This document shows, one piece after another, positions 1 through 64,000 of a DNA stretch of 64,000 bases. Below the pieces are notes generated by a model. The model made no database searches and was not told the origin of the DNA. It saw nothing but the letters and a program-made list of their open reading frames with translations. The DNA is from Rhodobacter sp. GTDB lineage: Bacteria > Pseudomonadota > Alphaproteobacteria > Rhodobacterales > Rhodobacteraceae. Every line of letters starts with the position of its first letter. Within the stretch, counting starts at the first letter, position 1. The DNA lies in contig PNJK01000012.1 of NCBI GenBank assembly GCA_013821825.1, positions 1-64,000 of the forward strand, read 5' to 3'. Position numbers and translations under genes: made by a program.

Positions 1-1
1 T

Positions 2-445
2 GCGCCGTTTTTCGGCTGGCTGCACGACCTGTCCGCCCCGGACCCTTCATCGCTGTTCAACCTCTTCGGCCTGCTGCCGTGGGATGCTCCGGAGCCTGGA
101 AGCTTGCTGCAATTGGTTTTTATCGGCGTGTTGCCGATCCTGCTTGGCATCACGATGTGGCTACAGCAAAAACTGAACCCCGCGCCGAGCGATCCGGTTC
201 AGCAGCAGATCTTCGCCTGGATGCCCTGGGTCTTCATGTTCATGCTGGGCAGTTTTGCCAGCGGTCTTGTGGTCTACTGGATCACCAACAACACGATCAC
301 TTTCGTCCAGCAGTACCTGATCATGTGGGGGCACGGCAAACGGCCCGACCTGTTCGGGAACATCCGCGCGCCGAAGGCTGCGGTGAAAGCTGCGCCCGCG
401 GCGCCGCCCGCAAAGCCTCCCTCGCCGAAGAACCGCAAGAAGTGA
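2..445 (+). CDS. yidC: Membrane protein insertase YidC, C-terminal part (5' truncated by window edge)
   Basis: The reading frame is open from base 2 to a TGA at 443-445 and encodes the end of YidC, the inner-membrane insertase that works with or without SecYEG. Visible are a segment with LFGLLPW, a hydrophobic stretch starting [10 protein letters not shown], a [16 protein letters not shown] segment and the conserved [10 protein letters not shown] followed by a helix (TFVQQYLI). These match the last transmembrane helices of the 60KD_IMP domain. The tail is basic and Ala/Pro/Lys-rich, ending in NRKK, as expected for a cytosolic ribosome-facing tail. The stop overlaps the GTG of the next gene by four bases, so translation is probably coupled. 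The N-terminal periplasmic domain lies outside the window. Confidence 0.93.
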
Positions 446-1188
446 CCATACGGCTGGCCCAAATCTGCCGCCATCCGATCAAGGCGTATGGGCGCGAGAT
501 GCTTGCGTCCGTTCGTCTTTCGGAAGGGGCGGGTCTACCGTTTGACCGCGAATGGGCCGTGGCGCATGAGGCCGCAAAGCTTGTCCCCGGCTGGAATCCC
601 TGCATGAACTTCACCCGAGGTGCCAATGCGCCCGAGCTGATGGCGGTGACGGCCAGGCTGGATGAGGACACCCGGCGGGTGACCCTGGCGCATCCGACAC
701 AGGGCGAGATCACAGTTGCCCCGGATGACCCGGCAGATCACCCGCGCCTGCTGGCTTGGACCGATCCGCTGATCCCGGCAGCACGCGCGCGACCGGCGGC
801 GGTTGTCGCGGCTGGTCGGGCGATGACGGACAGCGACTTTCCATCCGTGTCAGTGCTGTCGCTGGCCTCGCTGGCCGAGCTTGGCACGCGGATGGGGTTG
901 GACCTGTCGATCCACCGTTGGCGCGGAAACCTCTGGCTGGAGGGTGCCGCGCCCTGGACGGAATGGGATTGGGTTGGCAAACGATTCCGTCTGGGTGGTG
1001 CAGTTCTGGAGGTGGTCGAGCGCATCACCCGCTGCACGGCGACGACAGTCGACCCCGAGACAGGGAAGGTCGCAGGCGACACGCTTGCTGCGCTGGAGGC
1101 TGGCTACGGCCACCGGGACTTAGGCGTCTTTGCCAGGGTGATCCAGGGCGGCGAGATTGCCACCGGTCAGGAATGGAGACCGGCATGA
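442..1188 (+). CDS. MOSC domain protein
   Basis: This 248-residue protein has an N-terminal MOSC beta-barrel-like segment (residues 1-90, with [10 protein letters not shown] near the start) followed by the MOSC domain proper. Within the latter, [10 protein letters not shown] (159-168) and [14 protein letters not shown] (195-208) contain the conserved cysteine, C198. MOSC proteins bind or transfer sulfur or molybdenum cofactor; the specific substrate here cannot be read from sequence. The GTG at 442 is preferred because it overlaps the yidC stop (GTGA) and the homology begins there; the frame is open further upstream but only as a shadow of yidC. Its own stop overlaps the engB start (ATGA). 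yidC-MOSC-engB is a common order in Rhodobacterales. Confidence 0.88.
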
Positions 1189-1835
1189 CGATGCAATTCA
1201 ATCTGGCACCCGAGCCGGACGATGCGGCGCGCGAGATCGGGCGACTGATGTTCGCCGGCCCTGTGACCTTCGTCAAAGGCGTCGTCGCGATGTCCGGCCT
1301 GCCGCCTGCCGACCGCCTGGAGGTCTGCTTTGCGGGCCGGTCGAACGTAGGAAAGTCGAGCCTGATCAATGCGCTGACTGGTCGCAAGACACTGGCCCGC
1401 GCTTCGAATACGCCGGGCCGGACGCAAGAGATCAACTACTTCGCGCTGGGCGACAGCCGCTATCTGGTCGACCTTCCGGGCTATGGCTATGCCGAGGCGC
1501 CGGTTGCTATCGTGGCCAAGTGGCAGGCGCTGCTGAAGCAGTACCTGGCCGGCCGCCAGACCCTGCGGCGGGCTTTCGTTCTGGTCGATGCGCGGCATGG
1601 CATCAAGGCCGTCGATGCCGAGATCCTGATGCTGCTGGACCGGTCGGCGGTTACCTTCCAGGTGGTGCTGACCAAGGTCGACAAGATCAACAAGGTCGAA
1701 CGTGATGCAGTGATCGAACATGTCAAGGCAGCTCTGGCCAGGCACCCGGCGGCCTATCCCGAGATCGTGGTTACAAGCTCTGAAAAGGGCGAGGGGATCG
1801 AAACCCTGCGCGCCATCATCGCCACGCTGGAATAG
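1185..1835 (+). CDS. engB: Ribosome biogenesis GTP-binding protein EngB/YihA
   Basis: A 216-residue TRAFAC-class GTPase needed for large-subunit ribosome assembly and septum formation in other bacteria. All G motifs are visible: G1 GRSNVGKSS (51-59), G2 NTPGRTQ (75-81), G3 DLPGYG (96-101), G4 TKVD (163-166) and G5 TSSEKGEG (197-204). The length is usual for the family. The start at 1185 overlaps the stop of the MOSC gene in an ATGA; a second ATG two codons later is also possible. The gene ends only 3 bp before the stop of the convergent yidD, leaving no room for a separate terminator. Confidence 0.95.
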   Translation: MTMQFNLAPEPDDAAREIGRLMFAGPVTFVKGVVAMSGLPPADRLEVCFAGRSNVGKSSLINALTGRKTLARASNTPGRTQEINYFALGDSRYLVDLPGYGYAEAPVAIVAKWQALLKQYLAGRQTLRRAFVLVDARHGIKAVDAEILMLLDRSAVTFQVVLTKVDKINKVERDAVIEHVKAALARHPAAYPEIVVTSSEKGEGIETLRAIIATLE

Positions 1836-1838
1836 CGG

Positions 1839-2087
1839 CTAGCGCTTCGCGTCGTGTTCGGGGTCGGCCCCCGGCACCGGATCATAACCATGACCGCCCC
1901 AGGGGTGGCAGCGGCAAATCCGGTGCGCTGCAAGGTATCCCCCCTTGATCGCACCATGCCTCTCCAGCGCGTCCAGGGCATAGGCTGAACAGGTGGGCTG
2001 AAACCTGCAGCCATGACCGACCCAAGGCGACAGGACCAGCCGATAGGCCCGCACCGGCAGAGCAAGAATATGGGCAAGCGGTGTCAT
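1839..2087 (-). CDS. yidD: Membrane protein insertion efficiency factor YidD
   Basis: An 82-residue protein of the YidD family, which assists YidC-dependent insertion at the inner membrane. Family signatures seen are an N-terminal amphipathic helix (ILALPVRAYRLVLSPW), the Cys-containing core CRFQPTCSAYALDALERHG, and CRCHPWGGHGYDPVP. The start overlaps the end of rnpA by four bases (ATGA at 2084-2087), so it is the third gene of an rpmH-rnpA-yidD operon. It faces engB tail to tail. Confidence 0.93.
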   Translation of the reverse strand: MTPLAHILALPVRAYRLVLSPWVGHGCRFQPTCSAYALDALERHGAIKGGYLAAHRICRCHPWGGHGYDPVPGADPEHDAKR

Positions 2088-2491
2088 GTCTTGTCCCGGT
2101 GAACGCTGCGCAGGGCCTTGACCAGATCGGCGCGGAGGTCTGCGTAAGGTCGGTTTACCGTCGATTCAGGTCGGGCGACAAGGACGTAGTCCCAGCCCGG
2201 GTGGCCCATCTCAGGCAGGATCTCGCGGGCAAGGGCCCGCAGGCGGCGTTTGGCGCGGTTGCGCAGCACGGCATTGCCGATCTTCTTTGACGCGGTAAAG
2301 CCTATACGCAGGATATCCGTCCCGTCGGCCCGGTTGCGCGCCTGCAACAGGAACCCGTCGGTGCCCTGCCGCCGCGCCGAGGCCGCCTTCAGGAAATCGG
2401 CCCGCTTGCGCAGCACGCAAAGGGAAACCGCCGGAGAGGCGGAGGGCGTTTCGGCATTGCTGCCTTGACCCTGGCTCTCCGGCGGTGTCAT
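2084..2491 (-). CDS. rnpA: Ribonuclease P protein component
   Basis: The 135-residue protein subunit of RNase P, which assists the RNA subunit in 5' processing of tRNA. The signature KKIGNAVLRNRAKRRLR contains the conserved RNR motif; RADFLKAASARRQG upstream matches the family N-terminus. The ATG at 2491 gives an extension of about 24 residues before the conserved LRKRADF; the frame is open for 60 further codons upstream, but those overlap rpmH and show no family similarity. The gene lies 32 bp downstream of rpmH, the classical arrangement, and overlaps yidD. Confidence 0.92.
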   Translation of the reverse strand: MTPPESQGQGSNAETPSASPAVSLCVLRKRADFLKAASARRQGTDGFLLQARNRADGTDILRIGFTASKKIGNAVLRNRAKRRLRALAREILPEMGHPGWDYVLVARPESTVNRPYADLRADLVKALRSVHRDKT

Positions 2492-2523
2492 GTCACGACC
2501 CCTGGACCCCCGAAGGGGCGCAA

Positions 2524-2658
2524 TCAGGCAGTAAGCTTGTGACGGCCCTTGGCACGGCGCGCAGCCAGCACAAGGCGGCCGTTCTTGGTGGCCATGCGCG
2601 CACGAAAGCCGTGGCGGCGCTTGCGAACCAGGTTCGACGGTTGAAATGTGCGCTTCAT
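2524..2658 (-). CDS. rpmH: 50S ribosomal protein L34
   Basis: A 44-residue, strongly basic protein that starts [20 protein letters not shown] and ends GRHKLTA, which is diagnostic for bacterial L34. It was found by translating the complement of 2524-2658. It heads the rpmH-rnpA-yidD operon. The 5' flank (2659-2842) is a divergent intergenic region shared with the TVP38-type gene. Confidence 0.95.
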
Positions 2659-2917
2659 AGCGGCTCTCCATCAGACGGTGCCCGAACCCGGACTGGGATT
2701 CGAGGGCTTAGAACTTGAAGCCCGTGCTTTACGGGCGGTCGCGCCCCAAGTCAACGCGCAGCGTACGTTTTTCCTGCAACATTTCTCGTAGGGTAACTTG
2801 GGAAATGTTTCAATTCAGCCGTGACATGGGGGGAAGGGATCAATGCGGCGTGATGCCCCTGTAAAACGCCGCCCTGCTGGGTCATCTTCGGTCCCTGTGC
2901 AAGGAAAGCCCCATACA

Positions 2918-3652
2918 ATGCCGATCAACGACGCCCCGAAAGCCGGCAGCAAGTCCGGCTGGCTGCAGAAGCTTCCGTTTCTGGTCGTCGTGGCCGCCGC
3001 CCTGTTGGGTGCCGTCCTGTTGCGCGACCAGATAAGCTTCGAGACGCTTGCCCGCCACCGTGAGACGCTGATCGCCTACCGTGACGCGAATTACGGGCTG
3101 AGCGCGCTTGTGTTCATCGCCGTCTATATCGGGATCGTCGGGCTTAGCCTGCCGGGCGCGACGGTGGCTACGCTGGCCGGAGGGTTTCTGTTCGGTCTGT
3201 TCCCCGGCGTTCTGTTCAACGTGATCGGGGCGGGAACCGGGGCGGTTGCAATTTTCCTTGCGGCCCGGTCCGGATTGGGCGCCAGCGTCTCGGCCCGGAT
3301 CGCAGCCGCGGGTGGGGTGGCAGCGCGGTTGCAGACGGGTTTGCAGGAGAACGAATGGTCGGTGCTGTTCCTGATGCGGCTGGTGCCTGCGGTACCTTTC
3401 GTGCTGGCAAACCTGATCCCGGCCTTCGTCGGAACCAGCCTGACGCGGTTCGCGGTGTCGACGTTCATCGGAATTCTCCCCGGCGCGCTGGTCTTTACGT
3501 CGGTCGGGTCGGGCTTGGGCGAGGTTTTTGCGCGGGGCGAGACGCCGGACCTCGGTCTGCTTTTCACGCCTGCGGTATTGGGCCCGATCCTTGGATTTGC
3601 GGCATTGGCCGCGCTGCCAATGGTGCTGCGCGTCTTCAGGAGGGCACGTTAG
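2918..3652 (+). CDS. TVP38/TMEM64 family membrane protein (DedA/VTT type)
   Basis: This multi-span protein is about 244 residues from the chosen start. A first hydrophobic helix (LPFLVVVAAALLGAVLL) is followed by the SNARE-associated/VTT core: the motif FGLFPGVLFNVIGAGTGAVAIF with a glycine-rich re-entrant segment, then LMRLVPAVPFVLANLIPAFVG, then FIGILPGALVFTSVGSG. Bacterial members are membrane proteins of unclear role, related to DedA and eukaryotic lipid scramblases. An in-frame ATG at 2843 with a GGGAAGGG just upstream would add 25 residues of low-complexity N-terminus; 2918 fits the family better but has a long AGGA spacing. The next gene begins 1 bp after the stop, so the two are co-transcribed. 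Confidence 0.85.
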   Translation: MPINDAPKAGSKSGWLQKLPFLVVVAAALLGAVLLRDQISFETLARHRETLIAYRDANYGLSALVFIAVYIGIVGLSLPGATVATLAGGFLFGLFPGVLFNVIGAGTGAVAIFLAARSGLGASVSARIAAAGGVAARLQTGLQENEWSVLFLMRLVPAVPFVLANLIPAFVGTSLTRFAVSTFIGILPGALVFTSVGSGLGEVFARGETPDLGLLFTPAVLGPILGFAALAALPMVLRVFRRAR

Positions 3653-3653
3653 G

Positions 3654-5072
3654 ATGAACCGGATAGAGACCGACATCTGCGTTATCGGCGCCGGCTCGGG
3701 CGGGTTGTCGGTGGCTGCGGGTGCCGTGCAGATGGGCGCGCGCGTTGTCCTGATCGAAGCGTCCGAGATGGGAGGCGATTGCCTTAACAGCGGCTGCGTG
3801 CCCTCGAAGACGCTGATCGCTGCGGCCAAGGCGGCCGAGGCGCAGCGGTCTGGCGGCCAGTTCGGCATTGCACCGGTGGCGCCGCAGGTGGATTTCGCGG
3901 CCGTGAAGGATCATGTGGCCGCCGTCATCGCGCAGATCGCACCGGTCGACAGCCAGGAGCGGTTCGAAAGGCTGGGCTGCACGGTGATCCGCGCCTTTGC
4001 CCGCTTCACTGGCCCTCGCGAAGTCGAGGCCGGGGGCCACATCATCCGCGCCCGCCGCTTTGTCATCGCCACCGGTTCGCGCCCGTTCGTGCCGCCGATT
4101 TCCGGGGCAGAGACGACGCCCTATCTGACCAACGAGACGATCTTCGCATTGCGCGACCGGCCGGGACACCTGATCGTCATCGGCGGCGGCCCGATCGGGA
4201 TGGAGATGGCGCAGGCCCACCGCCGTCTGGGCTGCGACGTGACGGTGATCGAGGGGGCCAAGGTGCTTGGCCGCGAAGACCCGGACCTTGCCAGCGTGGT
4301 GATTGACGCCCTTCGCGGCGAAGGGATCCGCTTTGTCGAAGGCCAGCCGGTGGTGCGGCTTGCGGGTACTGATGGCGCGGTCGAGGTGACGCTGGGCGAC
4401 GGCACGCAGATCAAGGGCACGCATATCCTGATGGCCGTGGGTCGAAAGGTGGTGCTGGACCGGATGAACCTTGAAGCGGCGGGGGTGGCCTACACTCAAA
4501 AGGGCGTGACGGTGGACGCGCGGCTGCGCAGCACGAACCGGCGGGTCTTTGCGGTGGGCGATGCGGCGGGCGGGTTGCAGTTCACCCATGTCGCCGGCTA
4601 TCACGCGGGCATCGTCATCAGGCAGGCTGCGTTCGGCATACCGGCCCAGACCAGCAGCCATGCCATTCCGCGCGCAACCTTCACCGACCCGGAACTGGCC
4701 CAGGTCGGCCTGACCGAGGCCGAAGCCCGCGCCGCGCACGGCAAGGCGCTCACCGTGATCACCGCCGACTTTCATCACAATGACCGCGCCATTGCCGAGG
4801 GCAAGGCCAAGGGGCTTATCAAGGTCATGGTGGTCAAGGGGCGCCCGGTCGGAGCCTCGATCGTGGGCCCGCAGGCGGGGGAATTGATCGGACTTTGGGC
4901 GCTTGCCATATCCTCACGATTGAAGATGTCGGCGGTGGCCGGGATGATCGCGCCCTATCCAACGCTGGGTGAGGTGTCGAAACGCGCCGCAGGTGCCTAT
5001 TTTTCACCGAAACTCTTTGATAATCCTTTAGTGAAGCGGATCGTGCGGCTGGTGCAGCGCGTGATCCCCTAG
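3654..5072 (+). CDS. Mercuric reductase/dihydrolipoamide dehydrogenase-like FAD-NAD(P) oxidoreductase
   Basis: A 472-residue class I pyridine nucleotide-disulfide oxidoreductase. It has an FAD-binding GAGSGG (12-17), a redox-active disulfide GGDCLNSGCVPSK (C43, C48), a second nucleotide fold VIGGGPIGMEMAQ, the FAD-contact VFAVGDAAGG and a dimerisation domain with FTDPELAQVGLTEAEA. In lipoamide dehydrogenases the C-terminal active site reads HPT; here it is YPTLGE, so the catalytic histidine is replaced by tyrosine and lipoamide oxidation is unlikely. There is no N-terminal HMA domain or C-terminal Cys pair, so it is not a true MerA. A strong AGGAGGG precedes the start. Pairing with a TVP38 protein is a recurrent association. 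Confidence 0.88.
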   Translation: MNRIETDICVIGAGSGGLSVAAGAVQMGARVVLIEASEMGGDCLNSGCVPSKTLIAAAKAAEAQRSGGQFGIAPVAPQVDFAAVKDHVAAVIAQIAPVDSQERFERLGCTVIRAFARFTGPREVEAGGHIIRARRFVIATGSRPFVPPISGAETTPYLTNETIFALRDRPGHLIVIGGGPIGMEMAQAHRRLGCDVTVIEGAKVLGREDPDLASVVIDALRGEGIRFVEGQPVVRLAGTDGAVEVTLGDGTQIKGTHILMAVGRKVVLDRMNLEAAGVAYTQKGVTVDARLRSTNRRVFAVGDAAGGLQFTHVAGYHAGIVIRQAAFGIPAQTSSHAIPRATFTDPELAQVGLTEAEARAAHGKALTVITADFHHNDRAIAEGKAKGLIKVMVVKGRPVGASIVGPQAGELIGLWALAISSRLKMSAVAGMIAPYPTLGEVSKRAAGAYFSPKLFDNPLVKRIVRLVQRVIP

Positions 5073-5099
5073 GCCATAGCCACGAAAGGGTCGGGGAAA

Positions 5100-6506
5100 G
5101 TGAGACGGCAGAGCTTCCTCAACACCCTGTCGGGGCGGTTCCTGATCCTGACCGTCATCTTCGTGATGCTGGCCGAAGTGCTGATCTTCGTGCCCTCAAT
5201 TGCGCGCTTCCGGGCCGATTTCATGCTGACCCGTCTGAAGCAGGCCCAGATCGCCGCCCTGACCCAGCTTGCGACGGAAGACATGATCCTGCCGGAACTG
5301 GAGGCCGAGCTTCTGGCCAATGCCGAGGTGTTCAACGTCGTCCTGCGCCGTGATGATGTCCGGCAACTGATCCTGTCCTCGCCCATCCCGGAAGAGGTTT
5401 ACGATACCTTCGATCTGCGCATGGCCGGGCCATGGGAACTGATCCGCGATGCCTTTGCCAGTCTGCTAGATGCCGAGAACCGGATTGTCCGGGTCATCGG
5501 CAATCCGGTGCAAGCGGCAGGCACGCTGATCGAAGTCACGATGGAAACCAAACCGATGCGGGATGCGATGGTCGATTATGGCCTGCGCATCCTCGTGCTG
5601 TCGGCGCTGATCTCTGTCGTCACCGCGTTTCTGCTCTTTCTGGCCGTGCGCCGTCTGCTTGTTCTGCCGATCCGGCGGGTCGTGCGCCATATGCAGACCT
5701 ATGCCGAAGCGCCCGAAGACGCGCGCCGGGTGATCGAACCCAATGCCGATGTCGAGGAGTTGCGCGCCGCCGAAGAGGCTCTGAAGTCGATGCAGACCCA
5801 GCTGATTGGCGCTTTGCGGCAAAAGGAGAGGCTGGCTCAGCTTGGCGGCGCCGTGGCAAAGATCAGCCATGACCTGCGCAATATCCTGACCACGGCGCAA
5901 CTTTTCGCCGACCGGATAGAAGGTAGCGCCGATCCGGCGGTTGCCCGCTCGGCGCCGAAGCTGGTGAACTCGATCAGCCGGGCGGTGTCGCTGTGCGAAT
6001 CGACGCTGGCCTTTGGCAAGGCGGAAGAGCCTCCGCCGCAGCTGCGCCGCTTGAACCTGTCGAAACTGACGGCCGAGGTGGCAGAAAGCGAAGGCCTTGG
6101 CGCCGCGGCGGATATCGTCTTTCTGGTTGACGTGCCGCCAGGCCTTACCGTCCGGGCGGACAGTGAACAGTTGTTTCGGGTGCTGTCGAATCTGGTTCGA
6201 AATGCGCGGCAGGCGATCGAGGTGACCGGACAGCCGGGCACGATCGAGATCTCCGCCGGCGAAGATGAGGCCGAATGGTGGATTCGTGTCGGAGACACCG
6301 GCCCGGGCCTGCCGCCAAAGGCGCGTGAACATCTGTTTTCGGCATTTCAGGGCGGGGCGCGAAAGGGTGGGACCGGCCTTGGCCTTGCCATAGCCGCAGA
6401 ACTGGTGCGGGGGCACGGGGGCCGACTGGACCTTGCGCGCAGCGATGAAGAGGGCACCGAATTCACAATCCACCTGCCAAAAGCAACGACCGGCACAGAT
6501 CCTTGA
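5100..6506 (+). CDS. Sensor histidine kinase (HAMP-HisKA-HATPase)
   Basis: A 468-residue membrane sensor kinase. TM1 is at about residues 12-34 and TM2 at about 163-185, enclosing a periplasmic sensor of about 125 residues with no domain recognised. A HAMP-like stretch follows (VLPIRRVVRHMQ), then the H-box with SHDLRN (phospho-acceptor H257), the N-box LSNLVRNARQAI, G1 GDTGPGLP and G2 GGTGLGLAIA. The start is GTG, 27 bp after the flavoprotein stop, so it probably belongs to the same transcript. No response regulator is adjacent, making it an orphan kinase whose partner cannot be named. Confidence 0.88.
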   Translation: MRRQSFLNTLSGRFLILTVIFVMLAEVLIFVPSIARFRADFMLTRLKQAQIAALTQLATEDMILPELEAELLANAEVFNVVLRRDDVRQLILSSPIPEEVYDTFDLRMAGPWELIRDAFASLLDAENRIVRVIGNPVQAAGTLIEVTMETKPMRDAMVDYGLRILVLSALISVVTAFLLFLAVRRLLVLPIRRVVRHMQTYAEAPEDARRVIEPNADVEELRAAEEALKSMQTQLIGALRQKERLAQLGGAVAKISHDLRNILTTAQLFADRIEGSADPAVARSAPKLVNSISRAVSLCESTLAFGKAEEPPPQLRRLNLSKLTAEVAESEGLGAAADIVFLVDVPPGLTVRADSEQLFRVLSNLVRNARQAIEVTGQPGTIEISAGEDEAEWWIRVGDTGPGLPPKAREHLFSAFQGGARKGGTGLGLAIAAELVRGHGGRLDLARSDEEGTEFTIHLPKATTGTDP

Positions 6507-6555
6507 TTTGCCCCTTGCAATGGCGGTCGGTCGAGGCTACATCGCCGGGGCTTGC

Positions 6556-6632
6556 GGACCCGTAGCTCAGCTGGATAGAGCATCAGACTACGAATCTGAG
6601 GGTCGGGCGTTCGAATCGCTCCGGGTCCGCCA
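6556..6632 (+). tRNA. tRNA-Arg (anticodon ACG)
   Basis: A 77-nt cloverleaf with CCA encoded. The acceptor strands GGACCCG (6556-6562) and CGGGTCC (6622-6628) pair perfectly, with G as discriminator and CCA at 6630-6632. The anticodon stem TCAGA/TCTGA encloses the loop CTACGAA, giving anticodon ACG (arginine, CGU-type codons; A34 would be read as inosine). The T-arm contains GTTCGAATC. Immediately downstream lie a terminator-like hairpin and an accessory region with IS remnants, consistent with a tRNA gene used as an insertion site. Confidence 0.96.
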
Positions 6633-6640
6633 AAAAATTC

Positions 6641-6670
6641 AAGGGCTTAGGCTTGATCGCCTGAGCCCTT
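6641..6670 (+). terminator. Rho-independent-like hairpin after tRNA-Arg
   Basis: AAGGGCTTAGGC and GCCTGAGCCCTT form a 12-bp stem (one G-T pair) around a 6-nt loop, followed by ATGTTTTTC. The position directly behind the tRNA gene and the T-rich tail suggest a terminator for tRNA-Arg. Confidence 0.65.
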
Positions 6671-7241
6671 ATGTTTTTCAGGCTACTACCCGGCTACCAC
6701 CAGAATGAAAGTCGTATCGATTTTGAGCCACTTGGTCTGCTCGTCGGGCTCGGGTCCTAGTGGAGCGAGCTGTGCCGACGACGTGCCTAGTTTAAGAAGA
6801 AACCTTCTTCCGCCCGTGCGGAAGACAGGGCTGAATTGGGTCATCGGATCAGATCGATTAGTTGCTCTCGGCAGTTTGTGACGAATAGGTATCGGGGGTC
6901 AGTGGTACTTTGCAGACTGTCGGCGGATGGGGATTCTTGAAGATGCGTACCTGCTTGATCTCCGAATGACGGAGATTGATTCAGAGGCGTCGAAACCGGT
7001 GTGACGAACGGCCCGCCATTCCGACAAAATGGGGTGGCTGGCGCTCGGCTGTCTCGATTGGATCAGCAGAAAGGACTCCAGAACATTTCTGTGAAAGCTG
7101 CGGCGACGAAATTGCCGCACCGGCGAAGGTGTCCGCATTGGCAGCCGCCTGAAAAAACCGCCAGCCGCAGGAAGAGGTGGCCCCATGCCTTCAACGGAGT
7201 TCCGCGCCGTGGTTACAATCCTCGACTGCCTGAGGAGGTTG
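6671..7241. other. Gene-poor stretch between tRNA-Arg and IS remnant
   Basis: About 570 bp with no supportable gene. The short open frames on both strands lack family resemblance and ribosome-binding sites. A perfect 8-bp hairpin (TCTTCCGC / GCGGAAGA, 6806-6825) has no T-tract. The stretch looks less GC-biased than its neighbours and is probably decayed or imported DNA at the border of the accessory region. Confidence 0.5.
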
Positions 7242-7871
7242 TGACCTGCCCCGGGTCTTTCATCCAGTCACGACCGGAGCCCTTTGGTCACTTGATCCGA
7301 CCCCCAACTTTTCCGCCGCATCCGCAAGGGTCAGGAACCAGTGCTGGTTCAGGCATTCGGCGCGGAACCTCCCGTTGAACGCTTCGATGAAGGCATTGTC
7401 GGTGGGCTTGCCGGGACGCGAGAAGTCGAGCACGACGCCCCGCTGATAGGCCCAAAGGTCCATGTCGCGCGACACGAACTCGCTGCCCTGATCGACCCTG
7501 ATCGTCTTCGGGTAACCAGTCGCCCGGCACACCCGATCAAGTGTCGCCACGACATCTTCACCGCGGTAGCTGTAGCGCACATCCAGCACTGGAACGTAGC
7601 GCGAGAAGGTGTCGACCACGGTCAGAACCCGCAGTTTCTTACCGGTCGCCAACTGGTCGTGAACGAAGTCCATCGCCCAGACATCGTTGGGTCCGACGGC
7701 TACGGCACGGCAATCCATCAGGGTAGCAAAAGCGGACGCGTTTCGCCGATTGGTGCAGCCCTCGGGCGCGGGCCGGCAGATGACGGGGCGGTCTGTCTGC
7801 TGTTGATGAGTCCTGGTCATAACCAACGGCTGGCAACCGTTTCCGTATCGAAGCAATTGCCAGGCCGGCAC
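7242..7871 (-). pseudogene. IS3-family (IS407-like) transposase remnant, truncated and internally deleted
   Basis: The frame 7260-7871 on the minus strand encodes the integrase catalytic core of an IS3-family OrfB: GPNDVWAMDFVHDQLATG, VDTFSRY, the DQGSEF segment (second catalytic Asp), DFSRPGKPTDNAFIEAFNGRFR (with the catalytic Glu) and ECLNQHWFLTLADAAEKL. After AEKL the usual C-terminal sequence (RPHxxLG) is missing and the frame runs directly into what looks like the element's end; TGACCTGCCCCGGG at 7242 resembles the terminal repeat of IS407-group elements. The N-terminal part and the other terminal repeat were not found. It is therefore a dead fragment with an internal deletion. Confidence 0.8.
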
Positions 7872-7896
7872 CGGGCGGACATCACCCGCCCGGTGC
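7868..7896 (-). terminator. Perfect 11-bp hairpin downstream of dctP
   Basis: GCACCGGGCGG (7868-7878) and CCGCCCGGTGC (7886-7896) pair perfectly around a 7-nt loop, 14 bp beyond the dctP stop. There is no T-run on the minus strand, so it may act as a transcript-end stabiliser or as a weak terminator. Confidence 0.5.
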
Positions 7897-7909
7897 GCCT
7901 TGCGACTGT

Positions 7910-8911
7910 TTAGCGCAACTTGGCAAGTTCGGCCATGACCTCATCGTAGAGCGGCCGGCCGAAGGCGTCGATCGCGGTGTCGATGATCGGCTGGGCGGTC
8001 TCGCGCATCTTGGCGATCTCTTCGGGGGGCATCTCCACGATCTGCATGCCCGCTGCTTTCAACTCGTCCAGCGCCTTGGCCGAGGCAGCACGGGTGTCGA
8101 GCCGCTCGAAGTCGCGCGAGGCGATGGCGGCGTCCATCAAGACCTTCTGCTCATCAGCCGAGAGAGTGTCCCACCAGGACTTGCTGACCATCATGATCCA
8201 CGGGCTGTAGACGTGGTTGGTGATCGTGAGGTAATCCTGCACTTCGAAGAACTTCGACGACAGGATGGTGGTGGAGGGGTTCTCCTGCCCGTCCACAGCG
8301 CCGGTTTCTAGCGCGGTGAAGAGCTCGGAGAAGGGCATCGGCACGGCATTGGCGCCAAGTGCGGTAAACACCTCCAGATAGACCGGGTTCTGCATTACCC
8401 GCAGCTTCAGCCCTTCCAAGTCCGCAGCGGTTGTGATCGGCCCGCGGTTATTGGTTATGTTGCGGAAACCGTTCTCCCAGTAGACGAGGCCGACAAGATC
8501 CCGGTCAGGCAGCATCCCGATCAGCTTCTGGCCAATGGGACCGTCAAGCACGGCGTCAGCCTCGACGCTAGTGGCGAAGAGGAAGGGCAGATCCCAGACA
8601 CCAAATTCCTTGACGGTGCCGACCAGAGTGGCGGTCGCGCCCACCATCATCTCCTGCGCTCCGCCAGCAAGTGCCGCTTGCATCTGAACGTCCGACCCCA
8701 GCGAAGCGCCGCCAAAGCCCTTGACCTTCATCTTTCCTCCCGACAGGCGGTCGACCTCTTCGGCAAAGAACGCGACGGCGCGGCCCTGGACGCTGTCCTC
8801 GTTCAGGCCGTAGCCGAAGCGGATCACGCGGTCCTGGATGTCCTGCGCGGCGACCGGGCCAAGCCCGAGCACGAGCGCCGCTGCCGCTGCGGCCAATAGG
8901 GTGTGTTTCAT
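7910..8911 (-). CDS. TRAP transporter substrate-binding protein (DctP family)
   Basis: A 333-residue periplasmic binding protein of a tripartite ATP-independent transporter. It has a signal peptide (residues 1-23, cleavage near VAAQ) and DctP landmarks: IRFGYGLNEDSVQG, FAEEVDRLSGGKMKV, the LWKLRV-like GLKLRVMQNPVY, ALGANAVPMPFSELFTALETGAVDGQENP and SKSWWDTLSADEQ. The conserved Arg in the KLRV stretch usually contacts a substrate carboxylate. It is last in the gntK-dctQ-dctM-dctP order, 101 bp after dctM. Next to gluconokinase the ligand is probably gluconate or a related sugar acid; this is inference. Confidence 0.92.
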   Translation of the reverse strand: MKHTLLAAAAAALVLGLGPVAAQDIQDRVIRFGYGLNEDSVQGRAVAFFAEEVDRLSGGKMKVKGFGGASLGSDVQMQAALAGGAQEMMVGATATLVGTVKEFGVWDLPFLFATSVEADAVLDGPIGQKLIGMLPDRDLVGLVYWENGFRNITNNRGPITTAADLEGLKLRVMQNPVYLEVFTALGANAVPMPFSELFTALETGAVDGQENPSTTILSSKFFEVQDYLTITNHVYSPWIMMVSKSWWDTLSADEQKVLMDAAIASRDFERLDTRAASAKALDELKAAGMQIVEMPPEEIAKMRETAQPIIDTAIDAFGRPLYDEVMAELAKLR

Positions 8912-9012
8912 GGGGTCTACTCCTCTCGATGCCGTGGATTGCAGCCTTCCGGCGGCGACGGCGGGTTGCCAGAACCGGCGACATGCTCGGTCCGGGGTTC
9001 AGTGGGCCGGCC

Positions 9013-10290
9013 TCAGCGCAGGAACGAGGCCGGGATGGTGATGAGGTCGGGCACCAGCACAAAGAGCACGAGCAGAAGCGTGTAACCGACGACGTAGCGC
9101 CAGGACCCCGAGATGGCGGCTTCCAGCCGAATGTTTGCCACCCCCGCGACGACATTCAGCACGGTCCCGACCGGTGGCGTCAGCAGGCCCACCGCGCCGA
9201 CCATGACAAACATCACCCCGAAGTAGACGGGGTCGATCCCCGCAGCGACGGCCAGCGGCGCAAGCACCGGACCGAGGATTAGGATCGTGGGTGTCAAGTC
9301 CATCGCCGTTGCCACGATGGTCAAAAACACCAGCATGCCAAACATGAGAAGCCGGGGGTTGTCGAGCAGCGGATCGAAGAGGTCGATCACCAGTCTGGGC
9401 AGATCGGCAAGCGTGATCATGTACGAGGCGAACAACGCAGCGGCGACAAGGAAAATCACCACGGCAGTGGTCTTGGCGGCCGTGACGAAGATCGCTGGAA
9501 AATCGCGCAGCTTGAGGTCTCCGTAGATGAAGAGGCCGACGAAGAGCGCGTAGACGGCGGCAACCACGGCTGCCTCGGTCGGCGTGAACATTCCCAACCG
9601 CAGACCGCCGATGATGATGACCGGCATCATCAGCGCCCAGAAGGCGCGACCTACAGCGCGAAGTCTTTCGCCAGCCGGAACACGGGCATGTACCGGTGCC
9701 ACGCCCTTGCGGGCGGTCCGGGTCCAGACCATGACAAGCACGGCGCCCATCATCAGGCCAGGCACGATCCCGGCCATAAAAAGCTTGATGATCGAGGTGT
9801 CGGTGGCCACTCCGTAGATGATGAAAGCCATGCTGGGCGGGATGATCGGGGCAATGATGCCGCCCGAAGCGATTAGCCCGGCAGATTGCCCGATGTGATA
9901 GCCCTGTGCCCGCATCATCGGAATCAGCAGCGCTGCCAAGGCCGCCGTATCAGCGATGGCAGAGCCCGAAATGCTGGCCAGCAGCACTGCCGCGCCGATT
10001 GCCACGTAACCAAGGCCCCCGCGCAAGTGGCCGACCAGCGTCATCGCAAGGTCAACGATGCGCCGCGAGATGCCGCCCGCGTTCATCAGTTCGCCCGCCA
10101 AAAGGAAGAACGGCACGGCCATGAGCGGAAAGTTGTCGGCCCCCGCGACCAGGTTTTGCGACAGAAGCTGCGCGTCGAAGAAGTCAAGCTGGACCATCAG
10201 CGCGACGCCAGTCAGGATCAGCGCGAAGGAAATCGGCATACCGATGGCCATCAGGCCCAGAAGCACGCCGAGGAAGATGACGATTGTCAT
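9013..10290 (-). CDS. TRAP transporter large permease (DctM family)
   Basis: A 425-residue, 12-helix-type membrane protein, the sodium- or proton-coupled transport subunit of the TRAP system. Characteristic stretches include FLGVLLGLMAIGMPISFAL at the N-terminus, FPLMAVPFFLLAGELMNAGGISRRIVDLA, GSAIADTAALAALLIPMMRAQGY, GGIIAPIIPPSMAFIIYG and the C-terminal GAVGLLTPPVGTVLNV. The start overlaps the dctQ stop (ATGA at 10287-10290), typical of TRAP operons. Confidence 0.94.
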   Translation of the reverse strand: MTIVIFLGVLLGLMAIGMPISFALILTGVALMVQLDFFDAQLLSQNLVAGADNFPLMAVPFFLLAGELMNAGGISRRIVDLAMTLVGHLRGGLGYVAIGAAVLLASISGSAIADTAALAALLIPMMRAQGYHIGQSAGLIASGGIIAPIIPPSMAFIIYGVATDTSIIKLFMAGIVPGLMMGAVLVMVWTRTARKGVAPVHARVPAGERLRAVGRAFWALMMPVIIIGGLRLGMFTPTEAAVVAAVYALFVGLFIYGDLKLRDFPAIFVTAAKTTAVVIFLVAAALFASYMITLADLPRLVIDLFDPLLDNPRLLMFGMLVFLTIVATAMDLTPTILILGPVLAPLAVAAGIDPVYFGVMFVMVGAVGLLTPPVGTVLNVVAGVANIRLEAAISGSWRYVVGYTLLLVLFVLVPDLITIPASFLR

Positions 10291-10829
10291 GGACGAGGCT
10301 CCTTGCCTTCGGAGACGGGCAGGTCCTCGGCGGTCTCACGGATCTGGACGAGTTCAGCGTCGGGCAAGCTTCCGGTCAGTGCCCGCCAGGTCTGCACGAG
10401 ATAGAGTGCCGCCATCGTAAGGGCGGCAAAAAGCCCTGCCAGGGCAAAGGCGGCCGTGGGCACCCCGGTGACCGGCAGGACCGAGCCGAGGCCGATCTGC
10501 GTCTGCTTCCAGCCACCGGTGGCGAAGAGCGACAGCGCATAAAGGATAAGGATGTTGCTGACGATCAGGCACACCCTCTGCGCCCGGGGTTTCAGCCGCA
10601 GAACGACAAAGTCCATCCCGATATGCGCCCTTTCGCGCACCGCGACGACAGCCCCGATCATGATCAGCCAGACGAAGGCCAACCGCGACATCTCTTCCGA
10701 GACAGCAAGTCCCTGACCAAGGAGATATCGTCCTGCAGCGTTGACAAAGACCATGACCACCATCACTGCCAGCGCGATCGCCATCACCCGTTCCGCCCAA
10801 CGCTGAAGACGGTCGCCGAAGCGGCTCAT
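10287..10829 (-). CDS. TRAP transporter small permease (DctQ family)
   Basis: A 180-residue protein with four predicted membrane helices (VMAIALAVMVVMVFVNAAGRY near the N-terminus, then LAFVWLIMIGAVVAVRERAHIGMDF, IVSNILILYALSLFATGGW and FALAGLFAALTMAALY). The sequence EEMSRLAFVWLIMIGA with ERAHIGMD is the DctQ signature. It overlaps gntK upstream and dctM downstream by four bases each. Confidence 0.92.
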   Translation of the reverse strand: MSRFGDRLQRWAERVMAIALAVMVVMVFVNAAGRYLLGQGLAVSEEMSRLAFVWLIMIGAVVAVRERAHIGMDFVVLRLKPRAQRVCLIVSNILILYALSLFATGGWKQTQIGLGSVLPVTGVPTAAFALAGLFAALTMAALYLVQTWRALTGSLPDAELVQIRETAEDLPVSEGKEPRP

Positions 10830-11362
10830 GGCTGTCCCTCCACCTGCAGGCCCCGCTCGGCGAGGAAGACGCGCACCCGCGCGTCCTGCGCCTCAGGCGA
10901 GAGGGCCGCGTCAACTCTCAGGTGCGCCTCGTCTTGAGCGGGCGCCTCCAGCTCGGCCAACTGGCTGTCCAGTAGCGCGGGCGGCATGAAATGGTCCTGA
11001 CGGGCCTCGAGCCGGGCGTGGATCAGAGCGGGTTCGCCGACCAGGTAGATCAGTGGGAGGTCGCCGAGACGCGACCGCAGCCGGTCACGATAGCGCCGCT
11101 TGAGCGCCGAGCAGGCGATTGCGACAGGTCCGGTCGGTTCCGCCGCTCTTGCGCCCTCGGCAACGGCGTCGAGCCAGGGCCAGCGGTCGACATCGGTCAG
11201 CGGACGGCCCGATGCCATTAGCGCCACGTTGGCGGCGGAATGGAAGTCGTCGGCCTCGACAAGCGCGCCGCCGGTCGCTGCGGCCAGACGCGCCGCGAGT
11301 GACGACTTCCCTGTTCCGCAAACGCCCATGATCAGGACGTGCGGCCCCTTCCGCAATGCCAT
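10826..11362 (-). CDS. gntK: Gluconokinase
   Basis: A 178-residue kinase of the GntK/thermosensitive gluconokinase type, phosphorylating gluconate to 6-phosphogluconate for the Entner-Doudoroff or pentose phosphate route. Visible are the P-loop GVCGTGKSS (13-21), EADDFHSAANVALMASGRPLTDVDRWPWL (substrate region), CSALKRRYRDRLR and RQDHFMPPALLDSQLAELE. The ATG at 11362 is preferred over one six codons upstream. It is the first gene of the TRAP operon and lies 40 bp from an inverted-repeat operator shared with the divergent LacI-type gene. This strongly suggests that the transporter imports gluconate or a precursor. Confidence 0.92.
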   Translation of the reverse strand: MALRKGPHVLIMGVCGTGKSSLAARLAAATGGALVEADDFHSAANVALMASGRPLTDVDRWPWLDAVAEGARAAEPTGPVAIACSALKRRYRDRLRSRLGDLPLIYLVGEPALIHARLEARQDHFMPPALLDSQLAELEAPAQDEAHLRVDAALSPEAQDARVRVFLAERGLQVEGQP

Positions 11363-11402
11363 CGAATCCTCCCTCGGCACCTGCGTGCCCTGCCGATTAG
11401 AT

Positions 11403-11422
11403 AAATGACAGCGCTAACATTT
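11403..11422. promoter_or_regulatory. LacI-type operator between gntK and its repressor gene
   Basis: AAATGACAGCGCTAACATTT is a 20-bp inverted repeat, identical to its reverse complement at 16 of 20 positions and centred on GCGC. LacI-family repressors typically bind such CG-centred palindromes of the TGTTAGCGCTAACA type. It sits 40 bp before gntK and 49 bp before the regulator, so it could control both. Confidence 0.7.
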
Positions 11423-11471
11423 GTCAACGGGGAAGCAGCAGGCTATCTTTGGCGCAGCCAGGGAGAATCCT

Positions 11472-12494
11472 ATGAAGAAACGTGGAGACGGGAGGATAAC
11501 GCTGGATGAGATCGCCGCGGCGGCTGGTGTCAGCGCTATCACTGTCTCGCGTGCCCTGCGCAAACCTGAGGTCGTCTCCCCCGCCGCGCGCGAGCGGATC
11601 CGGATCGTGGTCGAGGAATTGGGCTACGTCCCCGACCCCGCCGCCAGCGCGTTGGCCTCACCGCGATCGGACGTGATCGGCGTGCTGATCCCCTCCGTCA
11701 CCAACAATGTCTTTGCCGATGTGCTGCGAGGCATCTACTCGGTGCTCGAGGCCGAGCGTTTTCGCCTGCAGCTGGCCAATTCGCGGTACTCGACGCTGGA
11801 GGAGGAACGCCTTTTGCGCATCTTCCTCAGCCAGCGCCCGGCCGGACTGATTGTCTCGGGCATCGACCAGTCGGAAGCTTCGCGCAAGCTTCTCTTTCGC
11901 GCCGACTGCCCGGTGGTGCAGATCATGGAGACGGGCCCCGATCCGATCGACATGATGGTGGGCTTCTCGCATTACGAAGGCGCCCGCGCAGCCGTCAGCC
12001 ACATGGTCGACCGCGGCTACCGCCGGATTGCCTTTCTCGGCGCGCGGATGGACCCGCGCACACAGCGGCGGCTGAAGGGCTATGAATCCGTGCTGCGCGC
12101 GCATGGCATGCATGACGAACGGCTGATCCTCTGCACCCCGCGCGCCTCGACCGTGCAATTGGGCTGCGAGCTTTTCGCCGACCTCTGCGACCGGGCGCCG
12201 GAGGTGGATGCGGTCTTCTGCAACAATGACGACCTCGCGGTCGGGGTTCTCTTCGAAGCCCAACGCCGCCGCATCTCTGTTCCGCAGTCTCTCGGTATCT
12301 GTGGCTTCAACGATCTGGAGATTGTTGCAGTGACCAACCCCTCGATCACCAGCGTCCGCACCTTTCGTGAGGACATGGGACGCCGCGCGATCCGCATGGT
12401 GCTAGCAGGCATCGCAGGCAAGCCGGTTGAAGAGCCGGTCGTGGATCTCGGGTTCGAGCTCATCGCGCGGGAAAGCACTGCACGCACTGGCTGA
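11472..12494 (+). CDS. LacI-family transcriptional repressor, probably of gluconate uptake
   Basis: A 340-residue LacI/GalR regulator. The N-terminal HTH is ITLDEIAAAAGVSAITVSRALRK, followed by the hinge helix region DPAASALAS and a periplasmic-binding-protein-like effector domain starting DVIGVLIPSVTNNVFADVLRGI. The start at 11472 follows GGGAGAA; an upstream in-frame ATG at 11421 would add 17 residues and overlap the operator. Its divergent position to gntK-dctQMP implies local control with gluconate or 6-phosphogluconate as inducer (inferred by analogy with GntR). Confidence 0.9.
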   Translation: MKKRGDGRITLDEIAAAAGVSAITVSRALRKPEVVSPAARERIRIVVEELGYVPDPAASALASPRSDVIGVLIPSVTNNVFADVLRGIYSVLEAERFRLQLANSRYSTLEEERLLRIFLSQRPAGLIVSGIDQSEASRKLLFRADCPVVQIMETGPDPIDMMVGFSHYEGARAAVSHMVDRGYRRIAFLGARMDPRTQRRLKGYESVLRAHGMHDERLILCTPRASTVQLGCELFADLCDRAPEVDAVFCNNDDLAVGVLFEAQRRRISVPQSLGICGFNDLEIVAVTNPSITSVRTFREDMGRRAIRMVLAGIAGKPVEEPVVDLGFELIARESTARTG

Positions 12495-12565
12495 CCAGCA
12501 TTTTGCGCCGAGTGGTCCTGTAAATCTGAGCTGCTGCCGGTTTCGTGGACAGACTTCCGGTTGAT

Positions 12566-12665
12566 TTAAGCTACTGCCTGCACCTTCTGATCGATTTCGA
12601 TTGCATTGAAGTAGACCACGGAGGGCGGTTGACCGCTATGGGCGGCATTGGGCCGCAGACAGTGC
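12566..12665 (-). pseudogene. C-terminal scrap of an IS3-type transposase
   Basis: The minus strand reads LRPNAAHSGQPPSVVYFNAI, then about ten residues (EIDQKVQAVA) and a TAA at 12566-12568. This resembles the very end of IS3-type transposases (RPHAAxGGxxPxxVYW followed by DQQVQxVA). About 30 codons survive. TTTCGTGGAC at 12541-12550 just outside resembles an element end. It differs from the IS407-like remnant at 7.2-7.9 kb, which carries a different transposase region. It is fused directly to the ccdA remnant. Confidence 0.6.
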
Positions 12666-12909
12666 ACCATAGGCATGCGCCAGGATCAGGCTCGACACCC
12701 CAAGCGCGAAGGCCAGCATGACGCCCCGGCGCGGCCAAGGCTTTCGCCGGTCGAAGCAAGGGCGATGCCCGCGCCAAGCGTTGGGCCGAAGCGGGGGCTC
12801 CAGACCGCGCCAAGCAGTGCGCCGGACCGGAACTGACCGCCAAGACCGGCAGCATGCAAGGATTGATCAGCGTCAGTATCCCTGCCAGATAGGCGAAAAC
12901 CAGTTCCAA
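12660..12909 (-). pseudogene. Decayed ccdA-like cytochrome c biogenesis gene
   Basis: The minus strand begins LELVFAYLAGILTLINPCML, the hallmark first helix of CcdA/DsbD-type thiol transporters with its NPC motif. It then jumps within a few codons to GQFRSGALLGAVWSP-FGPTLGAGIALAS, which belongs to the later helix that normally carries the second cysteine (W[AS]PCIGPTLG); here the Cys is Arg. A frameshift follows before MLAFALGVSSLILAHAYGA. It thus has an internal deletion, a lost redox cysteine, a frameshift and loss of its end at the junction with the transposase scrap. Confidence 0.72.
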
Positions 12910-13087
12910 GTGCGTGGCTTCACCAATTGCGAAGGTTCACGGTTTTCGTTCCGCGTCGCTGGGCAAAGCTTGGTTGCCGCCGATGGCCACAAAGCGTTTA
13001 GGGGACGAAAACCTTCGTTACAGCTGTAACGACTTAATGATACGCAATTGTTTCGCGCGCATCGCGCGGGCGAATAAAAGAAGCGGC

Positions 13088-13112
13088 GTAACAAAGCTGC
13101 CAGGCCTACGAA
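13088..13112 (+). promoter_or_regulatory. Candidate ECF sigma autoregulatory promoter
   Basis: GTAAC (13088-13092), a 16-nt spacer and CGAA (13109-13112) lie 25 bp before the sigma-factor ATG. GTAAC-N16-CGAA is the promoter form reported for Caulobacter SigF, an ECF sigma paired with NrsF. The match and position suggest autoregulation. Confidence 0.6.
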
Positions 13113-13137
13113 TAGCTATGCAAGGATTGCAGTACTG

Positions 13138-13671
13138 ATGGACGATTGGGGCAAGCTGCTTGCGGCCGCGAATTCCGGTGATGGCCGTGCGTATGCGCGA
13201 TTCTTGCGGACAATAACGCCAGTGCTGCGGGGTGTTGTAAGGGCCAAGGGGTCCGCTCTGGGAGAGGCTGGATGCGAGGACGTGCTGCAGGAGGTGCTGC
13301 TTGCGGTTCATCTGAAGCGCCACACTTGGGAAGTTGGCGCGCCGGTGCGGCCGTGGCTCTATGCGATCACCCGCTACAAGGTGGTCGATGCCTTCCGGAC
13401 CCGTGGGCGCAGCATCGACCTGCCGATCGAGGAGTTTGCCGATGATCTGGCCGCCGAGGCCGGACCCGACCCGACCGAGGCTGCCGATATGGCCAAGATG
13501 ATCGGGATGCTGGACGGACGGTCGGCGAAGATCGTCCAGATGATCGGGATGGATGGGGCAAGCACCGCCGAAACGGGGCAGGCCCTGAGGATGAGTGAAG
13601 GCGCGGTGCGGGTTGCCTTGCATCGTGCGTTAAAGGCGCTGGCCGTCCTTCGGGAAAGACATGTGAAATGA
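13138..13671 (+). CDS. ECF-type RNA polymerase sigma factor (SigF/NrsF-linked group)
   Basis: A 177-residue sigma factor with region 2 (CEDVLQEVLLAVHLKRHTW, then PVRPWLYAITRYKVVDAFR) and region 4 (AKIVQMIGMDGASTAETGQALRMSEGAVRVALHRALKAL). No extra C-terminal domain is present. The stop overlaps the start of the anti-sigma gene (ATGA), so the pair is translationally coupled. In relatives, such pairs respond to heavy metals or oxidative stress. A promoter matching this group lies just upstream. Confidence 0.9.
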   Translation: MDDWGKLLAAANSGDGRAYARFLRTITPVLRGVVRAKGSALGEAGCEDVLQEVLLAVHLKRHTWEVGAPVRPWLYAITRYKVVDAFRTRGRSIDLPIEEFADDLAAEAGPDPTEAADMAKMIGMLDGRSAKIVQMIGMDGASTAETGQALRMSEGAVRVALHRALKALAVLRERHVK

Positions 13672-14303
13672 AGACCGACGATCTCATCCGTGCGCTTGCC
13701 GCCGACACCCAGGCAGAGCCACCCCCGCCGAGGCTGATCCTGATCGGCCTGATCCCGGCGCTGGCAATTGCCGTGGCGCTGGTCTGGGTTACGTTTGGTT
13801 TCCGCGACGATCTCTTGCAGTCGTTTGGCAATCCCTGGTCGGTGATGCGCTTTGTGCTGACCGGAACCCTTGGGCTGATCGGCGTCCGGCTTGCACTGGT
13901 TCTGGCGCGGCCCGAGGGGCGCGGGCTGGGCCTGCTTTGGCCGTTCGCGGCCGTGGCCGCTGTGGCGCTTGGGCTTCTGGTCTGGGCCTATCTTGCCACC
14001 CCGGCCGAGGGGCGGCAAATGGCGTTGCTGGGCAAGACGTTGGTAACCTGCCTGGTCGCGATCCCGGTGTTGTCGATCCTGCCCGTCACCGCAATTCTGG
14101 TCGCGCTGCGCAAGGGGGCCACCACGACGCCGGCGCTTGCGGGGTTCGTCGCCGGGCTTGGCGGCAGCGGCTTTGGCGCGATGGCCTACTCGGTGCATTG
14201 CGTCGAGGACAGCCCGCTGTTCTACGTGACCTGGTATGGTCTGGCGATGGTCGGGGTCACGCTCGTCTCGACCCTGATCGGGGCGCGGTTCCTGCGCTGG
14301 TAG
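13668..14303 (+). CDS. NrsF-type anti-sigma factor (DUF1109)
   Basis: A 211-residue membrane protein with a short cytosolic N-terminus (MKTDDLIRALAADTQAEP) typical of NrsF/DUF1109 and six hydrophobic helices. Two cysteines, one in a membrane segment (LVTCLVAIP) and one in YSVHCVEDSP, are candidates for redox or metal sensing as described for the Caulobacter protein. It lies directly behind and overlaps the sigma gene, its presumed target. Confidence 0.88.
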   Translation: MKTDDLIRALAADTQAEPPPPRLILIGLIPALAIAVALVWVTFGFRDDLLQSFGNPWSVMRFVLTGTLGLIGVRLALVLARPEGRGLGLLWPFAAVAAVALGLLVWAYLATPAEGRQMALLGKTLVTCLVAIPVLSILPVTAILVALRKGATTTPALAGFVAGLGGSGFGAMAYSVHCVEDSPLFYVTWYGLAMVGVTLVSTLIGARFLRW

Positions 14304-14321
14304 CAGGTCCCCTGGTCTGGC

Positions 14322-15170
14322 CTAGGGCAGGGCTTCGAACCAGTCAAGCGCCAGCGTTGCCCAGCCTTTCGGAATGCTGTGACCTCCGAAATGCAGCGCA
14401 AAGTCAATCCGCGCGCCGGGCTGGCAATCGGTCCAGCTGCGAACCCGAAACTCGCCCGGGGCGGAAAAGTCATCGGGCCGTGTGCCGCAGCCGCTTGTTT
14501 CGCGCCAGGTCTGCATCGCCTGAAAGACATCGCCCTGAACAAAGTCCTCGGCGATGGCGCGGCCTTCCAGCGGGACGGTCAGGTCGCTCCAGCCGTGGGT
14601 CTGCAACAGCCGCACGGGACCGGCGCAGGCGGTCGGTTCGGGTTGCCAGAAACTGCCCGCCACCGGCGCATAGGCGGCAAAGGCTTGCGGGTCCTTGCAG
14701 GCCAAATAGCTGACCATGGAGCCTCCGATGGAGAACCCGGCCAGGAGCATCCTCTGGCGATCAAGATCGAAGCGGGCCGCCGCGTCATCGGCCACCGACT
14801 TGATGAAGGCCACTTCGTCACGGGTCGCGGGCCGGTCCGGAAGGAAATCCCAGCTTCTGCCGTTGCCGCCGCCGTTGTCGTCGCCGTCGCCGTGGGTCAT
14901 CGCTTGGCCATCGGGTGCGATCACTGCATAGCCGCGCGCCAAAAGCGTCTGGACCATCCCGGTGTTGGACATCGTGCCACTGCCGGTCCCGCCGTAACCA
15001 TGCAGAAAGACCACCGCCGGAAACGGTCCGGCGCCTTCGGGCAGCGCGAGTTGATAGCTGCCGCCGGGCAGGCTGCAGGCTTCGGCCGCGGGGCCGCAGC
15101 CGGCCTTGGCCATGCCGCCGGCCAGAAGGAGAGCGGCCGAAACGAAGGCGGCGAAACCCGGGCGCATCAT
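14322..15170 (-). CDS. Secreted alpha/beta-hydrolase (PHB depolymerase/feruloyl esterase-like)
   Basis: A 282-residue protein with a signal peptide (residues 1-23, ending AKAG). It shows the LpqC/poly(3-hydroxybutyrate) depolymerase-like fold: the oxyanion region VVFLHGYGGTGSG (53-65), nucleophile elbow GFSIGG with Ser147, LLQTHGWSDLTVPLEGR, and HFGGHSIPKGW carrying the probable catalytic His. The substrate is not predictable; it may be an ester or acyl group in the periplasm. The start overlaps the opgH stop by four bases, so it is translated with the glucan operon and may edit glucan substituents (inference). Confidence 0.82.
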   Translation of the reverse strand: MMRPGFAAFVSAALLLAGGMAKAGCGPAAEACSLPGGSYQLALPEGAGPFPAVVFLHGYGGTGSGTMSNTGMVQTLLARGYAVIAPDGQAMTHGDGDDNGGGNGRSWDFLPDRPATRDEVAFIKSVADDAAARFDLDRQRMLLAGFSIGGSMVSYLACKDPQAFAAYAPVAGSFWQPEPTACAGPVRLLQTHGWSDLTVPLEGRAIAEDFVQGDVFQAMQTWRETSGCGTRPDDFSAPGEFRVRSWTDCQPGARIDFALHFGGHSIPKGWATLALDWFEALP

Positions 15171-16921
15171 GCCGACCCCAGCGGCCGCAGCAGCCAGGCG
15201 GCGGCGGGGTCGCGCTGCACCAGCCAGGACAGCGGGATGCTGAGGGTCAGGCTGACGGCCACGGGCAAGAGCCAGGGCGTCAGCTGTCCGAACCAGGCAA
15301 GGCCCAGAAGCCCAAGCCCAAGCAGCGTCTCGGTCGCGTGGAACCGCACCAGGGTGCCCAGGCCCGGACGGCCCGTCAGATGCGGCATCCAGCCACCGTC
15401 AAATCCGGCAAGGGTGCGCAGGACGGCGCGCACCTGATGCACCATCAGCGCCGGGGCGATCAGGACCGACAGGGCGATCTCGACCACAACCGATGCGACA
15501 AAGCCCGGGGCGTGGCGCAGGCAAAGGCCACGGTCGCGGATATGCGCGACGATGCCCAGGAGTTTTGGCCCCAGAAGCATGAGCGTGACAATCAGCATCA
15601 GGGCACCCTGCGTCACAGGTGGCAGGTCCGGCCAGTTCGGCATGAAGGGGTTGGCGGCAAAGACATCCGGCAGCGCTCCGCCCTTTCCCGGCAGAGCCCA
15701 GAGAACCAGCAGCGCCAGCCACCAGACAGAGGCAAGGTAGGCCATGGCGCCCTGCAAAAGATGAAAGCGCGACACCGGGTTGAGGCCGGGCACTGCCAAC
15801 AGGCGCAGGTGCTGCATGTTGCCCTGACACCAGCGCCGGTCGCGGCGCAGGTAGCCAAGCAGGGTTTCCGGCGTGTCCTCGAAGCTATCGGAGGCTTCGG
15901 GCAGCATCCGCACACCCCAGCCGGCGCGGCGGATCAGGGCGGCCTCGACGAAATCATGGCTGAGGATCACCCCGCCGCGCGGCGCCCGGCCCGGCAGATG
16001 CGGCAAACCGGCGCTGGCGGCAAAGGCCCGGGTCCGCACCAGCGCGTTATGGCCAAGGAAATTGGCTTCGGTCCCGGTCCAGAGCGCGAAGCCCCGGCCA
16101 AGGTTGGTGCCGTAAACCTCAGACGCAAAGGACTGGAGCCGTTGCCAAAGACTATGGCCCGGCAGCACGCGCGGCACGGTCTGGATCAGCCCCAGTTCCG
16201 GCTCGGTGGCCAGCCTGTCGGCCATTCGCAGCACGGTTTGCGGCCCCATGACGCTGTCGGCATCAAGGATCAGCATCGCGTCATGGTCCTGGCCGCGCGT
16301 GGTCACCCAGTCACGGATATTGCCCGACTTGTAGTCGGCGTTGGCGGCGCGGCGGCGGTAATGGATCGGCAATCCCGGCTGACGGGCACGCAGGGCGGCG
16401 ACCACGGCCGCTTCCTGGCCTGCATCGGCGGGGCTGCGGCTATCGGACAGGATATGCAGCGAGAACCGGTGCCGCGACTTGCCGGTCAGGCCCTCCAGCA
16501 GGCCGAAAGCATTGCCGATCGTCGCCGCCGCAGGCTCGCCATACATCGGCAGCAGGATGGCCACCGAAAGCCCATGCAGGGCCTGCGCCTGCGGGCGCGG
16601 TCGCCAGAACAGCCCGAGTAAAGCCGAGACGACCGACAACGCCACCCAGAAGAAGGCGAAGACTGTCACGGCCACAAGTGCTGATTCCGAAACAGAAAGC
16701 CGGCCATCAAGCGCGAACCAGCCAAGGCCAGCCCATCCCAAGGCAAGCGTCACGCATAACGGCGCGGTCAGCATCACCACCCGCAGCGCCCGCGCTTTGC
16801 CGTCTGTGCGAATGCCGGGGGCTGCGGGATCGGTGAAGCCGGCGCCGAGGGCTTGGTCGGGCATCGCCAACGGCGGCGTTGGAGCAAGCTCGGGCAGCGG
16901 CAGACGGAGTGTCACGGTCAT
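15167..16921 (-). CDS. opgH: Glucans biosynthesis glucosyltransferase OpgH/MdoH
   Basis: A 584-residue inner-membrane glucosyltransferase that makes the beta-glucan backbone of osmoregulated periplasmic glucans from UDP-glucose. Two N-terminal helices (about 47-70 and 80-105) precede a GT2 domain with AILLPMYGEP (121-130), a D160, DAD (220-222), and the processive-synthase motif DRRWCQG (361-367; Q-x-x-R-W type). Further helices follow (about 390-415, 440-460 and others). It is shorter than the about 850-residue E. coli protein, lacking much of the N- and C-terminal extensions, as usual in alphaproteobacteria. The start overlaps the opgG stop (ATGA); an upstream extension of the frame is only an opgG shadow. 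Confidence 0.93.
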   Translation of the reverse strand: MTVTLRLPLPELAPTPPLAMPDQALGAGFTDPAAPGIRTDGKARALRVVMLTAPLCVTLALGWAGLGWFALDGRLSVSESALVAVTVFAFFWVALSVVSALLGLFWRPRPQAQALHGLSVAILLPMYGEPAAATIGNAFGLLEGLTGKSRHRFSLHILSDSRSPADAGQEAAVVAALRARQPGLPIHYRRRAANADYKSGNIRDWVTTRGQDHDAMLILDADSVMGPQTVLRMADRLATEPELGLIQTVPRVLPGHSLWQRLQSFASEVYGTNLGRGFALWTGTEANFLGHNALVRTRAFAASAGLPHLPGRAPRGGVILSHDFVEAALIRRAGWGVRMLPEASDSFEDTPETLLGYLRRDRRWCQGNMQHLRLLAVPGLNPVSRFHLLQGAMAYLASVWWLALLVLWALPGKGGALPDVFAANPFMPNWPDLPPVTQGALMLIVTLMLLGPKLLGIVAHIRDRGLCLRHAPGFVASVVVEIALSVLIAPALMVHQVRAVLRTLAGFDGGWMPHLTGRPGLGTLVRFHATETLLGLGLLGLAWFGQLTPWLLPVAVSLTLSIPLSWLVQRDPAAAWLLRPLGSA

Positions 16922-18450
16922 GGGCGAACCCAACGGTTCAGCCAGACCTCGGCGACGCGCTGCCCGCCGCGCCAAAGCTCGGCACGAAGCTCGACCAGTG
17001 GTGCATCGCCCTTCAGCGTGAAGTCGAGACGCATCCCGCCGGTCGCCGGATTGCGCTGCAACTGCTGGCTGGAGATTTCGCCCGCGCTGGTGCTGATCCG
17101 GGCCTCGATCCGGTCGGGGTCCTGCCCCAATGCGGGATGCGGCGCGTAGTCGATGGCGAACAGCCGGCCATCTTCGAAAATCCTGGTCCCGGTGCGGGTT
17201 GCGATGACCGGCGCCACCACGCCTTCGGCCGGGCTGGTGGCAGACCAATAAAGCCGGTAGTCGAAGCGATGCTCGGAACCGGCGGCAAGCGGGGCAGCCG
17301 GGCGCCAGAAGGCGACGATGTTGTCGTTGATTTCCTTGTCGGTAGGGATCTCGACCAGCATCACCGCGCCCTGCCCCCAGTCGCCCATCGGTTCGACCCA
17401 AAGCGAAGGGCGGCGTTCGTATTGCGCCACCAGATCGTTGTAGTCGCCGGTCTGGCGCGCGCGTTGCATGAGGCCGAAGCCGCGTGGCGAGCTGTCGGCA
17501 AAGACGCTGACCTCGACTGCCTGGGGGTTGGTCAGCGGGCGCCAGATCGTCTCGCCCGCGCCGTTCAGGATCAGAAGGCCGTCGCTGTCATGCACCGCCT
17601 CGCGGAAATCGTCAAAGCGGGTGCGGTTGATATCGCTGAAAAGGAACATCGAGGTGCCGGGAGCGACGCCGACCGTGGTCAGATCGACCCGGGGGAAGAG
17701 CCGAGCGCTGACGGTCATCTCGGTCGTCTCGCCTTTGGTGATTTCAAAGCTGTAGGCCCCGGCGACCGAGGGGCTGTCCATCAGCGCGTGGACGGTGACC
17801 GTGGGCGCGCCCGGCTCGGCGGCCTCGATCCAGAAGTCGCGGAAGACCGGGAATTCCTCGCCGCCGTCCGCCGCGGTGTTCAGCGCAAGGCCCCGGGCCG
17901 AGAGGCCATAGGCCTGACCGCGACCGATGGCGCGGAAATAGCTGGCACCCTGGAAGACGACGTATTCCTGAAAGCGGTCCTGGACCTCCAACTCGCCCAG
18001 GAGGCGGAACCCGGCAAAGCCGGTGCCGTCTTCGGGCAGGGTCGGGAACTGGTCGGTCACATCGAAAGTGCGGAGCTGGAACTGCACCTCGCGCGACTGG
18101 CCGTTTTCGACGGCATTGATGCCGATCTTGTGCGGGAAGTAGAGGCCCGCGACAAAGAATTCCGCCTGCACCGCGCCGGGCGTGCCCCGGAACAGCGTGT
18201 GGCGGGTGTCGAACCAGATGCCCCGGAACGCATCATACGACAGGTCAAGCCACTGCCGGCTGACGGCGGGCGGCGGGGCGTAGGGGGCAGCAGACAGCGC
18301 ACGGGCGCGGGCTGCCAGCATTTCGGGGTCGAAGGGCGTTGCTGGTCCAAGGGTCATGCCGGCAAGCTCTTGGGCTTGCGATGGGCTCAGGCCCAGTGCT
18401 GCGAGGCCGCCAAGGAGACCCAGCACATGGCGACGGGAAAGGTCGGTCAT
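16918..18450 (-). CDS. opgG: Glucan biosynthesis protein OpgG/OpgD (MdoG family)
   Basis: A 510-residue periplasmic protein for glucan branching or release. The N-terminus has a twin-arginine-type signal (SRRHVLGLLGGLAALG, residues 5-20), more like OpgD than OpgG. Family landmarks include LSYDAFRGIWFDTRHTLFRG, FFVAGLYFPHKIGIN, a SMFLFSDINRTRFDDFREAVHDSDGL region, WRPLTNP, and RGFGLMQRARQTGDYNDL with the EPMGDWGQGAV motif. It overlaps opgH downstream and opgC upstream by four bases each. Confidence 0.93.
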   Translation of the reverse strand: MTDLSRRHVLGLLGGLAALGLSPSQAQELAGMTLGPATPFDPEMLAARARALSAAPYAPPPAVSRQWLDLSYDAFRGIWFDTRHTLFRGTPGAVQAEFFVAGLYFPHKIGINAVENGQSREVQFQLRTFDVTDQFPTLPEDGTGFAGFRLLGELEVQDRFQEYVVFQGASYFRAIGRGQAYGLSARGLALNTAADGGEEFPVFRDFWIEAAEPGAPTVTVHALMDSPSVAGAYSFEITKGETTEMTVSARLFPRVDLTTVGVAPGTSMFLFSDINRTRFDDFREAVHDSDGLLILNGAGETIWRPLTNPQAVEVSVFADSSPRGFGLMQRARQTGDYNDLVAQYERRPSLWVEPMGDWGQGAVMLVEIPTDKEINDNIVAFWRPAAPLAAGSEHRFDYRLYWSATSPAEGVVAPVIATRTGTRIFEDGRLFAIDYAPHPALGQDPDRIEARISTSAGEISSQQLQRNPATGGMRLDFTLKGDAPLVELRAELWRGGQRVAEVWLNRWVRP

Positions 18451-19649
18451 GGTCGAACCTCGGCCGTCACGGGCCGCCTTTCAGGCCCGGCGACCTCGGG
18501 CGAGGGAACCCGCACCTGCGCTGTCTTCCACGGCCTCGCCTTGAAGAAGGCTGCCAGTCTGGCAACCGCGATGATGATCGCAAATCCGGCAAGGTTCGCG
18601 GCCAGCGCCGCAAGCGCGCCGCCTCCGGCGAGGTCCAGGATTGCTCCCAGGACACGCGCCATCACCATCGAGGCCGCAAAGACCGCCAGCGATTGCTGCC
18701 CGACGCGCGTGATCAGGGTGATAACCTCACCGACCAACCCATCCCGCCGCAGCCGCGCACCGCCGGGACCGACGATGACCCAGGCCAGATAGGCGAGCGC
18801 CAGGAAATGCACATAGCGCAGCACGCCGAAATCGGACTTGTCGAACAGCACCGACCACTCCTTGCGCCAGTCACGCAGGACTTCGGAGGTGGCGATGATC
18901 TTGTGCCAGGCGAATGGCACCGACAGCACCACGACAGCCAGGGAAAGCCAGACAAGCGTACGGCGCACTGGTGGCGGAGGCAACCATCCCGCCATCAGCG
19001 CAAAGCCGGTAAAGAACACCAGCTGCCAGGCAAATGGGTTGAAAAACCATGTGCGGTCAGAGGGTTTGCTGAACCAAAGCTCAGCCGGAAGGTTCAGCCC
19101 TGCCGTTGCCGCGACCCACAGCGTCAGGCTCATCAGGACCGCCAGCCGCACGTCCAACCTGGCCAGAGCCATCATGACCGGGACCAATGCCAGGATCACC
19201 AGATACATCGGCAGGATGTCGAAGTAGTTCGGCACATAGGTCAGCGTCAGCAGCCCGATCAGGTTCGGCCCGGTATTATTCAGAAACGGATAGAAGTTCA
19301 GCGCCCCGACCTCATCGCGCGGGAAGGCCCCGCTTGCGTTCAGTGCCAGCATCAGGACGAGGGTGACGAAGAAGACCCCAAGATGCACCCAGTAGACCTG
19401 CCAGATCCGATGCGCGATCTGCAGCGTGCCCATCAGCCAGCCCGCCCGAGTGAAGACCGCGCCAAAGGCGATCGCCGAGGCCATGCCCGAGCTGAAGACG
19501 AAGATCTCGGTCGCGTCGGAAAAGCCGAAGCGTGCCGGGATCCACAGGGTCCAGGGGTTGGCGGTGATGTGCGCGATCAGGATGATGAACATGCCGAGGC
19601 CGCGAAAGAAATCGAGGCGCGGATCTCGTTGTCTGCCGGCTGCGCTCAT
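18447..19649 (-). CDS. opgC: OpgC acyltransferase for periplasmic glucans
   Basis: A 400-residue integral membrane protein of the OpgC/acyltransferase-3-like family that attaches succinyl groups to the glucans. It starts RDPRLDFFRGLGMFIILIAHI, the family hallmark, and continues with about ten helices, including FVFSSGMASAIAFG and YVPNYFDILPMYLVILALVPVMM. The start at 19649 lies 1 bp behind the TPR gene stop; an ATG nine codons upstream is less likely. Next to opgG-opgH it completes the glucan set. Confidence 0.92.
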   Translation of the reverse strand: MSAAGRQRDPRLDFFRGLGMFIILIAHITANPWTLWIPARFGFSDATEIFVFSSGMASAIAFGAVFTRAGWLMGTLQIAHRIWQVYWVHLGVFFVTLVLMLALNASGAFPRDEVGALNFYPFLNNTGPNLIGLLTLTYVPNYFDILPMYLVILALVPVMMALARLDVRLAVLMSLTLWVAATAGLNLPAELWFSKPSDRTWFFNPFAWQLVFFTGFALMAGWLPPPPVRRTLVWLSLAVVVLSVPFAWHKIIATSEVLRDWRKEWSVLFDKSDFGVLRYVHFLALAYLAWVIVGPGGARLRRDGLVGEVITLITRVGQQSLAVFAASMVMARVLGAILDLAGGGALAALAANLAGFAIIIAVARLAAFFKARPWKTAQVRVPSPEVAGPERRPVTAEVRP

Positions 19650-19650
19650 C

Positions 19651-20988
19651 TCACACCGCCTGGGCGCGGGCGGCACCGATCAGCGACAACCGGGCAGCGG
19701 CGTAACCATCCGCAACGCCCGCACGCCGGGTCATGCGGTCAAGCAACAGCCCCTCGGCTGCATCCATGTAGCCGCCGCGCAGGGCCGCCTCGATGGTGAT
19801 GCGGTCGAAGACATCGCGCTGGGCATGACTGCCGCCGATGGATTGCAGATCGGCCCGTCCGGCCCGCAGATGCATCCAGGCGCTGGAGTATTCGCCGCTG
19901 GCAAAGGCGTGCAGTCCCTGCGCGACATGAAGACCCGGATGCGCAATGACCTGCTGCGCCTCGCTGCCGTAGCGCTGCGTGGCCTGCATCCGCGCGATCA
20001 GTGCCACGGCGGCCTCGTCCCGCGCGCCACCGCAAAGCGCCAGCAAGTAGTGCAGATCGGCAAAGGCCAGACAGCCGTCGGTCGCGCGGTGTTCGGCCAG
20101 CCCGGCCAATTCCTCCCAGCGGCCGCCGACATCCACCCCTTCAAGCTCCAGCCGCGACAGCAGCGACGCCGCGTTCGCGATGTCGCGGTAGTCGTCGGTC
20201 TTTTCGGCGCGGATATCGGCGTCGTAATGCGCCAGTGCGGCGTCATATTCGCCGAGGTCGAGATGCATCAGCGCCCGGTGCCACCAGACGTGGAACCGGA
20301 AGTTGTTGCAATGCGCCCATGACGCTTCGCGTCCGGTCAGCCAGTCGAGCCCGGCGCGCGCCCGACCCGTCATGTCGAAGACATGAGCGACGGCATGCAG
20401 GCCCCAGGCATCGTCCGGGGCAAGTTCCACGCCCTCGCGACCGGTCTTTTCCGCGGCGGCGTAATCGCCGGTTTCTTCCAGCGCGAAGGCATGGCAGCCA
20501 AGAAGATAGCCGCGCCCCGGATGGTCGTCCCAGGCGCCGATCACGCCTTCGACCGAGGCGCGCATCTCTTTCGGGCGCCCCATCACGAAATGGATTGCCT
20601 GCACCAGTTTCATGGCCAGCGCATCGCGCGGGTTGAGGTTCAGGATGACCTGCATCCGCGCTGTGGCACGGGTGGGCCGTCCGCCCAGCCAGTCGCCCAG
20701 GGCATGCACGAAGGCGATCTCGCGCATGGTCGCCGGGGCGCCCGCGACCGCCGCCGCATAGGCCTCGCGCGCGACCGCCACCATTTCCGACCGACCGAGG
20801 AGCAAACATGACAGCCCGCGGATCGCCTGACCCAGCGCGAAATCCGGGGCAGTGGCCAGAACCCGGTTCAGGTCAGGGCCGGTGCTGGCGGCATGTGACA
20901 GGATTCCGAGGATCACCTTGTTCCAATCACCGATCTGATTGCTGGACAGCGACGTGGGCATTCCACTCAGGTCATCGGAAATCGGCAT
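19651..20988 (-). CDS. TPR repeat protein (TTC38-like)
   Basis: A soluble protein of about 445 residues, related to the tetratricopeptide repeat 38 family. Recognisable segments are the repeated helical hairpins GRGYLLGCHAFALEETGDYAAAEKTGREGVELAPDD, AHCNNFRFHVWWHRALMHLDLGEYDAALAHYDADIRA, and a region with FADLHYLLALCGGARDEAA. No signal peptide is evident. It leads the operon TPR-opgC-opgG-opgH-esterase, 1 bp from opgC. Its role there is unknown; TPR proteins scaffold complexes, so a link to glucan synthesis is conceivable but unproven. An ATG nine codons upstream (21015) is an alternative start. Confidence 0.82.
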   Translation of the reverse strand: MPISDDLSGMPTSLSSNQIGDWNKVILGILSHAASTGPDLNRVLATAPDFALGQAIRGLSCLLLGRSEMVAVAREAYAAAVAGAPATMREIAFVHALGDWLGGRPTRATARMQVILNLNPRDALAMKLVQAIHFVMGRPKEMRASVEGVIGAWDDHPGRGYLLGCHAFALEETGDYAAAEKTGREGVELAPDDAWGLHAVAHVFDMTGRARAGLDWLTGREASWAHCNNFRFHVWWHRALMHLDLGEYDAALAHYDADIRAEKTDDYRDIANAASLLSRLELEGVDVGGRWEELAGLAEHRATDGCLAFADLHYLLALCGGARDEAAVALIARMQATQRYGSEAQQVIAHPGLHVAQGLHAFASGEYSSAWMHLRAGRADLQSIGGSHAQRDVFDRITIEAALRGGYMDAAEGLLLDRMTRRAGVADGYAAARLSLIGAARAQAV

Positions 20989-21142
20989 AGGCGAACCCTC
21001 TCGCAATCGAAACATGGGCTTGCGCTATGGGATGCGCAGGCGGTTGCGTTCTGCGGTTCGCAGAGGGTCCGGACTTCGTTACGCCGGTTCCGGCTCATGT
21101 CAGTCTTTTCACGCACGCGTGAGCGGAGCGGTGGCGATTGCC

Positions 21143-22768
21143 TTAGAATGCGCCGTCATAGGCGCGGCGGGGGATGTGTGCGGCGATCAGGGTAAAGCGA
21201 TTGCAGCTCAGGGCGGCGGTGGCTTCTTTCGCCAGTGTCGCGCTGTCCGAAACGTCGACCCCGTGGCCGCCAAAGGCACGGGCAAGGGCGGCAAAGTCGG
21301 TGCCGAGGCCCGGTCCCCCGAAATCCACCCCCAGATTGGGCCGCTGCGTGCCGCGCTGTTTCAGCTCGATGAGCGCCAGGCTGTCATCGACCAGAACGCA
21401 GATCACGATGGGCAAGCCGTGCGCCGTCAGCGAGGCAAGTTCGCCCGCGCCCATTTCCAGGCCCGCATCGCCGACGAAGGCGAGGACCGGCACCGCAGGG
21501 CGGCCGAGCTTCGCCCCTGCGGCCAAAGGCACCGCGCAGGCCATGGTGCAGAGGCCCGACGATTGCAGCATGAGGCGCGGGGCCGGGCAGTCCCACATCT
21601 GGCTGACCAGAATCCGGTGCGCGCCGCTGTCGGCGGTGATCACCGTGTCCTGAGGCATCACGTCGCGCAAGGTGGTGAAGACCTGATGCGGACCCCAGTG
21701 GTCCGGCGCGGCAAACCCGGCCCTGAGCGCCGCGCGCGCCTTGGTTGGCGCCGCGTCGGGCCAGCGCCGCGGGGCTGCGTGGCGCAGGGCGGGAAGCGTT
21801 TCGGCAAGGCTGCCGATCAGGACATGATCCGCCCGGTGCATCCCGTGATCGCGCGCGACCGGAGCAACCTCGATCACGGTCTGGGCATTGGTCCAGGGAT
21901 TGCGCCAGCCGATACGCATCTCGATCGGGTCGTAGCCGAGCAGAAGGACGCAATCCGCCTCCGCCATCAGGGGCATCAGCACCCGATCTGCCTTGGGCGA
22001 AAGGCCCGCGCCGCCAAGGCAGAGGGGGTCGACCTCATCCATCAGCCCCTTGCCTTTGTAGGTGGTGATCAGGGGGATGGCATGGTCCTGGCAGAAGCGG
22101 CTGATCAGGTCGCCCGCGCCTTCGTTCACCGCATCGACCCCGGCGATGGCGAGGGGCCGTGTCGCGCGGGTCAGGGCCATCAGGGCATCGCGCAGTATCG
22201 CTGCGGGCGGCTGTCCGGGACCACTGGAAGGCGCAAAGGGAACGACCGCCTCGCTTGCCACGCCTTCGGCCAAACCGATCGGCACATCGACATGCACCGG
22301 TCCGGGCTGGCCCGAGGTTGCAAGCGCGATGGCCTTTGCCATGCCCGCACCTACCGCGCCGGGGGCAAGGCGGAAGCTGCCCTTGACCACCGGCCGTAGC
22401 ACCGCCTGATGGTCGAAGACCTGATGGGTATAGGTCTCGGCCTCGGCTGCATCGACGCAGCCGGTGAGGAAGATCAGCGGCACCCGGTCCTGCATCGCAT
22501 TGGCGACGACATTGACCGCGTTCGCCACTCCGGGCCCGAGCGTCGCCACGAGGACCGGGAGCGCGCCGGTCATGTGCCAGAGCCCCTCGGCCATGAACCC
22601 GCCCGAGTTTTCATGCTTGACCAGAAGGAAGCGGAGGCCCGCAGCATCGAGCCCCTGCATCAGCGCCAGAACCTCGCCCCCCGGGATGCCAAAGGCATGG
22701 GTGGCACCCGCCCGCGCCAGTGCCGCGCCGATGATGTCGGCGCCGGTTCTTGTGGTCTCGGTCTTCAC
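21143..22768 (-). CDS. Thiamine diphosphate-dependent enzyme, acetolactate synthase-like
   Basis: A 541-residue enzyme with the three ThDP-family domains. The PYR domain contains FGIPGGEVL and HENSGGFMAEG (E53, the activating glutamate), the middle domain SGQPGPVHVDVPIG, and the PP domain the cofactor site GDAGLEMGAGELASLTAHGLP (GDA instead of the usual GDG). It starts with GTG overlapping the CoA-transferase stop (GTGA at 22765-22768). The frame extends upstream without similarity. Residues differ from typical acetolactate synthase and from oxalyl-CoA decarboxylase, so the 2-oxo acid substrate is unknown. Coupling to a CaiB-type transferase suggests a small acid degradation pathway. Confidence 0.82.
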   Translation of the reverse strand: MKTETTRTGADIIGAALARAGATHAFGIPGGEVLALMQGLDAAGLRFLLVKHENSGGFMAEGLWHMTGALPVLVATLGPGVANAVNVVANAMQDRVPLIFLTGCVDAAEAETYTHQVFDHQAVLRPVVKGSFRLAPGAVGAGMAKAIALATSGQPGPVHVDVPIGLAEGVASEAVVPFAPSSGPGQPPAAILRDALMALTRATRPLAIAGVDAVNEGAGDLISRFCQDHAIPLITTYKGKGLMDEVDPLCLGGAGLSPKADRVLMPLMAEADCVLLLGYDPIEMRIGWRNPWTNAQTVIEVAPVARDHGMHRADHVLIGSLAETLPALRHAAPRRWPDAAPTKARAALRAGFAAPDHWGPHQVFTTLRDVMPQDTVITADSGAHRILVSQMWDCPAPRLMLQSSGLCTMACAVPLAAGAKLGRPAVPVLAFVGDAGLEMGAGELASLTAHGLPIVICVLVDDSLALIELKQRGTQRPNLGVDFGGPGLGTDFAALARAFGGHGVDVSDSATLAKEATAALSCNRFTLIAAHIPRRAYDGAF

Positions 22769-24030
22769 GCGTCCAGGTTCCCTTCGATCACGCCAGCTGC
22801 CGCCAGTTCCTGCAAGGCTTCGGAGCCCAGTCCAAGATCGCGCGCCAGCACTGTCATCGTGTCCGCCCCAAGCTGCGGCGGCGCTTTGGCATAGGTGACA
22901 GGGGTTTGCGACAGTTTCAACGGGTTGCCGATCAGGTCGACATGGCCGCTGCCCGCACTCGGATGGTTCATGCGGACCCGCATACCTCGCGCCGCCACCT
23001 GCGGACTGGCAAAGACCTGAGCCAGATCGTTGACCGGGCCGGCGGGCACCGTCTCGGCCGCGCAGATCGCAAGCCATTCGGCTGCGCTACGGCCTGCAGT
23101 CAGCGCCGAAAGCAGCGGGAGCAGGACTACCCGGTTGCGCACCCGGGAAGCGTTGGTCGCAAAGCGCGCGTCGAAGGCCAACCCCGGCGCACCCGCTGCC
23201 GCCGCGAACCGGGCGAACTGGGCGTCGTTGCCGACGGCCAGGATGAAGCTGCCGTCGCTGGCCGGAAAAGTGCCGTAGGGAACAATGGTCGGATGATCAT
23301 TGCCGCGCCGGGGTGGAACCTGTCCATCTGTCAGATGGGCCACGCCCTGATTTATCAGCATCGCCACCTGCGCATCCATCAGTGCCAGGTCGATGTGCTG
23401 GCCCAACCCCGACGCATGCCGCGCCTCAACCGCTGCAAGAATCCCGACAGTGGCATACATGCCGCAAAGGATATCGGCGATGCCGACACCGGCCTTCAAC
23501 GGCGGGCCGTCGGCCTCGCCCGTCAAGCTCATCAACCCCGCTTCGCCCTGCACCAGAAAGTCATAGCCGGCGCGGTGGGCGTTCGGGCCGGTCTGGCCGA
23601 AGCCGGTGATCGAGCAATAGATCAGCCGGGGATTGATACGCTGCAGCGTCGCGTAGTCGAGGCCATAACGTTCCAGATCTCCCGGCTTGAAATTTTCGAC
23701 CAGAATATCGGCCTTTGCGGCAAGGGCCTGCACGATGGACTGCCCGCGCGGATCGGCAATGTTCACGGCGACCGAATGCTTGCCCCGGTTCGCGGCCAGG
23801 AAATACGCGCTTTCTCGGGTATCGGAGCCGTCAGCATCCGTCACGAAGGGTGGACCCCAACTGCGCGTGTCGTCGCCCAAGCCGGGGCGTTCGATCTTGA
23901 TGACCTCGGCGCCGAGATCGGCAAGGAGTTGCGTGGCGGTCGGCCCCGCAAGGATGCGCGACAGATCAAGCACACGCAGGCCCGAAAGGGCCGGCGCTTT
24001 TTCAGTCGTTTGATCCTGCAGATAGCTCAC
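22765..24030 (-). CDS. CaiB/BaiF family (class III) CoA-transferase
   Basis: A 421-residue family III CoA-transferase. It opens LSGLRVLDLSRILAGPTATQLLADLGAEVIKIERPGLGDDTR, the standard family start. KHSVAVNIADPRGQ, FKPGDLERYGLDYATLQRINPRLIYCSITGFGQTGP, AGYDFLVQGEAGLMSLTGE and GPPLKAGVGIADILCGMYA follow, and the C-terminal part has VPAGPVNDLAQVF. It moves CoA between carboxylic acids; the donor and acceptor cannot be named. It is translationally coupled to the ThDP enzyme and follows the YHS gene by 13 bp. Confidence 0.92.
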   Translation of the reverse strand: MSYLQDQTTEKAPALSGLRVLDLSRILAGPTATQLLADLGAEVIKIERPGLGDDTRSWGPPFVTDADGSDTRESAYFLAANRGKHSVAVNIADPRGQSIVQALAAKADILVENFKPGDLERYGLDYATLQRINPRLIYCSITGFGQTGPNAHRAGYDFLVQGEAGLMSLTGEADGPPLKAGVGIADILCGMYATVGILAAVEARHASGLGQHIDLALMDAQVAMLINQGVAHLTDGQVPPRRGNDHPTIVPYGTFPASDGSFILAVGNDAQFARFAAAAGAPGLAFDARFATNASRVRNRVVLLPLLSALTAGRSAAEWLAICAAETVPAGPVNDLAQVFASPQVAARGMRVRMNHPSAGSGHVDLIGNPLKLSQTPVTYAKAPPQLGADTMTVLARDLGLGSEALQELAAAGVIEGNLDA

Positions 24031-24043
24031 AATCCGTCTTTGG

Positions 24044-24565
24044 TCAGTTCGCCACAGGCGCTGCGGACGTGAAATTCGGGATCTTGTCTGTTGACGCTGC
24101 CTGCTGTTCCAGCCCCACCCAGTTTTTTTCGGACTTCTTCAGGTTGCCCGGGATATCCTCTTCCCAGAAGCCCACCACGTTCTTGGTGATGTTGAGGTAA
24201 AGCTTGCCATCCACGATGCGCCAGAGCGTCGGGTTGCCCGGGACCTTGCCGCCCTTGGATACACCATAGGCGCAATGCCCGTCATACTGTGGGGCAAAAG
24301 CCGCCGGATCGGCCAGAAAACGATCGCGGTTCGCCTCGGCTGCAAAGGCGAACCGGGCGCCGTTATACTCGGCGGTGATGCTGGCATTTCCGGGCAGCGG
24401 AACCTTCTGGGGTTGTCCCACCTCGGACTGCGGCAGGTCGAAGTAAGACACGACATCGTAGCCCGACACGGCAAACCCGGTCTGGTCGACGTATTGCTCC
24501 CCCGCAAAAGCGGCACCCATCATTCCGGCGGTGAAGGCAAGTGCGAGAGCGATCATCTTGAGCAT
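24044..24565 (-). CDS. Secreted YHS-domain protein
   Basis: A 173-residue protein with a signal peptide (residues 1-21, ending AFAG). The YHS-type core is TGFAVSGYDVVSYF, FAFAAEANRDRFLADPAAFAPQYDGHCAYGVSKG, followed by PTLWRIVDGKLYLN. The YHS domain is a short Cys-containing module associated with metal or redox proteins; this subtype occurs alone in many marine and soil proteobacteria, function unknown. It is separated from the CoA-transferase gene by only 13 bp and is probably co-transcribed. Confidence 0.85.
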   Translation of the reverse strand: MLKMIALALAFTAGMMGAAFAGEQYVDQTGFAVSGYDVVSYFDLPQSEVGQPQKVPLPGNASITAEYNGARFAFAAEANRDRFLADPAAFAPQYDGHCAYGVSKGGKVPGNPTLWRIVDGKLYLNITKNVVGFWEEDIPGNLKKSEKNWVGLEQQAASTDKIPNFTSAAPVAN

Positions 24566-24676
24566 TGGTTCGATCCTTGTTGCTGCGTAACCGTCCGTTC
24601 GCTGCGCATGGCCGGGCCCTTACAAAACTTGCAACCGGATCGCGGTGTCGTGATCCTTGTTTCAAGGGGCTCCGGG

Positions 24677-25519
24677 TCACTGCGACCCAAGCTGCGTCGT
24701 GATCGCCCGGCACAGGGCCGTGCGTTGCAGTTTCAGGAATCGGCGTGCGGCAGGCTCCGTCGGGTGAAACGGGTCCTTGACCGCGCCCGAGGATTTGCGC
24801 CGGAAGTTCGCCGCATTGCCCTGATTTTCACGGATCGTGGCAGCAGTGAACCCGGGGACAAAGCTGCAATAGCTGCCCGCCTTGGCAAAGGCCTTTTCGA
24901 TGTTGTCCTGTGCCCGTTGGCGCAAGCTGACCGCCTTCTCCTTGTAGGGCGGTGCCGAGGTCATGAAGATGCAGGGCTGGTCCTTGGGAAGATCGGTCAT
25001 CAGCGCGCGCACATCCTTTAGCGCCGCATCCGGATTGCCTGCCCAACGCTCGGCCGCATTGCCCATCATGAAAAAGATCAACAGGTCCGGCGCGTAGTAG
25101 CCGTCAGCAAAGACGGCTTGCAGGGGCGACTGGCCCGGGCTGCAGAACTGGAACTGCTCCCCGCGACCGATCTGCACATACAGATTCTCTCCCTGGGACA
25201 AGGTACCGTACGCACCTGCGTTGACCTTCCACTTCGGGTCCACGTCACAGATCGCGCCCTTGGCGGTCTTGCTGCGACCGGTCCAGCTGGCGATCGAGCT
25301 GGACCGCACGCCGATGATCCCGGTGCTTGCCCCGGTCCCCAGCCCGCAACTGCCCGCCATCGCGCCAAGCTCCTCCAGGAACGCCGCGCCTGCGCCGAAG
25401 GTCAGTTGCGAGTCGCCCAGCACCAGTACGTCAGGGGCCCCCTTGGCCGTGCCCTCTGCCAGCACCGCACTTGCGGCCGTGATAAGGCTGCCAAGCATCA
25501 GGTAGAGCGGAAAACGCAT
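24677..25519 (-). CDS. SGNH/GDSL-type secreted hydrolase
   Basis: A 280-residue protein with a signal peptide (MRFPLYLMLGSLITAASAVLA) and the SGNH layout: block I VLVLGDSQLTFG (Ser37), a central block with FFMMGNAAERW (probable Asn), and C-terminal DPFHPTEPAARRF with the Asp-x-x-His pair. Six cysteines suggest disulfides in the periplasm. The frame is open 55 codons further upstream, but the signal peptide marks MRFPLY as start. Substrate unknown; SGNH proteins deacetylate polysaccharides or cleave esters. Confidence 0.78.
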   Translation of the reverse strand: MRFPLYLMLGSLITAASAVLAEGTAKGAPDVLVLGDSQLTFGAGAAFLEELGAMAGSCGLGTGASTGIIGVRSSSIASWTGRSKTAKGAICDVDPKWKVNAGAYGTLSQGENLYVQIGRGEQFQFCSPGQSPLQAVFADGYYAPDLLIFFMMGNAAERWAGNPDAALKDVRALMTDLPKDQPCIFMTSAPPYKEKAVSLRQRAQDNIEKAFAKAGSYCSFVPGFTAATIRENQGNAANFRRKSSGAVKDPFHPTEPAARRFLKLQRTALCRAITTQLGSQ

Positions 25520-25713
25520 GTCTGGGTGGCTCCGATGTGTCTGACGCATTGTGGTCGGATAGTGCCACTTCGCGCCCGGCTCCAAGGGCGTTACAACTGC
25601 GGCAATAGAATGCGTGATGCGAAGAGCGGAAAAGCCCAAACCGTTTTCATCTCGGCAAGGCTTCCTGCCCGTCCCGCGTTGCACTACCTTCGGCCCGCAA
25701 TGCAGGGGGTGTC

Positions 25714-28700
25714 ATGGCTTGGGAATTCTGGATCGACCGGGGCGGCACCTTCACCGATGTCGTGGGCCGCGCCCCGGATGGCAGCCTCGTCACCCGCAAG
25801 CTTCTGTCGGAAAATCCGGAACGTTACCCTGATGCAGCGGTGCAGGGCATCCATGATTGCCTTGGGCTCACCCCCGGCGAGGGGCTCCCGGATGACGCCA
25901 TCGCTGCGGTCAAGATGGGCACCACAGTCGCCACCAACGCGCTGCTGGAACGCAAGGGCGAACGGGTTCTGCTCCTGATCACCGAAGGTTTCGGCGATCT
26001 GCTGCGCATCGGAACCCAGGCGCGACCGGCGCTGTTTGAGCTGAATATCCGCCGTCCGGATCTGTTGTATGAAACCGTGGCCGAGGTTCCAGGGCGCCTT
26101 GATGCAGAAGGCAACGAAGTGCGCCCGCTGGACGAAGCGGCGGTTCGTTCAGCACTGGCAGCGGCGCGTGCGGCGGGTATTGCCGCCGTTGCCATCGCGC
26201 TGATGCATGGCCATGTGAACCCTGCACATGAGGCGCGGGCAGGCGCGCTGGCGGCAGAGGCGGGCTTTGCACAGATCTCGCTTTCCCATCAGGTCAGCCG
26301 ACTGGCCAAGCTGGTGCCGCGCGGCGATACGACGGTGGTCGACGCCTATCTGTCGCCTATCCTTCGGCGCTATGTGGCGCAGGTCGAAGGGGCACTGGAC
26401 ATGGGGCGGGCCACTGGCCGGCTTCTCTTCATGCAGTCGAACGGTGGGTTGACCGAAGCCGGGCGCTTTCAGGGCAAGGACGCCATCCTGTCCGGCCCCG
26501 CAGGTGGCATCGTCGGCATGGTGCGAACGGCGGAGGCTGCCGGATTCCAGCGCCTGATCGGTTTTGACATGGGTGGCACCTCGACGGATGTCAGCCATTA
26601 CGCCGGGGTTTATGAACGATCATTCGAGACCGAGGTGGCTGGCGTTCGGATGCGTGCGCCGATGATGGATATCCACACCGTAGCGGCCGGGGGAGGGTCG
26701 ATCTGCTCCTTCCGCGACGGGCGCTATCAGGTGGGGCCGGACAGCGCCGGTGCCAATCCCGGTCCCGCCAGCTATCGCCGGGGCGGACCGCTGACGATCA
26801 CCGATTGCAACGTGATGCTGGGGCGGCTGTCGCCTGACCACTTCCCCGCCGTCTTCGGCCCTGGCGGGGATCAGCCGCTGGATGCCGACGTGGTGCAGTC
26901 GAAGTTCGCCGCCCTGGCGCAAGACATCGCCACGGCGACCGGACGGCTTGATCCTCCAGAGGTGGTGGCCGAAGGCTTCCTGCGGATTGCCATCGACAAC
27001 ATGGCCAACGCGATCAAGAAGATTTCCGTCCAGCGCGGCCATGACGTGACCGGCTATACGCTGCAATGCTTTGGCGGGGCCGGGGGGCAGCATGCCTGTG
27101 GCGTGGCCGATGCGCTGGGGATGCGGACGGTATTTCTGCATCCCCATGCCGGCGTGCTGTCCGCTTTCGGCATGGGCCTCGCCGATCTCCGCGCCCTGCG
27201 AGAGGCGCAATTCGACGCTCCGCTTGCTGACAGTGCCGGCGCAAAGGCGCGGATGCAGGATCTTGCCGCCGAGGCGGGCGAAGAGCTTGCCGCGCAGGGG
27301 ATCGCCAGTCCGAAGATCATCCGGATCGCGCATCTGCGCTATGACGGCTCGCACCAATCGCTGCCTGTCCCGTTCGGAACCGAAGCAGATATGGCCGCCG
27401 CCTTCGCCGCCGCGCATCAGGCCAGGTTCGGCTTCACCTCACCCGAACGCGCGATCCTGTTCGAGATGCTGGCGGCCGAGGCGGAAGGTGGCGGGGCGGA
27501 TCTGCCTGAAATGCCGCTCGCCCCGGATGCCGGTGCTCCGGCCACCGATCTCCGGCTTTGGGCGGATGGCCGCTGGCAGGACGTCCCGCTTTATCGCCGC
27601 GAGAGCTGCGGTGCAGACACCCGGATCAAGGGCCCCGCCGTCATCGCGGAAGCCACAGGAACCACCATCGTCGAACCGGGGTGGGACGCACGGGTCGATG
27701 GACAGTCCAACCTGATCCTGACCCGAACCACGGCCATCGCCCGGCCACCGGCCGCAGGCACCAAGGCCGACCCGGTGCTGCTTGAGGTGTTCAACAACCT
27801 CTTCATGTCCGTCGCCGACCAGATGGGCGCGACGCTGGCCAATACCGCGTGGTCGGTCAACATCAAGGAACGCTTCGACTTTTCCTGCGCGATCTTTGAC
27901 GCGGCAGGCGACCTTGTCGCCAACGCACCGCATGTGCCGGTCCATCTGGGTTCGATGTCCCATGCCGTGAAGACCGTGATTGCCGCAGTGGGGGCCACGG
28001 CGCGGGATGGCGACGCCTGGATGCTGAACTCACCCTGGAACGGCGGCACGCATCTGCCCGACGTGACGGTGATCACCCCGGTCTTTGTGGGCGGCCGCGC
28101 GGCGTTCTGGCTGGGGTCGCGCGGGCATCACGCTGATATCGGTGGCCGCACCCCGGGGTCCGGCCCGCCCGACAGCACCACGATCGACGAAGAAGGCGTC
28201 GTGATCGACCTCTTCGCGCTGGTGGCGCAAGGCCGGTTGCGAGAGGCCGGGACGCGCTCGCTTCTGGGGTCAGGCAAATGGCCCTGCCGGTCGCCGGATC
28301 AGAACATGGCGGACCTCAAGGCCCAGATCGCCGCGAATGAAACCGGACGGCGGGAGCTTCTGCGCGTTGTCGCCAACCACGGTGCCGACACCGTTTCCGC
28401 CTATATGGGCCACGTCCAGAAGAACGCCGAGGAATGCGTCCGGGCGGTCATCGACCACCTGCGCGATGGGGAATTCAGCTACCCGATGGACATCGGCACC
28501 ACCATCCGCGCGCGCATCTCGGTAGACCGCGCCAACCGCACCGCCACCATCGATTTCACCGGCACCAGCCCGCAGCATTCGGGCAACTACAACGCCCCGC
28601 AAGCCGTGACCCGGGCGGTCGTGCTGTATGTCTTCCGCACGCTCGTCGGCAAGCCGATCCCCCTGAACGAGGGCTGTCTGGCACCGCTGACCATCATCGT

Positions 28701-29286
28701 CCCCGAAGGCACGCTTTTGAACCCGCGCCCCCCCGCTGCGGTGATCGCCGGGAACACCGAGGTGAGCCAGTCCGCCTGCAATGCGCTTTATGGCGCGCTT
28801 GGCGTTGTGGCGGCGGCACAAGGCACGATGAACAACTTCATCTGGGGCAATGAGGCATTCCAGAACTACGAAACCATCGCTGGCGGCACTGGCGCGGGGT
28901 CGGGTTTTGCAGGCTGCGACGCGGTGCAAAGCCACATGACCAACACCCGCATGACCGACCCCGAAGTGCTTGAGAAGCGCTTTCCGGTGCGGCTGGAGGT
29001 GTTTTCGATCCGCCATGGCTCGGGCGGGGCGGGGCGCTGGCGCGGGGGTGACGGGGCCGTGCGGCGGCTTTGCTTCCTTGCGCCGGTCACGGTCACCACG
29101 CTTTGCGGCAGCCGCAAGGTGCCGCCCTTCGGGGTCGCAGGCGGCGCTCCGGGGGCGGTCGGTGAAAACCTGGTCCACTGGCCGGACGGCCGCATCGAGG
29201 CCCTGCAGGGCAATGATGAACGCGACCTGCCCGCAGGCGCGGTCTTCGAGATGCGCACTCCGGGAGGTGGCGGCTGGGGCGCTTGA
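25714..29286 (+). CDS. Hydantoinase/oxoprolinase, fused A and B subunits (5-oxoprolinase-like)
   Basis: A 1190-residue protein joining HyuA- and HyuB-type subunits. The HyuA half (about 1-680) starts [12 protein letters not shown], has [34 protein letters not shown] and AAGGGSI, the ATP-binding fold of the family. The HyuB half (about 690-1190) starts [41 protein letters not shown] and contains [30 protein letters not shown] and a glycine-rich end. Such fusions act as ATP-dependent 5-oxoprolinases or hydantoinases; which one is not decidable here. It is monocistronic, with the DUF533 gene 64 bp downstream. Confidence 0.93.
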
Positions 29287-29350
29287 TGCCGGTCATTGCG
29301 CCGTCATCCTCGCGTGCACATATGTCCCCTGACACAGACAGGAGGTCCTG

Positions 29351-30052
29351 ATGCTGAACGCGAAATCCTTGCTCGACAGTCTGACAAGCAGCCTTGCTCA
29401 ACTTACCGGTGGCCAAGGGGCCAAGGGTTTGACCGAAAAGGCGAAAGAGACGTGGAATGCCCAGTCCACACTCGGCAAGGGCGCGATCGCGGGCGGACTT
29501 CTGGGCGTCCTTCTGACCCGGGGAGGGCGCAGGCTGATCGGCACCGGCGCCAAGATCGGCGGTGCCGCCCTGATCGGCGGGCTGGCCTACAAGGCCTATG
29601 AGGACTGGAAGGCCGGCAGGACCGCCGGGGTCGAGGGGGGGCCAATCAGCCTGCCTTCGCCCGCCGGAACCGAGTTCCTGCCCGATGACCCTGATGCCGC
29701 CGATGATCTTGCCACCCGCATTCTGCAGGCGATGATCGCGGCGGCCAAGGCCGATGGCCACGTCACGCCGGACGAACGCGCCCGCATTGACGCGCAACTG
29801 GCCAATCTTGGCCTTGGAGACGAGGCGACTGCGCTGATCACCTCCGAACTTGACGCGCCGCTGGATGTGGGCCGGGTCGCAGCCCTTGCCCGCAACGAAC
29901 GTGAGGCGACCGAGATCTACGCAGCCTCGCTTCTGGTGGTTGATGAGAATGCACCCGCCGAAAAGGGCTATCTCGCAATGCTTGCTGCGCGGATGCAACT
30001 GGATCCGGGACTGGTCGCCCACCTGCATTCAAAGGCCGCGCAACTGGCCTAA
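29351..30052 (+). CDS. DUF533 (YebE/TerB-like) protein
   Basis: A 233-residue protein with an N-terminal glycine-rich hydrophobic stretch (GAIAGGLLGVLLTRGGRRLIGTGAKIGGAALIGGLAYKAYEDW, about 44-87) and a C-terminal helical TerB-like domain (ILQAMIAAAKADGHVTPDERARIDAQL, then YAASLLVVDENAPAEKGYLAMLAARMQLDP). DUF533 proteins are inner-membrane associated and of unknown function. AGGAGG lies 8 bp before the ATG. The stop overlaps the end of the convergent bhcR. Confidence 0.88.
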   Translation: MLNAKSLLDSLTSSLAQLTGGQGAKGLTEKAKETWNAQSTLGKGAIAGGLLGVLLTRGGRRLIGTGAKIGGAALIGGLAYKAYEDWKAGRTAGVEGGPISLPSPAGTEFLPDDPDAADDLATRILQAMIAAAKADGHVTPDERARIDAQLANLGLGDEATALITSELDAPLDVGRVAALARNEREATEIYAASLLVVDENAPAEKGYLAMLAARMQLDPGLVAHLHSKAAQLA

Positions 30053-30858
30053 GGCCGCGTGCCGCCCGTCGCCTCGGTCACCTGATCCGCCGCCGCGCGG
30101 ACGAGGGCGCCGATCCGGGTGGCATCCGACAGCCCGACCCGGAACGCCGGGCCGGAAACCGACAGTCCGGCCACGGGTTCGCCATAGGCATTGAAGATCG
30201 GGGCGGCGATGCAGCGCATCCCCTCGGCGCGCTCCTGGTCGTCAATGGCGAAACCGCGCTCGCGGGTGCGCGCCAGATCGCGCAACAGGGCCGTGTCCGA
30301 GGTCAGGGTCAGCGTCGTGAACTTCTGCAACCCCTGCCGGCCGATAATCTCACGCGCGCGGTCTTCTGGGTACCAGGCCAAAAGCGCCTTGCCGATGCCG
30401 CTGGAATGCATCGGGCCCTTGGTGCCGGGCGGAAAGAAGGCGCGGATCGCCTCATGCGTTTCGACCTGGGCCAGGAACAGAACCTCGCCCCGCACCTCGA
30501 CCCCAAGGTTCGCGGTTTCGCCCGTCTCGCGCATCAGCGCGTCCATGGGCTGGCGGGAGCGTTCGACCACCTTGGTCCGGCGCAGAAAGGCCGTGCCGAT
30601 CCGGAACGCCCCCGCGCCGATGTGCCAAAGCTGGCCGGGTTCCTCCACCTCGACCATGCCATGTCCTTGCAGGGTCTGCAGCGCGCGGAAGGTGGTGGCG
30701 ACCGCCTGACCGGTGTCTTCCGCCAGATCGGAAAGCGTGCGCCCCGGCCCCTGGGCCAAATGCTCAAGCAGGTAGAGAGCCCGGTCAAGAGCCTGCACCG
30801 TGTTCTGGTCGGTCTTGTCGTGAAACGCCTTCGGCCGCCCGCGAGGTTTTTGTGCCAT
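30049..30858 (-). CDS. bhcR: IclR-family regulator BhcR of the beta-hydroxyaspartate cycle
   Basis: A 269-residue IclR regulator. The winged HTH (ALYLLEHLAQGPGRTLSDLAEDTGQAVATTFRALQTLQ) is followed by an effector domain with MRETGETANLGVEVRGEVLFLAQVETHEAIRAFF and GKALLAWYPEDRAREIIGRQGLQKFT and the usual IclR end (AAPIFNAYGEPVAGLSVSGPAFRV). It is divergent to bhcABCD, the arrangement known from Paracoccus denitrificans, where BhcR senses glyoxylate. The 151-bp intergenic region (30859-31009) should hold both promoters and the operator. Confidence 0.9.
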   Translation of the reverse strand: MAQKPRGRPKAFHDKTDQNTVQALDRALYLLEHLAQGPGRTLSDLAEDTGQAVATTFRALQTLQGHGMVEVEEPGQLWHIGAGAFRIGTAFLRRTKVVERSRQPMDALMRETGETANLGVEVRGEVLFLAQVETHEAIRAFFPPGTKGPMHSSGIGKALLAWYPEDRAREIIGRQGLQKFTTLTLTSDTALLRDLARTRERGFAIDDQERAEGMRCIAAPIFNAYGEPVAGLSVSGPAFRVGLSDATRIGALVRAAADQVTEATGGTRP

Positions 30859-30936
30859 TTGACCTCATGATTCCCATGCTGAAAAAGCGCAAGTATCTGT
30901 TCTGGCATTGAAATAGCATGAAATTCAGAAAATGAA

Positions 30937-30956
30937 AAATCTTTTCGAAAAAATTG
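30937..30956. promoter_or_regulatory. Imperfect TTCGAA-centred palindrome in the bhcR-bhcA promoter region
   Basis: AAATCTTTTCGAAAAAATTG lies in the divergent promoter region about 54 bp before bhcA and 78 bp before bhcR. It could be part of the BhcR operator. It also resembles one half of the tandem palindromes at 47.8 and 56.9 kb (18 of 20 identical to AAATCTTTTCGAAAAGATTT). Which reading is right is not decidable from sequence alone. Confidence 0.35.
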
Positions 30957-31009
30957 TGTCCAGAGTGGTGGCCCCGTAAGCTGCTCGCATCCTCAAGGGA
31001 GAGAGCCAG

Positions 31010-32200
31010 ATGTCCTTCCAGAACCCCGTCTTCATCCCCGGCCCGACCAATATTCCGGACTCGGTCCGCAAAGCCTGCGACATACCGACGATCGACCACC
31101 GTTCGCCCGCCTTCGCGCGGATGTTCAAGCCTGCGGTCGAAGGCGTGCGCCGCGTGCTGAAGATGACCGAGGGTGAGGTCATCCTGCTCCCCTCGACCGG
31201 AACGGGCGGCTGGGAGGCGGCGGTGACCAACACGCTTTCCCCAGGCGACACGGTGCTTGCTGCGCGCTTCGGCATGTTCAGCCACCGCTGGATCGACCTT
31301 TGCCAGCGTCATGGGTTGAACGTCCAGATCATCGAGACCCCCTGGGGTCAGGGCGCACCGCTTGCCGCCATCGAGGCCGCGCTGAAAGCTGACAAGACCG
31401 GCACGATCAAGGCCGTTCTCGCCACCCACAACGAGACCGCAACCGGCGTGAAATCCGACATCGGCGGCATTCGCCGGGCGATGGCCGCGGCCGGACATGG
31501 CGCGATGCTCTTTGTCGATGGCGTCTCATCAATCGGTTCCATGCCGTTCGAGTTCGCCGGCTGGGGCGTCGATGTCGCCGTTGCAGGCAGCCAGAAGGGC
31601 TTCATGCTGCCCGCCGGTCTCGCGATCCTCGGGATCAGCCCCAAGGCCATCGCGGCCATGGACACCGCCAGACTGCCGCGCACCTTCTTTGATTTCAAGG
31701 ACATGCTAACCTCCTACGCCAGGGGTGGCTTTCCCTATACCCCCCCGGTCGGCCTGATCGCGGGCCTTGCCCATGCCATCGACCTGCTGGAGGACGAGGG
31801 GCTTGAGAACGTTTACGCGCGCCATCACCGTCTTGCCGAAGGCGTGCGCCGCGCGATCACCGCATGGGGGATGAGCCCCTATGCCGTCTCGCCCGACCTT
31901 TACTCAGACACCGTGACCGCGGTAAAATTACCCGACGGCTGCAACGGCACCGACCTCGTCCAGTTGGCCGCCAGCAAATACGGCGTGGCTTTCGGCGTAG
32001 GCCTGGGCGAAGTTGCGGGCAAGGTCTTCCGCATCGGCCATCTGGGCAGCCTGACCGATGTCATGGTGCTGTCGGGCCTGGCCACAGCCGAGATGTGCAT
32101 GGCCGATCTTGGCTGGAACATCCGGCTTGGCTCGGGTGTCGCCGCAGCACAGGAATTCTACCGTGGCACCGCGCGCTCTCTGGCACTTGCGGCGGCGTGA
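31010..32200 (+). CDS. bhcA: L-aspartate:glyoxylate aminotransferase BhcA
   Basis: A 396-residue PLP enzyme of the serine-glyoxylate/alanine-glyoxylate aminotransferase class. It opens FIPGPTNIPDSVRKACDIPTIDHRSPAFARM, has STGTGGWEAAVTN (PLP phosphate site), D170 in FVDGVSSIG, and the Schiff-base lysine K196 in GSQKGFMLP. In the beta-hydroxyaspartate cycle it converts glyoxylate to glycine with aspartate as donor. Identification rests on the conserved bhcABCD order with divergent bhcR. AAGGGAGAG precedes the start. Confidence 0.92.
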   Translation: MSFQNPVFIPGPTNIPDSVRKACDIPTIDHRSPAFARMFKPAVEGVRRVLKMTEGEVILLPSTGTGGWEAAVTNTLSPGDTVLAARFGMFSHRWIDLCQRHGLNVQIIETPWGQGAPLAAIEAALKADKTGTIKAVLATHNETATGVKSDIGGIRRAMAAAGHGAMLFVDGVSSIGSMPFEFAGWGVDVAVAGSQKGFMLPAGLAILGISPKAIAAMDTARLPRTFFDFKDMLTSYARGGFPYTPPVGLIAGLAHAIDLLEDEGLENVYARHHRLAEGVRRAITAWGMSPYAVSPDLYSDTVTAVKLPDGCNGTDLVQLAASKYGVAFGVGLGEVAGKVFRIGHLGSLTDVMVLSGLATAEMCMADLGWNIRLGSGVAAAQEFYRGTARSLALAAA

Positions 32201-33172
32201 ATGATGAAGGACCTCACCATGCTGATCCCGACCTACGACGACGTGCTGGCCGCCCATGCCCGCATTGAACCCTACATCCACCGCACGCCGGTCCTGACCT
32301 CCAGCTACCTGAACGACCTGACCGGGGCCGAGCTGTTCTTCAAATGCGAGAACTTCCAGAAGGCCGGGGCGTTCAAGGTCCGCGGCGCCTGCAATGCGGT
32401 CTTCGGGTTGTCGGACGCGATGGCCGCCAACGGCGTCTGCACCCATTCCTCTGGCAACCACGCGCTCAGCCTCTCCTACGCCGCAGGTCGGCGGGGCATT
32501 CCCTGCAACGTCGTCATGCCCCGGACCGCTCCGCAGGCGAAGAAAGACGCCGTGCGCGGCTATGGCGGGGTGATCACCGAATGCGAACCCTCCACCTCCA
32601 GCCGCGAGGCGGTCTTTGCCGAGGTTCAGGCCCGCACCGGGGGCGAATTCGTCCACCCCTACAACGACCCGCGCGTGATCGCCGGGCAGGCGACCTGTTC
32701 CCGTGAGCTGCTGGATCAGGTCGAAGGCCTTGACGCAATCATCGCCCCGATTGGCGGCGGCGGCATGATCTCGGGCACCTGCCTGACGGTATCGAACATC
32801 GCCCCAGGCGTCGATATCTACGCGGCCGAGCCGAAGAACGCCGACGACGCTTTCCGCAGCTTCAAGGCCGGGTACATCATCGCCGACGACGCGCCGGAAA
32901 CCGTGGCTGACGGGCTGAAGGTCCCGCTCAAGGACCTGACCTGGCACTTCGTCAAGAACCACGTCACCGATATCTTCACCGCCTCCGAGGAAGAGATTGT
33001 CGAGGCAATGAAGCTGACCTGGAAGCGCATGAAGATCGTAATGGAACCCAGCTGCGCCGTGCCGCTGGCCACGATCCTGAAACACAAGGACGTCTTTCGC
33101 GGCCACCGCGTCGGCGTCATCATCACCGGCGGCAACGTCGATCTGGACAATCTGCCTTGGATGAAAGGGTAA
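32201..33172 (+). CDS. bhcB: beta-Hydroxyaspartate dehydratase BhcB
   Basis: A 323-residue fold-type II PLP enzyme of the serine/threonine dehydratase family. The PLP lysine K59 is in NFQKAGAFKVRGA; SSGNHALSLSYAA binds the phosphate region, and GGGGMISG is the glycine-rich phosphate loop. It removes water from (2R,3S)-beta-hydroxyaspartate to give iminosuccinate. It starts immediately after the bhcA stop; alternative ATGs are one and six codons in. Without context it would be annotated threonine dehydratase or serine racemase. Confidence 0.92.
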   Translation: MMKDLTMLIPTYDDVLAAHARIEPYIHRTPVLTSSYLNDLTGAELFFKCENFQKAGAFKVRGACNAVFGLSDAMAANGVCTHSSGNHALSLSYAAGRRGIPCNVVMPRTAPQAKKDAVRGYGGVITECEPSTSSREAVFAEVQARTGGEFVHPYNDPRVIAGQATCSRELLDQVEGLDAIIAPIGGGGMISGTCLTVSNIAPGVDIYAAEPKNADDAFRSFKAGYIIADDAPETVADGLKVPLKDLTWHFVKNHVTDIFTASEEEIVEAMKLTWKRMKIVMEPSCAVPLATILKHKDVFRGHRVGVIITGGNVDLDNLPWMKG

Positions 33173-33176
33173 ACAC

Positions 33177-34340
33177 ATGAATTCGCTTCCAAAATTCGAA
33201 GGCCTCGAAGTGGGCTACGACATCCCCGCCCTGCCCGGAATGGCCGAGGCGGATATCCAGACGCCCTGCCTCGTCCTCGACCTCGACGCGCTGGAGCGCA
33301 ATATCAAGAAGATGGGCGACTATGCCAAGGCCCACGGTATGCGTCACCGGGTGCATGGCAAGATGCACAAGTCGGTGGACGTGGCCAAGCTGCAGGAGCG
33401 CCTTGGCGGGTCGGTCGGCGTCTGCTGCCAGAAGGTCTCGGAGGCCGAGGTTTTCGCGCGCGGCGGCATCAAGGATATCTTGGTCAGCAATCAGGTCCGC
33501 GATCTGGCCAAGATCGACCGGCTGGCCCGGATCCCCAAGCTCGGAGCCCGCACGATCTGCTGCGTCGATATGCTGGACAATGTGGCCGATCTCTCGGCGG
33601 CAGCGGTGAAGCACGGCACAACCATCGAATGTCTGGTCGAAATCGACTGCGGCGCCGGGCGCTGCGGCGTGAAAACCACGCCCGAGGTTGCGGCCCTGGC
33701 CAAGGCCATCGACGCGGCCCCCGGCCTCAAGTTCGCGGGCATCCAGGCCTATCAGGGCGCGATGCAGCACATGGACAGCTATTTTGACCGCAAGGCCAAG
33801 ATCGACCTGGCGGTGGCACAAGTGAAGGACGCTGTCGACACGCTCGGTGCGATGGGCATTCCTTGCGATATCGTCGGCGGCGGCGGCACGGGCAGCTATT
33901 ACTTCGAAAGCACCTCGGGCGTTTACAACGAGTTGCAGTGCGGCAGCTACGCTTTCATGGATGCAGACTATGGCCGCATCCTCGACAAGGAAGGCAAGCG
34001 GATCGACCAGGGCGAATGGGAAAACGCGCTGTTCATCCTGACCTCGGTGATGAGCCACGCCAAGGCTGACAAGGCCATCGTGGACGCGGGCCTCAAGGCG
34101 CAGTCGGTGGATAGCGGCCTGCCGGTCATCTATGGTCGGACCGACGTGAAGTACGTCAAGTGCAGCGATGAGCACGGCGTGGTCGAAGACCCGGCAGGCG
34201 TCTTGAAGGTCAATGACAAGCTGAAGCTTGTCCCCGGCCACTGCGACCCGACCTGCAACGTGCATGACTGGTACGTTGGTGTCAGGAACGGCAAGGTCGA
34301 GGTTGTCTGGCCGGTCTCGGCCCGTGGCAAGGCCTACTGA
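33177..34340 (+). CDS. bhcC: beta-Hydroxyaspartate aldolase BhcC
   Basis: A 387-residue fold-type III PLP enzyme of the DSD1/D-threonine aldolase family. TPCLVLDLDALERNIKKM begins the alanine-racemase-like barrel, RVHGKMHKS (58-66) carries the probable PLP lysine K62, and GGGGTGSYYFESTSGVYNELQCGSYAFMD is the phosphate-binding segment; the C-terminus has the metal-binding H-x-C region PGHCDPTCNVHDWYVGVRNG. It condenses glyoxylate with glycine to beta-hydroxyaspartate. It follows bhcB by 4 bp and is separated from bhcD by an 83-nt spacer that is a repeat element. Confidence 0.93.
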   Translation: MNSLPKFEGLEVGYDIPALPGMAEADIQTPCLVLDLDALERNIKKMGDYAKAHGMRHRVHGKMHKSVDVAKLQERLGGSVGVCCQKVSEAEVFARGGIKDILVSNQVRDLAKIDRLARIPKLGARTICCVDMLDNVADLSAAAVKHGTTIECLVEIDCGAGRCGVKTTPEVAALAKAIDAAPGLKFAGIQAYQGAMQHMDSYFDRKAKIDLAVAQVKDAVDTLGAMGIPCDIVGGGGTGSYYFESTSGVYNELQCGSYAFMDADYGRILDKEGKRIDQGEWENALFILTSVMSHAKADKAIVDAGLKAQSVDSGLPVIYGRTDVKYVKCSDEHGVVEDPAGVLKVNDKLKLVPGHCDPTCNVHDWYVGVRNGKVEVVWPVSARGKAY

Positions 34341-34423
34341 CCTTCCGTACCGGCCCAAATATCCCACGGGGGGCGCGGGGGGTGTGAAACCCCCGCTCCC
34401 ACCGCCTGCAAAAGGAACCCCCG
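34341..34423 (-). repeat. 83-nt intercistronic repeat cassette, copy A (bhcC-bhcD)
   Basis: The whole spacer from bhcC stop to bhcD start. In the direction of transcription it has CCCAAATATCCCACGGGG (from 34354), a hairpin with loop GTGAA (GCGGGGGGT / ACCCCCGC), and a purine-rich AAAAGGAA ending at the ATG. Copy C (allE-allA) has the same length and layout, with 16 of 23 identical bases between hairpin and start codon and different but still paired stem bases. In the orientation used for the family the box reads GGGATATTTGGG on the minus strand. Confidence 0.8.
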
Positions 34424-35383
34424 ATGCTGATCGTCCCCGAGGCGCTGATCGCCTCTCTCGTTTCGCCCGAAGACGCCTTCACGGCAGTCGAGGCAACCTT
34501 CTCTGCCATGGCCCGGGGGGATGCCTACAACTTCCCGGTGGTGCGCGAAGCGCTTGGCGAGGGCCGCCAGTACGGCTTCAAATCCGGGCTTGATCGTTCC
34601 GGCGGGCAACTGGGCGTCAAGGCAGGCGGGTACTTCCCGGGCAACGCCGCGAAGGGGATCATCAACCACCAGTCGACCGTCTTTCTCTTCGACCCCGAGA
34701 CCGGGCGCCCAACCGCGATGGTCGGCGGCGGCCTCCTGACGGCTCTGCGCACCGCAGCGGCTTCGGCGATTTCCATCGACCGGCTGGCGCGGCGCGATGC
34801 CAAGGTTCTGGGCATGATCGGCGCCGGTCATCAGGCGGGCTTCCAGCTTCGTGCCGCAGCGCGGGTGCGCAAGTTCGAGAGGGTAATCGCCTGGAACCTG
34901 CATCCCGACATGCTGCCCAAGCTGGGCGAGATCGCAGCCGAATTGGGTCTTCCTTTCGAAGCCGTGCCGCTGGAGCGGATGGTCGAGGCGGACGTGATCG
35001 TGACCATCACGTCCAGCCCCGCCGCAAGCCTGATGTCGGCGCATGTGAAACCCGGCACGCATCTGGCCTGCATGGGCACCGACACAGTCGGCAAACAAGA
35101 GGTGGAGCCCGCCCTTCTCGGCCGCGCCTCGGTCTTTACCGATGAGGTCGCGCAGTCCGTCAGCATTGGCGAGGCACAGCATGCCGTTGCGGCGGGTCTG
35201 CTTGATGCGACCGCGATCACTCCCCTGGGCGACGTGCTGATCGGGCGCCATCCGGGACGGCGCAGCGCCGAAGAAATCACCCTCTTCGACGGCACCGGCG
35301 TCGGGCTGCAGGATCTTGCCGTGGCGGCCATGGCCGTCCGCCGGGCAACCGAGCGCGGGCAGGGGACCACCGTCCCGGTCTAG
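34424..35383 (+). CDS. bhcD: Iminosuccinate reductase BhcD
   Basis: A 319-residue member of the ornithine cyclodeaminase/mu-crystallin family. It has KAGGYFPGNAAKG with the substrate-binding lysine region, HQSTVFLFDPETGRPTAMVGGGLLTALRTAAASA, and the nucleotide fold LGMIGAGHQAGFQLRAAARV (GAGHQA). It reduces iminosuccinate to L-aspartate, closing the beta-hydroxyaspartate cycle and regenerating the amino donor for BhcA. Its ribosome-binding site (AAAAGGAA) belongs to the repeat cassette. Confidence 0.92.
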   Translation: MLIVPEALIASLVSPEDAFTAVEATFSAMARGDAYNFPVVREALGEGRQYGFKSGLDRSGGQLGVKAGGYFPGNAAKGIINHQSTVFLFDPETGRPTAMVGGGLLTALRTAAASAISIDRLARRDAKVLGMIGAGHQAGFQLRAAARVRKFERVIAWNLHPDMLPKLGEIAAELGLPFEAVPLERMVEADVIVTITSSPAASLMSAHVKPGTHLACMGTDTVGKQEVEPALLGRASVFTDEVAQSVSIGEAQHAVAAGLLDATAITPLGDVLIGRHPGRRSAEEITLFDGTGVGLQDLAVAAMAVRRATERGQGTTVPV

Positions 35384-35481
35384 GCCTTTGTGCCGGGTAC
35401 AAGTTTTGATCAAATGACCGTTGATCCCGGCCTGCACCCATGGTCTGACTTTGCCGGAAGTGCAGCGAATGGGGCTGGGCG

Positions 35482-36450
35482 ATGCGGGTCTTCGTGAACG
35501 GTTTCGGACGGATCGGCCGGTCAGTCCTGCGCGCCTGGGCCAAGGGGGCATCGCCGGGGGTCGAGATCGTCGGGATCAACGACATCGCAGCACCCGAGAT
35601 GTGCGCCTATCTCTTCCAGTTCGACTCGGTTTTCGGCCCGTGGGCGGGGACCGTGGCGCTTGCAGGTGGGGCGCTGGTGGTGGATGGGCGGCCAATTCCG
35701 CTGCACCGCGCGGTTGACCTCACGACGCTGGATCTTTCCGGCGTCGATGTGGTGATGGAATGCACCGGCCGCGCCGAAAGCCGGGATGTGGCCGAGCGTG
35801 GGTTGCGGGCGGGGGCGCGACGCGTCCTGATCTCGGGTCCTTCCAGCGCGGCTGAGGTGACGGTGGTCCTCGGTGCAAACGACGGCGCGCTGCGCGACCA
35901 AAGGATCGTGTCGAACGCCAGCTGCACGACGAACGCCCTCGCCCCGCCGGTCAAGCTACTGGACCGGCATTGGGGTGTGGTCACCGGGTCGATGACGACG
36001 ATCCACTGCTATACCGGCAGCCAGCCGACCGTTGACGCCCCCGCCGCCGACTTTGCCCGCAGCCGGGCAGCGGCCTTGTCGATGGTGCCGACGACAACCA
36101 GCGCGCAGCGACTTCTGGATCAGGTCCTGCCCGAGGTGGCGGGGCGGATCATGGGGTCGGCGGTGCGGGTGCCGGTCGCCAGCGTCTCTTGCGTCGACCT
36201 GACCGTACTCACCGACCGGCCCGTCAGCGTCGAGGCCGTGAACGCGGCTTTCCGGGCAGCGGGAGGGGTGATCGGGACGACCGACCTGCCGCTGGTTTCC
36301 TCTGACCTGCGGGCGCGGGGGGAGAGCATCGTGATGGCCTGCCCGGAGACGAGGATCACCCCGCAGGGGCTGTGCCGCGTCTTCGGGTGGTACGACAACG
36401 AATGGGGGTTTTCCAACAGGATGCTGGATATGGCCCGCCTGATGGGGTGA
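35482..36450 (+). CDS. Glyceraldehyde-3-phosphate dehydrogenase-like protein
   Basis: A 322-residue GAPDH-superfamily enzyme. It starts VFVNGFGRIGRSVLRAW (NAD fold), has the active site SNASCTTN with C148, H175 in MTTIHCYTGSQPTVD, the RVPV-type AVRVPVASVSCVDLT and the C-terminal YDNEWGFSNRM. It is somewhat shorter than the about 335-residue housekeeping enzyme and diverges in usually strict places (VSCVDLT for VSVVDLT). It may be a second GAPDH or an erythrose-4-phosphate dehydrogenase-like enzyme. It follows bhcD by 98 bp in the same direction but probably has its own promoter. Confidence 0.88.
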   Translation: MRVFVNGFGRIGRSVLRAWAKGASPGVEIVGINDIAAPEMCAYLFQFDSVFGPWAGTVALAGGALVVDGRPIPLHRAVDLTTLDLSGVDVVMECTGRAESRDVAERGLRAGARRVLISGPSSAAEVTVVLGANDGALRDQRIVSNASCTTNALAPPVKLLDRHWGVVTGSMTTIHCYTGSQPTVDAPAADFARSRAAALSMVPTTTSAQRLLDQVLPEVAGRIMGSAVRVPVASVSCVDLTVLTDRPVSVEAVNAAFRAAGGVIGTTDLPLVSSDLRARGESIVMACPETRITPQGLCRVFGWYDNEWGFSNRMLDMARLMG

Positions 36451-36560
36451 TGTCCACAGTGGGTCAACTGGGAGACTTGGGAAAATCAAGGGGTTAGCGG
36501 AGAGCGGTAAGGGTTTGGCAGGGATTGGAGGGCGCAAGGGCATCTGGATTGGGGTGGGGA

Positions 36561-36612
36561 CTGGAGGGTTTCACACCCTCCAGACCTCCCGTGGGATATT
36601 TGGGAACAGGTG
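36561..36612 (+). repeat. Hairpin repeat, copy B
   Basis: CTGGAGGGT and ACCCTCCAG form a perfect 9-bp stem around TTCAC, followed by CCCGTGGGATATTTGGGAAC. The box and loop equal those of copies A and C, but the stem bases are different and still complementary. No start codon with ribosome-binding site follows on the reverse strand, so it appears as a stand-alone copy between the GAPDH-like gene and the convergent DUF1330 gene. Confidence 0.8.
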
Positions 36613-36699
36613 AATGGGGGGAAGTCACCCGCCAGACCTTGATGCAGGATGCGGCGAAGGACCGATCCGAGTCCTTGGTGGACAAATAATGGCGCGGTG

Positions 36700-36969
36700 T
36701 CAGGCACCCTCGGCAAGTGTGAAAGAGCATTCTGAACTGGCGTGGCGAGTGTTGACAACCGTCTGGTATGCTTCCGATCGAAAGGCTGCCACGACCGCTT
36801 CATAGCTGGGAAACTCGACCACAGCGTGCCGATCAAGGGATGAATCGCCCTCGGCCGTTTCAGTGCGTCCCGCATCGACGTTATTTTTTCCGCCGAGTTG
36901 AGCGACGATGGCAGGCGCCAAGTCGGCATAGCGGCGGTAGGTCCCAGGAACGGTAACCTTGATATGCAC
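36700..36969 (-). CDS. DUF1330 family small protein with damaged or unusual start
   Basis: A DUF1330 (dimeric ferredoxin-like) protein of about 89 residues, read from a GTG at 36969. Recognisable are HIKVTVPGTYRRYADLAPAIVAQLGG, GRTETAEG and HAVVEFPSYEAVVAAFRSEAYQ. Family members usually begin MPKGYW-; exactly that sequence (PKGYWIV) is encoded just upstream in frame, but the codon where ATG is expected (36988-36990) reads AGG. Either the protein starts at the internal GTG or the start was lost and the gene is decaying. Function of DUF1330 is unknown. Confidence 0.65.
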   Translation of the reverse strand: MHIKVTVPGTYRRYADLAPAIVAQLGGKNNVDAGRTETAEGDSSLDRHAVVEFPSYEAVVAAFRSEAYQTVVNTRHASSECSFTLAEGA

Positions 36970-37323
36970 GATCCAATAGCCCTTCGGCCTGTCGGCCTCC
37001 CACTGGAAGGGACGGGGTTATCGGGCTTTGTCATCCCGCCGACCGGCGAATGCGGCTGAGATACCCACTTCGGTCACAGGGAAAAGGGCACATCGCCGGG
37101 CCTTGAGCCCGACGCCGACTTTGTTGTGCTGTCAGAACGAAGCTTGGTCGTTCTGCTGAGCGGCTCAGCACGTTCAAGGCAGACTGCTTCAAGAGCCAGC
37201 CGAGTCCGATCGAAGTTAGCAATAGACCGGAAGGGCCTTCCCGCCTACGTTTCCCGAGGGGGCGCGTGAAGAACCGGAGCGCTCAGCGACCCAAGATCCC
37301 TGCGCCCGGGAGACCATGTTGCC
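36970..37323. other. Intergenic stretch without recognised gene
   Basis: About 350 bp between the DUF1330 gene and the divergent sulfotransferase gene. Apart from the 7 codons of the lost DUF1330 N-terminus at its left end, nothing coding is recognised. It must contain the sulfotransferase promoter; no clear -35/-10 pair stands out. Confidence 0.5.
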
Positions 37324-38220
37324 ATGACCAGTGCTGCCCTAGTGATTGCCCCTGCAACACGCATTTACCGCGGCGGTGTCACAAGGCCCGAACGCTGGGA
37401 AACATGGGTTCCCAACAAGGGTGACATCCTCGTTTGCACTCCCCCCAAATGCGGCACGACGTGGACACAGACGATGCTCGCGATGCTCGTCCACGGCGGG
37501 GCGGAGTTGCCTGCCAGGCTGCCGGTACTTTCACCCTGGGTTGACGCTGACCTGGGTGTCCCGGCGAGTGAGGTCGCAGAGGCGCTTGCCGCGCAAAAGG
37601 GGCGCCGTGTCGTCAAGACACACGCCCCCGCTGACGGCTTTCCGATCTGGGAGGGCGTTACAGTCATCGCCGTCTATCGCCACCCGCTTGACGTCTTTTT
37701 TTCCTTGCGGAAACATACCGCTAACAGGAGAGATGTCGGCGATGACGACATGATGAAATGGCCCGTCCCGCAGTCGATCCGGGCCTATATCAGCAACTTG
37801 TCGGATAATAATGACACTAGCGAAGACAATCTGATGAGTCTGACGATGCATTACTTGAATACGGTGGTTTCCGGCAGGTTGCCTGATCTGAAGTTGTTCC
37901 ATTATTCCGACATGGTTCGCGACGGGAGGCGCACGGTCGAGGCGTTGGCAGCGGCGGCGGGGATCGATGCGGATGCCAGCGTGATCGATACAGTGACCAA
38001 GGCCACGGCTTTCGGCGCGATGAAGGCCAAGGCAGCCGACTATGCGCCTGTGGGTGGTACGGGCTTCTGGAAATCCGATGGGAATTTCTTTGACTCTGCC
38101 AGCTCCGAGAAATGGCACGGAAAGCTGTCCGAAGAAGAAATCGCGTTTTATCGAGGACGGCTTGAAGAGTTGATTCCAGATGCCCGGGCTCGAGACTGGC
38201 TTGAAGGCGGCGGCGGATAG
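37324..38220 (+). CDS. Sulfotransferase (PAPS-dependent, Sulfotransfer_1 family)
   Basis: A 298-residue cytosolic sulfotransferase. The 5'-phosphosulfate loop is TPPKCGTTWTQTML (about 39-52), VVKTHAPADGFP contains the usual catalytic His region, and the 3'-phosphate motif is VIAVYRHPLDVFFSLRKH. KATAFGAMKAKAADYA and the C-terminal FWKSDGNFFDSASSEKWHGKLSEEE correspond to the family end. The acceptor is not predictable. No ribosome-binding site of strength is visible. It is monocistronic, convergent to the dead channel gene. Confidence 0.88.
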   Translation: MTSAALVIAPATRIYRGGVTRPERWETWVPNKGDILVCTPPKCGTTWTQTMLAMLVHGGAELPARLPVLSPWVDADLGVPASEVAEALAAQKGRRVVKTHAPADGFPIWEGVTVIAVYRHPLDVFFSLRKHTANRRDVGDDDMMKWPVPQSIRAYISNLSDNNDTSEDNLMSLTMHYLNTVVSGRLPDLKLFHYSDMVRDGRRTVEALAAAAGIDADASVIDTVTKATAFGAMKAKAADYAPVGGTGFWKSDGNFFDSASSEKWHGKLSEEEIAFYRGRLEELIPDARARDWLEGGGG

Positions 38221-38337
38221 ATTTCACGGGATTGCTTTCAATTGTGAATGGATGACTGTCTGTCCGCTTCTTCCGGGAAGCCGACGTTGAAAGGTCGGGC
38301 GGCGAGTGTCCGTTTGACGCCGTTCCATTGCTCCGCT

Positions 38338-38926
38338 TCACACTGCCCCCTCATCCTCGATGTTCCGGATCGTCCCGCAGGCCATGCAGTGGACGGCGTC
38401 GCAGTCTTGGCGGCCCAGGCCGCAGGTCGGGCATTTGTGTGCGACTTTGGGGGGTCCAAGCATCACCTGCACCAGGCGCAGGAAGAGGGAGATGCCGAAG
38501 ATCATGATCGCCACGGACAAGAGCTAGCCGGAGGGGCCGTTCAGGGTGAAGACGCCGTAGCCGGTGGTCGAAAGGGTCGTGACGCGGCAAAGCCGCACAG
38601 GACACGCGGGAAGGCCGGTCCTTCGCCCCAGAGGGGCGCAAGGAGCGACACGACGACGGCGAGGTCGGCCAGGCAGCAAAAGCTGAAAAGCTCGCGCGCC
38701 GGGCGGGGGCGATCCGGAGCCGGACCGCGACATCGACCAGAAGCACGGGGCCGATGGCAATGTCGGCCACCTCGATCCAGCGGTCGCGGACCATAAACGA
38801 GGTGGAGACCGGAAAGACGATGGTGAGGAGGTCAAAGCCGAGAAGGCCAAAGCGGGAGCGGTCGGCTGCCTCGCTGGGGCCTTCGTACGGGTTTCGGATG
38901 CGGGCCCGGAGGGATTGGTCGGGCAT
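38338..38926 (-). pseudogene. Decayed voltage-gated-type potassium channel gene
   Basis: The minus strand starts MPDQSLRARIRNPYEGPSEA and keeps the first helices (FGLLGFDLLTIVFPVSTSFMV, ADIAIGPVLLVDVAVRLRIAPARRA). A one-base shift follows, with the next frame reading ELFSFCCLADLAVVVSLLAPLWGEGPAF. After GFAA the sequence jumps straight to VTTLSTTGYG, the selectivity filter, so roughly the S4 to pore-helix part is deleted. Then comes an in-frame TAG (38524-38526) and intact SVAIMIFGISLFLRLVQ with a C-terminal zinc-ribbon-like CPTCGLGRQDCDAVHCMACG. One frameshift, one deletion and one nonsense codon make it nonfunctional. Confidence 0.82.
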
Positions 38927-39015
38927 GACGCGGCCCGTTGTTGCAAGGCCGACCGTGGGTCGGCGGAGACCGTGGCGTCAAGGGTGGGGCCGGGCTTTGT
39001 GCCTGGCCCTGTTGG

Positions 39016-40500
39016 TCAATGGTCGGCCATCGCGGCAGAGGCCTTTGCCTCATCGATCGAGCCCTGGGCGCCGTTGAAGAAGGCGTTCAGGATCACTGCA
39101 GTGATCGAAGCCAGAAGGATGCCGCTTTCGATCAGCGGATGAATGCCTTGCGGCATCCACTGCTTGAAGTTCGGGGCGACCAGCGGGATCATCCCCATGC
39201 CGACCGAAACCGCGACGATGAAGAGGTTGTTGCGGTTCTTCGCGAAATCGACACCAGCAAGAATTCGGATGCCGGTTGCAGCCACCATGCCGAACATCAC
39301 CAGGCCAGCGCCGCCCAGCACCATGGTCGGCACGGATTCGACCAGCGCGCCCATCTTCGGCACGAGGCCAAGCACGATCAGGATGATCCCGCCGGCGGCA
39401 CAGACGAAACGGCTCTTGATTCCCGTGACACCCACAAGCCCGACATTCTGGCTGAAGGAGGTATAGGGGAACGTGTTGAAGAGCCCTCCGATCAGGGTGC
39501 CAAGGCCGTCGGTGCGAAGGCCAGCGGACAGCATCGGCTGGGTCACCGGTTTGCCGGTCATGTCGCCAAGCGCCAGGAACATGCCGGTGCTTTCGATCAT
39601 GACCACAATCATGACAAGGGTCATGGTGAGGATAATCACCGGATCGAAGGTCGGCGTGCCGAATTGGAACGGCAGGATCAGGCCGAACCAGCTCGCGTCA
39701 GCGACCTTGGCAAAGCCCATCTTGCCAAGCGCCACCGCGATGACCACGCCGATGGCGATACCGAGAAGGACCGAGATATTGGCAATAAAGCCCTTGGCGA
39801 ATTTGGCGATCAGCAGGATCGAGACCAGCACGATGGCCGAAATCCCGACATTGCCCAGCGGCGCATAGGCGGGGTTGGCTTGGGTTGCCGCAAGGGCCAG
39901 CTTGGCGGGAAGCTCGGGCAGGCCGGTGATGGTGCCCGCCGCAGCGCCTTCGGTTACGGCTTTCAGCCAGTCGGCATGGGCGGGATCGATGATCGAGGGC
40001 GCGGTCGGGCCGACCGGATTGCCGAAGATCCAGTTGATGCCGATCCGCATCAGGCTGATGCCGATCACAAGGATGATCGTGCCGGTGACGATGGGCGGAA
40101 AGAAGCGCAGCATCTTGGACACCGCGGGCGCGATGAGGATCGAGACTGCCCCGGCGGCGATGATGGCACCGAAGAGGGCGCGTGCGCCTTCGGAGCCGCC
40201 GTTGGCGTTGGCGATGGCCACCATCGGGCCCACGGCCGCAAAGGTCACGCCCATCATCACCGGCAGCTTGATGCCGAACCACTGGGTCGCGCCCAGCGAC
40301 TGGATCAGCGTGACGATGCCGCAGACGAAAAGGTCGGCCGAAATCAGGAAGGCGACATCGGCGGGATCAAGCTTCAGTGCGCGGCCAACGATCAGCGGCA
40401 CGGCGACGGCGCCGGCATACATTACCAGCACATGCTGGAGGCCAAGCGTGAACAGCTTGGGTGGGGCGAGTATCTCGTCCACCGGATGGGTGGTTGTCAT
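39016..40500 (-). CDS. NCS2 family purine permease (xanthine/urate type)
   Basis: A 494-residue nucleobase:cation symporter-2 protein with about 12-14 helices. Signatures seen are LQHVLVMYAGAVAVPLIVG at the N-terminus, LGATQWFGIKLPVMMGVTFAAVGPMVAI, VIMIESTGMFLALGDMTGKPV (the conserved E-S-T-G motif of TM8) and GLFNTFPYTSFSQNVGLVGVTGIKSRFV, the NCS2 family motif in TM10. The NxGxxxxTxxxSR-like end is typical of urate/xanthine members. ATG 40500 is preferred over upstream in-frame starts. Clustered with urate catabolism genes, it most likely imports urate or xanthine. Confidence 0.92.
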   Translation of the reverse strand: MTTTHPVDEILAPPKLFTLGLQHVLVMYAGAVAVPLIVGRALKLDPADVAFLISADLFVCGIVTLIQSLGATQWFGIKLPVMMGVTFAAVGPMVAIANANGGSEGARALFGAIIAAGAVSILIAPAVSKMLRFFPPIVTGTIILVIGISLMRIGINWIFGNPVGPTAPSIIDPAHADWLKAVTEGAAAGTITGLPELPAKLALAATQANPAYAPLGNVGISAIVLVSILLIAKFAKGFIANISVLLGIAIGVVIAVALGKMGFAKVADASWFGLILPFQFGTPTFDPVIILTMTLVMIVVMIESTGMFLALGDMTGKPVTQPMLSAGLRTDGLGTLIGGLFNTFPYTSFSQNVGLVGVTGIKSRFVCAAGGIILIVLGLVPKMGALVESVPTMVLGGAGLVMFGMVAATGIRILAGVDFAKNRNNLFIVAVSVGMGMIPLVAPNFKQWMPQGIHPLIESGILLASITAVILNAFFNGAQGSIDEAKASAAMADH

Positions 40501-40583
40501 GTGGTCTGTCCTTTCCCTCGGGGCGTTTATGTTCGCGCCGTCTTCGCACTGCCCCATGGGTGCGATCCGGTTAACTGGCCCCT

Positions 40584-41057
40584 TCACGGGGCGAGGACCG
40601 TCCACGGTTGGGTGTAACGGTATTCTTCAAGGTTCGGGGTGGAGCCGATCCGGTCCACCACGGCAAAGATGCCGGGGGACTGGAGCGGTGTCAGCACGCC
40701 GTGCCAGGTGCCGCGGTGCAAGTTGATGCCTTGCGAGCCATTTGTCAGGAAAGCGCGCGGCACTGCCTGCGGATCGGGCGATACGATGACGAGGAAGGGA
40801 TGCGCGGCCATCGGGAGGAAGGCTTGCGAGCCTTCGGGATGACGCTCGATCAGGTCGAAGTGGTAGGGGAGCGCGCGCGGCTCGGCGTGGAAGATCGAGA
40901 TGCCGGGTCGGCCGTCCCCGAAATCGAGGCGGGCGCGGTCATGGTGACGGCGGCAGAGGCCGTCGTTGATCAGGCGGAAGTCTCCGGTCGCGTCCAGCAC
41001 ATCACCGAAAAGGGCGAAGCCTCCGGGCGTGAGGGGTTCGGGGCGCAGAGTCTGCAT
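40584..41057 (-). CDS. allA: Ureidoglycolate lyase
   Basis: A 157-residue cupin-like enzyme that splits ureidoglycolate into glyoxylate and urea. Family landmarks are LTPGGFALFGDVLDA, ISIFHAEPRALPYHFDLIERHPEGSQAFLP, VSPDPQAVPRAFLTNGSQGINLHRGTWHGVLTPL and the end RYTQPWTV. The start at 41057 follows AAAGGGG, which lies inside repeat copy C. It is downstream of allE in a puuE/uraD-allE-allA operon, and 83 bp upstream of the permease gene. Confidence 0.92.
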   Translation of the reverse strand: MQTLRPEPLTPGGFALFGDVLDATGDFRLINDGLCRRHHDRARLDFGDGRPGISIFHAEPRALPYHFDLIERHPEGSQAFLPMAAHPFLVIVSPDPQAVPRAFLTNGSQGINLHRGTWHGVLTPLQSPGIFAVVDRIGSTPNLEEYRYTQPWTVLAP

Positions 41058-41140
41058 CGGTGGCCCCTTTCTCGGGCGGCGGGAGCGAGGGGTTTCACAC
41101 CCCTCGCGCTCCCCGTGGGATATTTGGGAACAGAAGAAGA
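41058..41140 (+). repeat. 83-nt intercistronic repeat cassette, copy C (allE-allA)
   Basis: The complete spacer from allE stop to allA start, of the same length as copy A. Plus-strand order: GCGAGGGGT - TTCAC - ACCCCTCGC hairpin (41084-41106), then CCCGTGGGATATTTGGGAAC. In transcript direction (minus) the box comes first and the hairpin second, then AAAGGGG and the allA ATG 23 nt after the hairpin block, exactly as for bhcD. Confidence 0.82.
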
Positions 41141-41971
41141 TCAGCGGCCGAAGGTGCCGCGCAAGGCGGCGTGGCGGTTCACGTCCTTGTACAGAAGATA
41201 GCGGAAGGGGCCGGGGCCGGCGGCGATGCAGGCCTGCGGGCAGAAGGCGCGGAGCCACATGAAATCGCCGGCCTCGACCTCGACCCAGTCCTGATTGAGC
41301 TTGTAGGCGGCGCGGCCTTCGAGGACGTAGAGGCCGTGTTCCATGACATGGGTTTCCTCGAACGGGATGCGGCCGCCAGGCTGGAAAGTGACGATGTTGA
41401 CATGGGCGTCATGGGCGAGGTCGTCGGGTTCGGCAAAGCGGGTGGTGCCCCAGCGGTTGTCGGTGTCTGGCATGAAGCGGACGGGGACGTCGCGTTCGCT
41501 GATGACGAAGTGATCAGGCGGGCGGATGCCAGGGGCGGGTTCGTAACGTTTGCGGAGCCAGTGGAAGCGGGCAGGACCGCCACCTTCGGCGAGGAGGGTC
41601 CAGGCGGTGGCCGGGGGGATGTAGGCGTAGGAGCCAGCCTCCATCTCATAGCCGACGCCCGCGATGGTTACGGTCGCGAGGCCGTCGGTGAAGAAAAGCC
41701 AGTGCTCGGCGCCGGTGTCAGGGTCGGGCGCGTCGGAGCCGCCGCCGGGGCCGACCTCCATCACGTATTGGCTGAAGGTTTCGGAAAAGCCCGACATAGG
41801 CCGCGCGATCAGCCAGAGGCGGGTACGCGACCAGCCGGGCAGGACGCTGGTGACGATATCGGAAAAGCAGCCCCTGGGAATGAAAGCGTAGGCGGGGGTA
41901 AAGACGGCGCGGGCGGTCATCAGCGTGGTCTGGGATGGAAGACCGCCGGGGGGGAAGTAGTAGCCGGTCAT
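41141..41971 (-). CDS. allE: (S)-ureidoglycine aminohydrolase
   Basis: A 276-residue bicupin enzyme that releases ammonia from ureidoglycine to give ureidoglycolate. It begins YYFPPGGLPSQTTLMTARAVFTPAYAFIPRG, typical for the family. GSYAYIPPATAWTLLAEGG closes the first cupin, and the second cupin carries the metal ligands in FEETHVMEHGLYVLEGRAAYKLNQDWVEVEAGDFMWLRAFCPQACIA. The start overlaps the puuE-uraD stop (ATGA). Confidence 0.92.
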   Translation of the reverse strand: MTGYYFPPGGLPSQTTLMTARAVFTPAYAFIPRGCFSDIVTSVLPGWSRTRLWLIARPMSGFSETFSQYVMEVGPGGGSDAPDPDTGAEHWLFFTDGLATVTIAGVGYEMEAGSYAYIPPATAWTLLAEGGGPARFHWLRKRYEPAPGIRPPDHFVISERDVPVRFMPDTDNRWGTTRFAEPDDLAHDAHVNIVTFQPGGRIPFEETHVMEHGLYVLEGRAAYKLNQDWVEVEAGDFMWLRAFCPQACIAAGPGPFRYLLYKDVNRHAALRGTFGR

Positions 41972-43383
41972 GGCAGTTGGTCCTTCAGGCGAAGTTCGGC
42001 GATGCGCTCGACCTGGGCGCAGGCCAATACGAACTCTTGTTCGGTATCGTTCGAGATGCGGGTCTGGAAGGCTTGCAGAATGCTGACCTTGTCATGATCG
42101 CGGACGGCGATGATGAAGGGAAACCCGTGCTTTGCCACGTAATCCGCGTTCAGCTGCTGGAACGTCGCGCGTTCGGCGTCTGTCAGGGCATCCAGCGCCG
42201 CGCTGGCCTGTTCGGCCGTGCTTTCCGCTGTCAGGCGTTTGGCGGCGGCAAGTTTGCCGGCAAGGTCGGGGTGGGCACGAAGGACGCCGAGGCGCTCGGC
42301 GCGGGTGGCGCTGCGGAACATGCGGGCGAGGGCATTCAGGAGGCCCGTAGCTGACTCATGCGCGGGGCCGAGTTCCAGGTCGAATGCCCGTTCGGCAATC
42401 CAGGGGGAGTGTTCAAAGATCGACCCGAAACGCTGGACGAAACGGTCGCGGGGCATCTGGCTTGGGCGTTCAAAACGCCTATGTGGGTGGGCGGCGGCCC
42501 AATGCGCGGCGATTTCCGACCGAGTTGCAAACCACACGCCGTCATGCGCCCGTGCGTGGTCAAGGAAGCGGATCAGGCCTGCGATCTTTCCCGGCCGACC
42601 GATGAGGCGGCAATGGAGGCCGATAGAGAACAACTTGGCGCGGCCATCGCTGCCTTCGGCATAAAGCGTGTCGAAGGTGTCGCGCAGGTAGGTGAAGAAC
42701 TGTTCACCTTCGATGTAGCCCGGCGCCGTAGCAAAGCGCATGTCGTTGGCTTCCAGCGTGTAGGGGATCACGAGCTGGTCTCGATCCCCCACCTCCAGCC
42801 AATAGGGCAGGTCGTCGTCATAGGTGTCGGATATCCAGTCAAGCGCACCGGTTTCCGCCGTCAGCCGCACGGTGTTCAGCGAAGAACGCCCGGTGTACCA
42901 GCCGCGCGGCGTTTCGCCGACTACCTCGGTATGCAGGCGGATCGCTTCGGCGATCTGGGCGCGTTCCATGTCTTCGGGCATGTCGCGGTGGTCGACCCAC
43001 TTCAACCCGTGGCTGGCAATGTCCCAGCCCGCCGACTTCATGGCCGCCACCTGTTCGGGGTTCCGGGCCAGTGCCGTTGCCACGCCGTAGATGGTGACCG
43101 GCAGGTTGCGTCCAGTGAAAAGTCGGTGCAACCGCCAGAACCCGGCCCGTGCGCCGTAGTCGTAGAGCGACTCCATGTTCCAGTGGCGCATCCCGGGCCA
43201 GGGCTGGGCGCCGGCGATGTCTGACAGAAAAGCCTCGGACTGAGCGTCACCGTGCAAAAGCGAATTCTCGCCGCCTTCCTCATAGTTCAGGACCAGCGAC
43301 ACGGCGACCTTGGCCCCGCCCGGCCAGCGGGCGTCGGGGGCGCTGGGGCCATGGCCACGGAAATCTCGAGGGTAGCGGTTCAC
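41968..43383 (-). CDS. puuE: Bifunctional allantoinase (PuuE) / OHCU decarboxylase (UraD)
   Basis: A 471-residue fusion. Residues 1 to about 305 are the polysaccharide-deacetylase-like allantoinase PuuE (YPRDFRGHGPSAPDARWPGGAKVAVSLVLNYEEGGENS, ASHGLKWVDHRDM with catalytic His residues, GWYTGRSSLNTVRL, SIGLHCRLIGRPGKI). From about 306 it is UraD, the 2-oxo-4-hydroxy-4-carboxy-5-ureidoimidazoline decarboxylase (FVQRFGSIFEHSPWIAERAFD, LRAHPDLAGKLA with the catalytic His, FPFIIAVRDHDKVSILQAFQTRISND). It thus performs the steps from OHCU to S-allantoin and on to allantoate. It is first of the minus-strand purine operon. Confidence 0.93.
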   Translation of the reverse strand: MNRYPRDFRGHGPSAPDARWPGGAKVAVSLVLNYEEGGENSLLHGDAQSEAFLSDIAGAQPWPGMRHWNMESLYDYGARAGFWRLHRLFTGRNLPVTIYGVATALARNPEQVAAMKSAGWDIASHGLKWVDHRDMPEDMERAQIAEAIRLHTEVVGETPRGWYTGRSSLNTVRLTAETGALDWISDTYDDDLPYWLEVGDRDQLVIPYTLEANDMRFATAPGYIEGEQFFTYLRDTFDTLYAEGSDGRAKLFSIGLHCRLIGRPGKIAGLIRFLDHARAHDGVWFATRSEIAAHWAAAHPHRRFERPSQMPRDRFVQRFGSIFEHSPWIAERAFDLELGPAHESATGLLNALARMFRSATRAERLGVLRAHPDLAGKLAAAKRLTAESTAEQASAALDALTDAERATFQQLNADYVAKHGFPFIIAVRDHDKVSILQAFQTRISNDTEQEFVLACAQVERIAELRLKDQLP

Positions 43384-43524
43384 GGACGTCTCCTGCGGGT
43401 GAAGCGAGATTAGGGGAAGATGGCAGCAAGCATTTTCATGATTTCACTAAAGGTCATACGCGCGCAATGCGGGGTCGCGGGGACCGAGGTTTCGTGGTGT
43501 GATGCTGAAAAGCGGAGGTTTCGG

Positions 43525-43878
43525 ATGGGACGACTTTCCACGCATGTGCTGGACACGGCAAGGGGCAAGCCCGCGGCGGGGGTTAAGATCATGCTGTACC
43601 GGATTTCCGGGCAAAGCCATCGGAAGATCAAGGAAATGATCACGAATGCCGACGGGCGGACGGACGGGCCGATGCTGGAAGGCAAGGACCTGACGGCTGG
43701 CAGTTACGAGCTGGTGTTCTGCGCCGGGGATTACTTGCGTGCGTCGGGCCAGGCGGGCAAGGGGGTGCTGTTTCTGGACGAGGTGCCGATCCGCTTTGGC
43801 GTGCCGGATGCCGACCAGCATTACCATGTGCCACTGCTGATCTGCCCGTTTGGCTATTCAACCTATCGCGGGTCGTGA
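43525..43878 (+). CDS. uraH: 5-Hydroxyisourate hydrolase
   Basis: A 117-residue transthyretin-like enzyme that opens 5-hydroxyisourate to OHCU. The N-terminal LSTHVLDTARGKPAAGV has the catalytic His, the middle a RTDGPML segment, and the C-terminus is the signature YHVPLLICPFGYSTYRGS. The start at 43525 has AGCGGAGG at good distance; the frame is open 35 codons upstream without similarity. It is divergent to puuE-uraD, with a shared upstream region at 43384-43524. Confidence 0.94.
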   Translation: MGRLSTHVLDTARGKPAAGVKIMLYRISGQSHRKIKEMITNADGRTDGPMLEGKDLTAGSYELVFCAGDYLRASGQAGKGVLFLDEVPIRFGVPDADQHYHVPLLICPFGYSTYRGS

Positions 43879-43948
43879 AACGGTTACTTGCAGTGCGCTG
43901 CAAGACAGGGTTTGTTGTTGCGGGAAAAATTCTGTTTAGGAGAATCGC

Positions 43949-45451
43949 ATGTTTCGCATGACCTCTTGCTTGGCTGCGCCCGTATTGGTCGTTTTGATGG
44001 GCGGCACCGCCCAGGCTGCGCTGACAGCGGATCAGGTCTGGCAGTCCTGGAAGGATGCCGGTGCCCTTGCCGGGCTGGAGGTTTCGGCCGCGACCGAAAA
44101 CAGGGATGGCGGGGTGCTGACGCTGAACGGCGTGTCGATCGCGCCCGCAGGCATGGCGGGGATCACGATTTCCGACATGGTTCTGACCGAAGCGTCGGAC
44201 GGGTCGGTGAGCATCGTTCCAGGGGCCGATATCGGGCTTGCCATGTCGGGCGACACCAAGGGGTCGGCCAATGTCACGCATGACGGCCTGGTCCTGACCG
44301 CGCGTGAGGCGGATGGCGGGTTGTCCTATGATTTCGCCGCGGCGAAGCTGGACGTTGTCTATGACACGACCTATCCGTCCTTCCCCGGTGTCGACGGAAC
44401 CACGCCGCCGGACGCAGTCTCGAAGGGGACCGTCGGGTTCACTGATCTGACGGGCAACTATTCCGACACCCCCGGCACCAACCGCACCTTCGGGCTGGAT
44501 ATCGCCGCGGGTTCGGTGGCCTATGACACGTCGCTTGACGATGCCGGGCTGGAGATCAAGCAACAGACCAAGAGCGAGACGGCAGATATCACCCTGTCGT
44601 TCGATCTGGCGTTGCCGTCGACGATGTCTTTGGCGGCCATGTCCGGACCTGCCGATTTCGGCACCGCGCTGCAAGAGGGGCTGAGCATCAGCTTCGCCTC
44701 CTCGCAGGGTGAGACCAACGGTTCAATGAACCAGGAAAGCCCGTATTTCCCGATGAACCTGATCATCGGTGCCGGTAGCGGTGAATCGAGCGGCATGTTC
44801 AACAAGGATGCCTTTACGATCAAGTCGACCGGGGCCGGGCTGACGGTGGAAGCCACTTCGGCGATGATGCCGGCGCCGATCATGGTCACCTCGGGTCCGA
44901 TCGAATTCGCCATGACATCTCCCGTGATTGCCGACGAGGCGGCGGGTGATTTCGGTCTGGTGATGAAGCTGAGCCAGTTCAGCGTGAACGAGGAAGCCTG
45001 GGCGATGTTCGACCCGGCCGGCGCGCTGCCGCGTGATGCGGCGGACCTGGCGATCGATATCTCGGGCAAGACGAAGATCGATATTCCGGCCATGATCGCG
45101 GCGGATGAGACGGGTGCGATGCCCCCGATGCCGGCGCCGGAAAACCTGGACATCACCGAGCTTACGCTGAAAGTGGCCGGCGCGGCGCTTGCCGGGACTG
45201 GGGCTTTCACCTTCGACAACTCGATGGGCATGCCGGCGCCGATCGGCGAGGCAAATGTGTCGGTGACCGGGGCAAATGCGCTGATCGATGGGCTGATCGC
45301 GACCGGGCTTGTGGCCGAGGAAGACGCGATAGGCGCGCGGATGATGATGGGCGCCTTCATGTCCCCCGGTGCCGGGCCGGACGAGCTGACCTCGAAGATC
45401 GAGGCGAAGCCGGGGTTCGAGATCTATGTGAACGGCCAGCGCATTCAGTAA
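43949..45451 (+). CDS. DUF2125 protein, exported
   Basis: A 500-residue protein with a signal peptide (residues 1-24, ending AQAA) and a DUF2125-like body, typical of Rhodobacterales. The sequence is rich in short beta-strand repeats (for example LTVEATSAMMPAPIMVTSGPIEFAM, and a later ITELTLKVAGAALAGTGAFTF) and in methionine, suggesting a long beta-structure in the periplasm related to AsmA-like lipid-transfer proteins; the latter is a guess. It has no obvious role in urate degradation although it sits between uraH and puuD. GGAGAATC precedes the start; a terminator follows. Confidence 0.85.
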   Translation: MFRMTSCLAAPVLVVLMGGTAQAALTADQVWQSWKDAGALAGLEVSAATENRDGGVLTLNGVSIAPAGMAGITISDMVLTEASDGSVSIVPGADIGLAMSGDTKGSANVTHDGLVLTAREADGGLSYDFAAAKLDVVYDTTYPSFPGVDGTTPPDAVSKGTVGFTDLTGNYSDTPGTNRTFGLDIAAGSVAYDTSLDDAGLEIKQQTKSETADITLSFDLALPSTMSLAAMSGPADFGTALQEGLSISFASSQGETNGSMNQESPYFPMNLIIGAGSGESSGMFNKDAFTIKSTGAGLTVEATSAMMPAPIMVTSGPIEFAMTSPVIADEAAGDFGLVMKLSQFSVNEEAWAMFDPAGALPRDAADLAIDISGKTKIDIPAMIAADETGAMPPMPAPENLDITELTLKVAGAALAGTGAFTFDNSMGMPAPIGEANVSVTGANALIDGLIATGLVAEEDAIGARMMMGAFMSPGAGPDELTSKIEAKPGFEIYVNGQRIQ

Positions 45452-45473
45452 GCGGCAGCGCGGCGAAACAGGG

Positions 45474-45503
45474 AAAGGCGGGGCTTCGGTCCCGCCTTTC
45501 TCG
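45474..45503. terminator. Bidirectional rho-independent terminator
   Basis: AAAGGCGGG and CCCGCCTTT pair over nine bases around GCTTCGGT, followed by TCTCGTT on the plus strand. It lies between the convergent DUF2125 and LysR genes and its A/T-rich stem base suits both directions. Confidence 0.8.
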
Positions 45504-45516
45504 TTGGACAGCGGCC

Positions 45517-46437
45517 TTATGGCCCCTGCGTGGCACGGCGCAGGTCCTCGCGAATCTGCTGGGTCAAGTAATCGGTGAACAGCTGGACCTTGGGGTCCTT
45601 CAGGCGGCGGTGCTGGCTGAGGCTGCACAGCTGCACGGCCAGGGGCGGAGTGGCGGTGGCCACCGGCACCAGCGCGCCGGAACGCAGGTGATCGGCAACC
45701 TCGAACAACGGCTTCAGGACGACCCCGCGCCCGTCCAGCGCCCAGCCGGTCAGCACATCGCCATCGTCTGATTCAAACGGGCCGGAGATTTCGAACCGGC
45801 GCGGACCTTCCGGGGTAACGAGCGTCCACTGGAATTCCTTGGCGCCGGGAAAGCGCAGGTTGAGGCAATCATGCCGGTCGCGAACCAGTGCAGCGCCATC
45901 CGCGGGCATACCGCGCCGGGCGATATAGGCCGGCGCGGCGCACAGGATGCGCGGGCAGTCGGCGACAGTGCGGACCTTGAGCGTGGAGTCCTCCAGAACG
46001 CCAAGGTGGAACGCCACGTCAATTCCTTCCGCCACCACATCGATGCCACGGTCGGACAGACGCAGGCGAACGTCGATCTGGGGGTAGAGGTCCTTGAAGC
46101 CGGGCACCCTTGGCGCAATGAAGCGCCGGCCGATTCCCAGGGGTGCTGCGACAAAGATCGTGCCGCGCGGGTTTTGCGTCACATCCATCACGGCGGCTTC
46201 GGCCTCGTCCATCGCTTCCAGCACACGACGCGCGCCGTCATAGAAGATGCGGCCGTTTTCAGTCGGTTGCAGGCTGCGGGTGGTGCGGCTGAACAGGCGC
46301 ACGCCAAGGTGCTTTTCCAGGTCCGAGATCCGCGACGAGGCAACGGCAGGCGAAGTGCGCTGATCGCGGGCTGCGGCGCTCATGCTGCCCAATTCGTAGA
46401 CGCGCACGAACATGCGGATGTTGTTCACATAGGACAT
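45517..46437 (-). CDS. LysR-family transcriptional regulator
   Basis: A 306-residue LysR regulator. The N-terminal winged HTH (MFVRVYELGSMSAAARDQRTSPAVASSRISDLEKHLGVRLFSRTTRSLQPTENG) departs from the common AARxLxxSQPAVS pattern, resembling CrgA-type members. An effector domain follows (RGTIFVAAPLGIGRRFIAPRVPGFKDLYPQIDVRLRLSDRGIDVVAEGIDVAFHLG). It is divergent to puuD over 108 bp and may control puuD or the purine genes, but this is inferred only from position. Confidence 0.9.
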   Translation of the reverse strand: MSYVNNIRMFVRVYELGSMSAAARDQRTSPAVASSRISDLEKHLGVRLFSRTTRSLQPTENGRIFYDGARRVLEAMDEAEAAVMDVTQNPRGTIFVAAPLGIGRRFIAPRVPGFKDLYPQIDVRLRLSDRGIDVVAEGIDVAFHLGVLEDSTLKVRTVADCPRILCAAPAYIARRGMPADGAALVRDRHDCLNLRFPGAKEFQWTLVTPEGPRRFEISGPFESDDGDVLTGWALDGRGVVLKPLFEVADHLRSGALVPVATATPPLAVQLCSLSQHRRLKDPKVQLFTDYLTQQIREDLRRATQGP

Positions 46438-46545
46438 TTGCGCGCCATTGTTTGGCAGGGCTTGAAAGTGATGCGAGTTTTCTATGGATTAACAGAAAGG
46501 TCAGCAGCAGTATAGCATTTCGAAAAGTCCCTGAGAGGTGCGCGG

Positions 46546-47778
46546 ATGTATGACTGGGTGGTCCTTTGGGAATGGGTAGAGATTGCAGCGCGCTGGCTGC
46601 ATGTGATCACCGCGATTGCCTGGATCGGGTCCAGCTTCTACTTCATCGCGCTGGACTTTGGCCTGCACCGGGACCGCAACCTCGCCAGTGGCGCGGATGG
46701 TGAGGAATGGCAGGTCCATGGCGGGGGGTTCTATCACATCCAGAAATATCTCGTCGCGCCCGAGGCGATGCCGGACCATCTGGTCTGGTTCAAATGGGAA
46801 AGCTATGCCACCTGGCTGTCGGGCTTTGCGATGCTGGTGCTGATCTACTATCTGGGGGCCGAGCTTTACCTGATCGACCCGGCAGTCCTGGAGTTGACGG
46901 TCTGGCAAGCGGCGGGGATCTCCATGGCGTCGCTGGCCTTTGGCTGGATCGCCTACAACAGCCTGTGCAAGGTCTTCGTCAACGCCGACCAGAACCTGCT
47001 GATGCTGGCGCTGTTCGGGCTCTTGGTCGGGATGTCGTGGTTCTATACGCAGGTGTTCAGCGGCCGGGCGGCGATGCTGCATCTGGGGGCGTTCACCGCG
47101 TCGATCATGTCGGGCAACGTGTTCTTCATCATCATGCCGAACCAGCGCGTGGTGGTGGCGGACCTGAAGGCCGGGCGAAAGCCGGACCCGAAATACGGCA
47201 AGATCGCCAAGCAGCGCAGCACGCACAACAACTATCTGACGCTGCCGGTGATCTTCCTGATGCTGTCCAACCACTATCCGCTGGTCTTCGCGACCCAATG
47301 GAACTGGGTGATCGCGAGTCTGGTGTTCCTGATGGGGGTCACGATCCGGCACTGGTTCAACACCAAGCACGCGCGAAAAGGCAACCCGCACTGGACCTGG
47401 GGGGTGACGGTGATCCTGTTCCTGATCATCGCCTGGCTGTCGACCGCGACGATGCGGGTAGCGGAAGGCGAAGCGCAGCTTTCGGGCGAGGCCCTGCTGC
47501 TGGCGTCAGCCGAGGATTTCGACGATGTCGTCGGCATCGTGCAGGGGCGCTGTTCGATGTGCCACGCAGCCGCGCCGGGCTGGGAGGGATTATACTTCCC
47601 GCCGAAGGGTGTCGTGCTGGAGACCGAAGCCCAGATCGCGCAGGAGGCGAGGCGGATCTACCTGCAGTCCGGCGTCACTCAAGCAATGCCACCCGGCAAC
47701 CTGAGCTACATGGAACCCGAGGAGCGGGCAGCAATCGTGCGCTGGTTCAGAGGGCTTGAGGCGGACGATCCGGTCTGA
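46546..47778 (+). CDS. puuD: Membrane urate hydroxylase PuuD with cytochrome c domain
   Basis: A 410-residue inner-membrane protein that oxidises urate to 5-hydroxyisourate, a cofactor-different substitute for uricase. It starts WVEIAARWLHVITAIAWIGSSFYFIALDFGLHRD, has about eight membrane helices with conserved His residues (HLGAFTASIMSGNVFFIIMPNQR, STHNNYLTLPVIFLMLSNHYP, RHWFNTKHARKGNPHWTWG) and a C-terminal cytochrome c domain with CSMCH (CxxCH) and Met ligand candidate QAMPPGNLSYM. It supplies the first step for uraH and the uraD-puuE fusion nearby. Confidence 0.94.
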   Translation: MYDWVVLWEWVEIAARWLHVITAIAWIGSSFYFIALDFGLHRDRNLASGADGEEWQVHGGGFYHIQKYLVAPEAMPDHLVWFKWESYATWLSGFAMLVLIYYLGAELYLIDPAVLELTVWQAAGISMASLAFGWIAYNSLCKVFVNADQNLLMLALFGLLVGMSWFYTQVFSGRAAMLHLGAFTASIMSGNVFFIIMPNQRVVVADLKAGRKPDPKYGKIAKQRSTHNNYLTLPVIFLMLSNHYPLVFATQWNWVIASLVFLMGVTIRHWFNTKHARKGNPHWTWGVTVILFLIIAWLSTATMRVAEGEAQLSGEALLLASAEDFDDVVGIVQGRCSMCHAAAPGWEGLYFPPKGVVLETEAQIAQEARRIYLQSGVTQAMPPGNLSYMEPEERAAIVRWFRGLEADDPV

Positions 47779-47783
47779 CAGGG

Positions 47784-47830
47784 CCAAAACTCTTCGAAGA
47801 GTTTTGCAAATTCCTTCGAAGGAATTTGGT
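47784..47830. repeat. Tandem palindrome repeat, copy 1 (possible bidirectional terminator)
   Basis: Two perfect 20-nt palindromes, AAAACTCTTCGAAGAGTTTT (47786-47805) and AAATTCCTTCGAAGGAATTT (47808-47827), are joined by GC. Each is centred on TTCGAA. The element starts just behind the puuD stop and ends at the stop of the convergent GFA gene, so it may end both transcripts. An element with the same layout lies at 56873-56914. Confidence 0.85.
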
Positions 47831-48219
47831 CAGCCCTCGGTCCGACCGTCGCCGCGGTCTTTTTCGTAGTGCCGCATCCATGGGAAGTCCGGCAGCCAGT
47901 CCTCGCGCCGGATTGTCCACAGCTCGTAGGTCGGGCGAAAGCGCGAGGGGTCGTCGAGGCTGCCGAGGTTGATGCCGATTTCGTCGCCGAAATGGGCAAA
48001 GACCGGCGAGCCGCAGGTCGGGCAGAAGCTGCGGTCGCGGTAGCTTCGGACCTCACCCGTGATGGTCACGGCGGCCTCGGGGTAGATTGCCGACGCGTGG
48101 AACAGCGCGCCGTGGTTCTTGCGGCAGTCAAGGCAGTGGCAAAGGCCGACCCGGAAGGGTTGACCCTTTGCGGTGAAGCGGAGAGCGCCGCAAAGGCAAC
48201 CGCCTGTAACGTTGTCCAT
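47830..48219 (-). CDS. GFA family (CENP-V/GFA domain) zinc protein
   Basis: A 129-residue protein of the glutathione-dependent formaldehyde-activating enzyme/centromere protein V superfamily. Zinc-binding cysteines are in GGCLCGALRF, GLCHCLDCRKNHGALF and FCPTCGSPVF. Most members have unproven function. ATG 48219 is preferred, 4 bp behind the sulfotransferase stop, because homology begins at VTGGCLCG. The pair is probably one transcript. Confidence 0.9.
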   Translation of the reverse strand: MDNVTGGCLCGALRFTAKGQPFRVGLCHCLDCRKNHGALFHASAIYPEAAVTITGEVRSYRDRSFCPTCGSPVFAHFGDEIGINLGSLDDPSRFRPTYELWTIRREDWLPDFPWMRHYEKDRGDGRTEG

Positions 48220-48223
48220 CGGC

Positions 48224-49042
48224 TTAGTCCCCCAGCTTGGCGTGAACCTCGTCGAGGTCAACCGGGCCCTTTGGCATCTTGTTCCCCGGATTGTCGAAAT
48301 CGTAACGGAAAAGCTGGAAGTCGCGTTTGTAGATTTCCCACATCAGATGCATCGACAGATCATCGAAATACGCCTCGACCGGATGCGCCCGAGCGGGGCC
48401 GTGGCCTTCGCTTTCGTTGAAGCGGGGAATCGTCTTCAGATCCACCGGGTGCCTGACCGTGATGTTGTCCAGCACGGTCTGCATGCCCGGATTGAAATTC
48501 TCGGTGAAGAAGATGTTGTTGTAGCGCCCGCCGTTGACGATGAATGTCGACACATGGCCGGCCATCGCTGACCAGTGGATGTCGGGTTCCATCGGCTTTT
48601 TCCAGCGGATGGTGTCGCGGGCGAACAGCAGGAAGCGGCGGAAGCTGGCGATCTGGTCGAACTCCTGCTTGCCGTCGTTGCCGCCGACCTCGATCCCGTA
48701 TTTCTGGGTCAGAAGCGGCACCAGATTGCCCCGGTAGCGTTTGCCATTCCTTTGGATGCCGCAGATCTTGTCGAAGAACGACGACAGGATGCGGGTGTAG
48801 GGGTTCCGCACACAGGTGAAGGCATAGGACGTGTGGGCGCGCACATTGCGTTCGATCTTCGGCTGGCTGGACTCGATTGCCCACTTGTGCAGGCCAGAAG
48901 TGGCATCATGAATGTCGCCGTCGTAAAAACGACCGTGGTCGGAATAGAACATGATCTGCCCGATGGTCGAGCACGCACATTTCGGAACGACCCGGTAGAC
49001 GAGGCTTTCGCTTTCGGTCATCCAAGTACCGGGAAAACCCAT
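48224..49042 (-). CDS. Sulfotransferase family 2 protein
   Basis: A 272-residue protein of the carbohydrate sulfotransferase type (Sulfotransfer_2, related to HNK-1/chondroitin enzymes). The 5'-phosphosulfate motif is PKCACSTIGQIMF (about 20-32), and the 3'-phosphate motif TCVRNPYTRILSSFFDKI follows at about 75-92. There is no signal peptide or membrane helix. The next divergent gene is a Branch-type glycosyltransferase, so the two may act on a surface glycan (inference). Confidence 0.85.
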   Translation of the reverse strand: MGFPGTWMTESESLVYRVVPKCACSTIGQIMFYSDHGRFYDGDIHDATSGLHKWAIESSQPKIERNVRAHTSYAFTCVRNPYTRILSSFFDKICGIQRNGKRYRGNLVPLLTQKYGIEVGGNDGKQEFDQIASFRRFLLFARDTIRWKKPMEPDIHWSAMAGHVSTFIVNGGRYNNIFFTENFNPGMQTVLDNITVRHPVDLKTIPRFNESEGHGPARAHPVEAYFDDLSMHLMWEIYKRDFQLFRYDFDNPGNKMPKGPVDLDEVHAKLGD

Positions 49043-49188
49043 ACGATAACTCCTCCCACGGTCACAAATAAGCAGATGTCAACAAATCCACGATTGCGGC
49101 ACTCAAGCAAACATCTTCGGGCTTTTCAAGGAAGCTTGGCAGGCGCTAGGGAGAGACGCATGTGCAATACATCCTGCGCGCGAGTCGA

Positions 49189-50766
49189 ATGACGCAGATC
49201 GCATTCATCCTTCTCTGCCACAAGGATCCGGAAGGGATCATTGCCAAGGCCCTCCAGCTGACGGCGGCTGGCGATTGCGTGGCAATCCATTTTGACGCGC
49301 GGGCGAATCCGGCGGATCACGGTCGCATTCGGCAGGCGCTGGCGGGAAACCCGTCGGTCACCTTTGCCCGGCGTCGGCTCAAATGTGGCTGGGGCGAGTG
49401 GAGCCTGGTTGCCGCCACGCTGGAGGCGGTGAAGGCGGCGCTGGCGGATTTTCCGGGGGCCACGCATTTCTACATGCTGTCGGGAGACTGCATGCCGATC
49501 AAGACCGCCGAGCACATCCGGACCTTTCTGGAGCGGGACGAAGCGGATTACATCGAAAGCTTCGATTTCTTCCAGTCGGACTGGATCAAGACCGGCATCA
49601 AGGAAGAGCGGCTGATCTATCGCCACTGGTTCAACGAGCGGCAGCGCAAGGCCTTGTTCTACCAGTCGATGAACCTGCAAAAGCACCTGGGCCTGGCGCG
49701 CAAGGTTCCGCAAGACCTCCGGATGCGGATCGGCAGCCAGTGGTGGTGCCTGCGTCGCCGCACGGTCGAGGCAGCGCTGGACTTCATCTCGCGGCGGCGC
49801 GACGTGATGCGGTTCTTCAAGACGACATGGATCCCGGACGAGACCTTCTTCCAGACCATCGTCGGCCATCTGGTGCCCGAGCGCGAAATCAGGTCGCGGA
49901 CGCTGACGTTCCTGCTGTTCACCGATTACGGGATTCCGGTCACCTTCTACGATGATCATCACGACATGCTTCTGGCGCAGGAATTCCTGTTCGCCCGCAA
50001 GATCAGCCCCGATGCGCTGGCGCTGAAGGAACGGCTTGGCGCACTTTATGTCGAAACCGGGCGCCAGTTCGAGACCACCCGCGACGGGCGACGCCAGTTC
50101 GAGTTCCTGACCGAACGCGGCCGGGTGGGCCGGCGCTTTGCGCCCCGGTTCTGGGAAGCCGAGACCAGCCTTGGCCGCGGCCGCACGCTGATGCTGGTGA
50201 CCTGCAAGAAATGGCACGTGGCCAAGCGACTGGTGGACCGCGTGCGCAGTGTGACCAACTTTCCGGCGGTGGATTACGTGTTCAACGAAGAGGCCACCGC
50301 GCTTCCTGATCTGGGCGGCATCCAGTCGACGCTGGAAAAGCGGATGCGCCACCGCCGCGCGCTGGTGCGGATGCTGTTCGACTACTGGGAGACGGACCGA
50401 CTGGTCCTTTGCGTCGATCCGGCCAGTACCGAGCTGATCCAGGATTTCTACAATGACAAGGCCAAGGTGCGGCTTCTGGAGATCGAGTGCGAGTTCTCGG
50501 ACGACTACCTGATCGGGCATGCCAATCGCGTCGGTCTGGCCGGGCCGCACACGCCCGGGGCGGCCATGGCGTTGCTTTTGCCTACGATCCGCTATGATGT
50601 GCGCTTTGAAAGCGACCGGATCCGTGACATGAACCTGCCCGGCCACCGATATGTCCGCCAGAAGTCGAGCGCGGAAGAGAACAGCCTTCCCCTGGCCGAG
50701 TTCCTGGACATCCCGGTCGAAACGGCACGGGAAATTGCCGGCACCCATTACCTATTTGTGGATTGA
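49189..50766 (+). CDS. Branch-type (core-2/I-branching) glycosyltransferase, DUF5928-containing
   Basis: A 525-residue protein. The N-terminal part resembles beta-1,6-N-acetylglucosaminyltransferases (GT14): IAFILLCHKDP, VAIHFDARANPADH, LKCGWGEWSLVAATLEAVKAAL, HFYMLSGDCMPIKT, SQWWCLRRRTVE and TTWIPDETFFQT. The C-terminal 230 residues (from about LGRGRTLMLVTCKKWH) are the DUF5928-type extension found with this domain in Rhodobacterales. ATG 49189 is preferred; a GTG nine codons upstream (49162) is possible. It starts divergently from the sulfotransferase, and the HIT gene follows at once. The acceptor is unknown. Confidence 0.85.
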   Translation: MTQIAFILLCHKDPEGIIAKALQLTAAGDCVAIHFDARANPADHGRIRQALAGNPSVTFARRRLKCGWGEWSLVAATLEAVKAALADFPGATHFYMLSGDCMPIKTAEHIRTFLERDEADYIESFDFFQSDWIKTGIKEERLIYRHWFNERQRKALFYQSMNLQKHLGLARKVPQDLRMRIGSQWWCLRRRTVEAALDFISRRRDVMRFFKTTWIPDETFFQTIVGHLVPEREIRSRTLTFLLFTDYGIPVTFYDDHHDMLLAQEFLFARKISPDALALKERLGALYVETGRQFETTRDGRRQFEFLTERGRVGRRFAPRFWEAETSLGRGRTLMLVTCKKWHVAKRLVDRVRSVTNFPAVDYVFNEEATALPDLGGIQSTLEKRMRHRRALVRMLFDYWETDRLVLCVDPASTELIQDFYNDKAKVRLLEIECEFSDDYLIGHANRVGLAGPHTPGAAMALLLPTIRYDVRFESDRIRDMNLPGHRYVRQKSSAEENSLPLAEFLDIPVETAREIAGTHYLFVD

Positions 50767-50771
50767 TACCG

Positions 50772-51143
50772 ATGAGCTGGACCTATGACCCGACGAACCT
50801 CTTCGCCCGCATCCTGCGCGGCGAGATCCCCAACCGCACGGTGATGGAGACGCCGCATACGCTGGTGTTCCACGACATCCGCCCGCAGGCGCCGGTGCAT
50901 GTGCTGGCAATCCCGAAGGGTGCCTATGTGACGCTGGACCATTTCGGGGCCGAGGCCTCCGAGGCGGAGATCGTGGATTTTCACCGGACGGTGGCGAAGA
51001 CCTGCGCGATCCTGGGACTAAGCGGGCCGGACGGGTTTCGCGCCATAGCCAACGCCGGCGCGCATGGGCTGCAAGAGGTGCCGCATTACCATCTCCACAT
51101 CCTGGGAGGCCGGGTGCTGGGGCGGCTGGTCACGCCTGAATGA
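50772..51143 (+). CDS. HIT family hydrolase
   Basis: A 123-residue histidine-triad protein acting on nucleotide phosphoramidates or dinucleoside polyphosphates. It starts YDPTNLFARILRGEIPNRTV, has FHDIRPQAPVHVLAIPKGAYV and the catalytic triad HYHLHIL. ATG at 50772 is 5 bp behind the glycosyltransferase stop; a TTG three codons earlier is unlikely. Confidence 0.92.
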   Translation: MSWTYDPTNLFARILRGEIPNRTVMETPHTLVFHDIRPQAPVHVLAIPKGAYVTLDHFGAEASEAEIVDFHRTVAKTCAILGLSGPDGFRAIANAGAHGLQEVPHYHLHILGGRVLGRLVTPE

Positions 51144-51212
51144 TTGCGCAAGCTTCGGGTCGCAAGGGCGCCCCGGGGGCAGGCATCTTCCGGATGCAGC
51201 TGGGAGGATGAC

Positions 51213-51668
51213 ATGCGATATGTGGCGATTCCAACGGGTGTGGCCCGGCACTATCAGGCCGGGGGTCCGGACGCGAACGGGCAGGCGCCCGAACAGGTGA
51301 TTTCGGACGGGGGCGGGAACCCGTGCAGGCATTGCCTGCGGATGATCCCGAAGGGTGCAGGCATGCTGGTTCTGGCGCATCGGCCCTTCCCGGCGCCGCA
51401 ACCCTATGCCGAGGTTGGGCCGATCTTCCTTTGCGCGGATGCTTGTGTCGCCGGGGGCGGGGCTATGCTGCCCGAGATCATCGCCTCGCCGGAATACATT
51501 GTGCGGGGCTATGGCGCGAATGACCGGATCGTCTATGGCACTGGCGCGGTGACGGCGACCGCGGAGATCCCGGCGCGGTCCGAGGCACTGCTTGGCGATC
51601 CGCGCGTGGCCTATCTGCATGTGCGGTCGGCCCGGAACAACTGCTATCAGCTTCGCATCGATCGCTGA
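51213..51668 (+). CDS. DUF1203 family protein
   Basis: A 151-residue protein matching DUF1203: NPCRHCLRMIPKGAGMLVLAHRPFP, YAEVGPIFLCADAC, YIVRGYGANDRIVYGTG and AYLHVRSARNNCYQLRI. Function unknown; the paired cysteines (CRHC) could bind metal. The start has GGGAGGA at ideal distance. It is 69 bp behind the HIT gene and may be co-transcribed. Confidence 0.85.
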   Translation: MRYVAIPTGVARHYQAGGPDANGQAPEQVISDGGGNPCRHCLRMIPKGAGMLVLAHRPFPAPQPYAEVGPIFLCADACVAGGGAMLPEIIASPEYIVRGYGANDRIVYGTGAVTATAEIPARSEALLGDPRVAYLHVRSARNNCYQLRIDR

Positions 51669-51739
51669 TCAGGCGGAGCGGCGTGCCGCCGCTGGTCATT
51701 CCACTCGGCGCCGCGCTTGCGCGCTCTGCCTCGGCGGTG

Positions 51740-51812
51740 GGGGCGCCGCCCCCCCCCGGGCCATGCGGCCCGTCCCCCCCGGGGGGATATTTTTGCAAAG
51801 AGGAAGCTGGGC
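51740..51812 (-). repeat. Diverged relative of the hairpin repeat, copy D
   Basis: Read on the minus strand it has CTTCCTCTTTGCAAAAATATCCCC followed by a G-run, a hairpin CGGGCC-GCAT-GGCCCG and a G/C-rich tail. The start resembles copy C, whose box is preceded by CTTCTTCTGTT. It lies between the convergent DUF1203 and polA genes, without a downstream start codon. The long C/G runs are prone to sequencing error. Confidence 0.55.
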
Positions 51813-51864
51813 TAGACGTCATGCGGCCACATGATGAGGGCTTTGGATCCGGTGCAACGAAGGG

Positions 51865-54696
51865 TCAATGCGCCTCGGCCCAGCTTTTGCCGGTGCCTGC
51901 TTCCACTGCGAGGTGGACCTTGAGCGTGACCGCGGGGTGGGATGCGTTCTCCATCACCTCCTTGGCGATGGGGATCAGGCGGGCGGCATCGTCTTCGGCG
52001 ACTTCGAAAAGAAGTTCGTCGTGGACCTGCAGCAGCATCCGTGCGTCGATGCCTTCGATTGCCTGCGGCATCCGGATCATCGCGCGGCGGATCACGTCGG
52101 CGGCGGTGCCCTGAATGGGGGCGTTGATCGCGGCGCGTTTGGCAAAGCCCGCGCCGGGGCCTTTGGCGTTGATTTCCGGAGTGTTGATTTTCCGACCGAA
52201 AAGCGTCTGCACATAGCCGTTGGACTGGGCGAATTTGACCGTATCGGACATGTATTCCTTGATGCCCGGGAAGCGTTCGAAATAGCGGTCGATGAAGCCC
52301 TGCGCCTCGGCGCGTGGAATTCGCAGGTTGCGGGCGAGGCCGAAGCCGGAAATCCCATAGATGACGCCGAAGTTGATCGCCTTGGCCTTGCGGCGAATGT
52401 CCGGGGTCATGTCGGCCAAGGGCACGCTGAACATCTCGGAGGCGGTCATCGAATGGATGTCGATGCCGTCCTCGAAGGCCTGACGCAGGCTGGGGATGTC
52501 GGCAATGTGGGCCAGGATGCGCAGTTCGATCTGGGAGTAGTCCAGGCTGACGAGGGTGCGGCCCTTGGGGGCCACGAAAGCCTCGCGGATGCGGCGGCCC
52601 TCTTCGGTGCGGATCGGGATGTTCTGCAGGTTCGGATCGGTCGAGGCGAGGCGACCGGTGTTCGCGCCCGCGATGGAGTAGGAGGTATGGACGCGGCCGG
52701 TGTCGGGGTTGATCGCCAGTTGCAGCGCGTCGGTGTAGGTGGATTTCAGTTTCGCGATCTGCCGCCAGTCAAGGATGCGGGCGGCCAGTTCGGCGCCCTT
52801 AGGATGGGCGTCCTGCATCGTGGTAATGTCTTCCAGGATGTCGGCGCCGGTGGCGTAAGCGCCGGTCTTGCCCTTTTCGCCGCCGGGAACCTGCAGCCGG
52901 TCGAAGAGGATTTCGCCAAGCTGCTTTGGCGAGCCCACGTTGAACTTCTCTCCGGCGATGGCGTGGATTTCCTCTTCCAGCTGCACCAGCTTTTGGGCAA
53001 AGGCGTTGGACATCCGGTTCAGCGTGTCGCGGTCGACCTGAATGCCTGCCATCTCCATATCCGCCAGCACCGGAACCAGGGGGCGTTCCAGAGTTTCATA
53101 GACGGTGGTCACGCGTGCACGGTGCAGTCTGGGCTTCAGCACCTGCCAGAGGCGCAGTGTCACGTCGGCGTCTTCGGCGGCGTATTTCACCGCGTCGTCG
53201 ATTGCGACCTTGTCGAAGGTGACCTGGCTTTTGCCGCTGCCCAGCAGGGTCTTGATCGGGATCGGCTGGTGGCCAAGGTAACGGTCCGAGAGCTCGTCCA
53301 TGCCGTGATTGTGCAGCCCGGCGTGCATGGCATAGCTTATCAGCATGGTGTCGTCGAAGGGGGTGATCCGCAGCCCGTGGCGGGCGAAGATCTTCCAGTC
53401 GTATTTCATGTTCTGGCCGATCTTGAGGATCGCGGGGTCCTCAAGCACCGGTTTCAGGGCGGCAATCGTGGCGTCCAGCGGCAGCTGGCCTTCGGCCAGC
53501 GCGGTCGCGCCGAAAAGGTCGCCGCCGCCGGTGGTGTGCCCCAGCGGGATATAGGCGGCCTTGCCCGCATCCACGCAAAGCGAGATGCCGACAAGGTCAG
53601 CCTGCATCTCGTCAAGGCTGGTGGTTTCGGTGTCCACCGCCACATGGCCGATGTCGCGGATATGGTCGATCCAGCGGTTCAGCGCCGCCATGTCGCGGAT
53701 GCATTCATAGGCGGCATGGTCGAAGGGCAGGCGGTCGGGCTCCGGCGCGGCTTCGGTTTCCGGCGCCATGACCTGAAGCTGCGAGGTTTCCGGCATGGCG
53801 GGCGGCGCGATGCCCAGCTTGTCGGCCACGCGTTTCGTCAGGGTGCGGAATTCCATTTTCCTCAGGAAATCCATCACCGTGTCGGGTTCCGGCAGGCGGA
53901 TTTCAAGGTCGGAAAGGGCCACGTCAAGCGGCGTGTCGTCCTTGAGCGTCACCAGATCGCGCGAGAGGCGGATCTTGTCGACGTTTTCCAGCAACGCCTC
54001 GCGGCGTTTGGGTTGCTTGATCTCGTTCGCGCGGGCCAGCAACGTGTCGAGGTCACCGTATTCGTTGATGAGCAGCGCTGCGGTCTTCAGCCCGATGCCC
54101 GGCGCGCCGGGGACATTGTCGACCGAATCCCCGGCAAGCGACTGGACATCAATGACCTTTTCCGGCGGGACGCCGAATTTCTCCATCACCTCGTCGGGGC
54201 CGATCTCTTTGGTTTTCATCGGGTCGAACATGTCGATACCCGGGCCTACCAGCTGCATCAGGTCCTTGTCGGAGGAGATGATGGTGCAGCTGCCGCCGGC
54301 CTTCACCGCTTTCCGCGCGAGGGTGGCGATGATGTCGTCTGCCTCGAACCCCTCGGTCTCAAGGCAGGCGACGTTGAAGGCGCGGGTGGCTTCGCGGGTC
54401 AGTGGGAACTGCGGGCGCAGGTCCTCGGGAAGCTCGGGGCGGTTGGCCTTGTAGTCCGGGTAGATCTTGTTGCGGAATGTGGTGGCGGAATGGTCGAAGA
54501 TGACCGCGAGGTGCGTCGCGGCCTTGCCGTTCGACGCGCGGGAAAGCTCGTTCCACAGGATGTTGCAGAAGCCTGCTACCGCACCCACGGGCAGACCATC
54601 GGACTTGCGCGTCAGGGGGGGCAGCGCATGGTAGGCGCGGAAGATATAGGCCGAGCCGTCGATGAGGTGAAGGTGGTGGCCCTTGCCAAAGGTCAT
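51865..54696 (-). CDS. polA: DNA polymerase I
   Basis: A 943-residue DNA polymerase I for gap repair and Okazaki fragment maturation. The 5'-3' exonuclease domain (about 1-290) has LHLIDGSAYIFRAYHALP and IISSDKDLMQLV with GDSVDNVPGAPGIGLKTA. The 3'-5' proofreading domain (from about 345) keeps its acidic residues in VDTETTSLDEMQ and YAAEDADVTLRL. The polymerase domain has SIAGANTGRLASTDPNLQNIPIR, SLDYSQIELRILAHI, RRKAKAINFGVIYGISGFGLA and LLQVHDELLFEV. All three activities appear intact. ATG 54696 is preferred to one six codons upstream. Confidence 0.96.
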   Translation of the reverse strand: MTFGKGHHLHLIDGSAYIFRAYHALPPLTRKSDGLPVGAVAGFCNILWNELSRASNGKAATHLAVIFDHSATTFRNKIYPDYKANRPELPEDLRPQFPLTREATRAFNVACLETEGFEADDIIATLARKAVKAGGSCTIISSDKDLMQLVGPGIDMFDPMKTKEIGPDEVMEKFGVPPEKVIDVQSLAGDSVDNVPGAPGIGLKTAALLINEYGDLDTLLARANEIKQPKRREALLENVDKIRLSRDLVTLKDDTPLDVALSDLEIRLPEPDTVMDFLRKMEFRTLTKRVADKLGIAPPAMPETSQLQVMAPETEAAPEPDRLPFDHAAYECIRDMAALNRWIDHIRDIGHVAVDTETTSLDEMQADLVGISLCVDAGKAAYIPLGHTTGGGDLFGATALAEGQLPLDATIAALKPVLEDPAILKIGQNMKYDWKIFARHGLRITPFDDTMLISYAMHAGLHNHGMDELSDRYLGHQPIPIKTLLGSGKSQVTFDKVAIDDAVKYAAEDADVTLRLWQVLKPRLHRARVTTVYETLERPLVPVLADMEMAGIQVDRDTLNRMSNAFAQKLVQLEEEIHAIAGEKFNVGSPKQLGEILFDRLQVPGGEKGKTGAYATGADILEDITTMQDAHPKGAELAARILDWRQIAKLKSTYTDALQLAINPDTGRVHTSYSIAGANTGRLASTDPNLQNIPIRTEEGRRIREAFVAPKGRTLVSLDYSQIELRILAHIADIPSLRQAFEDGIDIHSMTASEMFSVPLADMTPDIRRKAKAINFGVIYGISGFGLARNLRIPRAEAQGFIDRYFERFPGIKEYMSDTVKFAQSNGYVQTLFGRKINTPEINAKGPGAGFAKRAAINAPIQGTAADVIRRAMIRMPQAIEGIDARMLLQVHDELLFEVAEDDAARLIPIAKEVMENASHPAVTLKVHLAVEAGTGKSWAEAH

Positions 54697-54791
54697 GAAC
54701 GAACGCTCCTGCAAACTGCAATTTCAGGTATGGCATGAAGCGACGGTTGCCGCCAATGCTTGCCGCGAGGGTGCCTGGTGGAGGTGAAGGG

Positions 54792-54998
54792 ATGCGGATC
54801 GTGTTGTGGCTGATCGGGGGCTTCGTTCTGGGCGCCGCACTTGCACTGGGCTTCGGAATTCTGCTGCCGTATCTGACGCCTGTTTCGTTGCGTGAGGGGG
54901 CCTATGCCATGAACGTCGCGTTCTTCATGATCCCGGCGGGCGCAGTCCTGGGCACCGTTGTCGGGCTGATAATCGGGCTGACCCGCCGCCAGCGGTGA
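54792..54998 (+). CDS. Small membrane protein, two helices
   Basis: A 68-residue protein with helix 1 at about 2-28 (IVLWLIGGFVLGAALALGFGILLPYL) and helix 2 at about 42-63 (VAFFMIPAGAVLGTVVGLIIGL), ending TRRQR. No family recognised. GTGAAGGG lies before the ATG at 54792; an upstream in-frame start would add 19 residues. It is divergent from polA. Confidence 0.7.
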   Translation: MRIVLWLIGGFVLGAALALGFGILLPYLTPVSLREGAYAMNVAFFMIPAGAVLGTVVGLIIGLTRRQR

Positions 54999-55011
54999 TC
55001 GGGCTGAGGCG

Positions 55012-55197
55012 TCAGTGGTCGTCGTGCGCGTGGTCGCGGTCGATCACATAGCGCTTGTCGCAATAGCCGCATTCGACAAAGCCGGTGTCCTGCGGGATCG
55101 TCAGCCAGACCCGGGGATGGCCAAGCGCGCCTTCGCCCCCGTCGCAGGCCACTTTCCATGTGGTTACGGTCTGGGTTTCCGGGGCTGGGGTCGGCAT
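55012..55197 (-). CDS. Zinc-finger domain protein (zf-CHCC, NDUFS6-like)
   Basis: A 61-residue protein of the zf-CHCC type related to the complex I accessory subunit NDUFS6. The metal ligands are in [15 protein letters not shown] and [10 protein letters not shown] (C-x-H-x-C-x2-C pattern), and the His/Asp-rich tail is typical. In alphaproteobacteria it is a short stand-alone gene with a suspected role in NADH dehydrogenase assembly. The next 230 bp upstream (55198-55428) hold no recognised gene. Confidence 0.88.
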
Positions 55198-55428
55198 GGG
55201 CTGCTTCCTGTCTTGGTTGGCGGCAATCTAATGGTGGCAAGCGGGGAGGCACAAGGGAGGCTGTTGCACCAGTTGAGGATCCTGGACGGCCATTGTCAGG
55301 GTAATCGGCTGAAATCACGGCATTTGCCGTGTCATCTTTCGGCTCGACCGGCGTCTGCCTTTCGTCCCTGCCCGCGCATAGCCCTGATCCCTGGCCGCGA
55401 ATCGGGTGGGCTGGCGTTCGGCCGACCG

Positions 55429-56205
55429 TTAGCCGCCGATCAGCGCCCCGCGCGATTTCAGCGCGGCAAGCCAGCCGAGCCCCTGCGCGGTGCCCTTGGC
55501 GGGGCGATACTCGGCCGAGATCCAGGTGCCTGGCAGATGGGCGTCGATCTGGTCGCAGAGGTCGGGCAAGGAAAAGCCGCCGCCGCCGGGTTCGTTGCGG
55601 GTTGGAAAGCCAGCAATCTGGACATGGTTGATCCGGTGGCGATGGTCGGTCCAGACCAGCGCCGGGTCGCCATGCAGCCGGGCCGCGTGCCAAAGGTCGA
55701 ACTGCAGCCCGATCCTGGGGCTGGCAAGATCATCGAGGATGCGGGCGGCCTGGTCGTAGTCGTTCAGGAAATAGCCCGGCATGTCATCGGGGTTCAAAGG
55801 CTCGACCGTCAGCGTCAGATCCGGAGCCTCGGCCAAAGCCCAGTTCAGGTTCTCGGTGTAGCAAAGCTCTGCCTGCGGACCCTTGGCGACCCCGGCCATG
55901 ACGTGCAGCCGGTTCGCCTGAAGCCGCGTTGCATAATCGGCGGCGCGCAGAAAGCTTTCGCGGAACCGCAGCTCCATCCCCGGGACGGCGGCGAATCCGC
56001 GATCCCCGGACGCCCAGTCGCCCGGTGGCGTGTTGATCAGCGCCAGGGGCAGACCGCTCAGCGCCCGTTCCCAATCGGCCATCGGGTGATCGTAGGGGAA
56101 CAGCACCTCGACCCCGTCAAAGCCGCAGCGCGCCGCCCAGTCGGGGCGGTCCAGCATCGGCACCTCGGTGAACAGGAGGGTGAGGTTCGCGGCAAAGCGG
56201 GGCAT
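55429..56205 (-). CDS. hyi: Hydroxypyruvate isomerase-like protein
   Basis: A 258-residue TIM-barrel sugar-phosphate-isomerase-like protein. It starts MPRFAANLTLLFTEVPMLDRPDWAARCGFDGVEVLFPYD, very typical for Hyi, followed by ALINTPPGDWASGDRGFAAVPG, VEPLNPDDMPGYFLNDYDQA, LQFDLWHAARLHGD, HVQIAGFPTRNEP and SAEYRPAKGTAQGL. The Glu, Asp/His and Glu metal ligands are present. Hydroxypyruvate isomerase links hydroxypyruvate and tartronate semialdehyde in glyoxylate metabolism, which fits the region, but related proteins have other substrates. It follows the DUF1285 gene by 4 bp. Confidence 0.85.
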   Translation of the reverse strand: MPRFAANLTLLFTEVPMLDRPDWAARCGFDGVEVLFPYDHPMADWERALSGLPLALINTPPGDWASGDRGFAAVPGMELRFRESFLRAADYATRLQANRLHVMAGVAKGPQAELCYTENLNWALAEAPDLTLTVEPLNPDDMPGYFLNDYDQAARILDDLASPRIGLQFDLWHAARLHGDPALVWTDHRHRINHVQIAGFPTRNEPGGGGFSLPDLCDQIDAHLPGTWISAEYRPAKGTAQGLGWLAALKSRGALIGG

Positions 56206-56209
56206 GGGA

Positions 56210-56794
56210 TCAGGACAATTCCAACGGCAGTTCGGACGACGGGATGACCGGGAAGAACTGCCCCGAGGACCACAGACCGAACCAGTCTCGTCCCTCGTAG
56301 GGATGATGGCAACCAAGATCAACCAGCCGGTAAAAGGATTTCCGGTCGATCAGGGCCCAGAGATTGGCGCGGATCAGGATATAGGGCGACGGTTCGCCCG
56401 TTTCCGGATCGCGTTCGACCCGCAAAGAGTGGTCCGGGCCAAGGACGGCGGTATCTTCGGTCTTGGTCGTGAAGGTCAGGATTTGGGTCTGGCCTTTGCC
56501 CTCGGCATCGAAATCGATGGCCAGAAGCGGCGCGTCGTCGACGGTGATGCCGACTTTCTCGACCGGCGTGACCAGAAAGTAGCTGTCGCCTTCGCGCTTC
56601 AGGATCGCGGAGAAGAGCTTGACCAGGGGCGCCCGGCCGATCGGCGTGCCAAGATAGAACCAGGTGCCGTCGCGGGCAATGCGCATGTCAAGATCGCCGC
56701 AGAAGGGCGGGTTCCACAGATGGACCGGGGGCGGGCCTTTCTTCGTGGCGGCCTTTGCAGCGGCGGCAAGGGTGTCGGCGGTAGGCTGTGTCAT
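56210..56794 (-). CDS. DUF1285 family protein
   Basis: A 194-residue protein with the DUF1285 pattern: PPPVHLWNPPFCGDLDMRIARDGTWFYLGTPIGR, LVKLFSAILKREGDSYFLVTPVEKVGI, LWALIDRKSFYRLVDLGCH and WFGLWSSGQFFPV. Function unknown. ATG 56794 is preferred; the longer open frame upstream runs through the tandem palindrome at 56.9 kb and has no similarity. It is co-directional with and 4 bp from hyi. Confidence 0.85.
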   Translation of the reverse strand: MTQPTADTLAAAAKAATKKGPPPVHLWNPPFCGDLDMRIARDGTWFYLGTPIGRAPLVKLFSAILKREGDSYFLVTPVEKVGITVDDAPLLAIDFDAEGKGQTQILTFTTKTEDTAVLGPDHSLRVERDPETGEPSPYILIRANLWALIDRKSFYRLVDLGCHHPYEGRDWFGLWSSGQFFPVIPSSELPLELS

Positions 56795-56870
56795 GCGGGC
56801 AATGTAATGGCGTTCGAAGCGGACGCAACCGCCGACAGGCTGGGGAGTCCCGGCGCAGCGGTCGGGACCG

Positions 56871-56916
56871 GCAAATCTTTTCGAAAAGATTTGCAAAAGC
56901 CTTCGAAGGCTTTTGG
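56871..56916. repeat. Tandem palindrome repeat, copy 2
   Basis: Two perfect 20-nt palindromes, AAATCTTTTCGAAAAGATTT (56873-56892) and AAAAGCCTTCGAAGGCTTTT (56895-56914), are joined by GC, the same layout as copy 1. Base differences from copy 1 occur in pairs that keep each palindrome intact. It lies between divergent DUF1285 and moxR-type genes, about 79 and 118 bp from their starts. Confidence 0.85.
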
Positions 56917-57032
56917 CCCGGCGTGCTGACGCAAGTCTCACGATCATTTGTGTCAAGACGCCTTTTGCCATTTGTGCCCGGCGGCATAGTTCGCTCTAAT
57001 GACGCAGGATCACCCTGAAGGGAGCATTTGGC

Positions 57033-58037
57033 ATGGCCGATACCAAGGCGCTTGTGGCGGAAATCGAAGCGCTGGGCGCGACGCTTGGTCAGGCGAAGGC
57101 CTCGATCAACCGGCGGTTCATCGGGCAGGAAAAGGTGGTGGACCTTGTGCTTGCCTCGATGCTTTGCGGCGGCCATGCGCTGCTGGTCGGCCTGCCGGGC
57201 TTGGGCAAGACGCGTCTGGTGGACACGCTTGGCACGGTGATGGGGCTGAAGGCGAACCGCATCCAGTTCACGCCCGACCTGATGCCGGCGGATATTCTGG
57301 GTTCTGAAGTGCTGGAGACCAGCGCTGATGGTGGGCGGGCGTTCCGCTTTGTCGAAGGCCCGGTCTTCTGCCAGCTTCTCATGGCGGACGAGATCAACCG
57401 CGCTTCGCCCCGGACGCAGTCGGCGCTCTTGCAGGCGATGCAGGAAAAGGAAGTGACGATCGCCGGGCAGCATCGCCCGCTGGGTCGTCCGTTCCATGTG
57501 CTGGCAACGCAGAACCCGATCGAACAGGAGGGCACCTATCCCCTTCCCGAGGCGCAGCTGGACCGCTTTCTGGTGCAGGTTGACGTGGACTATCCGACGC
57601 GGGCGACCGAGCGGGACATCCTGATTGCCACGACCGGAGCAGAAGAGGCCGAGGCGCATCAGGTTTTCACCGCTGAAGAGCTGATCCATGCGCAATCGGT
57701 GATCCGGCGGATGCCGGTCGGCGAGCAGGTGGTCGAGGCGATCCTTGACCTTGTCCGCGCCTGCCGTCCTGGCGAGGCCGAGGGGCGCGATCTGGCGGAT
57801 TCCTTGTCCTGGGGTCCGGGTCCGCGTGCGGCGCAGGCGCTGATGCTGACGGTACGGGCGCGGGCGCTTCTGGACGGGCGGCTTGCGCCTTCGGTCAGCG
57901 ATGTGGCCTCGCTGGCGCAGGCGGTGCTGGTCCACCGGATGGCGCTGTCCTTCGCGGCAAGGTCCCGGGGCGAGACCTTGACGGGCATCATCGCTCGCGT
58001 CACGGGCCGGGTCCTTGGCCTTGAGGCCGCCGCGTGA
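57033..58037 (+). CDS. MoxR family AAA+ ATPase
   Basis: A 334-residue AAA+ ATPase. Walker A is GLPGLGKT (53-60), Walker B is LLMADEINRASPRTQSALLQAM (about 115-136), with sensor 1 VLATQNPIEQEGTYPLPEAQLDRF and the C-terminal lid. MoxR ATPases act as chaperones for VWA-domain partners. It leads a four-gene operon with DUF58, DUF4159 and a large membrane protein, all overlapping by one to four bases. AAGGGAGCA precedes the start. Confidence 0.95.
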   Translation: MADTKALVAEIEALGATLGQAKASINRRFIGQEKVVDLVLASMLCGGHALLVGLPGLGKTRLVDTLGTVMGLKANRIQFTPDLMPADILGSEVLETSADGGRAFRFVEGPVFCQLLMADEINRASPRTQSALLQAMQEKEVTIAGQHRPLGRPFHVLATQNPIEQEGTYPLPEAQLDRFLVQVDVDYPTRATERDILIATTGAEEAEAHQVFTAEELIHAQSVIRRMPVGEQVVEAILDLVRACRPGEAEGRDLADSLSWGPGPRAAQALMLTVRARALLDGRLAPSVSDVASLAQAVLVHRMALSFAARSRGETLTGIIARVTGRVLGLEAAA

Positions 58038-58906
58038 ACACGGCCCCCGATCTCCGCGCCCGCGCGGAAGCGCTTGGCCAGACCCTGCCGCCCCTCCTGG
58101 CCGAGGCCGAGATGCTGGCGGCCACGGTCATGCTGGGCGAGCATGGGCGCAGGCGGGCCGGACTTGGGGATGAGTTCTGGCAATACCGTCCGGCGCATCA
58201 GGGCGACTCTGCCCGGATGATCGACTGGCGCAGGTCGGCCCGCAGTGATGCGCATTTCGTGCGGGAACGGGAATGGCAGGCGGCGCAATCGGTGACGCTG
58301 TGGGTCGATCCGGCGAAGTCGATGACCTTCACCGGCGACAAGGGGCGGGCTTCCAAGGGGGACCGGGCCAAGCTGCTTGCGCTGGCGCTGGCGGTCCTGC
58401 TGTTGCGCGGCGGGGAACGTGTCGGGCTGGCGGGGATGGCTAGCCCCCGGTCGGGCCGCACGCAGATGCTGCGGTTGGCGGCGCGGCTGGCGGGTGAGGA
58501 AGCGGACGGGGAATACGGTGCGCCCGAAACCGAAGGCATGGTCAGCCATGGTCGGGCGGTGTTTCTTTCGGATTTCCTCGGCGACCTGACGGCGGTCGAG
58601 GCGGGATTGGCACGGGCCGCGGACCGGGGGGTGAAGGGCGTCCTGATCCAGATCCTTGACCCGGCCGAGGAGGAGTTTCCCTTCGACGGTCGCACGATCT
58701 TTGAATCGATGGGCGGCACGATGCGGCATGAAACCCAGCGCGCGGGCGATCTGCGCGACCGCTATCTGGCGCGGCTGGCGGAACGCAAGGACCGGCTGGC
58801 GACGCTGGCCCGGGCCGTGGGCTGGCATTTCACCACGCATCACACCGGGCATCCGGCGCAATCGGCGCTTCTCTGGGCCTATGCTGCGTTGCAGGGGGGG
58901 CGCTGA
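58034..58906 (+). CDS. DUF58 protein
   Basis: A 290-residue DUF58 protein, a usual partner of MoxR. The signature GLGDEFWQYRPAHQGDSARMIDWRRSARSDAHFVREREWQAAQSVTLWVDPAKSM leads into a VWA-like fold (degenerate MIDAS). No membrane helices. It starts with GTG overlapping the moxR stop and ends overlapping the next ATG. Confidence 0.92.
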   Translation: MNTAPDLRARAEALGQTLPPLLAEAEMLAATVMLGEHGRRRAGLGDEFWQYRPAHQGDSARMIDWRRSARSDAHFVREREWQAAQSVTLWVDPAKSMTFTGDKGRASKGDRAKLLALALAVLLLRGGERVGLAGMASPRSGRTQMLRLAARLAGEEADGEYGAPETEGMVSHGRAVFLSDFLGDLTAVEAGLARAADRGVKGVLIQILDPAEEEFPFDGRTIFESMGGTMRHETQRAGDLRDRYLARLAERKDRLATLARAVGWHFTTHHTGHPAQSALLWAYAALQGGR

Positions 58907-61680
58907 TGTTCATGATCGGCCCTGTCGGTTTTGCGATCCCCTGGCTCTTGCTGGCGCTGATCGCCTTGCCGATCCTGTGGTTCCTGCTGCGCGCCGTGCC
59001 GCCTGCGCCGATCCGGCGGCGGTTTCCCGGCGTGGCGCTGCTTCTGGGCCTGAAGGATGAGGAAAGTGAAACCGACAAGACGCCGTGGTGGCTGTTGCTG
59101 CTGCGGATGCTGGCGGTTGCAGCGGCGATTATCGGCTTCGCCGGACCGATCCTGAACCCCGACGTGAGGGGAGGCGGTTCCGGGCCGTTGCTGGTGGCGG
59201 TCGATGGGTCCTGGGCTGATGCCCGAGACTGGCCGCGCCGGGCGGAAAAGGTGGAGGCTTTGGTCGAGGAGGCCGGGGCCGAAGGGCGCGCGGTAGCGTT
59301 GATCCGGCTGACCGACGTCCCGGAAGCGGTGCAGTTTCAGACCGCCGAGGCCTGGGCAGGCCGGGCGGCAGGGTTGCAGCCGCAAGCCTGGGCGCCTGCG
59401 GGCTTTGCCCAGTGGGCCGCTGTCCTGCCGGATGGCGGCTTCGAGACGGTCTGGCTGTCGGACGGCCTCGCGCATCCGGGGCGTGAGGACCTTCTGGTCG
59501 CATTGGAGGCCATGGGACCGGTCCGGGTGATCGAAAGCCCGCGCCCGGTGCTGGGCCTGCATCCGGCGGGGTTCGATGAAGGCAGGGTCGTGGTCGCCGC
59601 CAGCCGCATGCCGGCGGCCGACGCCGTGGCGGTCGAGGTGATTGCGCGCGGGCCGGACCCTGCGGGGATCGAACGGGAACTGGCGCGGGTGACGCTGCCC
59701 TTCGCTGCCGGTGAGGCGCGGGCCGAGGCGATGCTGGACGTTCCGCCCGAACTGCGCAACCGCATTACCCGCTTTGAACTTGAGGCTGCACGGACGGCTG
59801 GGGCAGTGTCCCTTGCCGATGACAGCCTGAAACGCCGCAAGATCGCGCTGATCGGGGCGGGACCGGATCAGGAGGCGCTGCAGCTGCTGTCTCCGCTCCA
59901 TTACCTGCGGCAGGCGCTGGAGCCGGTGGCCGAGATTATCGACGGCAGTCTGACCGAGGTTCTGCTGGCCAACCCGGATGTGGTGATTCTGGCCGATGTT
60001 GCGCGGCTGACGCAGACCGAGACGGACGCGACGCTGGACTGGCTGGAGGAGGGGGGCCTGCTTCTGCGCTTTGCCGGGCCGCGTCTGGCGGCCAGCGATG
60101 TCAGCCGGTTCGAGGAAGACCCCCTGCTGCCGGTGCGTCTGCGCGAGGGCGGGCGCACGGTTGGCGGCACGATGAGCTGGGGAGAACCCAAGGCCTTGGC
60201 CCCCTTCACCGAAGGCTCGCCCTTTTTCGGGCTGGTGGCTCCGGATGACGTGGTGGTGCGGGGGCAGGTGCTGGCGCAGCCCGGCCCGGAACTGGCAGAG
60301 CGCACGATCGCTGCGCTGGATGACGGCACGCCCCTCGTCACCCGCAAGGTGGTGGGCGACGGACAGGTGGTGCTGGTGCATGTGACGGCAAATGCGGAAT
60401 GGTCTTCGCTGCCGCTCTCGGGTCTTTTCGTGCAGATGCTGGAGCGGTTGGCGGTTTCCACCCGTCCCGCTCTGCCTGAGGCGGCGGACCTTGCCGGGCA
60501 AGTCTGGTCGCCCGAGGTGGTGCTGGACGCCTATGGCCAGTTGTCGGACGCCGGCGAATTGCCCGGCGCCGAGGGCGAGGCTCTGGCGGGTGCGATCACG
60601 GGCGGGCCGACCCTGGCGATGCCGCCGGGACTTTATGCGGGGGCGGATCGGCGGGTGGCCCTGAACGTGATGGGCCCGGAGACGGAACTCTTGCCCGCAG
60701 TCTGGCCCGCAAGCGTTCCCGTCGAGGGGCTTGAGGGCCGCGAGGCGCAGGCCCTCAAGGGCGCCTTCCTGACCGCAGGATTGGCGCTGTTGCTGATCGA
60801 CGTGCTGGCGGCCTTGTGGGTTGCGGGGCGGTTGTCCGGCCTGCGGCGCGGGGCTGCGGTGCTGCTGGTCGCGCTCGTCCCCGCGGGCGAGGCGCGGGCG
60901 CAGGACACCTCGCTTCCGAATGACGCGCTGGCACTGCAGGCGACGACGGCCGTCGTGCTGGCGCATGTCCTGACTGGCGATGCGCAGGTCGACCAGATCG
61001 CGACGGCAGGGCTGACCGGCCTTGGCAACCAGCTTTGGCAGCGCACCTCGGTCGAGCCGCAACTGCCGATCGGCGTGGATATCGAACGCGACGAGCTGGC
61101 GTTTTTCCCCTTCCTCTACTGGCCGATCACCGCCGGGCAGGCGCAGCCCTCGCCCGAGGCCTATGAGAAGCTGAACCGCTATCTGCGGACCGGGGGGATG
61201 ATCCTGTTCGACACCCGCGATGCCGATGTGGCGGGTTTTGGCGGAGCGACCCCTGAAGGGAAGGCCTTGCAGGTGATCGCCTCGGGCCTGGATATCCCGC
61301 CGCTGGAGCAGATGCCGGGTGACCATGTGCTGACCCGGACCTTCTATCTGTTGCAGGAATTCCCCGGCCGTTATGCGCGGGGTCCGATCTGGGTCGAAGC
61401 CGCCCCGATGGCCGCTGCCGAAGCGGCGGAGGGAATGCCGTTCCGCAACCTGAACGACGGGGTGACGCCAGTGGTGATCGGCGGCAATGATTGGGCTGCG
61501 GCCTGGGCGGTTGATGATATCGGGGTGCCGCTTCTGCCGGTAGGCCGGGGCTTTGCAGGCGAGCGGCAGCGGGAGATCGCGTATCGCTTCGGGATAAACC
61601 TGATCATGTATGTGCTGACCGGAAACTATAAGTCGGATCAGGTCCACGTGCCGGCGCTGCTGGAAAGGCTGGGGCAATGA
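58906..61680 (+). CDS. BatA/DUF4159-type membrane protein
   Basis: A 924-residue protein. The N-terminus (1-80) is BatA-like with two helices (FAIPWLLLALIALPILWFLLRA and WWLLLLRMLAVAAAIIGFAGPIL) flanking RFPGVALLLGL. A VWA-like region (LLVAVDGSWADARDWPRRAEKVEALVEEA) and a glutamine-amidotransferase-like region (NPDVVILADVARL, LLLRFAGPRLAASDVSRFEED) follow, then a third membrane helix at about residues 625-645, and from about 670 the DUF4159 domain (LAHVLTGDAQVDQIATAGLTGLGNQLWQRTSVE, GGMILFDTRDAD, FYLLQEFPGRYARG, GINLIMYVLTGNYKSDQVHVPALLERLGQ). It is common in alphaproteobacteria with MoxR-DUF58; function unknown. Confidence 0.88.
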   Translation: MFMIGPVGFAIPWLLLALIALPILWFLLRAVPPAPIRRRFPGVALLLGLKDEESETDKTPWWLLLLRMLAVAAAIIGFAGPILNPDVRGGGSGPLLVAVDGSWADARDWPRRAEKVEALVEEAGAEGRAVALIRLTDVPEAVQFQTAEAWAGRAAGLQPQAWAPAGFAQWAAVLPDGGFETVWLSDGLAHPGREDLLVALEAMGPVRVIESPRPVLGLHPAGFDEGRVVVAASRMPAADAVAVEVIARGPDPAGIERELARVTLPFAAGEARAEAMLDVPPELRNRITRFELEAARTAGAVSLADDSLKRRKIALIGAGPDQEALQLLSPLHYLRQALEPVAEIIDGSLTEVLLANPDVVILADVARLTQTETDATLDWLEEGGLLLRFAGPRLAASDVSRFEEDPLLPVRLREGGRTVGGTMSWGEPKALAPFTEGSPFFGLVAPDDVVVRGQVLAQPGPELAERTIAALDDGTPLVTRKVVGDGQVVLVHVTANAEWSSLPLSGLFVQMLERLAVSTRPALPEAADLAGQVWSPEVVLDAYGQLSDAGELPGAEGEALAGAITGGPTLAMPPGLYAGADRRVALNVMGPETELLPAVWPASVPVEGLEGREAQALKGAFLTAGLALLLIDVLAALWVAGRLSGLRRGAAVLLVALVPAGEARAQDTSLPNDALALQATTAVVLAHVLTGDAQVDQIATAGLTGLGNQLWQRTSVEPQLPIGVDIERDELAFFPFLYWPITAGQAQPSPEAYEKLNRYLRTGGMILFDTRDADVAGFGGATPEGKALQVIASGLDIPPLEQMPGDHVLTRTFYLLQEFPGRYARGPIWVEAAPMAAAEAAEGMPFRNLNDGVTPVVIGGNDWAAAWAVDDIGVPLLPVGRGFAGERQREIAYRFGINLIMYVLTGNYKSDQVHVPALLERLGQ

Positions 61681-63749
61681 CCCAATCCATCGTCTTTGCA
61701 CCTCTGGTCGGCTGGCCCGTGATCTTCGTGCTGGCAGCAGCTTCGGTGGCTCTGGTCGCGCTGGCGCTGTGGCGCGGGCTTGGCGGCTGGTGGCTGCGGG
61801 CGCTTGGCCTTGCGGCGGTGCTGGCGGCGCTGGCGAACCCTGCCTTGCAGGAGGAAGAGCGGGCGCCTCTAACGGATATCGTCATTCTGGTGGTGGACGA
61901 CAGCGCCTCGCAAAGCCTTGGCAACCGGGCGGCGCAGGTGGCCGAGGCTGTGGCTGCGGTGGAGGCCGAAGTTGCGGGCCTGCCGAACACCGAACTGCGC
62001 ATCCGCCGTGTCAGCGATGGCGAAGAGGATGCCGGAACGCTGGCCCTGACCGCGCTGGCAGAGGCCCTGGCCGAAGAGCCCCGCGCCCGGGTTGCCGGGG
62101 CGATCATGATTACTGACGGCAGGGTGCATGACCTGGGATTGGTGCCGAACCTGCCGGCGCCATTGCAGGTGCTGCTGACAGGCGAAGAGGCGGATTGGGA
62201 CCGCCGTCTGGTCGTCAAGGACGCGCCGGCCTTCGCGATCATCGGCGAGGAGTTCAACCTGACCCTTCGGATCGAGGATATCGGCGCCGTGCCAGCCTCG
62301 GCCGGGCAGGAGGTGGCGATGACCATCTCGATCGACGCCGAGGAACCGGCGACCTACACCGTGCCGGTCAATCAGGATCTGGACCTGCCGGTCACCCTGC
62401 CGCATGGCGGGATGAACGTGCTGCAGTTCAGCGTCGCCCCCGTCGAGGGCGAGCTGACTGACCGCAACAATGCCGCAGCGGTCCAGATCAACGGCGTGCG
62501 CGACCGGTTGCGGGTGCTTCTGGTCTCGGGCGAGCCGCATGCGGGCGAACGGGTCTGGCGCAACCTTCTGAAGTCGGATGCGTCGGTCGATCTGGTGCAC
62601 TTCACCATCCTGCGCCCGCCGGAAAAGCAGGACGGGGTGCCGGTGGACGAACTGTCGCTGATCGCCTTTCCAACGCGGGAACTCTTCATCGAGAAGATCG
62701 AGGAGTTTGACCTGATCATCTTCGACCGCTACCGCATGCGGGGCATCCTGCCGATGTCCTATATCGAGAACGTGGTGCAATACGTCCGCAATGGCGGCAC
62801 GGTTCTGGTAGCGGCGGGACCGGAATACGGGGCGGTGGACAGCCTTTACCGCTCGCCCCTGTCGGAAATCCTGCCAGTCGCGCCCACGGCGCAGGTGGTC
62901 GAGGAAGGCTTTCGCCCGGCGCTGACCGACCTTGGCCGCCGGCATCCGGTGACCGAGGGGCTGGAAGAGGCCGCGCCGGAAGGCGGTTGGGGCCGCTGGT
63001 TCCGGGCGATCGAGGTGGAGTATCTGGACGGCCAGGTCCTGATGACCGGCCCGCGCGACCTGCCTTTGCTGGTCCTGAACCGCGTGGATCAGGGGCGCAT
63101 CGCGGTCTTGGCCTCGGACCAGGCCTGGCTTTGGGGCCGCGGGTTTGAGGGCGGCGGGCCGCAGCTGGAGCTTCTGCGCCGGCTGGCGCACTGGATGCTG
63201 AAGGAACCCGAGCTGGAGGAAGAAACCCTGACCGCCGAGGTGCGCGCGCAAGCGGTGACAATCACCCGCCGCTCGCTGGCCGAGGAGCCTCCGGGTCCGG
63301 TCACGATCACCGGGCCGGACGGGGCAGTGGTGGTGCTGGAGATGCCCGAGGCAGGCCCGGGCCGGTTCGAGGCCGCATGGACCGCGCCGTTGCTGGGGCT
63401 TTACCGGCTGGAACAGGGCGATCTTACACGGGTCATCGCCGTCGGCCCCGCCGCCCCGCGCGAATTCGTCGAGACGATTGCCAGCGGTGCGGACCTGGCC
63501 CCTCTGGCCGAGGCCACGTTGGGCGGCGTCACGCGGCTTGAGGACGGGATGCCCGATATCCGCGCGGTAGCCGAGGGGCGGCCCGCCGCAGGGCGCGGCT
63601 GGATCGGAGTGACGCCGCGTCAGGCCTATCTGACGGCAGATGTGAATGTGGTCGCTCTTCTGCCGGCCTGGCTCTGGCTCTTGCTTGCCGCTGGGTTGGC
63701 CGTGGCAGCCTGGCTGGTCGAAGGCCGCAAGGGCGCGCGTGCAGCTTGA
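61677..63749 (+). CDS. Large membrane protein of the MoxR operon (VWA/glutamine amidotransferase-like)
   Basis: A 690-residue protein with two N-terminal helices (about 12-30 and 38-55), a VWA-like strand VILVVDDSASQSLGNR, a long periplasmic-type region with immunoglobulin-like stretches, a class I amidotransferase-like segment (RVLLVSGEPHAGERVWRNLLKSDASVDLVHFTIL, VQYVRNGGTVLVAAGPEYG) without the catalytic Cys of true enzymes, and a C-terminal helix (VVALLPAWLWLLLAAGLAVAAWLVEGRKG). It probably forms an envelope complex with the BatA/DUF4159 protein under MoxR control; that is inference. The start overlaps the previous stop (ATGA). Confidence 0.86.
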   Translation: MTQSIVFAPLVGWPVIFVLAAASVALVALALWRGLGGWWLRALGLAAVLAALANPALQEEERAPLTDIVILVVDDSASQSLGNRAAQVAEAVAAVEAEVAGLPNTELRIRRVSDGEEDAGTLALTALAEALAEEPRARVAGAIMITDGRVHDLGLVPNLPAPLQVLLTGEEADWDRRLVVKDAPAFAIIGEEFNLTLRIEDIGAVPASAGQEVAMTISIDAEEPATYTVPVNQDLDLPVTLPHGGMNVLQFSVAPVEGELTDRNNAAAVQINGVRDRLRVLLVSGEPHAGERVWRNLLKSDASVDLVHFTILRPPEKQDGVPVDELSLIAFPTRELFIEKIEEFDLIIFDRYRMRGILPMSYIENVVQYVRNGGTVLVAAGPEYGAVDSLYRSPLSEILPVAPTAQVVEEGFRPALTDLGRRHPVTEGLEEAAPEGGWGRWFRAIEVEYLDGQVLMTGPRDLPLLVLNRVDQGRIAVLASDQAWLWGRGFEGGGPQLELLRRLAHWMLKEPELEEETLTAEVRAQAVTITRRSLAEEPPGPVTITGPDGAVVVLEMPEAGPGRFEAAWTAPLLGLYRLEQGDLTRVIAVGPAAPREFVETIASGADLAPLAEATLGGVTRLEDGMPDIRAVAEGRPAAGRGWIGVTPRQAYLTADVNVVALLPAWLWLLLAAGLAVAAWLVEGRKGARAA

Positions 63750-63940
63750 TCATGGGGTGCGGCGTGCGCCCACGGCTGGCGGCGCACCGGGGGTAGTCCA
63801 CCCCGAACTCCACGGCGAGTATCTTGTAACGAGCAGGGAACAGGGCAAAAGCAGGCTGTAGGGGTCGGGCCTGCCAAGATCATTGGCGCGAATCGACGGG
63901 ACCGTCATCCTGACCGCAGTTCAGTGTGGGGGGATTTCGG

Positions 63941-64000
63941 ATGACGGACGTGGATGTGGTGATCGTGGGCGCGGGCTGCGCCGGGCTGGCGGCTGCCAAG
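63941..64000 (+). CDS. FAD/NAD(P)-binding oxidoreductase, N-terminal start only
   Basis: The first 20 codons of a gene running off the window: MTDVDVVIVGAGCAGLAAAK, a Rossmann-type FAD-binding motif (GAGCAG). It could be a flavin amine oxidase, a geranylgeranyl reductase-like or a related flavoprotein; the rest lies outside. GGGGGATTTCGG precedes the ATG. The gap 63750-63940 shows no gene. Confidence 0.8.
   Translation, partial: MTDVDVVIVGAGCAGLAAAK

Follow-up and report, generated by a model that had tools for sequence, protein, structure and literature searches.

A dispersed palindromic element at gene ends of Rhodobacteraceae, with an arm that goes with the genome and a stem and tail that go with the site

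Why two unrelated operons of one Rhodobacter genome carry intercistronic spacers of the same length and layout is the question raised by the bhcC-bhcD junction. In the window, by which we mean the whole stretch of 64,000 nucleotides analysed, the initial annotation had read this spacer (A) and the allE-allA spacer (B) as copies of a cassette, placed from stop codon to start codon in two operons concerned with glyoxylate and supplying the ribosome-binding site of the downstream gene, and had proposed a covariance-model search for further copies. The features concerned are the following.

34341..34423, plus strand: spacer A, the 83 nt between the bhcC stop and the bhcD start, occupied by a single element copy and its tail
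34343-34400, plus strand: model match of copy A, 61.4 bits (covariance model)
34343..34353, plus strand: arm of copy A, TTCCGTACCGG, atypical of its own genome
34357..34370, plus strand: core of copy A, AAATATCCCACGGG
34371..34400, plus strand: hairpin of copy A, GTGAA loop at 34384-34388
34401..34423, plus strand: tail of copy A with AAAAGGA (SD), up to the bhcD ATG
36557..36615, minus strand: copy C, reversed, 77.6 bits, 106 nt downstream of a GAPDH-like gene (35482-36450, plus strand)
41058..41140, minus strand: spacer B, the 83 nt between the stop of the (S)-ureidoglycine aminohydrolase gene (allE) and the start of the ureidoglycolate lyase gene (allA)
41081-41139, minus strand: model match of copy B, 76.9 bits (covariance model)
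41112..41125, minus strand: core of copy B, AAATATCCCACGGG
41081..41111, minus strand: hairpin of copy B, GTGAA loop at 41094-41098
41058..41080, minus strand: tail of copy B, GAAAGGGG (SD)
51752..51806, minus strand: fourth copy, a weak match of 29.3 bits, in which the head CTTCCTCTTTGCAAAAATATCC is joined to a different GC-rich hairpin

Direct reading bore out the description of the two spacers. Both measure 83 nt from stop to start, CCCAAATATCCCACGGGG stands 13 nt (A) and 12 nt (B) past the stop, a hairpin with a GTGAA loop is present in each with 23 nt from the hairpin block to the ATG, the tails are identical at 16 of these 23 positions, and the same succession of pyrimidine-rich arm, core, hairpin and weak tail with SD purines makes one element of both. 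When ATG start contexts were compared pairwise (400 kb of the genome from which the window comes, hereafter the own genome), 7 of 47,586 pairs matched at 16 positions at least. For an 18-mer with up to 3 mismatches the number of matches expected in the window is 0.04 and the number observed is three, in A, in B and, on the minus strand at 36587-36604, in C; behind the hairpin of copy C no same-strand start is present. BhcA, BhcB, BhcC, BhcD and the (S)-ureidoglycine aminohydrolase have NCBIfam matches above the cut-off, and the gene behind spacer B matches ureidoglycolate lyase with 235 bits, below the cut-off of 260. The shared length itself is a coincidence and no property of the element: gene gaps of exactly 83 nt make up 2 of 357 sampled in the own genome, and among the 14 own copies that follow a stop and precede a same-strand start, the span is 72-135 nt in 11 (A and B included) and the called start lies more than 350 nt away in 3, in an analysis that lost the loci lacking a core (8/45 own, 3/30 and 4/30 in the congeneric genomes G006 and G013, respectively).

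The proposed search, run on the own genome and on Rhodobacterales, found a dispersed family. The string CCAAATATCCCACGGG, allowing 2 mismatches, has 28 matches in the own genome and none for the reversed control, and a covariance model (R1) built on 24 own copies gave 68 matches there at E<=1, 47 of them at E<=0.001, the threshold at which G006 has 95 copies and G013 has 92. Under stricter filters, with which weak matches are lost, 24-92 matches per genome were counted across 25 genomes of the genus, an order-wide sample of 121 genomes from 59 genera showed matches in 101 of the genomes (20 being without a match) and 55 of the genera, and none occurred in 16 genomes of 16 other families of the class; since R1 was built from own copies, it favours their arm types. 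An exact-pattern scan returned at least 118 stretches and, among the matches listed, 80 named loci with 82 copies. Among these matches listed, 77 of the 80 titles name Rhodobacteraceae, Rhodobacterales or a member genus, genera which we take to belong to that family and order, and the other 3 loci are metagenome-assembled genomes titled just Alphaproteobacteria, Proteobacteria or Pseudomonadota. Above the gathering score, Rfam recognises only a tRNA in the window and only a tRNA in ten element loci. The element is therefore a member of a dispersed, non-coding family of Rhodobacteraceae that lies outside Rfam. A search of the open-licence literature by title and start of abstract returned no description of such a family, and Rhodobacter, Paracoccus and Roseobacter are absent from the main text of two REP surveys (PMC3733652, PMC12306157).

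At its 5' end the unit has an arm some 11 nt long; then come 2-3 free linker nucleotides, AAATATCC(CACGGG), a GC-rich palindrome and a weak tail like CCAGCCAAAGG. The stem, mostly of 8-9 bp, is a near-perfect palindrome, and the loop is GTGAA in 142 of 169 copies, 3 of 172 having been dropped for want of a clear hairpin. The arms of 35 own copies are TTCCTCTCTG in 20, TTCTTCTGTT in 8 and others in 7, copy A belonging to a rare type. Both common arms together with AAATATCC also stand before other hairpins of the own genome (L409, L423, L424 and L431); in L409, L424 and L431, from about position 1501, arm and core are followed by a common second block like AGAGGCGAGACAAAGGCTTG, a further type of payload. 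In L427 the common arms with AAATATCC form both ends of one near-symmetric palindrome, and in L427 and L440 (501-600) TTCTTCTGTTC..AAGTATCCCCGCCGGAGGC stands opposite GCCTCCGGCGGGGATATTT..GAAACAGAAGAA, perhaps an ancestral form whose ends are inverted. Four loci (L113, L125, L140 and L365) have a second, headless hairpin like GGTGCGGGGGTGTGAAACCCCCGC in tandem behind the element. Outside elements, exact common arms of the own genome were found three times in genes, once with a decayed core and twice in gene-free sequence (L437 at 533 and L438 at 628, with no core behind and no gene called); the 18 arm matches that had no locus include 9 known copies of the element and 6 others with no exact common arm. 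AAATATCC was also considered as a general signal of all gene ends and rejected, AAATATCCC being absent from a 400 kb sample of the own genome.

Part by part, 29 orthologous pairs among the own genome, G006 and G013 were compared, a set to which nine G006-G013 pairs had been added, a further pair matching on a single flank being left out, and from which the own copies L042, L045 and L046 had been dropped as matching on a single flank; arms were compared with a shift of at most 1 nt (2 nt for the named assemblies) and the other parts unshifted. Orthologues have the same stem string in 13 of 29 pairs, as against 6.8% of within-genome pairs, and tail agreement is 6.69 of 12 positions between orthologues as against 4.11 within a genome. 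The arm behaves differently, its likeness (of 10) being 7.31 between orthologues, 7.41 between different sites of one genome and 6.58 between different sites of different genomes, with identical arms in 8 of 29 orthologous pairs versus 32.2% within a genome and 15.0% at different sites of different genomes. By genome pair, identical arms number 7/13 (own and G013), 0/7 (own and G006) and 1/9 (G006 and G013). The own genome and G013 have a common arm type, and with 7 of 13 orthologous arms identical against 41% within a genome the arm is there no less tied to the site. The same stem with a different arm was seen in L037/L353, L039/L354 and L055/L376 (own or G013 versus G006), and likewise between the own genome and G013 in L035/L379 and L047/L383.

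A comparison independent of R1, with assembly labels entered by hand from record titles, points the same way. Among the 82 named copies (among the matches listed), arm agreement in the 17 same-assembly pairs is 9.06 of 11 positions as against 6.22 when shuffled (0 of 2000 shuffles as high), with no effect for the stem base (0.18 versus 0.23 shuffled, 1533/2000) or the tail (286/2000) and a small one for the linker (23/2000). Against a genome-specific arm it counts that two or three arm types coexist per genome, that the pairs of SW2 and clean1042 have unlike arms, and that the Ja1 pair resembles copies of a longer unit. Taken together, the arm is inherited with the genome, stem and tail with the site. 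Since the linker letters beside the arm stay variable, whole heads being copied explains the likeness of arms poorly; selection by an agent that reads the arm would account for it better. We lean, by a small measure, towards a dispersed, REP-like palindrome with a head that a putative genome-specific factor recognises.

The strongest rival, which we regard as rather unlikely though well worth weighing, is an element selected at the mRNA level, in which a hairpin, intercistronic or at a 3' end, would shield the message upstream of it and fix the relative output of adjacent genes, the sequence family being secondary. Its precedent is the puf operon of Rhodobacter capsulatus, a member of the same bacterial family, which has a hairpin between its genes; deletion of this intercistronic hairpin region was reportedly carried out by Klug in 1987 (cited in PMC6238624), and to our knowledge the puf hairpins are specific to their operon and do not form a dispersed family. 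The history of fixed junctions speaks for this rival. BhcD and AllA, each searched in 32 genomes of the genus, yielded 30 loci apiece. Upstream of BhcD a long hairpin spacer was found in 24 of 30 loci (77-119 nt in the 23 measurable), namely this element, in part decayed, in 15, a relative in reverse, bearing GGAGTATTT or something close to it, in 6 and other hairpins in 3; the other loci are 4 distant homologues with 2-17 nt, a contig start inside the gene and a fragment. Upstream of AllA the spacer is 64-130 nt in 28 of 30 loci, with 17 of an AAATAYYCC type or decayed head and 8 and 3 of two other hairpin types, the remaining two loci having no same-strand neighbour or an overlapping one. 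With types assigned by eye, some from decayed heads, a hairpin spacer is thus kept at 24 of 28 readable BhcD junctions and at 28 of 30 AllA junctions despite swaps of family. The bhcD gene tree requires at least 7 changes of type, at least 3 changes of hairpin family being forced by starred branches (for this element), and 15 of 200 shuffles were as low; on the weak allA tree at least 10 changes are required, 1 of them forced, and 136 of 200 shuffles were as low. In related species these junctions also hold other palindromic spacers known from these genomes, which are unrelated in sequence and lack the AAATATCC head, except for the reversed GCCTCCGGCGGGAGTATTT type, which has a related head, AAATACTCC.

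Neighbouring junctions offer side observations of a similar kind. The bhcA-bhcB junction (32200-32201) measures 0 nt in the window; in four congeners it ranges from -4 to 11 nt, and four others have a double hairpin of 74-94 nt there, a gain or loss of an intercistronic hairpin. At 47779-47829 of the window the space between convergent genes consists of a different palindromic repeat, CAAAACTCTTCGAAGAGTTTTG CAAATTCCTTCGAAGGAATTTG, and double hairpins similar to it occur at the bhcA-bhcB and bhcD-GAPDH junctions of some congeners.

What counts against selection of the message is first the make-up of the stem. In the 24 own copies the stems do differ and stay complementary, as originally described, and three of five covariation measures (paired cells, 30 cells changed on both sides, and the covariation score) exceed all 500 shuffles; pairs with two-sided change were equalled in 116 and further pair types in 498 of the 500. 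A set of 228 copies was then examined, for which pairing at 6 of 9 positions was required and of which 77 came from a pattern in which the four pairs nearest the loop are preset. In 211 of them every pair over 7 bp is Watson-Crick, and of the 19 stem cells that deviate two are G-T, both at pair 5. With G-U intermediates nearly absent from a near-perfect DNA palindrome, covariation is no proof of selection on RNA, and complementary changes are not in themselves a sign of RNA structure. Template switching at palindromes can keep stems perfect and make double changes in one event (PMC8794818), and since it can mimic compensation, the covariation does not decide for RNA. Terminator-like hairpins were tried as a control for G-U pairs and found uninformative (169 G-U versus 152 A-C), since they are mostly chance hairpins. 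Fold z-scores against shuffles were -0.16 for copy A and -1.44 to -2.15 for four other copies; a pairing between arm and tail was dropped, as the five single folds disagree on long-range pairs. Moreover, there is no preferred orientation among own copies or listed named loci, and an mRNA-level function leaves the conserved 14-nt core and the genome-specific arm unexplained.

An improbable alternative is a selfish or neutral miniature mobile element, MITE- or REPIN-like, tolerated solely at gene ends, whose arms are alike because it spread recently. Its rarity between divergent genes would fit, as would the symmetric arm-core-arm palindrome of L427 and a site empty in the own genome (L107) and filled in G006 (L325), where ATGACC flanks both sides and 4 of the 6 letters are forced by stop and start codons. 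Against such a history stand the arms, which differ repeatedly between species at sites with identical stems, a pattern not given by spread of the whole element, and the sharing of sites: of 17 G013 copies examined, 12 lie at sites where the own genome has a copy, 1 faces own DNA without a copy and 4 have no own DNA compared. Old shared sites with turnover, and exchange with other hairpin families at one junction, are what the comparison shows. Inverted ends are absent from the alignment of own copies; one relative, L427, is symmetric.

REP, BIME and REPIN sequences of E. coli, Pseudomonas and others are, like the present element, short dispersed extragenic palindromes without coding capacity, and the copy numbers (47 own, 95 in G006 and 92 in G013) are in keeping with such a class. 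REP elements, too, lie mainly between co-directional and convergent genes (PMC3733652). The element differs from REP in its conserved 14-nt core, its near-perfect stem with a GTGAA loop and its genome-specific arm, which changes at inherited sites. In two alignments a GTAG or CGTC tag was not constant on either side of the palindrome, the constant part before the stem being ACGGG. The RAYT/Y1 transposase PF01797 was not found in the own genome (97.9% complete), nor above the cut-off in any of 32 congeners (2 of the 32 gave weak matches; the control was positive in 5 of 14 genomes), and a RAYT-driven REP was rejected on this ground.

Placement relative to genes bears on the two remaining readings. 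With genes called by a caller trained on the window, the 47 own copies fall into 15 that lie forward between stop and start, 16 that lie the other way round between genes of one direction, 9 in convergent and 2 in divergent gaps, 3 at contig edges and 2 inside called genes, and the 82 copies of the 80 named loci, among the matches listed, comprise 26 forward, 23 reversed, 24 convergent, 2 divergent, 6 at edges and 1 in a gene. The position at gene ends was correctly foreseen, the own genome and the listed named loci agreeing. A random 59-mer placed in gaps (400 kb each) falls between co-directional, divergent and convergent genes in 74%, 17% and 9% of cases in the own genome and in 40%, 35% and 25% in G006; with the convergent background ranging from 9% to 25% the convergent excess is not robust, and the scarcity between divergent genes is. 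An opposite-strand stop lies within 28 nt of the hairpin end in 22 of 27 copies facing such a stop. The element thus marks the 3' ends of genes in either orientation. Nine of ten neighbour proteins tested have a Pfam match, every one of a different kind (ABC ATPase, PqiA, acyltransferase, GAF, homocysteine S-methyltransferase, xylose-isomerase-like barrel, ArgJ, GAPDH and phosphoesterase). On plasmid records of Paracoccus, a reversed copy occupies the nrdE-nrdF junction of P. aminovorans, a forward copy separates two ABC ATPase genes of P. alcaliphilus, the site of the P. pantotrophus copy is without annotation, and a copy on plasmid II of P. aminovorans is flanked by genes annotated as divergent, an exception to the rule in an incomplete gene table. 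Replication polarity in G006 gave strand arcs that were not significant for all 95 copies (95 of 500 shuffles as high); on G006:C1 the 54 strongest copies, a cut chosen post hoc, form one long and mostly minus arc (5 of 500 shuffles), which fails to match the GC skew of 20 sampled stretches.

The initial annotation is accordingly upheld in part: one element does stand in two unrelated operons, but it is limited neither to two operons nor to glyoxylate genes, as there are 47 own copies and the neighbours tested are of unrelated kinds, on which ground glyoxylate-specific regulation was also rejected; a mark of gene 3' ends in either orientation, rare between divergent genes, is no glyoxylate-specific cassette. 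An intrinsic or bidirectional terminator is very improbable, for the element does lie directly behind stop codons, convergent gaps included, but the forward sequences examined have no U-run behind the hairpin, on the reverse side of the alignment 10-12 nt separate the stem from AUAUUU, and starts some 23 nt behind the hairpin require read-through, there being no room for a promoter where a same-strand start stands at exactly 23 nt (7 of the 15 copies with a start within 30 nt). An ordinary intrinsic terminator, kept in congeners, lies nearby in the window at 45452-45516 (GGCGGGGCTTCGGTCCCGCCTTT), in contrast to the element.

Equally improbable is the stop-to-start cassette that supplies a ribosome-binding site and sets downstream translation. 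The 11 own forward tails are indeed alike beyond chance in the 23 nt before the start (8.91 positions versus 6.57 at random, 0 of 300 draws) and, as had been predicted, slightly so beyond the SD purines (3.27 of 9 positions upstream of the SD versus 2.38 for random starts, n=11, 1 of 300 draws as high), the distance from hairpin to start is near-constant, a start lying within 30 nt past the hairpin end in 13 of 15 forward copies and in both divergent copies, and 8 of the 16 reversed copies have a start no more than 15 nt from the arm, the complement of which is purine-rich. A role in the context of the start codon is therefore possible for up to 23 of the 47 own copies. A cassette of fixed direction nevertheless fails, since just 15 of 47 own copies lie forward between stop and start, 16 being reversed and 2 divergent, since the 9 convergent copies have no start to serve, and since the tail signal is weak and present before stop codons too (CAGCC[AC] in 8/53 tails before starts, 6/44 and 5/53 before stops and 10/728 controls). 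The element is no dedicated translation switch for bhcD or allA.

Returning to the REP-like palindrome with a recognised head, we may hypothesize that arm and AAATATCC are bound by a putative sequence-reading factor, protein or RNA, whose preference would drift between genomes and drag the copies along. The perfection of the stem might be maintained in the DNA itself, through template switching or a palindrome-reading factor, and any effect on the host operon would be secondary, the transcribed hairpin acting perhaps as a passive barrier in the mRNA as in puf of R. capsulatus; the purines of the tail would serve as SD where a start follows. A more daring form of the idea, to which we give somewhat less than an even chance, is a family-wide set of gene-end palindromes with a 'dialect' in the head, in which inherited copies change their arm in step and without moving, through a putative trans-acting reader of arm and AAATATCC, and in which copies of opposite orientation could pair in trans between messages. 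Dialect motifs such as those of DNA uptake or Chi-like sites are short, with a version common within a genome and differing between taxa; the element differs from them in numbering about 45-95 copies per genome (three genomes) and in being bound to a hairpin and to gene ends.

Palindromes at the ends of bacterial genes are usually written off as selfish repeats or terminators, and here their parts can be told apart. The separable inheritance of stem and tail on one side and arm on the other offers a handle on what maintains such elements, and the predicted reader molecule could be fished for with the arm sequence. The family also warns that 'compensatory' changes in the stem among dispersed copies need not imply a function of the RNA. 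Finally, the bhcC-bhcD junction illustrates that an operon can retain a hairpin spacer while the hairpin family within it is swapped.
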